Below, one piece after another: positions 1-47,295 of a stretch of DNA of 47,295 bases; position 1 is the first letter of the stretch, and each line of letters begins with the position of its first letter. Under the pieces are notes generated by a model. The model saw nothing but the letters and a program-made list of their open reading frames with translations, ran no database searches and was not told the DNA's origin. Source of the stretch: Bacteroidales bacterium (lineage in GTDB: Bacteria > Bacteroidota > Bacteroidia > Bacteroidales > UBA932); NCBI GenBank assembly GCA_012728975.1, contig JAAYDZ010000047.1, positions 1 through 47,295 of the forward strand, given 5' to 3'. The position numbers and the translations under genes were made by a program.

Positions 1-66
1 AAGCGCAAAGGTCGCTTGTATGTAATTTGCAAGAAGAATCCGAAATTCAAAATGCGCCAGGGATAA
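1..66 (+). CDS. rpmJ: 50S ribosomal protein L36, C-terminal part (cut by window start)
   Basis: The first 66 bases read in frame as 21 residues and a TAA stop, ending RLYVICKKNPKFKMRQG, which is the usual C-terminus of small ribosomal protein L36. The start lies outside the window. Position immediately before rpsM is the expected place in the bacterial spc/alpha ribosomal operon. L36 binds 23S rRNA in the large subunit. Only one possible zinc ligand, the cysteine in VICKK, is visible in this part, so I cannot say whether the protein is a zinc or non-zinc form. Confidence 0.9.
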   Translation, partial: KRKGRLYVICKKNPKFKMRQG

Positions 67-105
67 TTTTTTAATTTGTAATAACAATAAAGTAAAAAAT
101 AGATT

Positions 106-483
106 ATGGCACGTATAGCCGGAGTTGATTTACCGAACAACAAACGCGGAGAGATAGGTTTGACCTATATCTTCGGTATTGGTCGCAGTTCTGCTAAAAA
201 GATCCTTACAGATCTTGATATTGATCTTGACACCAAGGTCAAGGACTGGAATGACGACCAGATTACAGCAATCCGTACGAAGATTGCCAATGAGTACAAA
301 ATTGAAGGAGAGCTTCGCTCATCCGTTCAATTGAACATCAAACGTCTGATGGACATCGGATGTTATAGAGGTATCCGTCACCGTATCGGTCTTCCCGTAC
401 GCGGTCAGAGTACCAAGAACAATGCGCGTACACGCAAGGGTCGTAAGAAGACTGTTGCAAATAAGAAGAAAGCAACCAAATAA
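106..483 (+). CDS. rpsM: 30S ribosomal protein S13
   Basis: 125 residues, normal length for S13, which sits in the head of the small subunit and contacts 5S rRNA/L5 and the P-site tRNA. The N-terminus [20 protein letters not shown] and the following IFGIG segment are the S13 helix-turn-helix signature, and [14 protein letters not shown] (about 87-100) is the conserved C-terminal block before a basic tail. It starts 39 bases after rpmJ and is followed by rpsK after 12 bases, in the standard rpsM-rpsK-rpsD-rpoA-rplQ order, so it is co-transcribed with them. Confidence 0.98.
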
Positions 484-495
484 GAGATTTGAATT

Positions 496-885
496 ATGGC
501 AAAAAAACAAACAACAAGCAAAAAGAGAGTTGTTAAAGTTGACGCTTATGGTCAGGCTCATATTTCGTCGACTTTCAACAACGTGATCGTTACAATTACC
601 AACAGCACCGGTCAGGTAATCAGTTGGTCATCAGCAGGTAAGATGGGCTTTAGGGGGTCCAAGAAAAACACTCCCTATGCAGCTCAGGTAGCCGCTCAAG
701 ATTGCGCCAAGGTTGCGTATGATCTCGGATTACGCAAGATTAAGGCATATGTAAAGGGTCCGGGAGCAGGACGTGAGTCTGCAATCCGCACCATACACGG
801 AGCAGGTATTGAAGTTACCGAGATTGTTGATGTTACTCCTCTGCCACACAATGGTTGCCGTCCTAAAGGTCGCCGCAGAGTATAA
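496..885 (+). CDS. rpsK: 30S ribosomal protein S11
   Basis: 129 residues, the family's usual length. S11 forms part of the small-subunit platform around the decoding region. The segments [38 protein letters not shown] and the C-terminal [18 protein letters not shown] are hallmark S11 sequence. It lies 12 bases after rpsM and 32 bases before rpsD in the same operon. Nothing is unusual about it. Confidence 0.98.
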
Positions 886-917
886 TCATAACAACCTTAA
901 AGCAATAATAGAATAAT

Positions 918-1523
918 ATGGCAAGATATATAGGGCCCAAAACTAAAATAGCCCGCAAATTTGGAGAGCCTATCTTTGGTCCGGATAAACAGTTTGAGAA
1001 AAAGAATTATCCCCCGGGACAGCACGGACAGGCTAGAAAACGTAAAAAAACCTCAGAGTACGGTATTCAGCTCGCTGAGAAACAGAAAGTGAAATACACT
1101 TATGGACTTCTCGAGAGACAATTCCGCAACCTCTATGGTAAAGCACACAGGATGAAAGGCCAAACAGGTGAGAACCTTATCCTCCTGCTCGAGTCTCGTC
1201 TCGATAATCTGGTTTATCGTCTGGGTATAGCTCCTACAAGGGCTGCTGCAAGACAACTTGTGACACATTGCCACATTACCCGCAACGGTGAGGTTTGCAA
1301 TATCCCTTCAACCATTGTTAGACCCGGTGAAACCATAGGAGTACGTGAGCGCTCGAAGAGTCTTGAAGTTATTCAGGATAGCCTTTCAAACTCTGCCAGT
1401 AATTTCTCCTGGCTTGAGTGGGATGCTGCAAAGCTCCAGGGCAAGTATACAAACGTTCCTTTAAGAAGTGAAGTACCTGAAAACATTAACGAGCAACTTA
1501 TAGTAGAGTTGTACTCCAAGTAA
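918..1523 (+). CDS. rpsD: 30S ribosomal protein S4
   Basis: 201 residues, standard for S4, which nucleates small-subunit assembly on the 5' domain of 16S rRNA and in some bacteria represses its own operon. The N-terminus [20 protein letters not shown] lacks the zinc cysteines found in some S4 proteins. An S4 RNA-binding domain spans roughly residues 92-150, with [12 protein letters not shown] and [13 protein letters not shown]. It is in the operon between rpsK and rpoA. Whether it autoregulates here cannot be seen from the sequence. Confidence 0.98.
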
Positions 1524-1563
1524 TCCTTGCTTATAGCGTAAACACTAATAAAATTTAAACAGT

Positions 1564-2577
1564 ATGGCAATTTTAGCATTTCAAAAACCTGATAAGGTAA
1601 TAATGCTCGATGCAACAGATACCTTCGGCCGATTTGAATTCCGTCCGTTGGAACCAGGATATGGTATAACCGTAGGTAATGCTCTCCGTCGTATACTGCT
1701 CTCTTCTTTGGAAGGCTTTGCCATCACCTCAATAAGGATCGACGGTGTAAGTCATGAGTTTGACACTATACCCGGTGTTATTGAGAGTGTTGTTGACATT
1801 ATTCTTAACCTCAAGCAGGTTCGCCTCAGGAGGATGATTGAAGATGTTGACAGTGAGGTGGTAAACGTGACTGTTAGTGGTAAGCAAGAATTTACTGCTG
1901 AAGATATTTCCAAGAGTTTATCCTCTTTTAAAGTCTTAAATCCCAATCTTCACATCTGCTCAATGGAGCCTTCAGTTAAGCTCAATATAGAGATGAGGAT
2001 TGGCAAAGGAAGAGGCTATGTCCCTTCGGAAGAAAATAAAGTGGATAATGCTCCTTTAGGAACAATTGCGATTGACTCGATTTTCACTCCTATTAAAAAT
2101 GTGAAATACTCTGTTGAAGACTGGCGTGTTGAACAAAAGACTGACTACGAGAAACTCAACATTGAGGTCACTACAGATGGCTCAATTCATCCGAAGGATG
2201 CCTTAAAAGAGGCAGCCACTATACTGATTCAGCATTTCTGGCTATTCTCTGATGAGAAGATCACTCTCGAGACTGCAGTAGAGCAAGATAATAAGCAACT
2301 TGATGAGGAGTCGATGCGTATGCGTCATATCCTTCTCACCAAGCTCTCTGATATGGAACTATCAGTAAGGGCACTCAACTGCCTGAAAGCCGCAAATATT
2401 GAGACATTTGCCGACCTGGTTGGTCATCAGAGGACAGATTTGATGAAATTCAGAAACTTCGGTAAGAAATCTCTAAACGAGATCGATATGCTCATGGATA
2501 GATTGAAACTGAACTTCGGAATGGATATTACTAAGTATAATATTGAAATAAAAGCACAAGAAAATGAGGCACAATAG
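1564..2577 (+). CDS. rpoA: DNA-directed RNA polymerase subunit alpha
   Basis: 337 residues, full length. The alpha subunit dimerises to start assembly of RNA polymerase, and its C-terminal domain touches DNA UP elements and activators. The N-terminal domain shows [20 protein letters not shown] (about 32-51), the dimer/assembly block. The C-terminal domain (about 250-320) has the helix-hairpin-helix [12 protein letters not shown]. The stop codon lies inside the next gene: rplQ begins 14 bases before the rpoA end, suggesting translational coupling. Confidence 0.98.
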
Positions 2578-3223
2578 ATCAATAAAGAGTTTAGGACGAA
2601 AGAGCGGACACCGTAAGGCGATGCTTGCCAATATGGCATCATCTCTCATACTCCATAAGAGGATTGAGACTACCCTTGAAAAGGCTAAAGTCCTGAGAGT
2701 GTACGTTGAACCGCTTATCACCAAGTCCAAAGAGGATACAACACATTCACGGCGTATAGTTTTCAGTTATTTGAAACAGAAAGAGGCGGTTGCTGAGCTC
2801 TTCCGTGTTGTAGCTCCGAAGATTGCTGATCGTCCTGGTGGATATACACGCATTATTAAAAACGGTTTCCGTCTTGGTGATGGAGCCAATATGGCATATA
2901 TAGAGTTGGTTGACTTCAATAAAGCAGTCCTCGAAGCTGATGCACCAGCCAAAGAGAGCGTAAAGAAACCTTCTACTCGCCGTAGTCGCTCAAGGAAGAG
3001 TGCGGAGACAACAACAGAAAAGGTTGTTGATAAGAGTGCAGAGGTGAGCGCAGAGGAGGCTGAAGTTAAAGCTCCAAAGGCAACTAAGCCGGCTACTAAA
3101 AAAACAGCTCCTAAAGCAGCATCAAAAGTAGCCCCCAAGGCAGCTCCAAAGAGCACCGGCAAAGTGGCTGCAAAAGCTCCTGTCAAGAAAGTTTCCGCTC
3201 CCAGAAAGACCGGAAACGCGTAA
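2564..3223 (+). CDS. rplQ: 50S ribosomal protein L17 with long basic C-terminal tail
   Basis: 219 residues, much longer than the 115-130 residues of a typical L17. Residues 1 to about 125 are the conserved domain, opening [20 protein letters not shown], with RPGGYTRI in the middle. From about residue 125 to the end the protein is a low-complexity tail rich in Lys, Ala and Pro with KAAPK/KVAPK-like repeats, preceded by an SRSR stretch and resembling a histone H1 tail. Bacteroidetes L17 proteins often have some extension; this one adds about 90 residues. It overlaps rpoA by 14 bases and ends the operon ahead of a hairpin terminator. Confidence 0.96.
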
Positions 3224-3240
3224 CTAATAAGAGTGACGTA

Positions 3241-3279
3241 AAAAAGGAGATGATCGAATTTTCGGTCATCTCCTTTTTT
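3241..3279 (+). terminator. Intrinsic terminator after rplQ, probably bidirectional
   Basis: A near-perfect inverted repeat pairs AAAAAGGAGATGA at 3241-3253 with TCATCTCCTTTTTT at 3266-3279, around a 12-base loop that can itself pair partly. The right arm ends in a run of six T. On the minus strand the same hairpin also ends in T residues. It lies 17 bases after rplQ and 42 bases before the stop of the convergent lipoprotein gene, so it can serve both directions. Confidence 0.9.
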
Positions 3280-3321
3280 ACTGAGTATGTAGTGGTGCGG
3301 GGTCTCGACAGGATAGATAAA

Positions 3322-3918
3322 TTAAAATGGCACAAAATTAGCCGTCATGTCGGGCTGACAATAGGATACTTTTTCATGATTATGTAAAGTGTTGCTTAAA
3401 TCAAAAATCTTCTCCCAATCCTTGACTTGTAAGGTATAATTATCATACCCTCCTTCGCTCTTAACAACTGCTTTTCTTTTAAACACATGTCGGACATCAT
3501 CAATTGAACATCCTTTCTTCAACCCCAAAAGCAAATCACCGTTTAAGTAGGTCGGCATAACCCCGTCCATCGAATAAGCGGGCATGGCGTTGATTATGGT
3601 AGGTTGTCGTTTAATTTTACGGAGTGATAATTTGCTTTTGACAATCACCAGATAGTCCTCTTCATCAAAAGTATTTATATATTCTATTTCCGGATTTTCC
3701 ATCAGTTTGCGTAATATTGTTTTAAAAACTTGGGTAGTATCCAATTGAACAACAAATTTTCCAACAATTTCATATAGAAATATTTTTTCATTATCTCCGA
3801 CCAAATAATATTTTGTTGCACCGGGTCCGGAAGAAAGGTCCTGCAGTTCTTCTTTCTCACACCCTGAAAAGCTAAGCAGCATTAAGGCTGAAATTAGAAA
3901 TAAATGCATTCTTTTCAT
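3322..3918 (-). CDS. Putative lipoprotein resembling an S8-protease N-terminal (propeptide) region
   Basis: 198 residues. The start MKRMHLFLISALMLLSFSGC is a lipoprotein signal with a lipobox ending in Cys20, so the protein should be membrane-anchored in the envelope. The C-terminal 70 residues, with LLLGLKKGCSIDDV and then KVSYCQPDMTANF, resemble the domain that precedes the catalytic domain in Bacteroidetes S8 (subtilisin-like) proteases, where the end of the domain reads like VEYxxPNF. No catalytic domain follows: the gene simply stops, and only about 100 bases separate it from rplQ. It could be a free-standing inhibitor or a truncated protease. The family link is from memory and moderate. 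The start ATG overlaps the upstream lipoprotein stop by 4 bases. Confidence 0.6.
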   Translation of the reverse strand: MKRMHLFLISALMLLSFSGCEKEELQDLSSGPGATKYYLVGDNEKIFLYEIVGKFVVQLDTTQVFKTILRKLMENPEIEYINTFDEEDYLVIVKSKLSLRKIKRQPTIINAMPAYSMDGVMPTYLNGDLLLGLKKGCSIDDVRHVFKRKAVVKSEGGYDNYTLQVKDWEKIFDLSNTLHNHEKVSYCQPDMTANFVPF

Positions 3919-4334
3919 TTTTTCTCTATTGTATAATTTTTCAACAAATATCCCCTAAAATGTATTTTATACTCCGGTGCCGGTAGTATTGGATAACATG
4001 AATATAACTCTCCGCTGACTATAATAACTTTTTGACCATTTTCCTTATTCTCTCTCGGCAAATCTACATAAGGGATGTAAATATAATCTGAACTATGTCC
4101 TTTAGAATTCCATTCTTGAACATTTAAATTATTAATATCTTCCTCTTTTATAGAAATAATGTATCGATTTATTTCTTCATAATAAACAATTATACCATCT
4201 ACATTATCGATTTTTTTTACAAAATCAGACTTAGCACAATAGTAACAAGTATTTGTATTTCCACATTCTTTCTCACACCCAGCCCCTATAAGTAGGGTGG
4301 CAAGCATCATGAATAGTAATATTTTCGTTTTCAT
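3915..4334 (-). CDS. Small lipoprotein of unknown function
   Basis: 139 residues with an N-terminal lipoprotein signal MKTKILLFMMLATLLIGAGC, with Cys20 as the lipidation site. The mature start is cysteine-rich (CEKECGNTNTCYYC, five cysteines), which suggests disulfides or a small metal site next to the membrane anchor. The remainder, about 105 residues, has no motif I recognise. It is the first gene of a two-gene unit: its stop overlaps the next gene's start by 4 bases. The shared CEKE after both lipid cysteines suggests the two proteins go to the same place in the envelope. No promoter box is evident upstream. Confidence 0.6.
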   Translation of the reverse strand: MKTKILLFMMLATLLIGAGCEKECGNTNTCYYCAKSDFVKKIDNVDGIIVYYEEINRYIISIKEEDINNLNVQEWNSKGHSSDYIYIPYVDLPRENKENGQKVIIVSGELYSCYPILPAPEYKIHFRGYLLKNYTIEKK

Positions 4335-4533
4335 AATTAATAGTATGCTGAGAATTTTAATATAATAACTTCTCTCTAATATATATACGCATTGACTTAC
4401 GAAACACTTCCATCATTGATTAAAAATTGTGCGACAATAAATCCTATATTGTATAGATGTAAAAAATGAACAAGACGCTGCATATAAACTCTTACTAAAT
4501 TGGTTGTTAGCCATTAGCCATTGGCTTGCTTTT

Positions 4534-4608
4534 AACCCCATAATGCACGAAAAAGAAGCCCTCGCTGACGCAATATCAACGAGAGCCATTTTTGCGTGTT
4601 GCGGGGTT
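4534..4608. repeat. Imperfect 75-bp inverted repeat (REP/MITE-like hairpin)
   Basis: Paired blocks nest in order: AACCCC (4534-4539) with GGGGTT (4603-4608), then GCACG with CGTGT (one G-T wobble), AAAA with TTTT, GC with GC, and CTCG (4561-4564) with CGAG (4580-4583), leaving a 15-base loop. Small internal bulges separate the blocks. It lies downstream of gcvP in the sense of transcription. Whether it is a repeated genomic element cannot be judged from one copy. Confidence 0.5.
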
Positions 4609-4609
4609 T

Positions 4610-4647
4610 ACCGCGGAACTCGTCCCCGCACCGCGGAACTCGTCCCC
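4610..4647. repeat. 18-bp direct repeat, two copies, 20-bp period
   Basis: ACCGCGGAACTCGTCCCC occurs exactly at 4610-4627 and again at 4630-4647, separated by GC. Each copy contains the palindrome CCGCGG. The 20-base period is close to two DNA helical turns. No function can be assigned. Confidence 0.85.
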
Positions 4648-4653
4648 TGCACC

Positions 4654-4680
4654 TCTTGTAACTACACCGTAGTTACAAGA
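4654..4680 (-). repeat. Perfect 11-bp palindrome covering the gcvP stop codon
   Basis: TCTTGTAACTA at 4654-4664 is mirrored exactly by TAGTTACAAGA at 4670-4680 around a 5-base spacer. The gcvP stop (TAG, bases 4664-4662) is in one arm and the last sense codons are in the other, so the transcript would fold at the end of the coding region. There is no T-run after it, so a classic intrinsic terminator is not supported; an mRNA 3'-end stabiliser or a protein-binding site is possible. Confidence 0.6.
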
Positions 4681-7487
4681 TTCCTGTCTCCATAACCGTT
4701 GTCAACACGTGCAACATGTGGCCAGAACTTATTATCACGGATCCACTCGAGAGGGTATGCGGCCTGTTTACGGCTATAAGGGTGTGACCACTCGTCTGCG
4801 CACACTTCACAAGCAGTATGGGGCGCCATCTTAACGGGGTTGTCATCCTTGTCAAGACGGCCGGCTTTAATATCTTCACATTCGGCTACGATATACTTCA
4901 ATGCCTCTATAAATCTGTCAAGCTCAGGGAGTGATTCACTCTCTGTAGGCTCTACCATCAATGTTTCGTGTACGGGGAATGAGAGAGTTGGCGCATGGAA
5001 TCCAAAGTCCATAAGACGTTTTGCAATATCTGTTGCATCCACTCCGTATTCTGAACGGAAATGTCTGAAGTCAACTATACACTCATGTGCCACACGGCCC
5101 TTGGCGCCTGTATAGAGAGTTTTAAGCTCCGGCTCCAGTTTCGAGGCTATATAATTGGCATTAAGGATAGCGATTTCAGTGGCCTTACGAAGTCCGTTAG
5201 CCCCAAGTAATTTGATGTAAGCGTGAGTGATGGGGAGTAGCAGAGGGCTACCGTAGGGAGCAGCAGAAACTGCGGTTATATTGACTCCACCGCACTCAGG
5301 TAATACCGGGTGTCCGGGGAGAAAGGGAGTTAGGTGTTTTGCCACACAGATAGGACCTACACCGGGACCGCCGCCGCCATGAGGCATTGCGAATGTCTTG
5401 TGAAGGTTTAGATGGCATACGTCAGCACCGATATAACCTGGGTTGGTAAGACCTACCTGGGCATTCATATTGGCACCGTCCATATAGACCTGACCTCCGT
5501 TTTCATGGATTATGTTACAAATTTCACGAATTGAGACCTCAAATACACCGTGGGTAGAGGGATAGGTAATCATTATTCCGGCCAGATTGTCGCGGTTGGC
5601 GACTGCCTTTTCGCGAAGTTCATCAACATCAATATTGCCCTTATCATCACAGCCTACAAGTACAATGTTGTAGCCTGCCATTGCTGCGGAAGCAGGGTTG
5701 GTGCCATGAGCAGAGGTGGGGATAATGATTATATTACGATGTCCCTCCTCGTTTGCATGATGATATGCACGGATGGTCATAAGTCCTGCAAACTCACCTG
5801 CAGCACCACTGTTGGGCTGAAGTGAGCAGCCGTCCAGTCCGGTAATTACTGCAAGGTCATGCTCCAGTTCCTTTATTACCTGTAGCGAGCCTTCCACCTG
5901 ATCAGTTGGTGCGAACGGGTGAACATTGCCAAATTCACTCCAGCTCATAGGCATCACTTCTACTGCTGCATTAAGCTTCATGGTGCAGCTGCCAAGGGGG
6001 ATCATAGAGTGGGTGAGGGAGATGTCGCGACGCTCAAGTTTCTTGATGTAGCGCATCATATCCGTCTCAGAGTGGTATTTGCTGAATATTTCGGAAGTAA
6101 GGATTGGTGTCTCTCGCTTCATAAAAGTAGGCTCTTTGGGAATGCCCGGGCAGAGATCTACGCAGCCGAAAATGCCTCCGATGAGAGAAGCTTCCTCATG
6201 ATTGGAGAGTTCGTCAAAGCTGATGATTATGGTGTTATCAGAGGTATAGCAGAAGTTGATGCCCGCTTCTTCAGCTCTGTGGTTGATTTGTGCAGGGTTA
6301 AATTCTATGCCTTCCGCTGCGATGATTTCAATAGTATCGAAGAAGTTCTCTGCAGCCAGTATGTAACCGTTTTTACGGAGCAAATCAGCTACGGCATGAG
6401 CATGGCCGTAAGCATTCAGCGCTATGTTGCGGATGCCTTTTGGACCATGATATAGTGCAAACATTCCCGCCATTGTGGCCATCAGTGCTGTGGCGGTGCA
6501 AATGTTGGATGTAGCTCTCTCCCTTTTAATATGCTGTTCGCGTGTCTGAAGTGCAAGGCGCACTGCAGGGTTGCCATGACGATCTACTGAAACGCCAACT
6601 ATACGACCGGGAATATTGCGTTTGAATTTATCTGAAGTGGCCATAAAACCGGCAGTAGGACCACCGAAGCCCATCGGGAGTCCGAATCTTTGGGCTGTAC
6701 CCACTGCTATATCAGCCCCCCATGCAGCGGGTTCCTTGAGCAGAGCAAGAGCCAGAAGGTCGCAATATGCGGTTACCAGAATATCCTTTTCATGAGCCTT
6801 GGTGCAGAATGAGCTATAATCCCTGATTTCGCCGTTTGCAGCAGGATACTGGAGAATTGCCCCATAGCATTTTTCGTCAAATTGGAACTCAGCATAGTCT
6901 CCGAGAACTATTTCAATGTCGAGGGCGTCTGCTCTTGTCTCAAGTACTGAAAGCACTTGAGAGAAGATGTTATTATCAACAAAGAGTACATTTTTACCTG
7001 TTTTTACCGCATCACGACTGCGAAGTTCGTACATCATCCTCATAGCTTCAGCTGCCGCTGTGGCGTCGTCCAACATAGAGCAGTTGGAGAGACCGAATCC
7101 TGTCAGGGAGGAGATCATTGTCTGAAAATTGATCAGTGCCTCGAGACGGCCTTGTGAAATCTCCGCCTGATAAGGAGTGTATGAAGTATACCAGGAGGGA
7201 TTCTCTAAAATGTTACGTATGATAACAGCAGGTGCGGCCGTGCCGTAATAACCCATTCCTATCATTGAGCGGAAAGGTTTGTTTAGGGCAGCGGTCTCTT
7301 TCAAACGTGCTGTGTATTCATGCTCGGAGAGAGCGGGAGCCAGAGCCAGCGGCTCTTTTAGAAGAATGTCTTCGGGAACGGTCTGTTTTATCAGTTCATC
7401 AAGCGATGATACTCCGAGTGTTTCCAACATCTGTTTTTCCTGGAAATCTCTCGGACCATTATGTCTGTCAACGAATTTGAGTGGCAT
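4662..7487 (-). CDS. gcvP: Glycine dehydrogenase (aminomethyl-transferring), P-protein of the glycine cleavage system
   Basis: 941 residues, the normal length of the single-chain P-protein with N- and C-terminal halves fused. It decarboxylates glycine with PLP and passes the aminomethyl group to lipoyl-GcvH. The PLP lysine is K697 in NLHKTFAMPHGGGGPG. RDISLTHSMIPLGSCTMKLN marks the start of the C-terminal half, and PTSAHGTNPASAAMAGY is also conserved. The start MPLKFVDRHNGPRDFQEKQM is typical. It is followed only by non-coding repeats; gcvT and gcvH are not nearby. It has its own promoter candidate 33 bases upstream, so it is probably transcribed apart from rodA. Confidence 0.97.
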   Translation of the reverse strand: MPLKFVDRHNGPRDFQEKQMLETLGVSSLDELIKQTVPEDILLKEPLALAPALSEHEYTARLKETAALNKPFRSMIGMGYYGTAAPAVIIRNILENPSWYTSYTPYQAEISQGRLEALINFQTMISSLTGFGLSNCSMLDDATAAAEAMRMMYELRSRDAVKTGKNVLFVDNNIFSQVLSVLETRADALDIEIVLGDYAEFQFDEKCYGAILQYPAANGEIRDYSSFCTKAHEKDILVTAYCDLLALALLKEPAAWGADIAVGTAQRFGLPMGFGGPTAGFMATSDKFKRNIPGRIVGVSVDRHGNPAVRLALQTREQHIKRERATSNICTATALMATMAGMFALYHGPKGIRNIALNAYGHAHAVADLLRKNGYILAAENFFDTIEIIAAEGIEFNPAQINHRAEEAGINFCYTSDNTIIISFDELSNHEEASLIGGIFGCVDLCPGIPKEPTFMKRETPILTSEIFSKYHSETDMMRYIKKLERRDISLTHSMIPLGSCTMKLNAAVEVMPMSWSEFGNVHPFAPTDQVEGSLQVIKELEHDLAVITGLDGCSLQPNSGAAGEFAGLMTIRAYHHANEEGHRNIIIIPTSAHGTNPASAAMAGYNIVLVGCDDKGNIDVDELREKAVANRDNLAGIMITYPSTHGVFEVSIREICNIIHENGGQVYMDGANMNAQVGLTNPGYIGADVCHLNLHKTFAMPHGGGGPGVGPICVAKHLTPFLPGHPVLPECGGVNITAVSAAPYGSPLLLPITHAYIKLLGANGLRKATEIAILNANYIASKLEPELKTLYTGAKGRVAHECIVDFRHFRSEYGVDATDIAKRLMDFGFHAPTLSFPVHETLMVEPTESESLPELDRFIEALKYIVAECEDIKAGRLDKDDNPVKMAPHTACEVCADEWSHPYSRKQAAYPLEWIRDNKFWPHVARVDNGYGDRNLVTTV

Positions 7488-7519
7488 GTTTTATATTTTT
7501 AAAATAGTTGTCAATTCAA

Positions 7520-7527
7520 CAAAGGTA
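7520..7527 (-). promoter_or_regulatory. Promoter -7 box for gcvP
   Basis: Read on the minus strand, this is TACCTTTG, an exact match to the Bacteroidetes -7 consensus TAnnTTTG. It lies 33 bases upstream of the gcvP ATG, leaving a leader of about 25 bases. No clear -33 TTTG is visible, and there is no room for a glycine riboswitch. Confidence 0.6.
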
Positions 7528-7557
7528 GTTAGTTATTATTTCTTTTCCAATCGGCAA

Positions 7558-9111
7558 TTACCTCCATCTTTCCAGATCCAGACGTACGTAAATGAAGAGT
7601 AGAATAGTGAATCCCCAAAGACTGCTGCCTCCATAACTTACAAAGGGCAATGGAATGCCAATTACGGGCATCAGGCCGATTGTCATCCCTATGTTGATGA
7701 GAATATGCATCAGCAGAATAGAGGCCACACAATAGCCGTATATGCGAATAAAACGGTCCCGTTGCTTTTCAGCGGAATTTATAAGCCGTATCAGTAATAC
7801 CAGAAATACCGCCAGGACTGCCAGAGATCCTGCAAATCCCCATTCCTCCCCTATAGTACAAAAAATGAAATCCGTGGTTTGTTCAGGTACAAAATCAAAA
7901 CGAGTCTGCGTACCTCGCAGGAAACCTTTACCGAAGAATCCTCCCGAGCCAATGGCAATCATTGATTGGTGGACATTGTAACCGTCTCCCATAGGATCTT
8001 CCTTCATACCTAAAAGTACCTCTATACGTCCTCTCTGGTAATCTTTTAGAACCTTGTCAAAGACAAAATCTACCGAAAACACCAAACAAATGCCCAAAAT
8101 CATGCTTATCATCGCGTTGCGCAATATCGTTTGCCGCTTTACCAGTGAATGTATAAGAAATCCGAGTATGAAGGGTGCCAGAAGGAAAACCAGCCATATT
8201 TCCACAGGGAACTTGCTGAAAAATATCTTTAGGGCACCTGCCCTAGGATTCTCACTTTTAGAGGAAACTTGCTCAAAATCCGTAATTGAAGTCGATTCTT
8301 CCACGGAATCCTCCGCATCGATTTCTACAGAAACGATCTCAGTGGTTGGTTTCTCTGCACTTGCTGTACCACTGATGAGTGAGGGAATAAACCCCAGCAG
8401 CACTATTATCGACACAATTACCGCCACTACCCACTTTTTGCGTGCAACAAGCGAAGCGAGAACAGTCACCAGCCCTACCACTATTAAAATAGAAAGATAG
8501 GGCGAAAAGATGAGGGTCATTATAAATATGCCAATTACCGACAATCCAAAAATCAGAATCCATCCCGACATTCCCTCACGGTAAAACATCAGCAAGTATC
8601 CCAGATAGACCAGCGCTGTACCGGTCTCTCTTTCCAGAATTATGGTTATCATCGGCAATAAGAGAACAAGGAATGCCTTAAGAGCATCTGACTTATTTTT
8701 AAAACTGAAGTCAAATTTGCTGCTCATCAGATGGGCCAGCGCCAGAGAGGTTGTGATTTTGGAAAACTCTGCCGGTTGCACTCTCATGCTGCCTATCTGC
8801 AGCCAGCTATGAGAGCCCTTGATATTGGCTCCGATAAATATAACCGCCACCAGCAGCACCGCCATTAATGCATAGAGCCACCAGGCGAAGCCAATGTAAA
8901 TCTTGGGAGGCAGGGCAAAGAGTATCAGGAGTGCCAGTACTACCGAACTTCCGATCCAGATGATTTGCTTGCCGTATTCCATCGAGAAGTCGAATATGGA
9001 GGCACCCTCTTGATAGAGTGACGAATAGATGTTTATCCACCCAAAAAGCACCAGCACGATATAGCAGGTGATTATTGTCCAGTCGAGTTTTCTATAAATT
9101 GATCTTCCCAC
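7558..9111 (-). CDS. rodA: Rod shape-determining glycosyltransferase RodA (SEDS family)
   Basis: 517 residues; SEDS proteins polymerise peptidoglycan glycan strands in the inner membrane with a partner PBP2. Conserved SEDS blocks are visible: QPAEFSKI (about 112-119), ERETGTALVYLGYL (about 160), IGSGGFFGKGFLRGTQTRFD, TTDFIFCTIGEEWGF and PLPFVSYGGSS near the end. It is longer than the usual 370-430 residues because of extra sequence between about residues 185 and 350, including an acidic, Ser/Glu-rich, probably disordered stretch at 247-298. It follows mrdA by 3 bases as the last gene of the elongation operon. Confidence 0.95.
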   Translation of the reverse strand: MGRSIYRKLDWTIITCYIVLVLFGWINIYSSLYQEGASIFDFSMEYGKQIIWIGSSVVLALLILFALPPKIYIGFAWWLYALMAVLLVAVIFIGANIKGSHSWLQIGSMRVQPAEFSKITTSLALAHLMSSKFDFSFKNKSDALKAFLVLLLPMITIILERETGTALVYLGYLLMFYREGMSGWILIFGLSVIGIFIMTLIFSPYLSILIVVGLVTVLASLVARKKWVVAVIVSIIVLLGFIPSLISGTASAEKPTTEIVSVEIDAEDSVEESTSITDFEQVSSKSENPRAGALKIFFSKFPVEIWLVFLLAPFILGFLIHSLVKRQTILRNAMISMILGICLVFSVDFVFDKVLKDYQRGRIEVLLGMKEDPMGDGYNVHQSMIAIGSGGFFGKGFLRGTQTRFDFVPEQTTDFIFCTIGEEWGFAGSLAVLAVFLVLLIRLINSAEKQRDRFIRIYGYCVASILLMHILINIGMTIGLMPVIGIPLPFVSYGGSSLWGFTILLFIYVRLDLERWR

Positions 9112-9114
9112 CGC

Positions 9115-10959
9115 TTATCTCCTCCTGACATTTACCCTGTTGAGCAGGTATCCATTCATCATATTGGTTTCAAGCCATTTTCTCCCTTCGGATATTTCAC
9201 CATTGAGATATTTCTCTACAAGGAGGGCTGAGATGGGACAAGCCCAGGTACTTCCAAAACCTGCATTCTCGATATATGCTGCCACCGCAATCTTTGGATC
9301 ATCTTTCGGGGCAAAGCAGATGAATACTGAGTGGTCATTACCGTGTGGATTCTGAGCCGTGCCGGTTTTTCCGCAAATATCCAGTCCTGGTACACTGGCA
9401 AGTCGTCCGGTTGCCCCGGGGCCACCGTTAACTGCAAGATACATACCTTCCGCTGCATACTCAAACCAGGTGGTATCCACCATCGTATAGTGACGCTCTG
9501 TAAAGCGGGAGTCGATGGGATTATCAGGCATATCTTTTTGTAGGTGTGGAGTGTAATACCAGCCGCGATTGGCAATTGTTGCCGCCAGGTTAGCCAGGTG
9601 TAGTGGTGTTGAGCCGATCTCGCCCTGTCCGATAGCCAGGGAGATAATAGAGAGGGATCTCCATCGGTTTTTGCCATGTAGTCTATCGTACCATTCGGCA
9701 GTGGGCATAGTGCCGGCTTGCTCAGAAGGGATGTCGGTATTCAGTTTTACCCCAAATCCAAAACTTTCCACATATTCTTTCCATTTTGTAAAGGAATCGC
9801 GAATGCTTTCATATTTCGAGTTGTCGAGGATTGCCCGGAACACATAGCAGTAATATGTGTTGCAAGACATCATTATAGAGTGCCTGAAGTCAAGGGGAGA
9901 GGGGTGTCCGTGGCATCCCACTCTAAGGTTGCCGACGGTGTAAGCGCCATAGCACGAATAGGCAGAAGAGGGAGTAATTACTCCTTCCTGAAGCCCTATT
10001 AGACCGTTAACCAGTTTAAAAACGGATCCCGGAGGTTGCGGTGACATCACCGCCCGATTAAACATAGGCTTGTAGGGGTCGGTAACAATTTCCTGATAGT
10101 ATTTGTTAATTTCGGCCAGTTTGGAGGTCTCGAGGCCGGGGCTGGAGACCATTGTAAGGATTTCGCCGGTAGAGGGTTCTATGGCGACCAGGGAACCCAC
10201 TTTGTTTTGCATCAGCTCTTCGCCGTAGGCCTGGAGTATGGCATCGATAGTGCTTGTAACATCTTTTCCTGCCACAGCAACTTTGTCATATTCTCCCTCT
10301 TCGTAACGCTCTTTAATACGGTTGTGCGCATCGCGGAGGTAGATGTTGTAACCCTTCTCTCCTCTGAGTTGTTCCTCGTATGCCATCTCCATGCCGGTCC
10401 TTCCTGCATAGTCGCCTTGTTTGTAGCCTGGGTTGTTTTTGATATAGGCGGCATCCACTTCGGAGATATATCCGTAGAGATTGCCTCCGGCATTGTAGGG
10501 ATAGGTACGTATCGTTCTGGGTGTGCCGGAAAATCCGGGAAACTTGTACTGTTTTTCGATGAAGATATTGTAATGTTCGCCGGAAACCTGTTTGATAAAA
10601 GGGAGTGTCTGGAAACCTATTCTGCTACGATATTTGCGGTATTCACGAAATTTGGATTTTACAAATGAGGTGTCTATGCCGAATATTGAGCAAAATTCCA
10701 GTGTGTCAAAAGGTGTCACCTCGACGGGTGTCACCATAATATCATAGGTGATTTTGTTTGATACAAGAATTTCCCCGTTGCGATCCAGGATAAGTCCTCT
10801 GGCGGGGTAGAGTGTTTCATATTTAAGAGCATTATTCTCGGCGTTGATGCGGTAATATTTACTTATGATTTGGATATAGAAGAGCCTTACCACAATCATC
10901 GTAAAGACGATGATGATTGAGAATAAAAGCACATTTTTTCTTTGCCGAGAGATTGCCAT
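9115..10959 (-). CDS. mrdA: Penicillin-binding protein 2 (peptidoglycan transpeptidase)
   Basis: 614 residues, the usual size of class B PBP2, which crosslinks peptidoglycan in the rod-elongation complex. One N-terminal membrane segment (about 10-29) is followed by a PBP dimerisation domain (RGLILDRNGEILVSN) and the transpeptidase domain. Active-site motifs are intact: SVFK with the nucleophile Ser312 and Lys315, SCN in MMSCNTYY, and KTGTA with Lys531. It overlaps mreD by a single base (TGATG) and precedes rodA by 3 bases, consistent with a PBP2-RodA pair made together. Confidence 0.97.
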   Translation of the reverse strand: MAISRQRKNVLLFSIIIVFTMIVVRLFYIQIISKYYRINAENNALKYETLYPARGLILDRNGEILVSNKITYDIMVTPVEVTPFDTLEFCSIFGIDTSFVKSKFREYRKYRSRIGFQTLPFIKQVSGEHYNIFIEKQYKFPGFSGTPRTIRTYPYNAGGNLYGYISEVDAAYIKNNPGYKQGDYAGRTGMEMAYEEQLRGEKGYNIYLRDAHNRIKERYEEGEYDKVAVAGKDVTSTIDAILQAYGEELMQNKVGSLVAIEPSTGEILTMVSSPGLETSKLAEINKYYQEIVTDPYKPMFNRAVMSPQPPGSVFKLVNGLIGLQEGVITPSSAYSCYGAYTVGNLRVGCHGHPSPLDFRHSIMMSCNTYYCYVFRAILDNSKYESIRDSFTKWKEYVESFGFGVKLNTDIPSEQAGTMPTAEWYDRLHGKNRWRSLSIISLAIGQGEIGSTPLHLANLAATIANRGWYYTPHLQKDMPDNPIDSRFTERHYTMVDTTWFEYAAEGMYLAVNGGPGATGRLASVPGLDICGKTGTAQNPHGNDHSVFICFAPKDDPKIAVAAYIENAGFGSTWACPISALLVEKYLNGEISEGRKWLETNMMNGYLLNRVNVRRR

Positions 10960-11477
10960 CAGTAACGCTTATTGAGCAGTGTAACACTGACAAAGAGAAT
11001 TATTATAATATTTGCAACATAACTCAGGGCTACACGCACCAATATAAATGATACCGGCCTGAAACCTGCGCAGTCAAATAAAATATATGTGATAAGAAAT
11101 ACCAGTGTCAGGTATGACGAATACCTGAAATATCTGAAGAATCCAACATCGTTAAGGGTCAGTCGCTCAAGTTTGTCACTCCTGTCACGATTGATTGTTG
11201 TATAACTTATCGGTTTCACAAAGGTGGCCGTCATTACGGCCGCTGCAGAGTTGAGGCCTAGTATTCCGTCTGATACCAGGTCAATTATGAGGCCGACTGC
11301 AAATGCTATCAGCGCAAGCTTGGGATAGCTGGTCTCAGAAGGAATTGAGAGAATGATCAACGGCAAGAGAGTCAGATGAATATAGGGACCGGTATAGATG
11401 TAATCACAGATGATAATCTGGATGATCATCATCACGGCAATCAATCCCCAAAGCGATATGTTGTTATTCCCTCTCAT
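10959..11477 (-). CDS. mreD: Rod shape-determining membrane protein MreD
   Basis: 172 residues, almost wholly hydrophobic with about five membrane segments, which is the MreD pattern. The segment YIHLTLLPLIILSIPSETSY and the following AVGLIIDLVSDGILG resemble Bacteroidetes MreD. The sequence is poorly conserved, so the call rests largely on position between mreC and mrdA. It overlaps mreC by 14 bases and mrdA by 1 base. It is thought to bridge MreC and the elongation enzymes in the inner membrane. Confidence 0.88.
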   Translation of the reverse strand: MRGNNNISLWGLIAVMMIIQIIICDYIYTGPYIHLTLLPLIILSIPSETSYPKLALIAFAVGLIIDLVSDGILGLNSAAAVMTATFVKPISYTTINRDRSDKLERLTLNDVGFFRYFRYSSYLTLVFLITYILFDCAGFRPVSFILVRVALSYVANIIIILFVSVTLLNKRY

Positions 11478-12288
11478 CCTCGATCATCTTTATCTCTTTT
11501 CCGTAATTATTTATTACAACGTCTACCAGACGTAGTGCCCTGAAATTCTGGAACATTTCCACACCAAGTTCCAATGCTACTCCATTGACCTCATCGACAG
11601 ATGTAACTATACCAATCGGGATATCCGGAGGAAATATAGCGGAATAACCGCTGGTGGAAATGGTATCTCCGAGATATACTTCCGTATGAATGGGAATTTC
11701 CCGTACTACCGCTTTGTTGCCAACTCCGGTCCAGACCATCGGACCAAAAACATTATTGGAAACAATTTTGGCACTAACACTTTGGGAGGTATTGAGAAAT
11801 GAGGAAACATAGCTGATACGTGGCGAAACCGCTTCGACTATACCAACTATACCCCAAGAAGTAATGACCCCCATTCCTTCTTCTACACCGTTGTTTGATC
11901 CTACGTTCAGTATAATGTAGTTGTGTTGCTTGTTAACGGAATTCTTGACGATGGTAGCCGGTATAAATGTATAGTCCCCCTTGCCCGAGGTGCCGGCGAT
12001 AGCCTCTTCTGTGCTAACATCATCAAGATATTTCATAAGGATAGATATACGCTCCTTTAGAAGCCTGTTTTCAGCTTCAAGCAACTGGTTTTCGTTTTTA
12101 TAGTTGAGAAAATAACGCACACTCTCCCCTTGTCTCCAGAAGAAAGATTGCACTGATCTGGTGACCCCCATAATCCTGTATTTTTGAATTATGCTGTTGT
12201 TTGTAATCAGTATGACTGAAATGCCCTCCAGAAGCAGAAACAACGCAATGGACAGGAATATCTTTATGAGGCGGGAGTTTCTCCTCAT
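11464..12288 (-). CDS. mreC: Rod shape-determining protein MreC
   Basis: 274 residues, normal for MreC, a periplasmic scaffold anchored by one N-terminal membrane helix (about 9-28). A coiled-coil stretch follows (YKNENQLLEAENRLLKERIS, about 63-82), then the beta-rich MreC domain with NVGSNNGVEEGMGVITSWGIVG and SYVSSFLNTSQSVSAKI. The start overlaps the mreB stop by 4 bases and its end overlaps mreD by 14 bases, so translation is probably coupled through the operon. Confidence 0.96.
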   Translation of the reverse strand: MRRNSRLIKIFLSIALFLLLEGISVILITNNSIIQKYRIMGVTRSVQSFFWRQGESVRYFLNYKNENQLLEAENRLLKERISILMKYLDDVSTEEAIAGTSGKGDYTFIPATIVKNSVNKQHNYIILNVGSNNGVEEGMGVITSWGIVGIVEAVSPRISYVSSFLNTSQSVSAKIVSNNVFGPMVWTGVGNKAVVREIPIHTEVYLGDTISTSGYSAIFPPDIPIGIVTSVDEVNGVALELGVEMFQNFRALRLVDVVINNYGKEIKMIEDERE

Positions 12289-13304
12289 CGCATCAGGAAG
12301 TTGAACGATGTACAGTTCTTAAGTGCAATACAAGTTCCTCTGGCCACAGCTCTGAGAGGGTCCTCAGCCACGTGGAAAGGAATATTTATTTTCTTAAACA
12401 GACGTTTGTCCAGACCCCTGAGCAAGGCTCCGCCACCTGTGAGATAGATACCCTTGTGCACGATGTCACTGTAAAGTTCAGGTGGAGTCTGCTCGAGTAC
12501 TGACATTATAGCTGATTCGATCCTCACCAGTGATTTGTCAAGACAGTGAGCAATCTCCTGCGGAGTCACCGTAGTCTCGATAGGGAGCACTGTCATCAGG
12601 TTTGGACCGCTAACCTTATAGGGTTCGATAGGTTCATCAAGATCGGAAATGGCTGCTCCGATGTTGATTTTTATCTCTTCTGCAGTTTTCTCGCCAATTT
12701 TTATATTATGCTGCTGGCGCATGTACTGCTGGATTTCATATGTAAATTGGTCACCAGCCACCTTAATGCTGGAGTCTGCGACGATGCCTCCCAATGAAAT
12801 AACAGCAATCTCTGTGGTACCGCCTCCTATATCCACAATCATATTCCCCGAAGGGGCTGTAACATCAATACCTACTCCAAGAGCGGCTGCCATTGGCTCA
12901 AATATAAGATATACGTCACGTCCGCCTGAATGTTCTGCAGCATCTCTTACCGCACGTATTTCAACAGGAGTGCTGCCGGAAGGAATGCAGACCACCATCT
13001 TGAGACTCGGCGAAAAGAAAGATCGGCGGGTATTGATCATCTTGATAAACTCCCTTATCATTTGCTCCGAACTGTCAAAATCTGCAATCACACCCTCCTT
13101 AAGCGGTCTGATAGTCCTCACGCCCTTGCTCTCCTTCCCCTGCATCTGTTTGGCTTTAGTGCCAACGGCGAGGACTTTTCCTGTAAGATTATCGACAGCG
13201 ACAATTGAGGGTTCGTCAATGATTTTTTTGTCATTCATAAATATGACAGTGTTGGCAGTGCCAAGGTCAATAGCGAGTTCCTGTGTTAAAAATGAAAATA
13301 CCAT
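12285..13304 (-). CDS. mreB: Rod shape-determining protein MreB (bacterial actin)
   Basis: 339 residues from the ATG at 13304. This start gives the family N-terminus MVFSFLTQELAIDLGTANT. An in-frame start at 13397 would add 31 unrelated residues and overlap purH, so I reject it. MreB forms membrane-bound filaments that guide the elongation machinery. Actin-fold ATP-binding motifs are present: DLGTANT (13-19), MIVDIGGGTTEIAVISLGG and YLTGGGALLRGLD. It begins 25 bases after the purH stop and overlaps mreC by 4 bases. Confidence 0.97.
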   Translation of the reverse strand: MVFSFLTQELAIDLGTANTVIFMNDKKIIDEPSIVAVDNLTGKVLAVGTKAKQMQGKESKGVRTIRPLKEGVIADFDSSEQMIREFIKMINTRRSFFSPSLKMVVCIPSGSTPVEIRAVRDAAEHSGGRDVYLIFEPMAAALGVGIDVTAPSGNMIVDIGGGTTEIAVISLGGIVADSSIKVAGDQFTYEIQQYMRQQHNIKIGEKTAEEIKINIGAAISDLDEPIEPYKVSGPNLMTVLPIETTVTPQEIAHCLDKSLVRIESAIMSVLEQTPPELYSDIVHKGIYLTGGGALLRGLDKRLFKKINIPFHVAEDPLRAVARGTCIALKNCTSFNFLMR

Positions 13305-13329
13305 ATATCTTGTAAAACTATTATCGTTA

Positions 13330-14838
13330 TCAATGTTTGAAATGTCTGAATCCTGTGGTGACCATAGCCATTCCGTTGGCGTTACACCAGTCAACACTCT
13401 CCTGATCCCTGATAGAGCCTCCCGGATGTATTACAGCGACGATGCCGGCCTCTCGTGCTATTTCAACACAGTCCGGGAAAGGAAAAAAGGCATCAGAAGC
13501 CATTACCGCGCCGTTGAGGTCAAATCCAAAGGATCTAGCCTTAGCGATAGCCTGTTTGAGTGCATCCACTCTGGAAGTTTGTCCTATCCCACTAGCCAGT
13601 AGCATGGAGTCTTTGGCGAGCACTATAGCGTTGGACTTGGAATGTTTGACCAATTTATTGGCAAAAAGCAAATCCTCCACCTGTCTTGCCGTAGGAGCGA
13701 GAGTGGTTACAGTTCTTAGCTCTTCGGAACTTTCTATCTTTTCGTCTCTATCCTGGACGAGAATGCCGCTTAACAGCGAACGGAACTTTTTGGCTGAGGG
13801 CCGTATTCCGTTATCGAGCAGGATAATTCTGTTTTTCTTAGACTTTAATATTTCAAGTGCCTCGGAAGAGAACTCCGGAGCTATAATCACTTCGAAAAAT
13901 ATCTTGTTGATCTCCTGTGCGCATTCCTCATCAATAAGTCCGTTGGCAATGATGATACCGCCGAAAGCCGATATGGGGTCACCTGCAAGGGCATCTTTCC
14001 AGGCCTCGAGGATGGTGCCGCGTGTAGCGCATCCACAGGCGTTATTGTGCTTTATGATGGCCACCGTAGGGGTGGAAAAGTCATACATGAGCTCCACTGC
14101 AGCCTCAATGTCGAGAAGATTGTTGTAGGAAATCTCTTTACCGTGTAATTGTTGAGGCAGAGAATCCCTCGAACCGGTAAATTTTGCCTGCTGGTGAGGG
14201 TTTTCGCCATAACGCAGGGGCATCGAATAAGCGTTGTCCCTATTGAACCAGTTGAAGATCTGGGTATCGTAGTAAGATGAGGTATGAAATGCCTGTCTGG
14301 CAAATGACCTGCGATCTTCAATATCGCTTTCACCATGCTTAGTCTTGAGCAAATGAAGCAGCGGACCGTAGGCCTCTTTGCAGGAGGCGATGATTACGTT
14401 ACGGTAATTCTTGGCGGCCGCTCTGATAAGTGAAATACCTCCAATATCTATTTTTTCAATAATTTCTTCAGGAGTTGCACCCATTTGCACATATTTCTCA
14501 AATGGATAGAGATCTACGATTACCAGGTCAAAAGGAGGTATGTCATACTGCTTAATTTCTTCCAAATCCTGGAGATGCTCCCTGCGATAGAGAATTCCTC
14601 CTAAGATTTTGGGGTGAAGCGTTTTTACCCTGCCTCCGAGGATAGAAGGATAGGAGGTAATCTCTTCAACTGCTATAACATTCAGTCCTGCCTCTTTCAG
14701 AAATGTAAATGTTCCCCCTGTAGAGACCAGTTCTACATCACAGGCAACGAGCTCACGGGCTATCTCCTCTATACCATCTTTACTGTATACTGAAATCAGC
14801 GCTCTTCTAATCTTTCTGGTACAATTTTCGGTATGCAT
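13330..14838 (-). CDS. purH: Bifunctional AICAR transformylase / IMP cyclohydrolase
   Basis: 502 residues, normal length. PurH catalyses the last two steps of IMP synthesis: formylation of AICAR with formyl-tetrahydrofolate, then ring closure. The N-terminal MGS-fold cyclohydrolase domain shows LISVYSKDGIEEIARELV and STGGT, then GGRVKTLHPKILGGIL (about 68-83). The transformylase domain has AIIKHNNACGCA with the catalytic Lys-His pair, and SDAFFPFPD near the end. It is first in the operon with mreBCD-mrdA-rodA and has a promoter box 36 bases upstream. Confidence 0.97.
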   Translation of the reverse strand: MHTENCTRKIRRALISVYSKDGIEEIARELVACDVELVSTGGTFTFLKEAGLNVIAVEEITSYPSILGGRVKTLHPKILGGILYRREHLQDLEEIKQYDIPPFDLVIVDLYPFEKYVQMGATPEEIIEKIDIGGISLIRAAAKNYRNVIIASCKEAYGPLLHLLKTKHGESDIEDRRSFARQAFHTSSYYDTQIFNWFNRDNAYSMPLRYGENPHQQAKFTGSRDSLPQQLHGKEISYNNLLDIEAAVELMYDFSTPTVAIIKHNNACGCATRGTILEAWKDALAGDPISAFGGIIIANGLIDEECAQEINKIFFEVIIAPEFSSEALEILKSKKNRIILLDNGIRPSAKKFRSLLSGILVQDRDEKIESSEELRTVTTLAPTARQVEDLLFANKLVKHSKSNAIVLAKDSMLLASGIGQTSRVDALKQAIAKARSFGFDLNGAVMASDAFFPFPDCVEIAREAGIVAVIHPGGSIRDQESVDWCNANGMAMVTTGFRHFKH

Positions 14839-14873
14839 TTACAGGCAAATAGATTAAGTTGAAAAATATCAAG

Positions 14874-14881
14874 CAAATTTA
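14874..14881 (-). promoter_or_regulatory. Promoter -7 box for the purH-mre operon
   Basis: The minus strand reads TAAATTTG, an exact TAnnTTTG match, 35 bases upstream of the purH ATG. It lies back to back with the ispD box (14905-14912) in the 94-base divergent intergenic region. Confidence 0.55.
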
Positions 14882-14904
14882 GTAATAATAACGGGATTTT
14901 CGGC

Positions 14905-14912
14905 TATTTTTG
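14905..14912 (+). promoter_or_regulatory. Promoter -7 box for ispD
   Basis: TATTTTTG matches TAnnTTTG exactly and ends 20 bases before the ispD ATG, predicting a very short leader. No convincing -33 TTTG is visible upstream. Confidence 0.6.
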
Positions 14913-14932
14913 TAGTATAATTTTTAAAGGGA

Positions 14933-15613
14933 ATGAATAGACGCTATTATGCTATAATACTTGCCGGTGGACTGGGGTCGAGAATGGGATACGATATCCC
15001 CAAACAATTCATTGAGATTGAGGGGAAACCAATTCTAAGACATACCATTGAACGCTTTATGGAGAGTTTTGATGACATCAATATCATCGTGGTGTTGCCT
15101 TCCGGAGAGAAAGAGTACTGGAAGGAGTATTGTAACCGTACCGGTTTTTTAGGGCGCTATATCATGCCGTCCGGCGGCATCACAAGATTTCATTCCGTGC
15201 AGAATGCTCTTAAGTATGTTCCGGATGGAGTAATTGTGGCAGTTCATGATGGAGTCCGTCCCTTTGTTACATCGGATTTTATAAGGTCAATGTTCGAGAA
15301 AATGAAGGAGTGCGAAGCACTGGTGCCTGTAATCCAACCTGTGGAGTCGCTACGCGAAATTGGATCTGAAGGAACATCGACAGCGGTAGATCGCTCCCGT
15401 TATCGTCTGGTACAAACTCCTCAGATGTTCTATTCGGAATTGCTTAAGGAAGCCTATTCTCAACCCTATAATCCCCTTTTTACCGACGATGCCTCGGTAG
15501 TAGAATATCTGGGGCACAAAGTATCACTCTGTGAGGGCCTGAGCAGCAATATAAAGATTACTACTCCTGAAGATCTGGCAGTAGCACAGGCTATTTTCCG
15601 GGAGAAGCGTTAG
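14933..15613 (+). CDS. ispD: 2-C-methyl-D-erythritol 4-phosphate cytidylyltransferase
   Basis: 226 residues, standard for IspD, which joins CTP to MEP in the non-mevalonate isoprenoid pathway. The nucleotide-binding start IILAGGLGSRMGYDIPKQF (about 8-26) carries the CTP-contacting Gly and Arg residues and the conserved Lys. VHDGVRPFV, RYRLVQTPQMF and FTDDASVVE follow in the family order. Its last 23 bases overlap, in antisense, the end of the convergent Lrp-type regulator, leaving no room for a terminator. No partner ispF is fused or nearby. Confidence 0.96.
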   Translation: MNRRYYAIILAGGLGSRMGYDIPKQFIEIEGKPILRHTIERFMESFDDINIIVVLPSGEKEYWKEYCNRTGFLGRYIMPSGGITRFHSVQNALKYVPDGVIVAVHDGVRPFVTSDFIRSMFEKMKECEALVPVIQPVESLREIGSEGTSTAVDRSRYRLVQTPQMFYSELLKEAYSQPYNPLFTDDASVVEYLGHKVSLCEGLSSNIKITTPEDLAVAQAIFREKR

Positions 15614-16079
15614 GATAGTCCTTTACCCATACCTGACGTTCAATCGCCTGATCAAGAGATACCCAGGTTTCAGTCTTCATAACACTGGGAATATTCTGGA
15701 TAGTGTTGACCAGAATCTCCATCAAATGGTCATGGTCAAAGCAGTATATTTTGAGTAAAAGTGCGTGGTTACCTGTTATGAAATGGCACTCAACAACTTC
15801 CGACATCTCCTTGAGAGCCTCAACGACCTGCGGATAACTGTTGGCCTGGGAGAGGGAAACGCCAACAAAGGCGCACACATTAAGTCCAAGAGCCTTAGGT
15901 TTGACTAATAGAGTGGAACCGGTGATGATTCCCATGCTTTCCATTTTTTTAACTCTCTGGTGTATGGCTGCCCCGGATACTCCGCACTCGCGTGCTATCT
16001 CAAGAAAAGGCATTCTCGCATTTTTGACCAGAAATGAGAGAATTTTCTGATCTATATGATCAATTTGGTAAGTAGTCAT
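15591..16079 (-). CDS. Lrp/AsnC family transcriptional regulator
   Basis: 162 residues from the ATG at 16079 (MTTYQIDHIDQKIL). A GTG at 16097 in frame is rejected because a -7 promoter box covers it. The N-terminal winged HTH (about 5-55) contains LEIARECGVSGAAIHQRVKK, and the C-terminal RAM domain (about 68-145) likely binds an amino acid and forms dimers or octamers, as in Lrp/AsnC proteins. Target and ligand are unknown. A 17-bp palindrome upstream is a likely autoregulatory site. The last residues overlap ispD by 23 bases on the opposite strand. Confidence 0.93.
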   Translation of the reverse strand: MTTYQIDHIDQKILSFLVKNARMPFLEIARECGVSGAAIHQRVKKMESMGIITGSTLLVKPKALGLNVCAFVGVSLSQANSYPQVVEALKEMSEVVECHFITGNHALLLKIYCFDHDHLMEILVNTIQNIPSVMKTETWVSLDQAIERQVWVKDYPNASPGK

Positions 16080-16096
16080 AATCGTGCTTTTGGGCA

Positions 16097-16104
16097 CAAA
16101 TATA
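16097..16104 (-). promoter_or_regulatory. Promoter -7 box for the Lrp/AsnC gene
   Basis: The minus strand reads TATATTTG, an exact TAnnTTTG match, 17 bases upstream of the ATG at 16079. A TTTG lies 23 bases further upstream, slightly longer than the usual -33 spacing, and that TTTG is inside the palindrome at 16123-16139. Confidence 0.65.
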
Positions 16105-16122
16105 CAAAAAAAATCATATGTT

Positions 16123-16139
16123 GGTTACAAATTGTAACC
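16123..16139. promoter_or_regulatory. Palindromic operator candidate for the Lrp/AsnC regulator
   Basis: GGTTACAA at 16123-16130 and TTGTAACC at 16132-16139 form a perfect 8-bp dyad around one A. It sits over the -33 region of the regulator's own promoter, which would allow autorepression. It also touches the last base of the topA coding sequence. Confidence 0.6.
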
Positions 16140-18445
16140 TATTTTGACCTTTTTGCATCCTCTTTCTCTATAATTGCCAGACAATCAGCAACATCTAGAG
16201 TGGATGGATCGGTACCACGAGGAATTCTGTAGTTGTTTTTACCCTGTTTTATGTAGGGTCCGTAACGCCCATTTAAGATCTGGATCTTGTGCTCCGGAAA
16301 TTCAGCTATCTGTTTTCTACTCTCCTTTTGTGTATGTTCTGCAATAAGTTTTACGGCATCATCCATAGTGACGGTGTAGGGGTCAAGTTCCTTGGGTAGA
16401 GAGATAAATGTGGAGTCTTCTTTTGTAGAGCCTATTTTTATATAGGGTCCGAAACGGCCAATGGCTGTCGTAATAACTTTTCCTTTATGTTCACCGATAG
16501 TGCGAGGTAGTTTGAGGAGTTGGAGTGCATCCTTGAGAGTGATTTCCTCTATCAACTGCCCCCTCTTAAGGCTTACAAATTGTTTATCAGGGTCCTCATT
16601 GCTGCCTCTCTGTACCAACGGACCGAAGCGTCCCATACGTGCTATAACCGGTTTTCCGGTGGCGGGGTCAATACCGAGATGTTTTTCCATATTGGTATAG
16701 GTTCTGTCCTCAAGTGCATTGGTGACTTTTTCGTGGAAAGGTTCGTAAAAGTCGCTGATGACCTCATTCCAAACCAGAAGACCTTTAGCGATATTGTCAA
16801 AATCGGCCTCCACCTTAGCTGTAAAACCATAGTCGAGAATATCAGGGAAGTTGTCTGAAAGAAAGTCAGTCACTACCATTCCTATGTTTTCAGGGCAGAG
16901 TCTGTTTTTTTCGCGACCGACAACTTCCTTCTTAATTGTAGAAGATATAATACCTTTATTGAGGGTGATCTCTCGGTAATCCCTGGGAGTGCCCGGTTTG
17001 TCAGCCTTGATGACATAACCTCTCTGGAGAATAGTGGAGATAGTTGGTGCATATGTTGAGGGGCGGCCTATACCGAGTTCTTCAAGTTTTCTAACCAGAC
17101 TTGCTTCGCTATAGCGCTGCGGTTGCTTAGTAAATTTTTCAGTAGCAGTTATGCTCTCGTCAGTCATCCTCTGTCCGATGTTGAGATGGGGCAGCAGAGT
17201 GGCCTTTTCACTCTCATCCTCATCGTCACGTCCTTCGATGTATACCTTTAGGAATCCGTCAAATATGATTTGTTCTCCCTGTACAATGAACTTTTCACTG
17301 ATACCCTCTCCTGAGATGGTAATGTCGGTCTTTTCCAAACGGGCGTCAGCCATTTGAGAGGCAATTGTCCTCTTCCAGATCAGCGCATAGAGTCTCTTTT
17401 CGTTGGCATTGCCTTCAATTGAGGTATTGGAAATATAGGTGGGGCGAATAGCTTCATGTGCTTCCTGGGCCCCTTTACTTTTTGTTTTGTAGTTGCGAGG
17501 TTGAGAGTATTCCGCACCATACATCGAGGTAATGGTCTCTTTTGCAGTACCAAGCGCCATAGAGGAAAGGTTGGTTGAGTCGGTACGCATATAGGTGATG
17601 AGTCCGCTCTCGTAGAGTCGTTGTGCAATAACCATCGTCTGGCTTACCGAGAATCCCAGTTTTCTGGAGGCCTCCTGCTGGAGTGCCGATGTGGTAAAGG
17701 GAGGCGCAGGAGTACGGGTTATCTCCTTTTTCTCTATCGAGGAAATATCAAACGAGCATCCGTTGCACCGTTCGAGGAATGCCTTGGTCTCCTCAATAGT
17801 AGAGAATCTTTTGTCAAGAACGCCTTTAATGTGTGTATCGGATCCTTCAGGGATGAATATGCCCTCTACTCTGAAGTAAGGCTGAGCCTCAAATGAAGAA
17901 ATTTCTCTCTCTCTATCCACAATCAACCTAAGTGCTACCGACTGGACTCGTCCGGCGGAAAGTTTGGGTTGGATCTTTTTCCAGAGGATAGGTGAGAGTT
18001 CAAATCCCACCAAACGATCCAATACCCTGCGGGCTTGCTGAGCCATAACGAGGTTGGAATCGATGTTACGGGGATTATCTATGGCATTCAGTATGGCATT
18101 CTTCGTAATCTCATGAAAGACTATACGGCGACTTTTTTCTGCCGGAATATTCAATGTTTGCTGCAGATGCCAGGCAATAGCCTCCCCTTCGCGGTCTTCA
18201 TCAGATGCGAGCCACACCGTATTGGCTGTTTTTGCGGCGGCAGCCAGGTCGGAGACTACTTTCTTCTTATCCTTGGGTACTTCGTACTGGGGTTCAAAAC
18301 CATTTTCGATGTCAATTCCAAGATCTTTTTTCTTGAGATCCCGTATATGTCCGAAGCTGGACTTTACCGTAAAACCTTTTCCCAAAAATTTTTCAATGGT
18401 CTTTGCCTTGGCAGGCGACTCAACAATTACCAGATTCTCTCCCAT
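16139..18445 (-). CDS. topA: DNA topoisomerase I (type IA)
   Basis: 768 residues from the ATG at 18445, giving the family start MGENLVIVESPAKAKTIEKF; a longer frame from 18496 adds 17 non-homologous residues. It relaxes negative supercoils by a single-strand break. The TOPRIM domain includes WLASDEDREGEAIAWHL, and the catalytic tyrosine is Tyr285 in LITYMRTDSTNLS. The C-terminus has three repeats of the GRFGPYIK type (for example GRFGPLVQRG, GRYGPYIKQG) in place of four-cysteine zinc ribbons. It is divergent from PBP1A with 100 bases between them. Confidence 0.97.
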   Translation of the reverse strand: MGENLVIVESPAKAKTIEKFLGKGFTVKSSFGHIRDLKKKDLGIDIENGFEPQYEVPKDKKKVVSDLAAAAKTANTVWLASDEDREGEAIAWHLQQTLNIPAEKSRRIVFHEITKNAILNAIDNPRNIDSNLVMAQQARRVLDRLVGFELSPILWKKIQPKLSAGRVQSVALRLIVDREREISSFEAQPYFRVEGIFIPEGSDTHIKGVLDKRFSTIEETKAFLERCNGCSFDISSIEKKEITRTPAPPFTTSALQQEASRKLGFSVSQTMVIAQRLYESGLITYMRTDSTNLSSMALGTAKETITSMYGAEYSQPRNYKTKSKGAQEAHEAIRPTYISNTSIEGNANEKRLYALIWKRTIASQMADARLEKTDITISGEGISEKFIVQGEQIIFDGFLKVYIEGRDDEDESEKATLLPHLNIGQRMTDESITATEKFTKQPQRYSEASLVRKLEELGIGRPSTYAPTISTILQRGYVIKADKPGTPRDYREITLNKGIISSTIKKEVVGREKNRLCPENIGMVVTDFLSDNFPDILDYGFTAKVEADFDNIAKGLLVWNEVISDFYEPFHEKVTNALEDRTYTNMEKHLGIDPATGKPVIARMGRFGPLVQRGSNEDPDKQFVSLKRGQLIEEITLKDALQLLKLPRTIGEHKGKVITTAIGRFGPYIKIGSTKEDSTFISLPKELDPYTVTMDDAVKLIAEHTQKESRKQIAEFPEHKIQILNGRYGPYIKQGKNNYRIPRGTDPSTLDVADCLAIIEKEDAKRSK

Positions 18446-18515
18446 ATTCCATATTCTTTTCAAACTGAAATGCAAAGTAAGGGATAAAGAAACCAATTAT
18501 CCAAATTTTAATTGC

Positions 18516-18523
18516 TATTTTTG
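18516..18523 (+). promoter_or_regulatory. Promoter -7 box for the PBP1A-ddl-prmC unit
   Basis: TATTTTTG matches TAnnTTTG exactly, 22 bases upstream of the PBP1A ATG at 18546. This supports the short start, because the upstream in-frame extension would lie before the transcription start. Confidence 0.6.
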
Positions 18524-18545
18524 CACCGTCCAATCATTTTTATTT

Positions 18546-20918
18546 ATGACAAAAAATAAGATATCGGTCAATCGGAAGAAGTTTTTGAAGTGGTTTTGGT
18601 GGATTGTGCTGACACCTATAGCACTTTTCATACTTTTGGTCGCCGGCGTGGCCTTTTTTGCACATATTCCCTCGTTTGAGGAGCTCGAAGACCCAAAGAG
18701 CAACCTTGCAACGGAACTAATTTCCGAAGATGGCAAGGTCATAAACACCTATCACGTTGAGAACCGTTCATATGTTGCCTTTGAAGATTTACCGCCTCAT
18801 TTGGTCAAAGCGGCTATTTCCACCGAAGACGCACGTTTCCGCCGCCATTCAGGCATCGACTTCAGGGGGCTTGTTCGCGTTGTGGTAAAAACATTGATTA
18901 TGGGAGATCAAAGTCAGGGCGGAGGTAGCACCATTACTCAGCAGCTTGCCAAGACCCTCTATCCCCGTCAAGATGTTTCCAGTCGTATACCAGGTGGTAA
19001 ATTTGTCAAGCTTGTTACTATAAAGATAAAAGAGTGGATTACTGCGGTCAAGCTTGAGCGCAACTACACAAAGGATGAGATTGTGACGATGTATCTCAAT
19101 GCCATCTTCTTCGGCAGCAATGCCTATGGCATCAAATCGGCGGCTCTCACATTCTTTGACAAAGATGTGAGCGACCTTACAGTCGAAGAGAGTGCCTGTC
19201 TGATCGGAATGGTGAATAAACCTACCAGATACAATCCTGCCATTAATCCGGAGAATTCTCTAAAACGCCGCAACCATGTACTCAGGCAGATGGAAAAATA
19301 TAATTATCTCTCTTCTGCACAGTATGATTCCATAGTACAGATACCTATTGTGCTTTCATATCAGCAACAGGACCACAATGCGGGACTTGGTTCTTACTAC
19401 CGCGATATGCTCCGTCGCTATATGAATGCGAACGAGCCTAAACCCTCTTCCTATAGAGAGAAGGAGGACTATTCGGCTGATTCTACCCTTTGGGTGGACG
19501 ATCCGCTTTTTGGCTGGCTCAACAAAAACCTCAAGCCAGACGGCACCCAGTATAATCTCGATAAGGATGGACTTCGCATCTACACTACCATAGACTCCCG
19601 AATGCAGCAATATGCGGAAGATGCTGTAAAAGAGCATTTGGGCAAGGATCTGCAGAAGGTATTCTTCAATGAACTAAGGCGCAAACCCAACGCCCCCTTC
19701 TCCGCGGAAGCAACTCCTGAAATTACTCAAATGCTGATGAACCAGGCTATCAGGTGGAGTGACCGTTACCGCGAAATGAAAAAGGAGGAGGTTAGCGAAG
19801 AGGAAATCCTTAAATCATTTAAACAGAAGGTTCAAATGCGTCTTTTTGCCTGGAATGAGAATGGCTACATCGACACATTGATGACCCCTTATGATTCCAT
19901 CAAATATTACAAATCATTCCTTCGTGCTGCCTTTATTGCGATAGAGCCGCACACCGGTAAGGTTAAAGCATATGTAGGCGGACCGGATTATCGCTATTTC
20001 AAATATGATAATGCCAGACAGGGAAAACGCCAGGTGGGATCCGTTATCAAACCATTCCTTTATACTCTTGCTATGCAGGAGGGTTTTACCCCCTGTGACA
20101 AAGTGGTCAACATCCCTTACTCATTTCCCGTAGGAGATGAAGTTTGGACCCCCAAGAGTACCGACAGAGCAGAACACATAGGTAAGAGTGTCACACTCAA
20201 ATGGGGTTTGACGCACAGTTCCAACAATATCTCTGCCTATCTGATGAAGCAGTTTGGCCCCCAAGCCATGGTGGAAATGTGTCGCAAGATGGGTATCAGT
20301 TCGTTTCTTGATCCTGTTTATTCGCTTTGTGTGGGTTCTTGTGACATTTCCGTCTACGAAATGGTAGCTGCTTTCAATACCTTCCCCAGCCGTGGCGTCT
20401 ATGTCTCCCCGATGTTGGTTAATCGCATTGAAGACAAGTCAGGTAATGTGCTGGCCAATTTCTCTTCCCGCAAAAAAGAGGCATTAAGTGACCCTACTGC
20501 CTATCTGATGGTCAATCTTATGCAGGGCGTAGTAAATGAGGGTACGGCAGGTCGTCTCCGCTGGAAATATGGTCTTGGCAACAATATCGCAGGTAAAACC
20601 GGTACCACCAATGACCAATCAGACGGATGGTTTATCGGCTTTACTCCGAAACTGACTGCCGGAGTATGGGTGGGTGCTGAGGATCGTCAGGTACACTTTG
20701 AAAGTTTGACATATGGTGCCGGATCTAATATGGCATTGCCGATATGGGGAATCTTTATGCAGAAAGTATATGGCGATGAGAGCATAAGCATAGGTCCGGA
20801 GGATCTTTTCGTTCCCCCTCTTGGATGGAGCATGGATTTGTCCTGCACAGGAGACGATAGCGACCTGTCAAATGACAAAGTATTTGCTTCCGGTGATGAT
20901 CAAGTTTTTTTCAACTGA
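18546..20918 (+). CDS. Penicillin-binding protein 1A (glycosyltransferase/transpeptidase)
   Basis: 790 residues from the ATG at 18546. The frame stays open back to 18222, but that part is antisense to topA and lies upstream of the promoter box. A membrane anchor (about residues 13-38) is followed by the GT51 glycosyltransferase with the catalytic Glu in STEDARFRRHSGID and GGSTITQQLAKTLY. The transpeptidase has SVIK with Ser499 and Lys502, SSN in THSSNNISAY and KTGTTNDQSDGWFIG. It is a class A PBP making and crosslinking peptidoglycan. ddl starts 15 bases downstream. Confidence 0.96.
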   Translation: MTKNKISVNRKKFLKWFWWIVLTPIALFILLVAGVAFFAHIPSFEELEDPKSNLATELISEDGKVINTYHVENRSYVAFEDLPPHLVKAAISTEDARFRRHSGIDFRGLVRVVVKTLIMGDQSQGGGSTITQQLAKTLYPRQDVSSRIPGGKFVKLVTIKIKEWITAVKLERNYTKDEIVTMYLNAIFFGSNAYGIKSAALTFFDKDVSDLTVEESACLIGMVNKPTRYNPAINPENSLKRRNHVLRQMEKYNYLSSAQYDSIVQIPIVLSYQQQDHNAGLGSYYRDMLRRYMNANEPKPSSYREKEDYSADSTLWVDDPLFGWLNKNLKPDGTQYNLDKDGLRIYTTIDSRMQQYAEDAVKEHLGKDLQKVFFNELRRKPNAPFSAEATPEITQMLMNQAIRWSDRYREMKKEEVSEEEILKSFKQKVQMRLFAWNENGYIDTLMTPYDSIKYYKSFLRAAFIAIEPHTGKVKAYVGGPDYRYFKYDNARQGKRQVGSVIKPFLYTLAMQEGFTPCDKVVNIPYSFPVGDEVWTPKSTDRAEHIGKSVTLKWGLTHSSNNISAYLMKQFGPQAMVEMCRKMGISSFLDPVYSLCVGSCDISVYEMVAAFNTFPSRGVYVSPMLVNRIEDKSGNVLANFSSRKKEALSDPTAYLMVNLMQGVVNEGTAGRLRWKYGLGNNIAGKTGTTNDQSDGWFIGFTPKLTAGVWVGAEDRQVHFESLTYGAGSNMALPIWGIFMQKVYGDESISIGPEDLFVPPLGWSMDLSCTGDDSDLSNDKVFASGDDQVFFN

Positions 20919-20933
20919 TAATTCGCGCATTTT

Positions 20934-21944
20934 ATGACAAAGCGTAATCTTGCACTCATATATGGCGGAGACTCTGCTGAGGTGGGAATATCCATTCTGA
21001 GTGGTCGTAATGTTTCCCGCTATATCGACCGCTCTAAATACAATGTTTACCATGTGCTCCTTAAAGGCGCCTCATGGCAGGTAGTAGATGTTTCAGGAGA
21101 GGCCACTGAATCGAATCCTGAAGCAGGTATGACACTCTTGACCCAGGTGGATAAAAATGATTTTTCCTTTACTTGGCAAGGGGAAAAGATAAAGTTTGAC
21201 CTTGCGATGATAATGATTCACGGCACCCCGGGAGAAAATGGAGTGCTTCAGGGATATCTTGAGATGATGGGAGTACCTTTTACTACCTCTTCTTCTGCAG
21301 TTTCGGCTTCAGCTTTTGATAAACAGATATGCAAAGTCCTGTTAAGAGAGTTTGGATTTAAGTTAGCTCCGGATGTCTGCTTGAGAAAAGGAAAAGAGTT
21401 TTCAGTGAAAAATATTGTGGAGAAACTTGGGTTACCTCTGTTTGTCAAACCCTGTTCCGGAGGCAGCAGTTTCGGTGTCAGCAAGGTTTTGAAGGAGGAA
21501 GATCTGGAGGATGCGGTAAAACTGGCATTCAGACACAGTGATACAATATTGGTGGAGACATACATTAGCGGGCGTGAGATAACTCAGGGCGCATATATGG
21601 ATGGCGAGAAGATAGTGGCGTTGCCCGTGACCGAGATTATTCCTCATAATACCTTTTTTGATTACGAGGCCAAGTACAACGGTCTTAGCGATGAAATCTG
21701 TCCTGCGGATATCGACCCTGCAAAAGTTGAAGAGATATCTGCCATTACATGCAGTATCTACGATTGTTTGGGCTGCAGAGGTATAGTAAGGGTAGACTAT
21801 TTTCTCTGCGATGATGGCAGTGTGGTCTTTCTGGAGCTTAACACCGTACCAGGAATGACCGCAATGAGTCTGGTACCTCAGCAGATACGTGCTGCAGGGT
21901 TGGATATGATGCAGGTCATTACCGGCATCGCAGATATTACCTGA
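20934..21944 (+). CDS. ddl: D-alanine--D-alanine ligase
   Basis: 336 residues, usual for Ddl, an ATP-grasp enzyme that makes the D-Ala-D-Ala end of the peptidoglycan precursor in the cytoplasm. The start MTKRNLALIYGGDSAEVGIS resembles the substrate-binding N-lobe (GGxSxE). VKPCSGGSSFGVSKV is the ATP/omega-loop region, and FLELNTVPGMTAMSLVPQQ carries the metal-binding Glu and Asn. It lies in a tight unit with PBP1A (15 bases upstream) and prmC (13 bases downstream). Confidence 0.96.
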   Translation: MTKRNLALIYGGDSAEVGISILSGRNVSRYIDRSKYNVYHVLLKGASWQVVDVSGEATESNPEAGMTLLTQVDKNDFSFTWQGEKIKFDLAMIMIHGTPGENGVLQGYLEMMGVPFTTSSSAVSASAFDKQICKVLLREFGFKLAPDVCLRKGKEFSVKNIVEKLGLPLFVKPCSGGSSFGVSKVLKEEDLEDAVKLAFRHSDTILVETYISGREITQGAYMDGEKIVALPVTEIIPHNTFFDYEAKYNGLSDEICPADIDPAKVEEISAITCSIYDCLGCRGIVRVDYFLCDDGSVVFLELNTVPGMTAMSLVPQQIRAAGLDMMQVITGIADIT

Positions 21945-21957
21945 TCATTTTTCTTCA

Positions 21958-22833
21958 ATGAATATGACTCTAAAAGGGTTTGTAGATAAAGCTGCAAAGG
22001 ATCTTTCAGAACTCTATCCGGAGGCTGAGGCCAAGTCAATGGCTGTCAGACTGATTTCTCACTATCTTGAGGTGCCCGAGTACGCCTATCTGTCGGTTCC
22101 CGACAGGAACATTTCCAGCACAGAACAGCAAAAGTTGGATATAGCAAAGGATGAGTTGCTTAAATGGCGTCCGCTTCAGTATGTACTGGGTTTTACCGAG
22201 TTTTGCGGAAGACGGTTCAAGGTGCGCGAAGGGGTGCTAATTCCACGTCCCGAAACTGAGGAGCTATTTGAAATGATTATCGATGACCTGTCGGGAAAAG
22301 AGCTTGATGAGGGGCAGGAATTCAATATCCTTGATGTTGGGACCGGCTCGGGATGCCTTGCCTGGTCGCTGGCTGCGGAACTGCCCGGGGCACAGTTGTT
22401 TGGTTGTGATATCTCAGATGAAGCACTTAAGATTGCGACTAAGCAGAAAGTGAAAAATGCGGAAGGTTTGGTGCGTAGGCCTGTATTCTTTTGGGCAGAT
22501 GTGCTGGGAGTACCCCCTGCCGGTCTTCCACAATTCGATATAATTGTTTCCAATCCTCCTTATGTACTAGAGAGTGAGCGGTCACAGATGTATTCAAATG
22601 TGCTGGACTACGAGCCTGAAATGGCCCTTTTCGTTCCCGATGAAGATCCGTTGCGTTTCTATAGGGCGCTGTACTCTTGGGTGGGAGGCCTTTTGCGAGA
22701 GGGAGGAATCTGTTATTTTGAGATAAATGAACGTTTTGGAAGTGAAGTGGCTGCTCTTTTTGGCTCCGATGCTCTCGTTCTTAAGGATATCAATGGCCGT
22801 GACCGCTTTGTCAAATATATTTACAAGGCGTAG
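21958..22833 (+). CDS. prmC: Peptide chain release factor N(5)-glutamine methyltransferase
   Basis: 291 residues, normal for PrmC, which methylates the Gln of the GGQ motif in release factors. The N-terminal helical domain (about 1-75) is followed by VLIPRPETEEL, the SAM-binding ILDVGTGSGCLAWSLA and the catalytic NPPY at 199-202 in IIVSNPPYVLESE. It comes 13 bases after ddl and ends the unit. A second ATG two codons in is equally possible as the start. The unit is followed by 180 bases without a gene. Confidence 0.96.
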   Translation: MNMTLKGFVDKAAKDLSELYPEAEAKSMAVRLISHYLEVPEYAYLSVPDRNISSTEQQKLDIAKDELLKWRPLQYVLGFTEFCGRRFKVREGVLIPRPETEELFEMIIDDLSGKELDEGQEFNILDVGTGSGCLAWSLAAELPGAQLFGCDISDEALKIATKQKVKNAEGLVRRPVFFWADVLGVPPAGLPQFDIIVSNPPYVLESERSQMYSNVLDYEPEMALFVPDEDPLRFYRALYSWVGGLLREGGICYFEINERFGSEVAALFGSDALVLKDINGRDRFVKYIYKA

Positions 22834-22846
22834 CGTCATTTTTTGT

Positions 22847-22854
22847 TATCTTTA
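22847..22854 (+). promoter_or_regulatory. Weak promoter -7 box for the nagA pair
   Basis: TATCTTTA matches TAnnTTTG except at the last base. It lies just after prmC and would place the transcription start near 22860, giving a leader of about 150 bases before the first nagA. Confidence is low because the final G is missing. Confidence 0.3.
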
Positions 22855-22860
22855 TGATTT

Positions 22861-23013
22861 ATTTAACATATAATACAAAAACCAACATATTGTATAACAC
22901 ACAATCTCATAACTAACCTACAACCCCACCCCGTAACCCTTAACACTTAAAATCTCAGAACTCTCAATACTCAAAACTCACTACAGACTACATACTACAT
23001 ACCCACTACACAT
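22861..23013 (+). other. G-depleted leader upstream of nagA
   Basis: In these 153 bases I count 4 G against 48 C, with the rest A and T. Short irregular phrases such as CTCAAAACTCA and CTACATACCCACTACA repeat loosely. RNA transcribed toward nagA would have almost no G and so little secondary structure. No hairpin, riboswitch or small reading frame is apparent. Confidence 0.75.
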
Positions 23014-24168
23014 ATGTTAACTCAGATTATCAACGGTATTATCCACACTCCCTCAGGATGGCTCAAAGATGGTTCCATCATCATTAGTGATAACAAGATT
23101 CTGGAAGTTTCAAATTGCGACCGGCCTGTAGTCGGTGCTAAAATAATTGATGCAAAAGGGATGTACATCACTCCCGGTGGTATCGAACTCCATTGTCACG
23201 GTGGAGGCGGCCGCGACTTTATGGAAGGGACAGAAGAGGCTTTCAGAACAGCGGTGGCTACACATATGCAGCATGGCACCACCAGTATTTATCCGACACT
23301 TTCTTCCTCCAGTATGCCTATGATCAGGGCTGCTGTAGCCACTACCGAACAATTGATGGCAGAGAAGAATAGTCCGGTGCTGGGACTGCATCTCGAGGGG
23401 CATTATTTCAATATGAAAATGGCCGGAGGTCAGATTCCTGAGTACATCAAGGATCCAGATCCCAGCGAGTATATTCCACTATTGGAAGAGACCAAATGTA
23501 TCAAACGTTGGGACGCAGCACCGGAACTCCCCGGAGCCACTGCATTTGGCCGTTACATCACCAGAAAGGGGGTATTGGCCTCTATAGGCCACACCGCCGC
23601 CGAATACCACGAGGTGCTGGAGGCATATGAAGCCGGCTTCAGCCACGCCACACACTTCTACAATGCTATGCCGGGGTTTCACAGAAAAAATGAATATAAA
23701 TACGAAGGTACGGTAGAGAGCATCTACCTAATAGACGATATGACGGTTGAGGTGATCGGTGATGGCATCCATGTGCCTGCTACCATTCTTAAACTCATTT
23801 ACAAGATTAAGGGGGTGGAGAAGACAGCTCTGATCACCGATGCTCTTGCTTGTGCGGCTAGCGATAGTCAGGAGGCTTTCGATCCCCGTGTGATCATTGA
23901 GGATGGAGTTTGCAAACTCGCGGATCGCTCTGCCCTGGCCGGCTCCATTGCTACAATGGATCGTGTAATAAAGGCAGTAACCACTCAGGCCTTAATCCCC
24001 CTATTTGACGTAATTAGGATGATTTCTGAGACTCCTGCCCTTATAATGGGTATTCAAGATAGGAAAGGCTCACTCCGGAAGGGCAAAGATGCGGACATAT
24101 TGCTCATCGATAAGAACTATGACCTCTGCGGAGTGATTGCTATGGGTAAAATCATAAAACCCATCTAA
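23014..24168 (+). CDS. nagA: N-acetylglucosamine-6-phosphate deacetylase
   Basis: 384 residues, usual length for NagA, an amidohydrolase-fold enzyme that turns GlcNAc-6-phosphate into glucosamine-6-phosphate plus acetate during amino-sugar use and cell-wall recycling. All expected catalytic positions are present: H60 and H62 (ELHCHGGGG), E128 (GLHLEGH), H193 (SIGHT), H214 (HATHFYNAM), H253 (DGIHVP) and catalytic D276 (LITDALA). It is the first of two tandem related genes, 27 bases before the degenerate copy, and sits behind the G-depleted leader. No nagB lies nearby. Confidence 0.95.
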   Translation: MLTQIINGIIHTPSGWLKDGSIIISDNKILEVSNCDRPVVGAKIIDAKGMYITPGGIELHCHGGGGRDFMEGTEEAFRTAVATHMQHGTTSIYPTLSSSSMPMIRAAVATTEQLMAEKNSPVLGLHLEGHYFNMKMAGGQIPEYIKDPDPSEYIPLLEETKCIKRWDAAPELPGATAFGRYITRKGVLASIGHTAAEYHEVLEAYEAGFSHATHFYNAMPGFHRKNEYKYEGTVESIYLIDDMTVEVIGDGIHVPATILKLIYKIKGVEKTALITDALACAASDSQEAFDPRVIIEDGVCKLADRSALAGSIATMDRVIKAVTTQALIPLFDVIRMISETPALIMGIQDRKGSLRKGKDADILLIDKNYDLCGVIAMGKIIKPI

Positions 24169-24195
24169 TAACACCACAATTCAAATCACCGAACT

Positions 24196-25341
24196 ATGAA
24201 TTTTATACAGATATTCAACGGAAAGATCCTCACTCCACAGGGTTGGATCGATAGTGGCTCCCTGTTAATCAATGAAGGCCGTATTCTCGCCATTACAGGT
24301 AGTAACCTTCCTTTGGAAAATGCCGAACTTGTAGATGCCACTGGACGCTATGTCATTCCCGGGTATGTGGCAATGAATATCTACGGAGCAGCGGGCTACC
24401 AGTTTCATGATGGCACTGAAGAGGCTTTTAATGCCATAATCAATGCCCATTTGGCTCACGGTACTACTACTATATTCCCAACTGTGGGTACGGTAGGTTA
24501 TGAGAAACTGGTCGCAACAGGGAAACTATGTTCTAAATTGATGGAAGACGGCAACCGAATCATCGGAGGTCTGCACATTGTAGGCCCCTATCTGAGCTCT
24601 GAAATCACAAAAGGTAGATACGAGGTAAAACCCCCCGATCGCAAAATATACGAAAGCATTGTAAGCGAACTTCCCTGTATCAGGCGCTGGGATGCAGCAC
24701 CGGAGCTTCCGGGTGCTTGCGATTTTGCCCGTTTTCTTACAGAAAAAGGGATCCTGGCAGCTATTTCACATACTATGGCGGAGTACGAGGATGTTAAAGC
24801 GGGATTTGATGCAGGATTTACTCATGCTGCACAGTTATACAACTCTATGCCCGGATTTCACAAACGCCGTGAATATAAATATGAGGGTACTGTGGAGAGC
24901 GTTTTGCTGATAGATGGGATGACCACTGAGGTAATTGCGGATTGTGTCCATCTACCTGCAACCATTCTGCGTCTTGTATACAAGCTCAAAGGCGCCAGCA
25001 GGACTGCATTGGTGACTGCCGCACTTCGTTATGCTGCCTACGAGGGTAAAGAACTTGCTTTCTCCAAGGTCTATATAGACAATGGCGTTTGTAAATTCAA
25101 ATCCGACGATACTGTCGCCGGAGGGATTTCTACAATGGACCAGTTAGTCAGAAATATGGTAATCAGGGCTGATGTGCCCTTTGAAGATGCGGTCAGAATG
25201 GCATCGGAAACTCCGGCAAGAATAATGAATGTCATCGACCGTGTAGGCACTCTTGAAAAGGGAAAAGATGCTGATATACTTATGCTTGATAAGCAGTACA
25301 ACATTACCTCCGTGTGGAGCAAAGGTGTCAGGATTTTTTAA
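24196..25341 (+). CDS. NagA paralogue with degraded active site (probable pseudoenzyme)
   Basis: 381 residues, collinear with the preceding NagA and sharing long blocks such as RRWDAAPELPGA and EYKYEGTVES. The frame is intact. Compared with its neighbour, the HxH metal motif is N61 and Y63 (AMNIYGAAG), the metal Glu is V129 (GLHIVGP), one metal His is Q213 (HAAQLYNSM) and the catalytic Asp is A275 (LVTAALR). H192 and H252 remain. Classical deacetylase chemistry is therefore unlikely. It may regulate or partner NagA, bind a sugar phosphate, or have a new activity. Its last 14 bases overlap the convergent DNA-binding gene. Confidence 0.85.
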   Translation: MNFIQIFNGKILTPQGWIDSGSLLINEGRILAITGSNLPLENAELVDATGRYVIPGYVAMNIYGAAGYQFHDGTEEAFNAIINAHLAHGTTTIFPTVGTVGYEKLVATGKLCSKLMEDGNRIIGGLHIVGPYLSSEITKGRYEVKPPDRKIYESIVSELPCIRRWDAAPELPGACDFARFLTEKGILAAISHTMAEYEDVKAGFDAGFTHAAQLYNSMPGFHKRREYKYEGTVESVLLIDGMTTEVIADCVHLPATILRLVYKLKGASRTALVTAALRYAAYEGKELAFSKVYIDNGVCKFKSDDTVAGGISTMDQLVRNMVIRADVPFEDAVRMASETPARIMNVIDRVGTLEKGKDADILMLDKQYNITSVWSKGVRIF

Positions 25342-26911
25342 GTGGGGTTTTCAGTGCAAGATATCTCACTCCATCTTTGTCGGAAAAAACAAATGAACCT
25401 TTACGATCAAGCTGAAGGTTTGATACGATAGAGCTTCTGTTGGTGGTCGGTCTGAATTGTAATACATACTCCACGACATCCGAAACCGGAGCCATCATAC
25501 CTGGTTGCGATTTTAGGTATTCCCTTACGAAAAGACGTATGGTGCCACCTCTACGGGCACCCTTTTTCCACTCTTTGAGAGTATATCGGCCTGTACGTCC
25601 AATGGCTATGATGGCGGGCGAACGAAGTACATTGCCCGAAATAAACTTCTTTTTTTTCTTTTCGTCCGGATGGAGACGATTGTATTCTTTCAGTATCTCT
25701 TCTGCTGTCATCGGCTGTCCCTTTGCTCGTATTATTTCTTCCAATATTTTGGGAACCTGTTTTTTGACTGTAGCGGGGAAGAGAATCATATTATCCTGTA
25801 CAACGAGACGGAGTGAAGCAAACACATCCTTTGCCGCTGTACGGAGAGGATCGCGGGGATTGGGATTGATCAGTCCGGCGTTGAGGTAGGCTTCTGCTGC
25901 TTCTGCACCTGCCACGATATTGTATTTTATGGCTGTCGCGCAGGCGGTTATGATATCTTTTTTATAATGCTCGTAATATCGGTTTATTCGACATTCGGAA
26001 GCAAGTTTCTCAATGGGAACTTTCTCTACTTCGTCCCGGCGCTCAAGCGCGGTCAGTTCCACTGATTTTAGAAAAAGACCAAAGTCGAAGCATTTGGCCA
26101 GCTTGGCCGGCACTAAAGTGGTCCTTGAAAAACGGTCATTTTTCATCATAAGAGAGTCGCGCACATTCCCGACAATGACAATTTCGCGGTCGAGTATGGC
26201 TAAACCCATATTGACAATACTGCGGCTAAAATTGGTGCCCTCAGCTTTATTGATATCGTGATGTACTTTGGCAGAACGCCAGCGATAAGGACATCTGCGA
26301 TAACCCCTGGGAGTCTTGATCAGTTTAGTCATCATCCCTAGGTAATCGTTTATTCGGCTGATAATATCCAGCATCATCTGACGCACACGTTCTATGGAAA
26401 CACCAAGTTCCTCCGCAACCTCCAAACGGCTTAAAGGCATCTTGCCATCATAGATTAGCAGCAGGGAGTTCAGAACTTTGAGGTCCCTTTCGTCAAATGT
26501 GTTGATGAATTCTTTCAGAGTGGCGAAAACAGGAAAATAGCCAATTTTTTCCCTAAGGTTAAATATTCTGAGGATCGTTTCACTTTCCAGCATCGGAATA
26601 TCATGGACCAGACTTCGTTCATTATCTCTGGGCAGTCGGCTACGCACTTGTGCGATGATTTCCATTACATTGCGGGTAGTCTTGACACCGCAATTTCGCC
26701 AGGAAAGAATCTCTTTTCTTTTCAGAGAGAGAAATTTGTTGAAAAATTCACGGTCATTTTTGAAATTACGGCGGTAGTTGCCGATTACATTCCGTGTGCG
26801 CGTATTGTACTGAAGTAGAAGGGACTCGAAAGCGTAGATTGTACGTTCGATATTTTTTTCATCAATTTTATCCCTGGGATTCCAAAAGAGATTTGACTCG
26901 TATTTTGACAT
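25328..26911 (-). CDS. Putative DNA-binding protein with sigma region 4-like HTH and HARE-like domains
   Basis: 527 residues, no name known to me. Residues about 60-92 (ILSWRNCGVKTTRNVMEI) resemble the helix-hairpin-helix of the RNA polymerase alpha C-terminal domain. Residues about 138-190 match sigma-70 region 4: LEVAEELGVSIERVRQMM carries the GVSxERVRQ signature of primary sigma factors. The region from about 395 onward (PMTAEEILKEY and a later VSDVVEYVLQF block) looks like two winged-helix units of the HARE-HTH type. No region 2 is present, so it is not a sigma factor. It is basic and probably a DNA- or polymerase-binding factor. Its end overlaps the NagA paralogue by 14 bases. Confidence 0.7.
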   Translation of the reverse strand: MSKYESNLFWNPRDKIDEKNIERTIYAFESLLLQYNTRTRNVIGNYRRNFKNDREFFNKFLSLKRKEILSWRNCGVKTTRNVMEIIAQVRSRLPRDNERSLVHDIPMLESETILRIFNLREKIGYFPVFATLKEFINTFDERDLKVLNSLLLIYDGKMPLSRLEVAEELGVSIERVRQMMLDIISRINDYLGMMTKLIKTPRGYRRCPYRWRSAKVHHDINKAEGTNFSRSIVNMGLAILDREIVIVGNVRDSLMMKNDRFSRTTLVPAKLAKCFDFGLFLKSVELTALERRDEVEKVPIEKLASECRINRYYEHYKKDIITACATAIKYNIVAGAEAAEAYLNAGLINPNPRDPLRTAAKDVFASLRLVVQDNMILFPATVKKQVPKILEEIIRAKGQPMTAEEILKEYNRLHPDEKKKKKFISGNVLRSPAIIAIGRTGRYTLKEWKKGARRGGTIRLFVREYLKSQPGMMAPVSDVVEYVLQFRPTTNRSSIVSNLQLDRKGSFVFSDKDGVRYLALKTPLKKS

Positions 26912-26949
26912 AGCAAAAGTTTTTACAAAGTTTCAGGAATCGGGGCATA

Positions 26950-26957
26950 CAAATATA
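26950..26957 (-). promoter_or_regulatory. Promoter -7 box for the sigma-4-like protein gene
   Basis: The minus strand reads TATATTTG, an exact TAnnTTTG match, 38 bases upstream of the ATG at 26911. Confidence 0.55.
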
Positions 26958-26999
26958 ATTAATATATTGAAGGTTAGCAACTTTTTGTCAAATATTTTA

Positions 27000-27007
27000 T
27001 AATTTTG
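27000..27007 (+). promoter_or_regulatory. Promoter -7 box for pgk
   Basis: TAATTTTG matches TAnnTTTG exactly, 35 bases upstream of the pgk ATG. A TTTG at 26984-26987 is too close (12 bases) to be the -33 element. Confidence 0.55.
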
Positions 27008-27042
27008 CAGCCGATACAAAAGGGTTTTATACAGATTATTTT

Positions 27043-28293
27043 ATGACCAATATTGAAACTTACGACTTTGCCGGCAAAAAGGCCATTGTAAGAGTCGATT
27101 TTAACGTTCCGTTGAACGAACATTTTGAAATCACAGACGACACTCGCATCAAAGCAGCTATTCCTACATTAAAAAAAGTCCTTGAAAAGGGTGGTTCATT
27201 GATTATAATGTCACATCTCGGCCGTCCTAAAGGGCCGGCGGAGAAATTCTCTCTAAAACACATTATTTCCTGCATAGAGGAGTATCTCGGCACTAAAGTG
27301 CAGTTTGCTGTAGATTGCCAGAAAGCAGAGGCACAGGCTGCGGCACTCAAGCCGGGCGAAGTACTGCTACTGGAGAATCTCCGTTTTTATGCCGAAGAGG
27401 AGGGTAAACCTCGCGGATTGGCAGACGATGCTACGGATGAGGAGAAACAGGCAGCTAAAACTGCGATTAAAGAGAGTCAAAAAACATTCGTTGCCAAACT
27501 TGCCTCTTATGCGGATTGCTACATAAATGATGCTTTCGGTACGGCACACCGTGCTCACGCCTCCACCGCGCTCATAGCGAAATATTTCCCGAAGGACAAG
27601 ATGTTCGGTTATGTGATGGAGGGCGAAATCCAGGCTATAGACAAGGTGCTTCACAATCCCGCACGTCCTCTCACCGCCATTCTTGGTGGGGCAAAGGTCT
27701 CATCCAAAATCGGTATTATAGAGAATCTTATTGATCGCGTAGATCATTTGATCATTGGCGGTGGTATGGTATACACTTTCATAAAGGCCCTTGGCGGGAA
27801 AATCGGCAATTCCATTTGTGAGGACGACCAGATTGAGATTGCAAAAAACATCATGGCAAAAGCTGAAGAAAAAGGTATTGACCTTGATCTCCGCCGTGAA
27901 GTTGTCGTGGCTGATAATTTCAGCAATGATGCGAATTTCAAAATTGTGAACAACTTCGAGATTCCCGATGGCTGGGAGGCGATGGATGCAGCTCCCTCTT
28001 CACTCGAACGCTGGCAAAAAATCATAGATGACTCTGGTACTATTCTTTGGAATGGCCCTCTCGGAGTCTTTGAAATGCCCAATTTTGCCAAATCCACCAA
28101 TGCTATGGCAGAGATGCTAGCGAAAGCTACCGAAAAAGGTACTTTTACCCTTGTAGGCGGCGGCGACTCGGTAGCAGCTGTGACACAGATGGGGTATGCA
28201 GATAAGGTGAGCTATGTCTCCACAGGTGGTGGCGCAATGCTTGAATATCTTGAGGGCAAAGAACTTCCCGGCATCAAGGCTATTCGCGAATAA
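27043..28293 (+). CDS. pgk: Phosphoglycerate kinase
   Basis: 416 residues, the size seen in Bacteroidetes. It transfers phosphate between 1,3-bisphosphoglycerate and ADP in glycolysis. The N-domain has RVDFNVPLN and SHLGRPKGP for substrate binding, then [15 protein letters not shown] followed by a charged insert (about 117-145) typical of this phylum. The C-domain nucleotide site shows [24 protein letters not shown] and [12 protein letters not shown]. It starts its own unit, with a methyltransferase gene 9 bases downstream. Confidence 0.98.
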
Positions 28294-28302
28294 TCCCAGT
28301 GC

Positions 28303-29211
28303 ATGACTATAGAATATCCATCCCTATCCTGGCGTGACTATGAACTTATAGACTCGGGCAACTTCGAAAAACTGGAGCGCTTCGGTAGGTATGTGATTAT
28401 TCGACCTGAACCCAAGGCTATTTGGGAGCGTACTCTCTCCGAGGAAGAATGGCTCGGACGCGCCCATACTAAATTTGCATCCGGTGCAGGTTTGGGCAAG
28501 GCAGGAAAGGAGGATGGCGGATCGTGGAATATGCTTCGCAAAATGGATGAGCAGTGGATGATATCTTATCCGGATGTTGGATTTGACCTTCGTTTAAAAC
28601 TTACTTCCTTTAAGCATATTGGGGTTTTTCCAGAGCAGGCTCCCAATTGGGACTATATTTATAGCAGCGTTAAGGAGATTGCAGCCTCTTATCCGGATGG
28701 AATTCCTCCCAGGGTACTCAATCTTTTTGCATATACAGGGGCCTCCTCGCTCGCTGCCCGCAAGGCCGGAGCTGACGTAACTCATTTGGATTCCGTACGT
28801 CAAGTGATAACCTGGGCGCGCGGCAATATGGAGGCCAGTGGTTTAGACAACATCCGCTGGATAATTGAGGACGCGCTGCTTTTTGTCAAACGCGAAGTAC
28901 GTAGAGGCAACACCTACCATGGCATCATTCTTGATCCTCCGGCTTACGGCTATGGTCCTGATGGAAAAAGGTGGAAACTCGACGAGTCTATATATGAGAT
29001 GCTCCTCAATGTCGCCTCTATACTTGCTTCTAAGAGGAGTTTTATTGTACTCAATCTCTATTCCAACGGCTATTCGCCTGTTATGGCAGAAACCTTGGTA
29101 CGTTGTGCTTTTGGGGATAAGTACCGTTCTCTGGATTGTGGTGAATTGGTCCTCAGGGATAGTTTCGGCAAGAGGCTTCCGATGAGTGTTTTTGCAAGAT
29201 TAAAACGATGA
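28303..29211 (+). CDS. Class I SAM-dependent methyltransferase (RlmI-like, no PUA domain)
   Basis: 302 residues. A Rossmann methyltransferase core lies at about 130-260: VLNLFAYTGASSLAARKAGA is the SAM-binding loop, THLDSV the acidic end of strand 2, and ILDPPAYGYGPDGKRWKLD the catalytic DPP loop. These features are shared with the RlmI/RlmL-type 23S rRNA methyltransferases, but the N-terminal PUA domain of RlmI is absent and the first 100 residues are distinct. Substrate is probably RNA; the position is unknown. It follows pgk by 9 bases, a likely shared transcript. Confidence 0.85.
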   Translation: MTIEYPSLSWRDYELIDSGNFEKLERFGRYVIIRPEPKAIWERTLSEEEWLGRAHTKFASGAGLGKAGKEDGGSWNMLRKMDEQWMISYPDVGFDLRLKLTSFKHIGVFPEQAPNWDYIYSSVKEIAASYPDGIPPRVLNLFAYTGASSLAARKAGADVTHLDSVRQVITWARGNMEASGLDNIRWIIEDALLFVKREVRRGNTYHGIILDPPAYGYGPDGKRWKLDESIYEMLLNVASILASKRSFIVLNLYSNGYSPVMAETLVRCAFGDKYRSLDCGELVLRDSFGKRLPMSVFARLKR

Positions 29212-29217
29212 TTTTTA

Positions 29218-29225
29218 TAATTTTG
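29218..29225 (+). promoter_or_regulatory. Promoter -7 box for lgt
   Basis: TAATTTTG matches TAnnTTTG exactly, starting 7 bases after the methyltransferase stop and 20 bases before the lgt ATG. A TTTG at 29191-29194 is 23 bases upstream, slightly longer than ideal for a -33 element. Confidence 0.6.
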
Positions 29226-29244
29226 AAATAAATACCAACAGATT

Positions 29245-30120
29245 ATGGATTTTTTATCAGTAGTATGGAATGTGGATCCGGTAATATTTGAACTTGGTCC
29301 CTTGACCGTAAGATATTACGGACTGCTCTTTATCGCGGGCTTTCCTCTTGGATATTGGCTTTTTACCAAATTTTATAAAAGAGAGGGAGTTGATTTAAAG
29401 CTGCTGGAGCCGCTACTCTATGCACTGCTCATCGGTACCATCGTGGGAGCACGTCTGGGACACTGTCTCTTTTATCAGCCGGAGTATTATCTGAGCCGAT
29501 CTCATTGGGTTGAGATATTTATGCCCTGGAAAGGGGGCCTTGCAAGCCATGGTGGAGCCATAGGTGTGTTGTTGGCGATATGGTGGTATTGTCACAAATA
29601 TGGTCGCAAGAATGGTTTTGATATGATGTGGATTTTGGACAGAATGGCCATTGCGGTAGCCTTTGCCGGCTGTTTTATACGTCTGGGCAATCTTATGAAT
29701 TCGGAGATTTACGGCAATCCGACTGATCTGCCCTGGGGATTTATTTTTGTGCAACGAGGTGAGACAGTAGCCAAGCATCCGACACAACTCTATGAGGCTT
29801 TTAGCTACCTATTGCTGGGATTTGCGCTGCTTGCGGCCTACCGTTACCGACTTAAGAATCTCAAAAAAGGCACACTTTTCGGAGTTTTTCTTATTGTGCT
29901 CTTCGGTATGAGATTCCTTATCGAATATGTCAAAGAGCCTCAAGTGGCCTTTGAAGAGGGAATGGCATTAAATATGGGACAATTGCTCAGCATCCCCTTC
30001 ATTGTTGCAGGAGTGGTGGTACTTATATGGAGTCTTGTGGTGAAAAAACCTGCGATGGCCGTTGTACAACAGCCTAAGAAAAACTACCACCCTTCACCAA
30101 AAGAGAGAAAAAAGAAGTAG
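29245..30120 (+). CDS. lgt: Prolipoprotein diacylglyceryl transferase
   Basis: 291 residues with about seven membrane segments. Lgt moves diacylglycerol from phosphatidylglycerol to the lipobox cysteine of lipoproteins at the inner membrane. The family signature RLGNLMNSEIYG begins at Arg146, and KGGLASHGGAIGV holds the conserved His-Gly region. Other conserved blocks are YYGLLFIAGF near the start and HPTQLYEAFSYL. The cytoplasmic tail is short and very basic (PSPKERKKK). It ends 2 bases before the stop of the convergent TM2 gene, with no terminator between. Confidence 0.97.
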   Translation: MDFLSVVWNVDPVIFELGPLTVRYYGLLFIAGFPLGYWLFTKFYKREGVDLKLLEPLLYALLIGTIVGARLGHCLFYQPEYYLSRSHWVEIFMPWKGGLASHGGAIGVLLAIWWYCHKYGRKNGFDMMWILDRMAIAVAFAGCFIRLGNLMNSEIYGNPTDLPWGFIFVQRGETVAKHPTQLYEAFSYLLLGFALLAAYRYRLKNLKKGTLFGVFLIVLFGMRFLIEYVKEPQVAFEEGMALNMGQLLSIPFIVAGVVVLIWSLVVKKPAMAVVQQPKKNYHPSPKERKKK

Positions 30121-30122
30121 TA

Positions 30123-30461
30123 TCAGACGATATTCTGGAGAAATTTCCTATAGTTAAACTCTTTTGTCTTCCTCATTATAATAAATAGGTCGACAAGCCA
30201 CCATATGCCGCATCCGCCACAGGTGATGAGTTTGAGAAATCCGAGTCCGAATTCACCCAGCGCCATCCTGTCAACGCCCAGAAATCCAAGAATTATGGAG
30301 ACGGCAAGCATCAGATCAGGGCTGGTGAAATCAATCTTACTAATATTAAGGCATTGTTCTTCCGACATATTTGCCATAGAAACTCTAATACTCTCAAGGT
30401 CGCTCTCGATGAATTTATTCTTATTGGAGAGGATAAAGTAGTCAATTAGAAGGTGGTTCAT
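30123..30461 (-). CDS. TM2 domain-containing membrane protein
   Basis: 112 residues. The C-terminal half is a TM2 domain: a hydrophobic helix with ILGFLGVDRMALGEFGLG, then LITCGGCGIWWLVDLFIIM, the typical turn of G-x-x-G-x-D-R-F and G-x-x-W-W-x-x-D. The N-terminal 50 residues are soluble and show no motif I recognise. The function of bacterial TM2 proteins is mostly unknown. It lies 24 bases after smpB on the same strand and is probably co-transcribed with it. Confidence 0.88.
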   Translation of the reverse strand: MNHLLIDYFILSNKNKFIESDLESIRVSMANMSEEQCLNISKIDFTSPDLMLAVSIILGFLGVDRMALGEFGLGFLKLITCGGCGIWWLVDLFIIMRKTKEFNYRKFLQNIV

Positions 30462-30485
30462 GTATATATAATTAATTCATTGCCG

Positions 30486-30941
30486 TTACATCCGCTCCAT
30501 CTCGCGGCGCATATCCTTCTCTTTTATGGAGTGCCGTTTGTCATATTCACGCTTACCGCGGGCGAGCGAAATGTTGAGTTTGGCATAGCCGTTTTCCGAT
30601 ATGAAAAGTCGTGTTGCAATGATGGTCATACCCTTTTCGCGTGTTGCGCGGCGTAATTTGCGTAGCTCTTTCTTTGTCAGCAGCAGTTTGCGGTCTCGTT
30701 TTGGGTCCTGGCGGCTGAATGCGGAGCCCCACCAGTACTCGGCTATGTGCATATTTTTTACAAAGAGTTCATTTTCGACAAAATAACAGTAGCTGTCCAC
30801 AAGAGAGGCCTTGCCTGCGCGGATGGATTTGATCTCGCTGCCGCTCAGTACTATGCCGGCGGTGAAATGCTCGATCAACTCGTAGTCGAACGTGGCTTTC
30901 TTGTTCCTTATGTCGATTCTGTTTTCTTTTCTCTTTGCCAT
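30486..30941 (-). CDS. smpB: SsrA-binding protein
   Basis: 151 residues from the ATG at 30941 ([20 protein letters not shown]). The in-frame start at 31007 would add 22 residues and lie upstream of the predicted transcription start. SmpB binds tmRNA and brings it to stalled ribosomes for trans-translation. [20 protein letters not shown] is the family core, and the basic C-terminal tail with [17 protein letters not shown] is the part that acts in the empty decoding site. The tmRNA gene itself is not in the window. The promoter box is shared back to back with miaA. Confidence 0.96.
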
Positions 30942-31004
30942 ATAAGTAATGGTGCTTTTCCGGCTTGCGTGCATTAATAGATGCGCAAATGCTGCGAAAC
31001 GTTG

Positions 31005-31012
31005 CAAAATTA
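31005..31012 (-). promoter_or_regulatory. Promoter -7 box for smpB
   Basis: The minus strand reads TAATTTTG, an exact TAnnTTTG match, 63 bases upstream of the smpB ATG. It is 3 bases from the miaA box on the other strand. Confidence 0.5.
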
Positions 31013-31015
31013 GTT

Positions 31016-31023
31016 TATTTTTG
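31016..31023 (+). promoter_or_regulatory. Promoter -7 box for miaA
   Basis: TATTTTTG matches TAnnTTTG exactly and is 26 bases upstream of the preferred miaA ATG at 31050, on the opposite strand from and adjacent to the smpB box. Confidence 0.55.
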
Positions 31024-31034
31024 TGGAATAAACC

Positions 31035-31041
31035 AAAGGAG
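31035..31041 (+). promoter_or_regulatory. Shine-Dalgarno site that decides the miaA start
   Basis: AAAGGAG lies 8 bases before the ATG at 31050, ideal spacing. The alternative GTG at 31041 overlaps this motif and cannot use it. Good Shine-Dalgarno sites are uncommon in Bacteroidetes, so this one stands out. Confidence 0.6.
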
Positions 31042-31049
31042 TGCCCGAT

Positions 31050-31919
31050 ATGTTAAAGCCCCCATTCCGGGAATATGATCTTATTTGTCTCCTTGGCCCT
31101 ACGGCTTCAGGGAAGACTCGTTATGCGGTAAAACTTGCCCGTGAACTGGACGGAGAGATCATTTCCGCCGATTCTCGGCAAATATTTCGCGGGATGGATA
31201 TAGGGACGGGCAAAGATTTGAACGAGTATGGAGAGATTCCCTACCATCTTATAGACATTGCCGATGCAGGTACCAAATACAACATATTTGAGTATCAAAA
31301 GGATTTTGAGCGGGCATATCGCGATATACAGGAGCGGGGGAAAACGCCTATACTATGCGGTGGTTCCGGTCTCTATATCGAAGCAGCAACTTGCGGTTAC
31401 TATCTTCCTGAAGTTCCCCCTGATATGGCCCTGAGGGCTGAATTAGAGAAACTCCCCACAGAGGAGCTTATCGCCAAATATGAGTCATTGCGCAGACCTC
31501 ATAACACTACCGACTATGATACTCGCAAGCGTCTTATCCGTGCTTTGGAGATTGCAATATGGGAGGAAAAGCATCCCGTTCGCAGGAGCTCATTTTTACC
31601 CAAAAAAACCAAATTTATCGGTATAAGCGTATCACGCGAAGTGCGCAATGCCCGTATTGATGCCCGTCTTGATGTTCGTCTGAAGAGTGGAATGATTGAA
31701 GAGGTGCGACAGCTGCTTGAGAGCGGAATTCCGCCTGAGGATCTGATTTGGTATGGTCTGGAATATAAATTCCTGACTCTCTATCTTACCGGCCAAATGG
31801 AGTATGACGAGATGGTCAACAGACTTAGGATTGCCATCCACCAGTTTGCGAAGCGGCAGATGACCTGGTTCCGGGGAATGGAGCGAAAGGGGATAGAGAT
31901 AGAATGGATAAATATTTAG
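31050..31919 (+). CDS. miaA: tRNA dimethylallyltransferase
   Basis: 289 residues from the ATG at 31050; a GTG nine bases upstream is in frame but overlaps the ribosome binding site. MiaA adds the dimethylallyl group to A37 of tRNAs that read UNN codons. The P-loop GPTASGKT is at residues 16-23, followed by [19 protein letters not shown], the substrate-binding block with the catalytic Asp, then [12 protein letters not shown] and a C-terminal region with WFRGM near the end. A secreted hydrolase gene follows after 7 bases. Confidence 0.96.
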
Positions 31920-31926
31920 AGAAGAT

Positions 31927-33006
31927 ATGAAAAGAGTGTTTTTTACAATGATAATGGCTCTAATTCCAGTGATCCTCTGGGGCCAAAAAGCTTCCGAACT
32001 TGTTTATACCGATGCCCGTGAGCTTATGCTCATCAATCAGGGATTTGATAATACGGAGCTTTATTATTCACGGCTCCCTGCTGATATGAAAGAGGTTACC
32101 CGTCAGGCGGTATGGGATCTTGGCCTGAATTCGGCAGGTTTGGCAATCAGGTTTTCTACCGATGCAAAGGCGATAGGAGCCAAGTGGACTCTTCTAAATA
32201 ATTTCAATATGGCTCATATGGCCGGGACGGGTATTAGGGGAATAGACCTCTATTTTCTTGATGAGAATGATACATGGCGTTTCATAGGTACGGCACAACC
32301 CAACGGAAAAGAATCTTCCAATCTGTTTGTCCGCAATATGTCGGGTAAAATGCGTGATTATATGGCATATCTGCCACTATATGATGGAGTCACCTGCGTA
32401 GAAATCGGAGTTGATTCTTCGGCTGTCATCGGAATGCCCAGAAGCAATTTGCTCACAAAAGGAAGCCGCAAGCCGATACTCTTCTACGGAACAAGCATAA
32501 CACAAGGCGGATGTGCCTCGCGTCCCGGTATGATCTATACCTCAATAATCAGTCGTGATAGACAACAGGAGGTGATAAACCTCGGCTTTAGCGGCAATGC
32601 CCGTATGGATAAGTCCATGGCCGAAATAGTTGCAAGGGTTGATGCAGAGCAATATGTAATTGATTGTCTGCCCAATTGCACGACACAAATTCTACGCGAC
32701 AGTGCCTATTTTTTTATCACATATCTTGCCGAAAAACATCCTGACAAGCCGATTTTTATGGTGGAAAATGTGATTTTCTCTTATACTCAGGTAGATGTCA
32801 AGAGCAGGAATGACTTAATAGAGAAAAATGAATATTGGCGTCAACTCTATAAACGTCTTCGTAAAGAGGGCTATCGCAACCTGCGCTACATTCCCGCCAA
32901 AAACCTCACCGGAAAGGATTACGAGGGCTCTGTCGACGGAGCTCATCAGACCGATCTGGGGTTTTTGAGGATGGCAAAAACATTTCTCAGATACTTGAAA
33001 AAATGA
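31927..33006 (+). CDS. Secreted SGNH/GDSL-type hydrolase (putative esterase)
   Basis: 359 residues. A signal peptide (MKRVFFTMIMALIPVILWG) is followed by an N-terminal beta-rich domain of about 150 residues and an SGNH hydrolase domain. Its blocks are intact: FYGTSITQGG with nucleophile Ser190, NLGFSGNARMD with the oxyanion Gly/Asn region, DCLPNC, and DGAHQTDLGF with Asp337 and His340. Such enzymes remove acetyl or acyl groups from polysaccharides or lipids; substrate is unknown. The protein is probably periplasmic. It follows miaA by 7 bases, which suggests co-transcription rather than a shared pathway. Confidence 0.88.
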   Translation: MKRVFFTMIMALIPVILWGQKASELVYTDARELMLINQGFDNTELYYSRLPADMKEVTRQAVWDLGLNSAGLAIRFSTDAKAIGAKWTLLNNFNMAHMAGTGIRGIDLYFLDENDTWRFIGTAQPNGKESSNLFVRNMSGKMRDYMAYLPLYDGVTCVEIGVDSSAVIGMPRSNLLTKGSRKPILFYGTSITQGGCASRPGMIYTSIISRDRQQEVINLGFSGNARMDKSMAEIVARVDAEQYVIDCLPNCTTQILRDSAYFFITYLAEKHPDKPIFMVENVIFSYTQVDVKSRNDLIEKNEYWRQLYKRLRKEGYRNLRYIPAKNLTGKDYEGSVDGAHQTDLGFLRMAKTFLRYLKK

Positions 33007-33229
33007 GGCAAAATCATCTTTATGAAAACTGATTGGTTTTGGCAATACGGCAGACAATACTTTCCGGAAAGCCGAACCCCAAGAGTATGTAGCAGCTCTA
33101 CATCAAGTCAATCGATTCGAAATAATTGCAAACCAATTGAAATTATATTATATTGATACGGATTATTTACTGTTTAAAAAGAAATGAGAATCGCGCTAGC
33201 ATCAAATTAGCGTGAGAAAAAATGTTATT
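33007..33229 (+). other. Non-coding gap with short hairpin before the large lipoprotein
   Basis: 223 bases between the SGNH gene and the next ATG. A short inverted repeat, CGCTA with TAGCG, is near 33193-33211 directly before the coding start. A 44-codon frame from 33021 (MKTDWFWQYGRQYFPESRTP) has no recognisable homology and I do not call it. No TAnnTTTG box is convincing here. Confidence 0.4.
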
Positions 33230-35200
33230 ATGAAAAAAAGAGTATTATTGACACGTAAATTCATTACCATGCTGCTAGCAATGTTGATCTTGATACAGCA
33301 GGGCTGTGATCTTTTTAGTTTAAAGTTAGAGAGCACTTCCGATACAGGCTATGAAGGCTTCCAATCTGACGTAGAGCTCTTCTATGAGTTCGCATATCTA
33401 AAGGAGGCCATGTTCCTCGAGTTCTTGAACTACACCTCCGACGGGTTCACCACGGGTCCGCTTGAGGGAACCTTGAGCATGGAAGAGCGCAGACTCTTAG
33501 TTGGCTACATTGCCGACATAAGCGAAAAGGCGGAGCTGTACATGATGGCTGCGCAACAACTGGAGCAGTCGGGGGTGCTGCAGTCGCCTACCAGAACCAA
33601 GGGACTAGTCAGCTCCATCACGAACTTCTTTGGCAAAGTTTCCGGCATACAGAAAAGGAACAGGCAGCGGTACATGGTGGTTTACACCAATGTGGACAAA
33701 AATGCACGCACCAAAATGTACGAAAGTGCCGTAAAGTGTTGGGACACCTATGACTGGGGAGGCAAGCCGCGCAGCGAGCAAGAGTTCTACAATAGGATGC
33801 TCGATGGGTCTTACGATGAACACGGGAACCGGCTGATGGGGGACTTGCTGACCATGGATAATCTTGACGTGCAGTACACGATTAGCGAAAAGGGACTAAC
33901 ACTGCAAGATCTAACGAAAGATTATGGAGAAATAGCGACTAGTGGTGCCCAGATAGCACTCGACGCCTTCTCCACGATAGTACCCGGTTCAGAGATCGGT
34001 ATGGAGATCGTCTCGGTCACCGACAACGTGGACCGACTGGTGAATGCCAAAGATTTCAATGAAAAGGCAAAAGCGAAAGAGGACATGAAAGACTACATAA
34101 GGGGAAAAGTCTTCGGAGGTCTTGTCGGAGAAACCACTGTGGAAGTTTCGGATTTCATGTGCGAGCAGCTGGCCGAACATATAGAAAGGGTATCGCAAGA
34201 AGCTACACGAGAAGTTGACAAGCAGAAGCAGGGTCAAATAGTCGTTAATGACCAGAACAAGGAGCAGCCGGCAAAAATAGTGATCTCACAAAAGGAGGAA
34301 AGTTCCCCCTCCGATGATGGGCCCTCCATCTATGTGACAGGGAAGAAAGTGGTCAAAAAAGGTATTGGTCAGTTGCTAACTGCGGGAAAATGGCTTGTTA
34401 CAGCCATAAACGAGCAGGGACGTCGCGAAACAGTAGAGGTAGTGGTGAAAGCAGGGAAAGTAACCGTTATAGAGGTGAATACCGCTGAGCCGGTAGAAAA
34501 AGAAGATGACGATGACGATGATGATGTTGACGGTGGAAATGCGTATTACTTATTGGGAGATATTCATTTTTATACAGTACCGGATGCCAATACTGCTATG
34601 GGAGTGGACCTGGATGTTTACCATGATTCCTGGCATGTCAGTTTAAGGGGGGCAAGAGGCTATTGGCTAGATGAGTTCTCCTCCTGTACCGAACCCTCTG
34701 ACTTCTTTGTGTTGAAACAAAAACAGTCGGGCAAAACCCAATTCTCCGGGCGAGGCAAGGTTTCATTTAAAAAGTCAATCTCCGCATTAGGCAGGACTTA
34801 TATTACAAATATAAGTGAGACCACGGAAATGGAGCTTACATTAGATAAAGCCAAAAACCCCACCAAGATAACGAACATTACCATCAAGCATACCTCGCAT
34901 CAAGAGGGTCATTATTCCGATGAGTCGGATGTCTATGTGTTTGATGCAAAATCTGAACTTGCTTTCAAAGATGTTCCTATCTCCCTGTTGTCGAAATACA
35001 CCGAGAAGATTGATCTTCCGGCAAAGTGGATGAAAAGTGCTACGTACATGTACAACACGAAAGGAGGAGTTGTTTACATAAAAGGTTCAGATTTATCTCC
35101 TTATCTTGTATCAGCTACCGGAACTCAAGATGATGAGTCCTCTAAAAAATTGTTCGCTCAAAACACCATCATCATGTTCTATGTGGTACAAAAGAAGTAA
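33230..35200 (+). CDS. Large putative lipoprotein of unknown function
   Basis: 656 residues from the ATG at 33230; a GTG at 33212 is in frame but would put charged residues ahead of the signal. The signal ends LLAMLILIQQGC with Cys26, a loose lipobox. Residues about 30-200 are predicted helical. A hydrophobic Ala/Gly/Ser-rich stretch (GEIATSGAQIALDAFSTIV) is followed by a charged helical region. Next comes a short beta domain (KKVVKKGIGQLLTAGKWLVT) that looks like a carboxypeptidase-regulatory or PEGA-type fold. A run of seven Asp around residue 430 links to a C-terminal beta-rich domain. I do not recognise the family. A hairpin terminator follows. Confidence 0.7.
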   Translation: MKKRVLLTRKFITMLLAMLILIQQGCDLFSLKLESTSDTGYEGFQSDVELFYEFAYLKEAMFLEFLNYTSDGFTTGPLEGTLSMEERRLLVGYIADISEKAELYMMAAQQLEQSGVLQSPTRTKGLVSSITNFFGKVSGIQKRNRQRYMVVYTNVDKNARTKMYESAVKCWDTYDWGGKPRSEQEFYNRMLDGSYDEHGNRLMGDLLTMDNLDVQYTISEKGLTLQDLTKDYGEIATSGAQIALDAFSTIVPGSEIGMEIVSVTDNVDRLVNAKDFNEKAKAKEDMKDYIRGKVFGGLVGETTVEVSDFMCEQLAEHIERVSQEATREVDKQKQGQIVVNDQNKEQPAKIVISQKEESSPSDDGPSIYVTGKKVVKKGIGQLLTAGKWLVTAINEQGRRETVEVVVKAGKVTVIEVNTAEPVEKEDDDDDDDVDGGNAYYLLGDIHFYTVPDANTAMGVDLDVYHDSWHVSLRGARGYWLDEFSSCTEPSDFFVLKQKQSGKTQFSGRGKVSFKKSISALGRTYITNISETTEMELTLDKAKNPTKITNITIKHTSHQEGHYSDESDVYVFDAKSELAFKDVPISLLSKYTEKIDLPAKWMKSATYMYNTKGGVVYIKGSDLSPYLVSATGTQDDESSKKLFAQNTIIMFYVVQKK

Positions 35201-35232
35201 TTGAAATAATAGGAAGAATCTAAACCGTAATT

Positions 35233-35277
35233 AAAAAGGGGGTCATGTCAGAATGATTTATGATATGACCCCTTTTT
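35233..35277 (+). terminator. Bidirectional intrinsic terminator
   Basis: AAAAAGGGGGTCAT at 35233-35246 pairs with ATGACCCCTTTTT at 35265-35277 (one extra G bulged), leaving an 18-base loop. T-runs follow on both strands. It sits between the lipoprotein gene on the plus strand and the transporter on the minus strand, 32 and 12 bases away. Confidence 0.9.
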
Positions 35278-35289
35278 ATATAACCTGAT

Positions 35290-36549
35290 CTATTTCTCCG
35301 GTACGTGTTTGTATTTGAACAAAATAGCAAAGGCTATGGTAATTACCAGCGCGTAGGCTGCAAAAATGAACCAGGTGTGGCTCCAGCCTTCCATTTTAGC
35401 GATAGGATCTGTCTGTGAATTGACAAGAGCATTGACTACGGCCTGAGCTCCGAGTGTTCCGATTGCCGCACCGATGCCGTTGGTCATCAGCATAAATAGG
35501 CCCTGTGCGCTGGAACGGATACTGTGATCGGTATTTCTATCTACGAAAAGGGATCCGGAAATGTTAAAGAAATCAAAGGCAACACCATAAACAAGCATAG
35601 AAAGGACAAAGAGCCATACTCCGTTGCCCGGATTGCCAAGTCCGAAAAAGGCAAATCTGAGCACCCAGGCAAACATTGCAATCAGCATAACCTTCTTAAT
35701 GCCATATCTGCGGAGGAAGAAGGGAATCAACAGGATACAAAGCGCCTCAGAAATCTGTGAGAGCGAAATCAATATATTTGAGTGCTTCACACCAAATGTG
35801 TCAGCATAGGCTTCGATACCGGCAAAGTCTCCAAGGAATGGATTAGCAAAACTGTTGGTGATTTGCAGAGCTACACCCAGAAGCATCGAAAAGATAAAGA
35901 AGATAGCCATTCTGCTCTCTTTAAAGAGAGCAAAAGCTTTCAGCCCCATAGCCTCCACAAGAGACTTTTTCTCTCCACCCTTGCTTACAGGACAATTTGC
36001 CAATGTGAAGCTGTAGCCGGCAAGAATAAGGCCGAGTATACCGGAGAAGATATATTGGTAGGCAGAGGCCTGTATGCCCATAAGGTCTACACACCACATT
36101 GAAACGATAAAGCCGATGGTACCCCAGATACGGATCGAGGGGAAGACCTTTACCGTGTCCATTCCTGCTTTTTCAAGGGCGACATAAGAGACTGAATTGA
36201 TCAGAGCTATGGTCGGCATGAAGAATGCCACGCTAAAGGAATATAATGTAAAGATGGTTCCAAACTGAACTGTTTCTGCAGTCAAACCGTACCAACCCGT
36301 AGCCATCATTAATATGGCTGCAAGGCCATGGCAGATACCGAGAAGCTTCTGTGCGGGAATCCATTTGTCAGCGATAATGCCGATTAATGCGGGCATAAAG
36401 ATGGAAACTATGCCCTGAATTGAATAAAACCAACCTATTTGTTCTGCAAGTCCGATAGTTCCGAGGTATCTTCCCTGTGAGGTCAGGTACGCTCCCCAGA
36501 CTGCAAATTCTAGAAAATTGGCAATAATCAGTCTAAGTTTTGTGCTCAT
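35290..36549 (-). CDS. MFS nucleoside transporter (NupG/XapB-like nucleoside:H+ symporter)
   Basis: 419 residues with about 12 membrane helices. The N-terminus NFLEFAVWGAYLTSQGRYLG and FYSIQGIVSIFMPALIGIIADKWI match the nucleoside:proton symporter branch of the major facilitator superfamily, as does ISGSLFVDRNTDHSIRSSAQG in the last third. It should take up nucleosides across the inner membrane. It starts 16 bases after the LptF/G-type permease in the tgt-permease-transporter series, which may be one transcript. Exact substrate cannot be told. Confidence 0.88.
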   Translation of the reverse strand: MSTKLRLIIANFLEFAVWGAYLTSQGRYLGTIGLAEQIGWFYSIQGIVSIFMPALIGIIADKWIPAQKLLGICHGLAAILMMATGWYGLTAETVQFGTIFTLYSFSVAFFMPTIALINSVSYVALEKAGMDTVKVFPSIRIWGTIGFIVSMWCVDLMGIQASAYQYIFSGILGLILAGYSFTLANCPVSKGGEKKSLVEAMGLKAFALFKESRMAIFFIFSMLLGVALQITNSFANPFLGDFAGIEAYADTFGVKHSNILISLSQISEALCILLIPFFLRRYGIKKVMLIAMFAWVLRFAFFGLGNPGNGVWLFVLSMLVYGVAFDFFNISGSLFVDRNTDHSIRSSAQGLFMLMTNGIGAAIGTLGAQAVVNALVNSQTDPIAKMEGWSHTWFIFAAYALVITIAFAILFKYKHVPEK

Positions 36550-36565
36550 ATTGTTAAGTATAAAA

Positions 36566-37663
36566 TTATTTCGGTGCCATCCTGTAGAGAATCAGTGCCA
36601 CTATGGAGAATATTATATTCGGTAGCCAAAGTGCAAACGCCGGAGAAAGGGCGCCGGTGTGGACCGGCATTTCGCTGAAGCGCATGGAAAGGATATAGAT
36701 GAAACTTAGTGCGATGCCTATTCCTATATTGAGACCCATCCCTCCACGCCGCTTGCGGGATGATAGAGCAACGCCCATTACTGTCAGCACAAATGCTGAA
36801 AAGGGCATCGCTATACGGTTGTTTTTCTCTATAAGTGCATACAACACCAGTGCATCCCCGCGCATAGTCTGTACATCTATAAGTTCATTAAGTTCTTTAT
36901 GTGACAGAGATTCGGCGATGTTCCTGCGCCGGTAGAAATCTTCCAGGGTAAGATCGATCACAGTATCGAGCTCCTTGCCGGTACGCACTATTTCCGATTC
37001 TTCGTTGTAAAAGTCCCTGATATACCAATTGCGCAGTTTCCAGCCATTAAAAGTGGTGTCCCACACTGCTGATTCGGCGGAAAGCTTGGAGACAATACGG
37101 TTGTCCTCGATGGTTTCGAGGGTAAACCTATATGCGGTGTTGGCCCAGGAACTGAACTGCTCCACAAAGACAAATTCGCCCGGAGCTATCTGGTAGTGGA
37201 TCTTGCTGGTCGATGAGGCCGTTTGTTGCTGCTTTATGTATTTGTTTTCAAACTCCAGACGTATATGGTTGACCGGAGGGATTATAAAGATGCCCAGCAG
37301 AAGGGTTAATGTTGCAATAAACGCTGCGGAGAGCATATATGGCCTCATCATTCTGTTGAAACTTATTCCACTAGAAAGCATCGCGATAATCTCGCTTCTT
37401 TGCGCCAGTTTGGAAGTGAAAGATATCACCGCCAGGAACACAACAATTGAACTAAAACTGTTTAGTATCCAGGGAATGAATCCACCGAAATAATCGAACA
37501 CAATCTCTTTTAATGGAACCTGGTTATCAACAAATTTGTCAATTTTCTCACTGATATCAAATATTATGATGATAAGCGTGGCAATCATCAGGATGAAGAA
37601 ATAGGTACCTATGAATTTCCTAATGATATATTTGTCCAGTATTTTGAGTTCAGGCTTCTTCAT
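36566..37663 (-). CDS. LptF/LptG family permease (YjgP/YjgQ)
   Basis: 365 residues from the ATG at 37663 (MKKPELKILDKYIIRKFIGT); the in-frame TTG at 37693 would overlap tgt and is less likely. The permease pattern is clear: two to three N-terminal helices, a large periplasmic beta domain (about 130-260), then three C-terminal helices with NRIAMPFSAFVLTVMGVALS. LptF and LptG form the inner membrane part of the ABC exporter that lifts LPS toward the outer membrane with LptB. Sequence alone does not decide F versus G. It starts 13 bases after tgt. Confidence 0.92.
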   Translation of the reverse strand: MKKPELKILDKYIIRKFIGTYFFILMIATLIIIIFDISEKIDKFVDNQVPLKEIVFDYFGGFIPWILNSFSSIVVFLAVISFTSKLAQRSEIIAMLSSGISFNRMMRPYMLSAAFIATLTLLLGIFIIPPVNHIRLEFENKYIKQQQTASSTSKIHYQIAPGEFVFVEQFSSWANTAYRFTLETIEDNRIVSKLSAESAVWDTTFNGWKLRNWYIRDFYNEESEIVRTGKELDTVIDLTLEDFYRRRNIAESLSHKELNELIDVQTMRGDALVLYALIEKNNRIAMPFSAFVLTVMGVALSSRKRRGGMGLNIGIGIALSFIYILSMRFSEMPVHTGALSPAFALWLPNIIFSIVALILYRMAPK

Positions 37664-37676
37664 CGTGCCGTAGCGA

Positions 37677-38810
37677 TTAAAGTCTCGTTTCAAGTTTTGT
37701 TACCATAGCGTGTTTCCATAGGTTGAAATCTCCTTTGAGTATATGCTCACGGGCCATTTTTACAAGGTTGAGGTAAAAAGCGAGATTGTGTTCACTTGCA
37801 ATCTGGGCTCCGAGCATCTCTCCTGCAATGAAGAGGTGTCTCAGATAGGCCTTGGTGTATCTCCTGTCAACAAAAGATGTACCATCGGGATCGATGGGGG
37901 AGAAGTCATCAGCCCATTTGCGGTTACGGATATTGATGATGCCCTCGCTTGTAAAGAGCATTCCGTTGCGCCCATTACGCGTGGGCATAACACAGTCAAA
38001 CATATCAATTCCTCGGGCGATGGCCTCAAGGATATTTGCAGGAGTGCCTACTCCCATCAGATAGAGCGGTTTATTCTGGGGCAGAATCGGATGCACCTCC
38101 TCTATCATTTGGTACATCAGTTCGGTAGGCTCACCCACTGAAAGTCCTCCGATGGCGTAGCCCTCTCTGTCGAGGGCGGTAAGCTCTTCGGCAGCCTTGC
38201 GTCTTAATTCAGGATATATACACCCCTGGACTATCGGAAATAAGGCCTGATGGTGGCCATAAAGGGGTTCTGTGCTGTCAAATCGATCAATGCAACGCTT
38301 AAGCCACTTCAGGGTAAGGTCAAGCGATTTGGAGGCATACTTGAAGTCAGCATCACCCGGGCAGCATTCATCGAGAGCCATTATGATGTCCGCACCTATG
38401 ATGCGTTGGATATCGACATTATTTTCCGGAGCAAAAATGTGCCTTGAGCCATCAATGTGCGACTGGAATTCATAGCCCTCGTCGGTGAGTTTGCGGCACT
38501 GTGCCAGAGAAAAGACCTGGAATCCACCGCTATCGGTCAGAATAGGTTTATCCCAGGAGATGAATTTGTGCAGTCCGCCCGCCTGACTGAGAATATCAAG
38601 TCCGGGACGAAGGTAGAGATGATAGGTATTACCCAGAATTATCTCAGCACCAATATCCTCTTCCAGGTCGCGGTGATAGACTCCCTTTACAGAACCAACT
38701 GTACCTACGGGCATGAAAATCGGGGTTTCAATCCTTCCGTGGTCGGTTTCTATTACTCCGCATCTTGCAGCTGTACCGCTCTTATCCTTCGCCTGTAACG
38801 TGAATTTCAT
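37677..38810 (-). CDS. tgt: Queuine tRNA-ribosyltransferase (TGT), zinc cysteines missing
   Basis: 377 residues, normal length. TGT exchanges G34 of Asp, Asn, His and Tyr tRNAs for the queuine precursor preQ1. The catalytic blocks are intact: LTDSGGFQVFSLAQ, MALDECCPGDADF, GGLSVGEP and DMFDCVMPTRNGRNG. The usual zinc site near the C-terminus (CxCxxC then His) is not: the region reads DPDGTSFVDRRYTKAYLRHL, with Gly, Ser and Asp at the three cysteine positions, while the His in ASEHNLAFYL remains. The fold probably holds without zinc. queG, another queuosine gene, lies 6 kb downstream. Confidence 0.95.
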   Translation of the reverse strand: MKFTLQAKDKSGTAARCGVIETDHGRIETPIFMPVGTVGSVKGVYHRDLEEDIGAEIILGNTYHLYLRPGLDILSQAGGLHKFISWDKPILTDSGGFQVFSLAQCRKLTDEGYEFQSHIDGSRHIFAPENNVDIQRIIGADIIMALDECCPGDADFKYASKSLDLTLKWLKRCIDRFDSTEPLYGHHQALFPIVQGCIYPELRRKAAEELTALDREGYAIGGLSVGEPTELMYQMIEEVHPILPQNKPLYLMGVGTPANILEAIARGIDMFDCVMPTRNGRNGMLFTSEGIINIRNRKWADDFSPIDPDGTSFVDRRYTKAYLRHLFIAGEMLGAQIASEHNLAFYLNLVKMAREHILKGDFNLWKHAMVTKLETRL

Positions 38811-38830
38811 TTCCTTTTGCTAAATTTGAG

Positions 38831-38838
38831 CAAAGGTA
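38831..38838 (-). promoter_or_regulatory. Promoter -7 box for tgt
   Basis: The minus strand reads TACCTTTG, an exact TAnnTTTG match, 20 bases upstream of the tgt ATG. It stands back to back with the alpha-2-macroglobulin box, 14 bases apart. Confidence 0.6.
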
Positions 38839-38852
38839 TGAAAATAATGGCA

Positions 38853-38860
38853 TATTTTTG
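38853..38860 (+). promoter_or_regulatory. Promoter -7 box for the alpha-2-macroglobulin gene
   Basis: TATTTTTG matches TAnnTTTG exactly, 35 bases before the ATG at 38896. A TTTG at 38825-38828 is 24 bases upstream, somewhat long for a -33 element, and lies just beyond the tgt box. Confidence 0.55.
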
Positions 38861-38895
38861 GAAACACTATTGATTAAACATAAAATCAAGAGGTT

Positions 38896-41800
38896 ATGAA
38901 ACGATTGCTCACTTTTTTATTGTTGATAATACCTATGACATCCATGATAAACGCACAATCTTACAAGTCAGTCGATTACAGCGACTTATGGGCTAAAGTG
39001 GAGAAGGCTTTGAAAAAAGGTCTTCCCCAGACTGCCGTCAAATACCTTGATGAACTGGAAACCCTTGCAACGAAGGCGGATGACGGCCTTGAGCTTCTGG
39101 TTGTCTGCGAAACAAAGCTGGACCAGCTTCGCGAATACAATTGGAAAGAGGCCGGTCCATACTATTCTACTGTGGATCGTCAGCGGAGCATTATATTGGG
39201 AGACCTCAATGGAAGTATTGCCAAATATTTGGATCATCCGAGAGTTTTAAGGCTCCATTACCACAAACTTTTGGAGGAAAAACGCAATATAGACTACAGG
39301 TTTGATAAGAGCGGTGCCGACTATCTGGCTTTCAAATCACGTTGCCTTGACCTGCTCAAGGGGCATTCTTCCAAAGATTACTATTACGATAATGTGAAAG
39401 AGATAGTAGAGAGTATGGACTCCGAGGACTTATCCGGATCTATCAGTGGCTATAGGAACCAATATGTCCCGCATCAAGATGTAGCGATTAGGATCAGCAC
39501 ACGCAATCTCAGCCGTGTCACTCTCGATATATATCGTCTCAATGACAACCGTTTTTGGGAGGAGGGCTACAGGTTCGGTTTATTCGATCTCAAACGCATC
39601 TCCACAAAGGTTTCTTCCCATACATACGATATGCCTGACGAGTACAATATTCCGGGCGAAAAGCGCGATACCATTTCCTGTGGGCAGGCAGGTAATTATG
39701 TCCTCCATTTCCATTCCGGAAAACACGATTCATACACAGATATTTGTGTCAGCTCGGTAGCCACGGGACTTCGCAAGGTGGGCAATGTTCAGGAAATATA
39801 TGCAGCGAACATCGTTACCGGCAAACCTTATAAAGAAGTTTTGGCTGAAGCTTACAGGAATCCGGGCAGGAAATATTCCGGCAGCATTGTGAAAATAACT
39901 CCGGCAAAGAAGGCCATAGTCATTCAGAATGGATTTACAGAGCTGCCTATGGAATTCGAACAAAAGAAGGGCAAAGAATATATAGACTGGGCCCTCAGGG
40001 TATCTGCCGGCAAGGATATCTATGCGCCTTTGCTCTCAGTGGACAATTATAGAGTTGAAACCGAGTTAGATCGGGAAAGGATGTCGGAGGGGATGTCACT
40101 CTACACCGACCGTAAGCTCTACAAGCCTTCCGATACCATTTTTTTCAAGGTAATTTGCTATAAAAGCGACAGGGAAAGGGGTGAGGTTTTAGCCAATAAG
40201 CCTATTGAGCTCTCCATACGCCATACTTCTGAAGATAAACCATTTGCCACCTTTAAAGTGGTAACAAACGATATGGGGTCCGCCAGCGGTTTTTTCACAC
40301 TCCCGGAAGAGAGTAAAAACGGCAAATATTATATTATGTCCGAATACCGCCATCTTGGCGAGGTGCGAGTCGAGACCTATAAAAGGCCCAATTTTGATTT
40401 CAAACTGGAACCGAATGAGGGAGTCTATATCTTTTCCGATATAGTGCGTCAAAAAGGCACCGTTGAGAGTTTTGCCGGCTATTCCATTGCAGGATGCAAA
40501 GTAGAATACTCGGTAACATGCCATTCAGTATGGCATCCCGGCCATAGATCCTATAATAGTTATTATTCGGAAGAGGTGACTTCCGGAGAGGTTTTGTCGG
40601 ACAACGATGGGCATTTTGAAATATCCTTTATTGCGAAACATCCTGCCGGATATTCTTTCAATCCGAAAGAGCATTCGGAAGATGTCATAGCATTTGTGAT
40701 AGATGCCAAGGTGACCGACCCTCAGGGAGAGACTCACAGCAAGAGCACTACCGTCAGGGTTTCCGACATTCCTTTGGTAATGGGACTGCGTTTCTCCACT
40801 CCTATGTCACAAAGCTACAAAGATCCGGATAACAATGTTTCAAGGGTGATTGTGGAGAAAAATGAGGTTAAGGCAGTTACATTTACAGTGGATAACCTGA
40901 ACTATCGTCCCTATGAAACGAAGGTTACTTATTCTTTGTTGCAAGATGGGAAGGTGGTTGGAAGCGAAACAGTCTCATCAAACAGTGAAATTCCCTTTGA
41001 CTTTGCTTCTGTAAAGTCAGGTGCATATACACTGGCCTATAAGAGCGTTTACAGGGGGATTGAGATAGAGGGCAAAACTGAAATAGTGATTTTTGATACG
41101 AATGAAAATCGTCTGCCGGTCAAGGCGGTCTATTTTTACTATCCTATTGTTACCGAAAATGGCATAGAATTCCTTATAGGTACAACTGAAGATAATCTTT
41201 GGCTGGAAATGGGTCTTTTTGACAATCATAAATGCCACCATAGGGAATCTCTGCATCTCAAAAATGAGGTGGTGAGAATCTCCCTGCCTTACAAGGAGGA
41301 ATATCGCAGCTCGGTTAAAATGTCCATTTTCGGCTTCCGCAACGGTGAGGCGATTGATCATCAATATGAATTTTCACGTCCGGACAAAGTCCTTTTCAAT
41401 GTTGGCATTGAATCTTTCAGAGATTGTACCGGCCCACAAAGCAAAGAAAAATTCACCATTATCGGAGCTCCTGATGCGGAATATGTGGTTTCAATTTTTG
41501 ACAAGACCACCGATAGGTATGGAGCAAACTCATTCTCATTTAATCCGCTTGATGTAAAGGTGTATAACTCCGCACCCTATATAAGAACAACTCTCGGCGA
41601 CTCCTATCGGACTTATTACGGGTTCCGATTATTAGAAAAAAGGAAAGCGCTTTCCAAGAGTTCCTCAGTATCTGGTGCCAATGCCGCACTTGAATCCATA
41701 CCATTGGAAATGGATCTAATGGATGTCGAGGAGGAGCGTAGCATTGACACAGAAGCGGGGGCCGGCCAGGAGGCTGAAGAGATGACTATAAGGTCTCAAT

Positions 41801-43752
41801 TCGGCGAGCTTATCGCCTTTTATCCTCATCTCAGGAGTGATCGCGATGGAAAAGTGGAGGTGGAATATACTACAGGGGATCTTCTTTCGACCTTCCGTGT
41901 GCTGGTGATGGGTTACGACAAATCCCTTAAAACCGGTAATGCGGAGCGCTCGCTGATAGTTCGCAAGGAACTGATGGTAGTGCCCAATATTCCTCTCTTT
42001 ATCCGTGAGGGTGACAAAATTGTCATTAAGAGCAAAGTAGTCAATCTCAGCGACGAACAGTTGCAGGGCAATGGATATATAGAGTTTTACAACGAAGAGA
42101 CAGGGGAGAAGTTAACCCTTAAAGATACGGAATCAAAGGTACTTACTCTTGCAGTAGGTGCGCAGAAGGAGCTCGCCTGGAGCATTACTCCGCCTGAAAA
42201 TATAAGTAAACTAGGAGTTACTATCAGCTTTAAAGCGGGCAATTTCAGTGATGGAGAAAAACATATTGTTACCATCCTTCCGAAGGAGATTACCATCACC
42301 GAAGCGGCCTCCTTTGTAATAGGCGGGCCTCACGGCCACAAATATTATGAGGATCAGCTTCACAAACGCATTAAGGCACGCAATCCGCGAATAAGACACG
42401 CCGAATATTCCACACTTACTGCTGTAAAAGAGTCGCTGCCGGTGGTTTCAAAGCCCGAATCCAATAATACGATAGATTGGACAGTAGCTCTCTATATCAA
42501 TCAGATGAGAGCAAAAGTGCTGACCTTGGATCAGAAGGAAGTAGATAGCGCATCAACGGAAAGTTTCCGCAATGAGGCGATAAGAACGCTTTCAAAATTT
42601 CAAAATTCCGATGGCGGTTTCGCCTGGTTCGACGGTATGCCCTCTTCCGAACGGCTTACGCTGTTTTTCCTTGAAAAAATGAGTCAGTTGCGCAATTTTG
42701 GTGCATTGGAATTCAGTGAGTCGGAGAAAAAACTTGTGGAAGGCGCAGTAAGTTATATTGACGAGAAAATCCGCGAAGCCTATAACCGCGAAGGGTATAA
42801 TCCCTTCAATTATATAGATCTGTTTTATGTGCGCAGCCACTATTTGGAGTATCAGATGAAGGGAAAGGTTTCGACCGCATTTGACAAATTCCTTTCAAAT
42901 ACTGCTGATGGTTGGCAAAAGATTGCCATTCTCAATAAAGCCCGACTTGCCCATATCTTGCTAAATTGCAAGGATACCGGTTTTTGGAACAAAAAATTTG
43001 ACTCCCGAATTGCCGACCTCAATGCTTCGCTCAAGGATTACGCGGTGGTTAATTCTACAATTGGATGCTATTTCCCCAATGCGGTAATGCCTTTCCGAGG
43101 TCTTATGAATAGCGAGATTTATGCTCATGCAAAACTGATGACACTTTTCGCCAGACTTGGCGAGAAAGAGATGGTGGATTCGTTGGCATTGTGGATGCTC
43201 CTGCAGAAACACAACCAGGCTTGGGAAAATACGGTTGCTACTACTGACGCCGTGCATGCGCTGGTTTCCAGCGGGGCAAAAGATCTCAAACTCGGTGCAG
43301 TTTACTACACTTACGACACGGTAATCGACGAGGTCAAGCCTGCGGCAAATGAGATTGAGGTCACCCGTGAATTTGTAAGAGCCTCCGATTCGAAAATTAT
43401 AGTGGATGGCGACAAACTCAATGTAGGAGATGAGATTATTGCCCGATATTATATCACGAATAGCGAAAACCGCAGTTTTGTGAGAATGAAAGCGATGCGT
43501 CCCGCCTGCTTCTATCCTTTGGATGAGAGATCATTCTTCTTCACGGGATTTTGGGGAGAATTTTATAAGGAGCAGCATGAGTCGCTTACCAATTACTATT
43601 TTGAGCTGTTGCCCGAAGGAAATCTGACCATCGAAGAACGCTTCTATATCACGCAGGAGGGCACTTTCTCGACCTCACTTGTGGAGATAGAGTCGCTCTA
43701 CGCAAATGAATACAGAGGGCATACAGGCTCTATGAAGATCATTTCGAAGTAA
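38896..43752 (+). CDS. Alpha-2-macroglobulin family protein without thioester
   Basis: 1618 residues with a signal peptide (MKRLLTFLLLIIPMTSMINA), so periplasmic or surface-attached. A helical region (about 25-130) is followed by macroglobulin domains. The MG2-type motif LYTDRKLYKPSDTIFFKV is near residue 403 and the A2M core block (FYPHLRSDRDGKVEVEYTTG) near 975. An alpha-toroid with FQNSDGGFAWFDG begins near 1225. The family's thioester motif CxEQ is absent from the whole protein. Bacterial members are thought to trap or block proteases; many Bacteroidetes ones lack the thioester. No pbpC gene is adjacent. The last 14 bases overlap the GSCFA gene. Confidence 0.9.
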   Translation: MKRLLTFLLLIIPMTSMINAQSYKSVDYSDLWAKVEKALKKGLPQTAVKYLDELETLATKADDGLELLVVCETKLDQLREYNWKEAGPYYSTVDRQRSIILGDLNGSIAKYLDHPRVLRLHYHKLLEEKRNIDYRFDKSGADYLAFKSRCLDLLKGHSSKDYYYDNVKEIVESMDSEDLSGSISGYRNQYVPHQDVAIRISTRNLSRVTLDIYRLNDNRFWEEGYRFGLFDLKRISTKVSSHTYDMPDEYNIPGEKRDTISCGQAGNYVLHFHSGKHDSYTDICVSSVATGLRKVGNVQEIYAANIVTGKPYKEVLAEAYRNPGRKYSGSIVKITPAKKAIVIQNGFTELPMEFEQKKGKEYIDWALRVSAGKDIYAPLLSVDNYRVETELDRERMSEGMSLYTDRKLYKPSDTIFFKVICYKSDRERGEVLANKPIELSIRHTSEDKPFATFKVVTNDMGSASGFFTLPEESKNGKYYIMSEYRHLGEVRVETYKRPNFDFKLEPNEGVYIFSDIVRQKGTVESFAGYSIAGCKVEYSVTCHSVWHPGHRSYNSYYSEEVTSGEVLSDNDGHFEISFIAKHPAGYSFNPKEHSEDVIAFVIDAKVTDPQGETHSKSTTVRVSDIPLVMGLRFSTPMSQSYKDPDNNVSRVIVEKNEVKAVTFTVDNLNYRPYETKVTYSLLQDGKVVGSETVSSNSEIPFDFASVKSGAYTLAYKSVYRGIEIEGKTEIVIFDTNENRLPVKAVYFYYPIVTENGIEFLIGTTEDNLWLEMGLFDNHKCHHRESLHLKNEVVRISLPYKEEYRSSVKMSIFGFRNGEAIDHQYEFSRPDKVLFNVGIESFRDCTGPQSKEKFTIIGAPDAEYVVSIFDKTTDRYGANSFSFNPLDVKVYNSAPYIRTTLGDSYRTYYGFRLLEKRKALSKSSSVSGANAALESIPLEMDLMDVEEERSIDTEAGAGQEAEEMTIRSQFGELIAFYPHLRSDRDGKVEVEYTTGDLLSTFRVLVMGYDKSLKTGNAERSLIVRKELMVVPNIPLFIREGDKIVIKSKVVNLSDEQLQGNGYIEFYNEETGEKLTLKDTESKVLTLAVGAQKELAWSITPPENISKLGVTISFKAGNFSDGEKHIVTILPKEITITEAASFVIGGPHGHKYYEDQLHKRIKARNPRIRHAEYSTLTAVKESLPVVSKPESNNTIDWTVALYINQMRAKVLTLDQKEVDSASTESFRNEAIRTLSKFQNSDGGFAWFDGMPSSERLTLFFLEKMSQLRNFGALEFSESEKKLVEGAVSYIDEKIREAYNREGYNPFNYIDLFYVRSHYLEYQMKGKVSTAFDKFLSNTADGWQKIAILNKARLAHILLNCKDTGFWNKKFDSRIADLNASLKDYAVVNSTIGCYFPNAVMPFRGLMNSEIYAHAKLMTLFARLGEKEMVDSLALWMLLQKHNQAWENTVATTDAVHALVSSGAKDLKLGAVYYTYDTVIDEVKPAANEIEVTREFVRASDSKIIVDGDKLNVGDEIIARYYITNSENRSFVRMKAMRPACFYPLDERSFFFTGFWGEFYKEQHESLTNYYFELLPEGNLTIEERFYITQEGTFSTSLVEIESLYANEYRGHTGSMKIISK

Positions 43753-44596
43753 AACCGATGTGCCGCGATGCCTTTAGGCGTTTTTTCGCTTCGGCTATCG
43801 CGGCCATTTCCGAAGCATCTATTGCATAATCGCAGAACCGATCAAAGATGTAACGGATACTTTGGTCAGTAGGATGCGTCATATTTTCCGTGTAAAAGCG
43901 GTAATCACGCAATTCATCCATCATAATCTCATAAGCCGGAAAATATTCCACCTCCGGATGGAGATGCTGCAGGCGGTCAATGGCCAGCAGTAGAATGGAT
44001 TTGCTGAGCTGATTGCCGTGAGCGGTATCTTTTAGGTGCCTTATCGGACTTACGGTAAATATCCACTTTTTGTCGGGGTGTGCCTCCACTATTTCGCACA
44101 ACATACCTGTCACCTCTTCTACCTCAAGACGCTCCCTGCGAAATTGCGCCGGATGTATCTTATGGCAGTTTGAGACTATTACATCGCGCTCCAGATGTCT
44201 GAAGACCCAGGCAGTTCCAAGAGTCACTACGCAGGTATCGGCAGCGGCAAACTTTGCGCTATCCCTCTCCAGAGAAGCATTGGCGTTGGCCAGAAATTCC
44301 TCTTTGCTTCCTCTTGTAAAGGTGCTGTGATGGAAAAATGAGGTGTAGCGCCCATTATCCATGATGATATCCTTTTCTGTAAATGGGGTGCCTGAAGAGA
44401 GTCTTTTTATGGAAGAATAGATAGATGCAGGGTTATAGAGTACTCCGAAGGGGTTCAGCAATAGATCAAATCCCAGATCCTTCATCATAGAGCCGATCTC
44501 GGTTGCAAAGCAGGAGCCTATAAATAAATATTTATTCTTATATCCGAGCCGCTCTTTCAAATGAGCACACTCTACCGGGGTCTGTAGCTTCATCAT
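43739..44596 (-). CDS. GSCFA domain-containing protein
   Basis: 285 residues. The signature GSCFATEIGSMMKDLGFDLL is at about residues 27-46, after which NPFGVLYNPASIYSSI follows in the family pattern. VTLGTAWVFRH and FTVSPIRHLKDTAHGNQLSK resemble the conserved segments of this family, which has a flavodoxin/SGNH-like fold and unknown function. No signal peptide is seen, so it is probably cytoplasmic. It overlaps queG by 4 bases and is likely made from the same transcript, which may tie it to that pathway only by location. Confidence 0.9.
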   Translation of the reverse strand: MMKLQTPVECAHLKERLGYKNKYLFIGSCFATEIGSMMKDLGFDLLLNPFGVLYNPASIYSSIKRLSSGTPFTEKDIIMDNGRYTSFFHHSTFTRGSKEEFLANANASLERDSAKFAAADTCVVTLGTAWVFRHLERDVIVSNCHKIHPAQFRRERLEVEEVTGMLCEIVEAHPDKKWIFTVSPIRHLKDTAHGNQLSKSILLLAIDRLQHLHPEVEYFPAYEIMMDELRDYRFYTENMTHPTDQSIRYIFDRFCDYAIDASEMAAIAEAKKRLKASRHIGFTSK

Positions 44597-45489
44597 AAAT
44601 TGTTCTTTATTTTGTCAAGGCCGGCTCGGCTTAAAGGCGTATCGCCAAACCGTTCCTTAAATTCTTTTTCATCCATATCGTGCCAATCCTGTGGACTCTT
44701 GGATAATATCTCTTTTGCATTGGTGCGCAACTCTTCCCATCCTTCGGATTCGCGGTCGTAGGGGCAGGCGCGGAGACAGATTTCACAGCCGAAGATTTGA
44801 CCTTTGTACTCCACAGGGCGGGCGGAATAGAGCTCATGCGACTCAATGGTGTGGTAGGAGATACATTTGCGCGCATCCAGCCGGAAAGGGGCATAGAGTG
44901 CACCTTCGGGACAGGCATCTATGCAGCGCCGGCACTTCCCACAACCCTCTGCAATTTTCTCCTTTCGCTCTCCGAGCCACTCAGGTGGAATATTGCAGAT
45001 AATTACTCCGATTAGGGTGCGCAGCCCGTGCTCCGGCGATATAAGGAAATTATTACGCCCGATAAAACCCAATCCCGCCTCAGCGGCCCAATAGCGCTCC
45101 ATTACCGGAGCACTGTCGGTAAAACAGCGTCCCTGATACTCCAGACCATGCTTAGCGCATTCTTGCGACAGATGCAGCGAGATTCTATGGAGTTTATCTT
45201 TTATCACATCGTGATAATCTTCCCCAAGGGCAAATGCAGCCACTGAGCTTTTTATGCTGCTGTAAGGAGCCAAAAAGCTGATTACCGAACGGGCACCCGG
45301 AACCAACAACGAGGGATCCTTCCTTTTCTCCATATTTCTTGCAAGATATCCCATATCGGCATTTTCTCCGCGGGAGATATAATCACTGAATCGACTATAG
45401 CTCTCTCCAATTTCCGCTACCGGCGCAAATCCCCAGTCAACGAATCCCTCTTTCTCGGATAATAACGAAATTGTAATTAAAATGCTCAT
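44593..45489 (-). CDS. queG: Epoxyqueuosine reductase
   Basis: 298 residues, shorter than E. coli QueG but typical for a compact form. It reduces epoxyqueuosine to queuosine on tRNA using cobalamin and two 4Fe-4S clusters. Cluster ligands are visible in CGKCRRCIDACPEGAL (about 192-207), with a further Cys in RKCISYHTIES, and GCEICLRACPYD (about 240). The N-terminal half with VPGARSVISFLAPY, the segment YWAAEAGLGFIGRNNFLISP and the later LDARKC are conserved. The GSCFA gene follows with a 4-base overlap. Confidence 0.93.
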   Translation of the reverse strand: MSILITISLLSEKEGFVDWGFAPVAEIGESYSRFSDYISRGENADMGYLARNMEKRKDPSLLVPGARSVISFLAPYSSIKSSVAAFALGEDYHDVIKDKLHRISLHLSQECAKHGLEYQGRCFTDSAPVMERYWAAEAGLGFIGRNNFLISPEHGLRTLIGVIICNIPPEWLGERKEKIAEGCGKCRRCIDACPEGALYAPFRLDARKCISYHTIESHELYSARPVEYKGQIFGCEICLRACPYDRESEGWEELRTNAKEILSKSPQDWHDMDEKEFKERFGDTPLSRAGLDKIKNNL

Positions 45490-45505
45490 TTTGCTGCAAA
45501 ATCAT

Positions 45506-45513
45506 TATCTTTG
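45506..45513 (+). promoter_or_regulatory. Promoter -7 box for the threonine dehydrogenase-like gene
   Basis: TATCTTTG matches TAnnTTTG exactly and is 25 bases upstream of the ATG at 45539. The longer start at 45482 would be upstream of the predicted transcription start. Confidence 0.6.
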
Positions 45514-45538
45514 TATAATAATTCCGTTTAAAATTGAT

Positions 45539-46495
45539 ATGAAAAGAATACTTGTTGTAGGCGCAGGAGGTCAAATAGGTACTGAACTTGTGCCTCATCT
45601 CCAAAAAAACTATGGTAAAGATAATGTAATTGCCTCGGATTTGAAAGATGAAATGGTGGAAAAGCTACGAGGCTTCGCTATTACCGAACAATTTGATGCC
45701 CTTGATGAGAAGCGTTTTGCGGAAATAGTGAAAAAATATAATATAGACACTATCTTTAATCTTGTGGCCCTGCTAAGTGCAACGGGAGAGGCAAGACCTC
45801 TGACTGCGTGGCGTCTCAATATGGGAGCTCTGCTCAATTCACTTAATATCGCCAATGAGTATAGATGCGCGGTATTTACTCCGAGTTCCATCGGCGTTTT
45901 TGGTGAGAGCACTCCTCAGGATATGACTCCGCAAGATACCATTATGCGGCCCAATACTATTTATGGTGTATGCAAGGTTGCGGGCGAGTTGCTAAGTGAT
46001 TATTATTTCACCCGTTTCGGCGTTGATACCCGCAGTGTGCGATTCCCCGGAATTATTTCCAGCGGAGCACTGCCCGGCGGCGGCACTACAGACTATGCCG
46101 TTGAGGTATTTTACGAAGTGCTGAAAAACGGCCGTTACACCTGCGAGGTTCCGGAAGAGACCTATATGGATATGCTTTATATGCCGGATGCTCTGGATGC
46201 CGTTATACAACTTATGGAGGCCGACCCTGCCAAATTGATTCACCGCAACAGCTTCAACATCACTTCTATGAGTTTCAATCCCCGTGAACTATTTGCATCG
46301 ATAGCCAAACGCATTCCGGATGCCGTTTTCGACTACAATGTTGACCCTGTTAAAGCGGCCATTTCCGCTTCCTGGCCCAACAAAATGGATGACTCCTGCG
46401 CTCGTGCAGAATGGGGATGGAATCCCAAATGGGATATGGAGGCTATGATTGACGATATGCTTGCCGCTATCGGCAAAAAATTAGGAATTTCGTAA
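45539..46495 (+). CDS. SDR-type L-threonine 3-dehydrogenase-like protein (NAD-dependent epimerase/dehydratase family)
   Basis: 318 residues from the ATG at 45539; an upstream in-frame ATG at 45482 is rejected as it precedes the promoter box. An NAD-binding Gly-x-x-Gly-x-x-Gly lies at residues 8-14 (GAGGQIG). The catalytic Tyr142 and Lys146 are in TIYGVCK, with TPSSIGVFG before them. NLVALLSATGE, RSVRFPGIIS and GGGTTDYAVEVFY match my memory of the short-chain L-threonine dehydrogenases of Flavobacterium and related bacteria, which oxidise threonine to 2-amino-3-ketobutyrate. The partner gene kbl is not adjacent. Confidence 0.8.
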   Translation: MKRILVVGAGGQIGTELVPHLQKNYGKDNVIASDLKDEMVEKLRGFAITEQFDALDEKRFAEIVKKYNIDTIFNLVALLSATGEARPLTAWRLNMGALLNSLNIANEYRCAVFTPSSIGVFGESTPQDMTPQDTIMRPNTIYGVCKVAGELLSDYYFTRFGVDTRSVRFPGIISSGALPGGGTTDYAVEVFYEVLKNGRYTCEVPEETYMDMLYMPDALDAVIQLMEADPAKLIHRNSFNITSMSFNPRELFASIAKRIPDAVFDYNVDPVKAAISASWPNKMDDSCARAEWGWNPKWDMEAMIDDMLAAIGKKLGIS

Positions 46496-46506
46496 GTACG
46501 ATAATT

Positions 46507-46989
46507 CTAACTTATATCATTGACTTGCATATCAAATAGTTCCTTTGTCGTTATATTTATTTTGATATGCCAATGGTTGCTTCCACCGCCAAAAACTGCT
46601 ATTATCTCTTCCGACAATTTGTGTTTATCCGTTTCGATACCTTTGTTTAAGTAAATATGAATGATAATTTCGCCCTCTTCCGTTAAATATCCGACATATT
46701 GACGCAGGTAATTTTTCAATGTTCTTTTATTTATGGGCGGTTTCCTATATGCTTCTTGATGTGATTTCACATAAACAGTTCCGATACTATCCCGTAAAAT
46801 TTTTTCCGCTTGCGCAATATCCTCTAGATTTGGTGTATAGCGATTTTGTTCCGGCGGAAAACCCCAAATTGGATGTTCCTTTGGAAAAACATAACCCTCA
46901 TATCCTTTCCCCTCTACATATACCGCTTCCTGCGAATAAACGCAACTGGCCATAAACAAGATGGTTATAATTGCAAATATCTTTCTCAT
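46507..46989 (-). CDS. Secreted protein of unknown function
   Basis: 160 residues. The N-terminus MRKIFAIITILFMASCVYSQ is a signal peptide, either cleaved after VYS or lipidated at Cys16 (LFMASC), so the protein is exported. The remainder is soluble and hydrophilic, with a C-terminal beta-rich stretch around GEIIIHIYLNKG and GGGSNHWHIKINIT. No family recognised. It ends 11 bases from the stop of the convergent threonine dehydrogenase gene. Confidence 0.55.
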   Translation of the reverse strand: MRKIFAIITILFMASCVYSQEAVYVEGKGYEGYVFPKEHPIWGFPPEQNRYTPNLEDIAQAEKILRDSIGTVYVKSHQEAYRKPPINKRTLKNYLRQYVGYLTEEGEIIIHIYLNKGIETDKHKLSEEIIAVFGGGSNHWHIKINITTKELFDMQVNDIS

Positions 46990-46997
46990 TGCTCCAA

Positions 46998-47032
46998 CGG
47001 TAATTAATGTTTTTATTACCGCAAAACTGCGG
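46998..47032. promoter_or_regulatory. Two competing short hairpins upstream of the secreted protein gene
   Basis: CGGTAAT (46998-47004) pairs with ATTACCG (47015-47021), and CCGCA (47019-47023) pairs with TGCGG (47028-47032). The two share the bases CCG, so only one can form at a time. Arms are short and there is no T-run, so a regulatory role is speculative. Confidence 0.3.
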
Positions 47033-47044
47033 GGCCTTCACTGC

Positions 47045-47295
47045 CTATTTCTTCCGTTTCAAAACGGTATTGCCCAATTTTAATTTGTTTTTACTCAAAA
47101 CTTTTATTTTAAAAGTTCCTTCAATATAACTTCCTCCCTGCAATGCTTTTTCAATATCGCTCAAAACGGGATTATTATTACACCTTATCTCTATTACATC
47201 ATCATTTATAGCCCATTCGCCTCGACATTCAATCTTTGACAAATCAAAAGTTTTTTTCAACGAACAGGTATTATCCACATTCAATTCCAACACCA
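47045..47295 (-). CDS. Unknown protein, C-terminal part (cut by window end)
   Basis: The frame is open from the window end to a stop at 47045, about 82 residues. The only in-window start is a GTG at 47293, so the true start is probably outside. The sequence (GEWAINDDVIEIRC, GTFKIKVLSKNKLKLGN) has alternating beta-strand character and resembles small lipocalin-like secreted proteins of Bacteroidetes. It lies 55 bases before the secreted protein on the same strand. Confidence 0.5.
   Translation of the reverse strand, partial: VLELNVDNTCSLKKTFDLSKIECRGEWAINDDVIEIRCNNNPVLSDIEKALQGGSYIEGTFKIKVLSKNKLKLGNTVLKRKK

Follow-up and report, generated by a model that had tools for sequence, protein, structure and literature searches.

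A catalytically erased NagA paralogue kept in tandem with an intact NagA in Bacteroidales: a candidate loop-donating partner subunit

Why should a bacterium keep, directly beside an intact gene for the GlcNAc-6-phosphate deacetylase NagA, a second copy from which the catalytic residues have been erased? The question is raised by a window of 47,295 nucleotides, the whole stretch of DNA analysed here, which is part of a 1.83 Mb assembly of 76 contigs and carries two nagA genes arranged head to tail whose products are 46% identical (Table 1). Their short spacing is consistent with a single transcript; nagB is separate from the pair and lies elsewhere in the assembly (C1:27473-28249). A search of the assembly with NagA2 at an E value of 0.001 returned no match besides the two tandem genes, and the closest named relative of NagA2, at 97% identity, comes from a Bacteroidales metagenome assembly. 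The matches of both proteins to NagA models extend over the full length; NagA1 scores above the TIGR00221 cut-off of 225.65 bits, and NagA2 just below it, at 223.4. A preliminary description of the locus proposed that NagA2 is under selection for a non-catalytic role and offered three candidates, namely a partner in a NagA heteromer, a sensor of GlcNAc-6-phosphate (GlcNAc-6-P) and an enzyme with a new chemistry. We put at roughly 0.55 the probability that NagA2 is the non-catalytic subunit of a NagA1-NagA2 heterodimer, in which it would donate a loop to the active site of NagA1.

Table 1. Features of the nagA1-nagA2 locus, in window coordinates
Feature	Coordinates	Strand	Basis
nagA1, GlcNAc-6-phosphate deacetylase with full binuclear-type active site (H60, H62, E128, H193, H214, D276)	23014..24168	+	TIGR00221 259.4 bits and residues
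NagA1 residues 218-237, aligned with the M. smegmatis cross-subunit loop	23665..23724	+	alignment
Spacer between nagA1 and nagA2, 27 bases (second TAA plus 24 bases)	24169..24195	+	sequence
nagA2, NagA paralogue of 381 aa with its catalytic residues erased	24196..25341	+	residue comparison, AlphaFold2 model
N61-I-Y63, replacing the HxH metal motif	24376..24384	+	alignment
V129, replacing metal ligand E128	24580..24582	+	alignment
Q213, replacing metal ligand H214	24832..24834	+	alignment
NagA2 residues 217-236 including K223-R224, the most conserved 20-residue segment in dead NagA2	24844..24903	+	alignment, conservation scan
A275, replacing catalytic base D276; the change in inactive M. smegmatis NagA D267A (PDB 6fv4)	25018..25020	+	alignment

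Positions are numbered as in NagA1 unless marked NagA2. The five substitutions of the preliminary description are borne out by the aligned residues (H60 to N61, H62 to Y63, E128 to V129, H214 to Q213 and D276 to A275, from NagA1 to NagA2), and it was equally right about the retention of H192 and H252 in NagA2, the conserved blocks that it quoted and the reading frame, which is open from end to end. The beta-site ligands E128, H193 and H214 thus read V, H and Q in the NagA2 of the window, with H193 alone retained. All six catalytic positions are intact in 78 of 78 NagA1 rows, a count from which one of 79 initial rows was excluded as a misplaced NagA2 piece (G602, in which position 58 is missing); in this fragment position 276 is A and the remaining catalytic positions are gaps. 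The NagA2 forms that we term dead make up 22 rows, including genomes counted twice, and reduce to 15 unique full-length sequences. Of 196 positions invariant in 18 NagA1 of the window's family, 138 keep their consensus in these 15, and five of the six metal and catalytic positions are lost (P about 0.009 for losses placed at random over the 196).

Loss of H60 and H62 alone is not proof of inactivity, because E. coli-type NagA carries QxN at the HxH position and an M. marinum NagA changed from HxH to QxN keeps part of its activity (kcat 6.6 vs 36.8 per second, with a higher Km), according to the accessible text of PMC6016474. The same text reports zero activity for the AxA, E127A and D272A mutants of M. 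marinum NagA, and describes M. smegmatis NagA D267A as inactive with GlcNAc-6-P still bound. By analogy with these mutants, E128V, H214Q and D276A together would be the inactivating losses, and we infer that NagA2 is catalytically dead. M. smegmatis D267A and E. coli NagA D273N (2p53) have the same changes as the natural D276A and D276N forms of NagA2; they are, however, single mutants made in the laboratory, whereas NagA2 has lost metal ligands too.

The protein nevertheless remains recognisably a NagA. It shares with the deacetylase its predicted fold, its length without any added domain, the cross-subunit loop, the sugar-binding positions N217 and H253 and the ligand H193, and it differs in lacking E128, H214, D276 and the HxH motif and in falling just short of the family cut-off. 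The AlphaFold2 monomer model of NagA2 is confident (pLDDT 91.2, pTM 0.91), and when it was used to search the PDB, ranks 1 to 33 were all NagA structures, human AMDHD2 included (TMq 0.80-0.93). Residues 218-228 form the sole stretch of three or more residues with pLDDT below 50 (residues 221-230, pLDDT 44). Such disorder in a modelled monomer would fit a segment that becomes ordered only on contact with a partner, other causes being possible as well. A fused model, in which the two genes were read as one chain through the TAA stops with 14 other in-frame pairs as rows (15 rows only), was too poor to use (pLDDT 55.2, pTM 0.34).

The searches covered samples of larger groups, with 199 genomes from the family of the window, 393 from its order and 395 from its phylum, followed by selected genera and families. 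Far from being limited to one strain, the tandem turns up in three Bacteroidales families among the genomes covered. Within the window's own family (f1) it is present in 6 of 40 genomes of genus g1, together with one NagA2 fragment, in all three genomes of g12 and in 8 of 39 of g4, one of them partial. Among the matches listed, 32 of 38 genomes of genus g129 in family f105 carry it; we take this genus to be, probably, Parabacteroides, a common gut genus. Family f59 has the tandem in 9 of 201 genomes and NagA2 unlinked in three. NagA2 was absent from 33 of the 40 g1 and 31 of the 39 g4 genomes, many of which are incomplete assemblies, so that absence is weak evidence. At 52 of 55 loci, all selected for holding NagA2, the gene lies next to nagA1 with a spacer of 2-145 bases; the three unlinked copies are all catalytically intact. 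Fusion of the pair in frame, or read-through of the stop, is ruled out as a biological feature, the two genes being in frame in 28 of the 52 pairs and out of frame in 24.

The preliminary description asked whether the same five substitutions recur in other tandem pairs. They do not recur everywhere, and are the end of a graded series in which many relatives carry one, two or none. NagA2 is intact in 19 rows (16 tandem and the three unlinked); 12 rows have H60N only, and another 12 have lost H214 in addition to H60N, one of these also carrying H193Q. The window's copy belongs to the dead end of the series, whose 15 unique sequences all come from f1 and have E128 replaced by V or A, H214 by Q or N and D276 by A, C or N, with D276 still in place in G140. 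Judging by the residues that they keep (E128, H193, H214 and D276), the H60N-only forms may well be active as mononuclear enzymes. The sole NagA2 row in which H193 is lost (to Q), at locus L108 (G673), has also lost H60 and H214 and keeps E128 and D276; it may represent a different erosion route. A NagA2 fragment at L172/L181 (G931) has D rather than N at position 60 (DYVHQA), which is unique among the rows compared.

Phylogenetic trees place all NagA2 in one clade, with SH-aLRT support of 99 when all columns are used and of 100 when the six catalytic columns are removed. The starting set comprised 147 rows, three fragments shorter than 370 aa and identical rows having been left out; the all-column tree holds 126 of these, without 19 genomes with a distant NagA and two extra g129 paralogues, and the tree lacking the catalytic columns holds 103 rows with a chosen NagA1 subset. 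A distant NagA at L021 (G118) has a single TAG stop in an otherwise open frame. Taken at face value, the best tree without catalytic columns requires a minimum of 3 changes at H60, 4 at H214, 3 at E128 and 3 at D276. Constraining all rows that lost H60, all that lost H214 or all dead rows to group together is not rejected (p-AU 0.478, 0.513 and 0.611, respectively), and the constrained trees for the H214-lost and for the dead rows score better than the best tree, leaving repeated independent losses unsupported. Most dead forms shift between the two trees, standing beside the H214Q forms with all columns and beside intact ones with the catalytic columns removed, and both trees carry long-branch warnings. 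A single one-way series in the order H60, H214, E128 and D276 would fit, and, because the grouped rows are not rejected, a nested ladder accounts for the trees equally well; parallel loss is possible.

NagA2 is clearly constrained. Its dN/dS is 0.033-0.125 (Nei-Gojobori, 16 informative pairs), beside 0.006-0.082 for NagA1 (15 pairs), all of these being rough ratios owing to high dS, with pS of about 0.5-0.7 in most of the 17 pairs. One pair (G603/G135) is identical and hence uninformative, and another (G484/G639) has no NagA1 value. The window compared with G592 gives 0.125 in NagA2 and 0.082 in NagA1, the latter from a partial sequence. On these estimates NagA2 is under purifying selection, and the proposal of selection for a non-catalytic role is supported by them and by the occurrence of the pair in three families; the three specific roles fare differently, as set out below. 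The barrel of NagA2 evolves at about twice the rate of NagA1 (0.356 vs 0.169, f1). At L062 (G592) the contig end truncates nagA1, and three in-frame stops lie within the first bases of the gene, which may reflect an error at the assembly edge and not decay.

The part of NagA2 that has changed least aligns with a loop that crosses between subunits in a known relative. In NagA of M. smegmatis one subunit extends a long, flexible loop to its neighbour, where Arg219 contacts the phosphate in the opposing monomer's pocket; the adjacent Arg220 is conserved and points away from the ligand in the structure, and R225A, the equivalent change in M. marinum NagA, leaves less than 5% of the activity (PMC6016474, accessible text). 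Arg219-Arg220 align with R224/K225 of NagA1 and with K223/R224 of NagA2. A conservation scan of non-identical rows longer than 360 aa places the start of the most conserved 20-residue segment of the 15 unique dead NagA2 at NagA1 position 218. Segment 218-237 ranks first of 274 barrel segments in the dead NagA2, with a mean pairwise difference of 0.079 vs 0.356 for the barrel, and likewise in the eroding (0.000 vs 0.229) and the intact tandem NagA2 (0.012 vs 0.282), where ties are with overlapping segments only. The same segment ranks 40 in NagA1 paired with dead NagA2, 12 in NagA1 paired with eroding and 100 in NagA1 paired with intact NagA2, and 27 in unpaired NagA1, ranks that depend on the segment's edges (in NagA1 paired with dead NagA2, starts at 211-217 score better than 218). 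The ranking by group uses the same length and identity filter and also leaves out the divergent g129 row G668 and most rows of other families, and the unpaired group includes the NagA1-type genes of G783 and G870, which hold unlinked NagA2. The loop of NagA1 shows no extra relaxation where the gene is paired: its ratio is 0.55 in paired f1 lineages and 0.52 in unpaired NagA1.

Synonymous differences in the three tandem NagA2 groups are 0.50, 0.50 and 0.52 in the loop vs 0.55, 0.52 and 0.58 elsewhere; synonymous sites in the loop therefore vary normally and the constraint acts on the protein. Gene conversion or conserved DNA behind the loop's conservation is accordingly unsupported. Identity between nagA1 and nagA2 within vs between genomes is 0.820 vs 0.766 in the loop and 0.642 vs 0.606 outside it (53 pairs), a small excess of comparable size in both parts.

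A partner in a heteromer is the role that we favour among the three offered, given that no part of NagA2 is better kept than the cross-subunit loop, and it is with NagA1 that we infer NagA2 to pair. The accessible text of PMC12409433 describes the dimer as the minimal active NagA assembly and mentions other dimer arrangements for the V. cholerae and B. subtilis enzymes. With those arrangements differing and Arg220 pointing away from the ligand, the role assigned to the loop of NagA2 rests on alignment. In the sequence of events that we envisage, tandem duplication would have come first, after which NagA1 would have kept catalysis and NagA2 the part that completes its partner's active site. The loop of NagA2, through K223/R224, would hold the phosphate of GlcNAc-6-P in the active site of NagA1, the pocket of NagA2 would be free from catalysis and erode in the order H60, H214, E128, D276, and the resulting enzyme would have one working site per dimer. 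One crystal NagA dimer held GlcNAc-6-P in one of its two sites (PMC6016474, accessible text), which by analogy is a hint towards such a one-site enzyme. Against the heterodimer it must be said that conservation of the loop is equally expected in a NagA2 homodimer. The broader view that NagA, a central metabolic enzyme, has here been split into one chain for catalysis and one dead chain that donates a loop, a homodimer with two sites having become a heterodimer with one, and that almost every step is still alive in one clade, is one to which we give a little under even odds.

Pseudoenzymes are common, but series of living pseudoenzyme intermediates are, to our knowledge, rare. Here a single tandem paralogue survives in versions that are intact, short of one ligand, short of two ligands and dead, and the order in which catalysis was given up and a partner role gained is thus testable on living pairs. 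If the heterodimer is real, the second nagA of these genomes, which scores near the NagA model, would have to be left out when enzymes are counted, and NagA1 may depend on NagA2.

NagA2 might instead act as a homodimer or as a free protein that binds GlcNAc-6-P, serving as a sensor, buffer or regulator and keeping hold of the ligand uncut; we regard this as unlikely, if the most credible of the alternatives. Binding by NagA2 is possible, because N217 and H253 are mostly kept in the dead rows (20 and 22 of 22, respectively, with basic residues at 224/225 in all 22). The dead mycobacterial mutants, D267A included, still bind GlcNAc-6-P (PMC6016474, accessible text), and a 2026 paper, citing other work, states in its accessible part that this ligand may allosterically activate NagB (PMC13046382). 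Several positions that alignment places near the pocket are nevertheless altered in dead copies (G138K, Q140F/R, A218S, I252, S283Y/F and, in one sequence, N217T), which weakens the sensor idea; NagA2, moreover, has gained no domain, and a sensor would need no adjacency to nagA1. Residual weak deacetylase activity in NagA2, or activity on a different N-acetyl sugar phosphate, is improbable: the H60N-only forms keep the other ligands and the base, but the window's form has lost two beta-site ligands together with the base, and the single mutants E127A, D272A and D267A are already inactive (PMC6016474, accessible text). We give as little credence to a new metal-free activity or a different ligand. 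The fast evolution of the barrel under purifying selection would suit it, as would the retention of H193 and H253 in all 22 dead rows, but no new conserved constellation is apparent (position 276 is A, C, N or D and position 128 is V or A) and it is the cross-subunit loop, not the pocket, that is best conserved. New chemistry, the third of the roles first suggested, is therefore unlikely, two of the three beta-site ligands and the general base having gone without conserved replacement. A decaying duplicate without present function, suggested by the doubled barrel rate and by the absence of NagA2 from many relatives, is very improbable given the open frames of the full-length copies listed, dN/dS of 0.03-0.13, a nearly invariant loop and a tandem found, among the matches listed, in three f1 genera and most g129 genomes, and confinement of such decay to a single strain is disfavoured on the same grounds.

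Dead amidohydrolase paralogues that serve as partner subunits or domains are already known, and the heterodimer proposed here would be a further case by analogy. An inactive dihydroorotase is required to assemble the aspartate transcarbamoylase of Pseudomonas putida, as stated by a 1995 title in the reference list of PMC4581275, whose accessible text also places an inactive dihydroorotase in fungal CAD-like proteins. The P. putida protein resembles NagA2 as a dead paralogue of the amidohydrolase superfamily kept as a partner subunit, but it partners a different enzyme, whereas the partner that we propose for NagA2 is its own active paralogue. The gene for the P. putida protein is named pyrC'. 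Caulobacter crescentus and Stenotrophomonas maltophilia likewise have two NagA per genome, but these pairs, unlike ours, are described as functionally redundant in the accessible parts of PMC13046382 and PMC13055268, the Caulobacter genes lying in two separate clusters and being 75% identical. Among the matches listed in literature on nagA, paralogues and Parabacteroides, which covered few subscription papers, there was no NagA pseudoenzyme.

The surroundings of the pair differ between the f1 genera fetched, the window and G125 sharing theirs; across f1 it is therefore the pair, not the neighbourhood, that is kept. The g129 loci L143-L147, all with an H60-lost NagA2, run from an ABC-F gene through nagA1 and nagA2 to a GlcN-6-P deaminase-like gene of about 665 aa, the families of these neighbours having been assigned on L143 only. 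At L143 (G651) the pair stands between the gene for an ABC-F type ATPase and that for a two-domain protein with GlcN-6-P isomerase and PIG-L type deacetylase domains. L148, the sixth paired g129 locus fetched, which has an intact NagA2, is without the ABC-F and deaminase-like neighbours, and L149 and L161, with a single nagA, have the same neighbours without nagA2. In the window, nagA2 is followed by a convergent gene for a 527-aa protein (25328-26911, minus strand) that overlaps its end by 14 bases. This protein matches no Pfam family above cut-off and has only a weak match to sigma-70 region 4; a homologue of it adjoins the nagA pair in G125.
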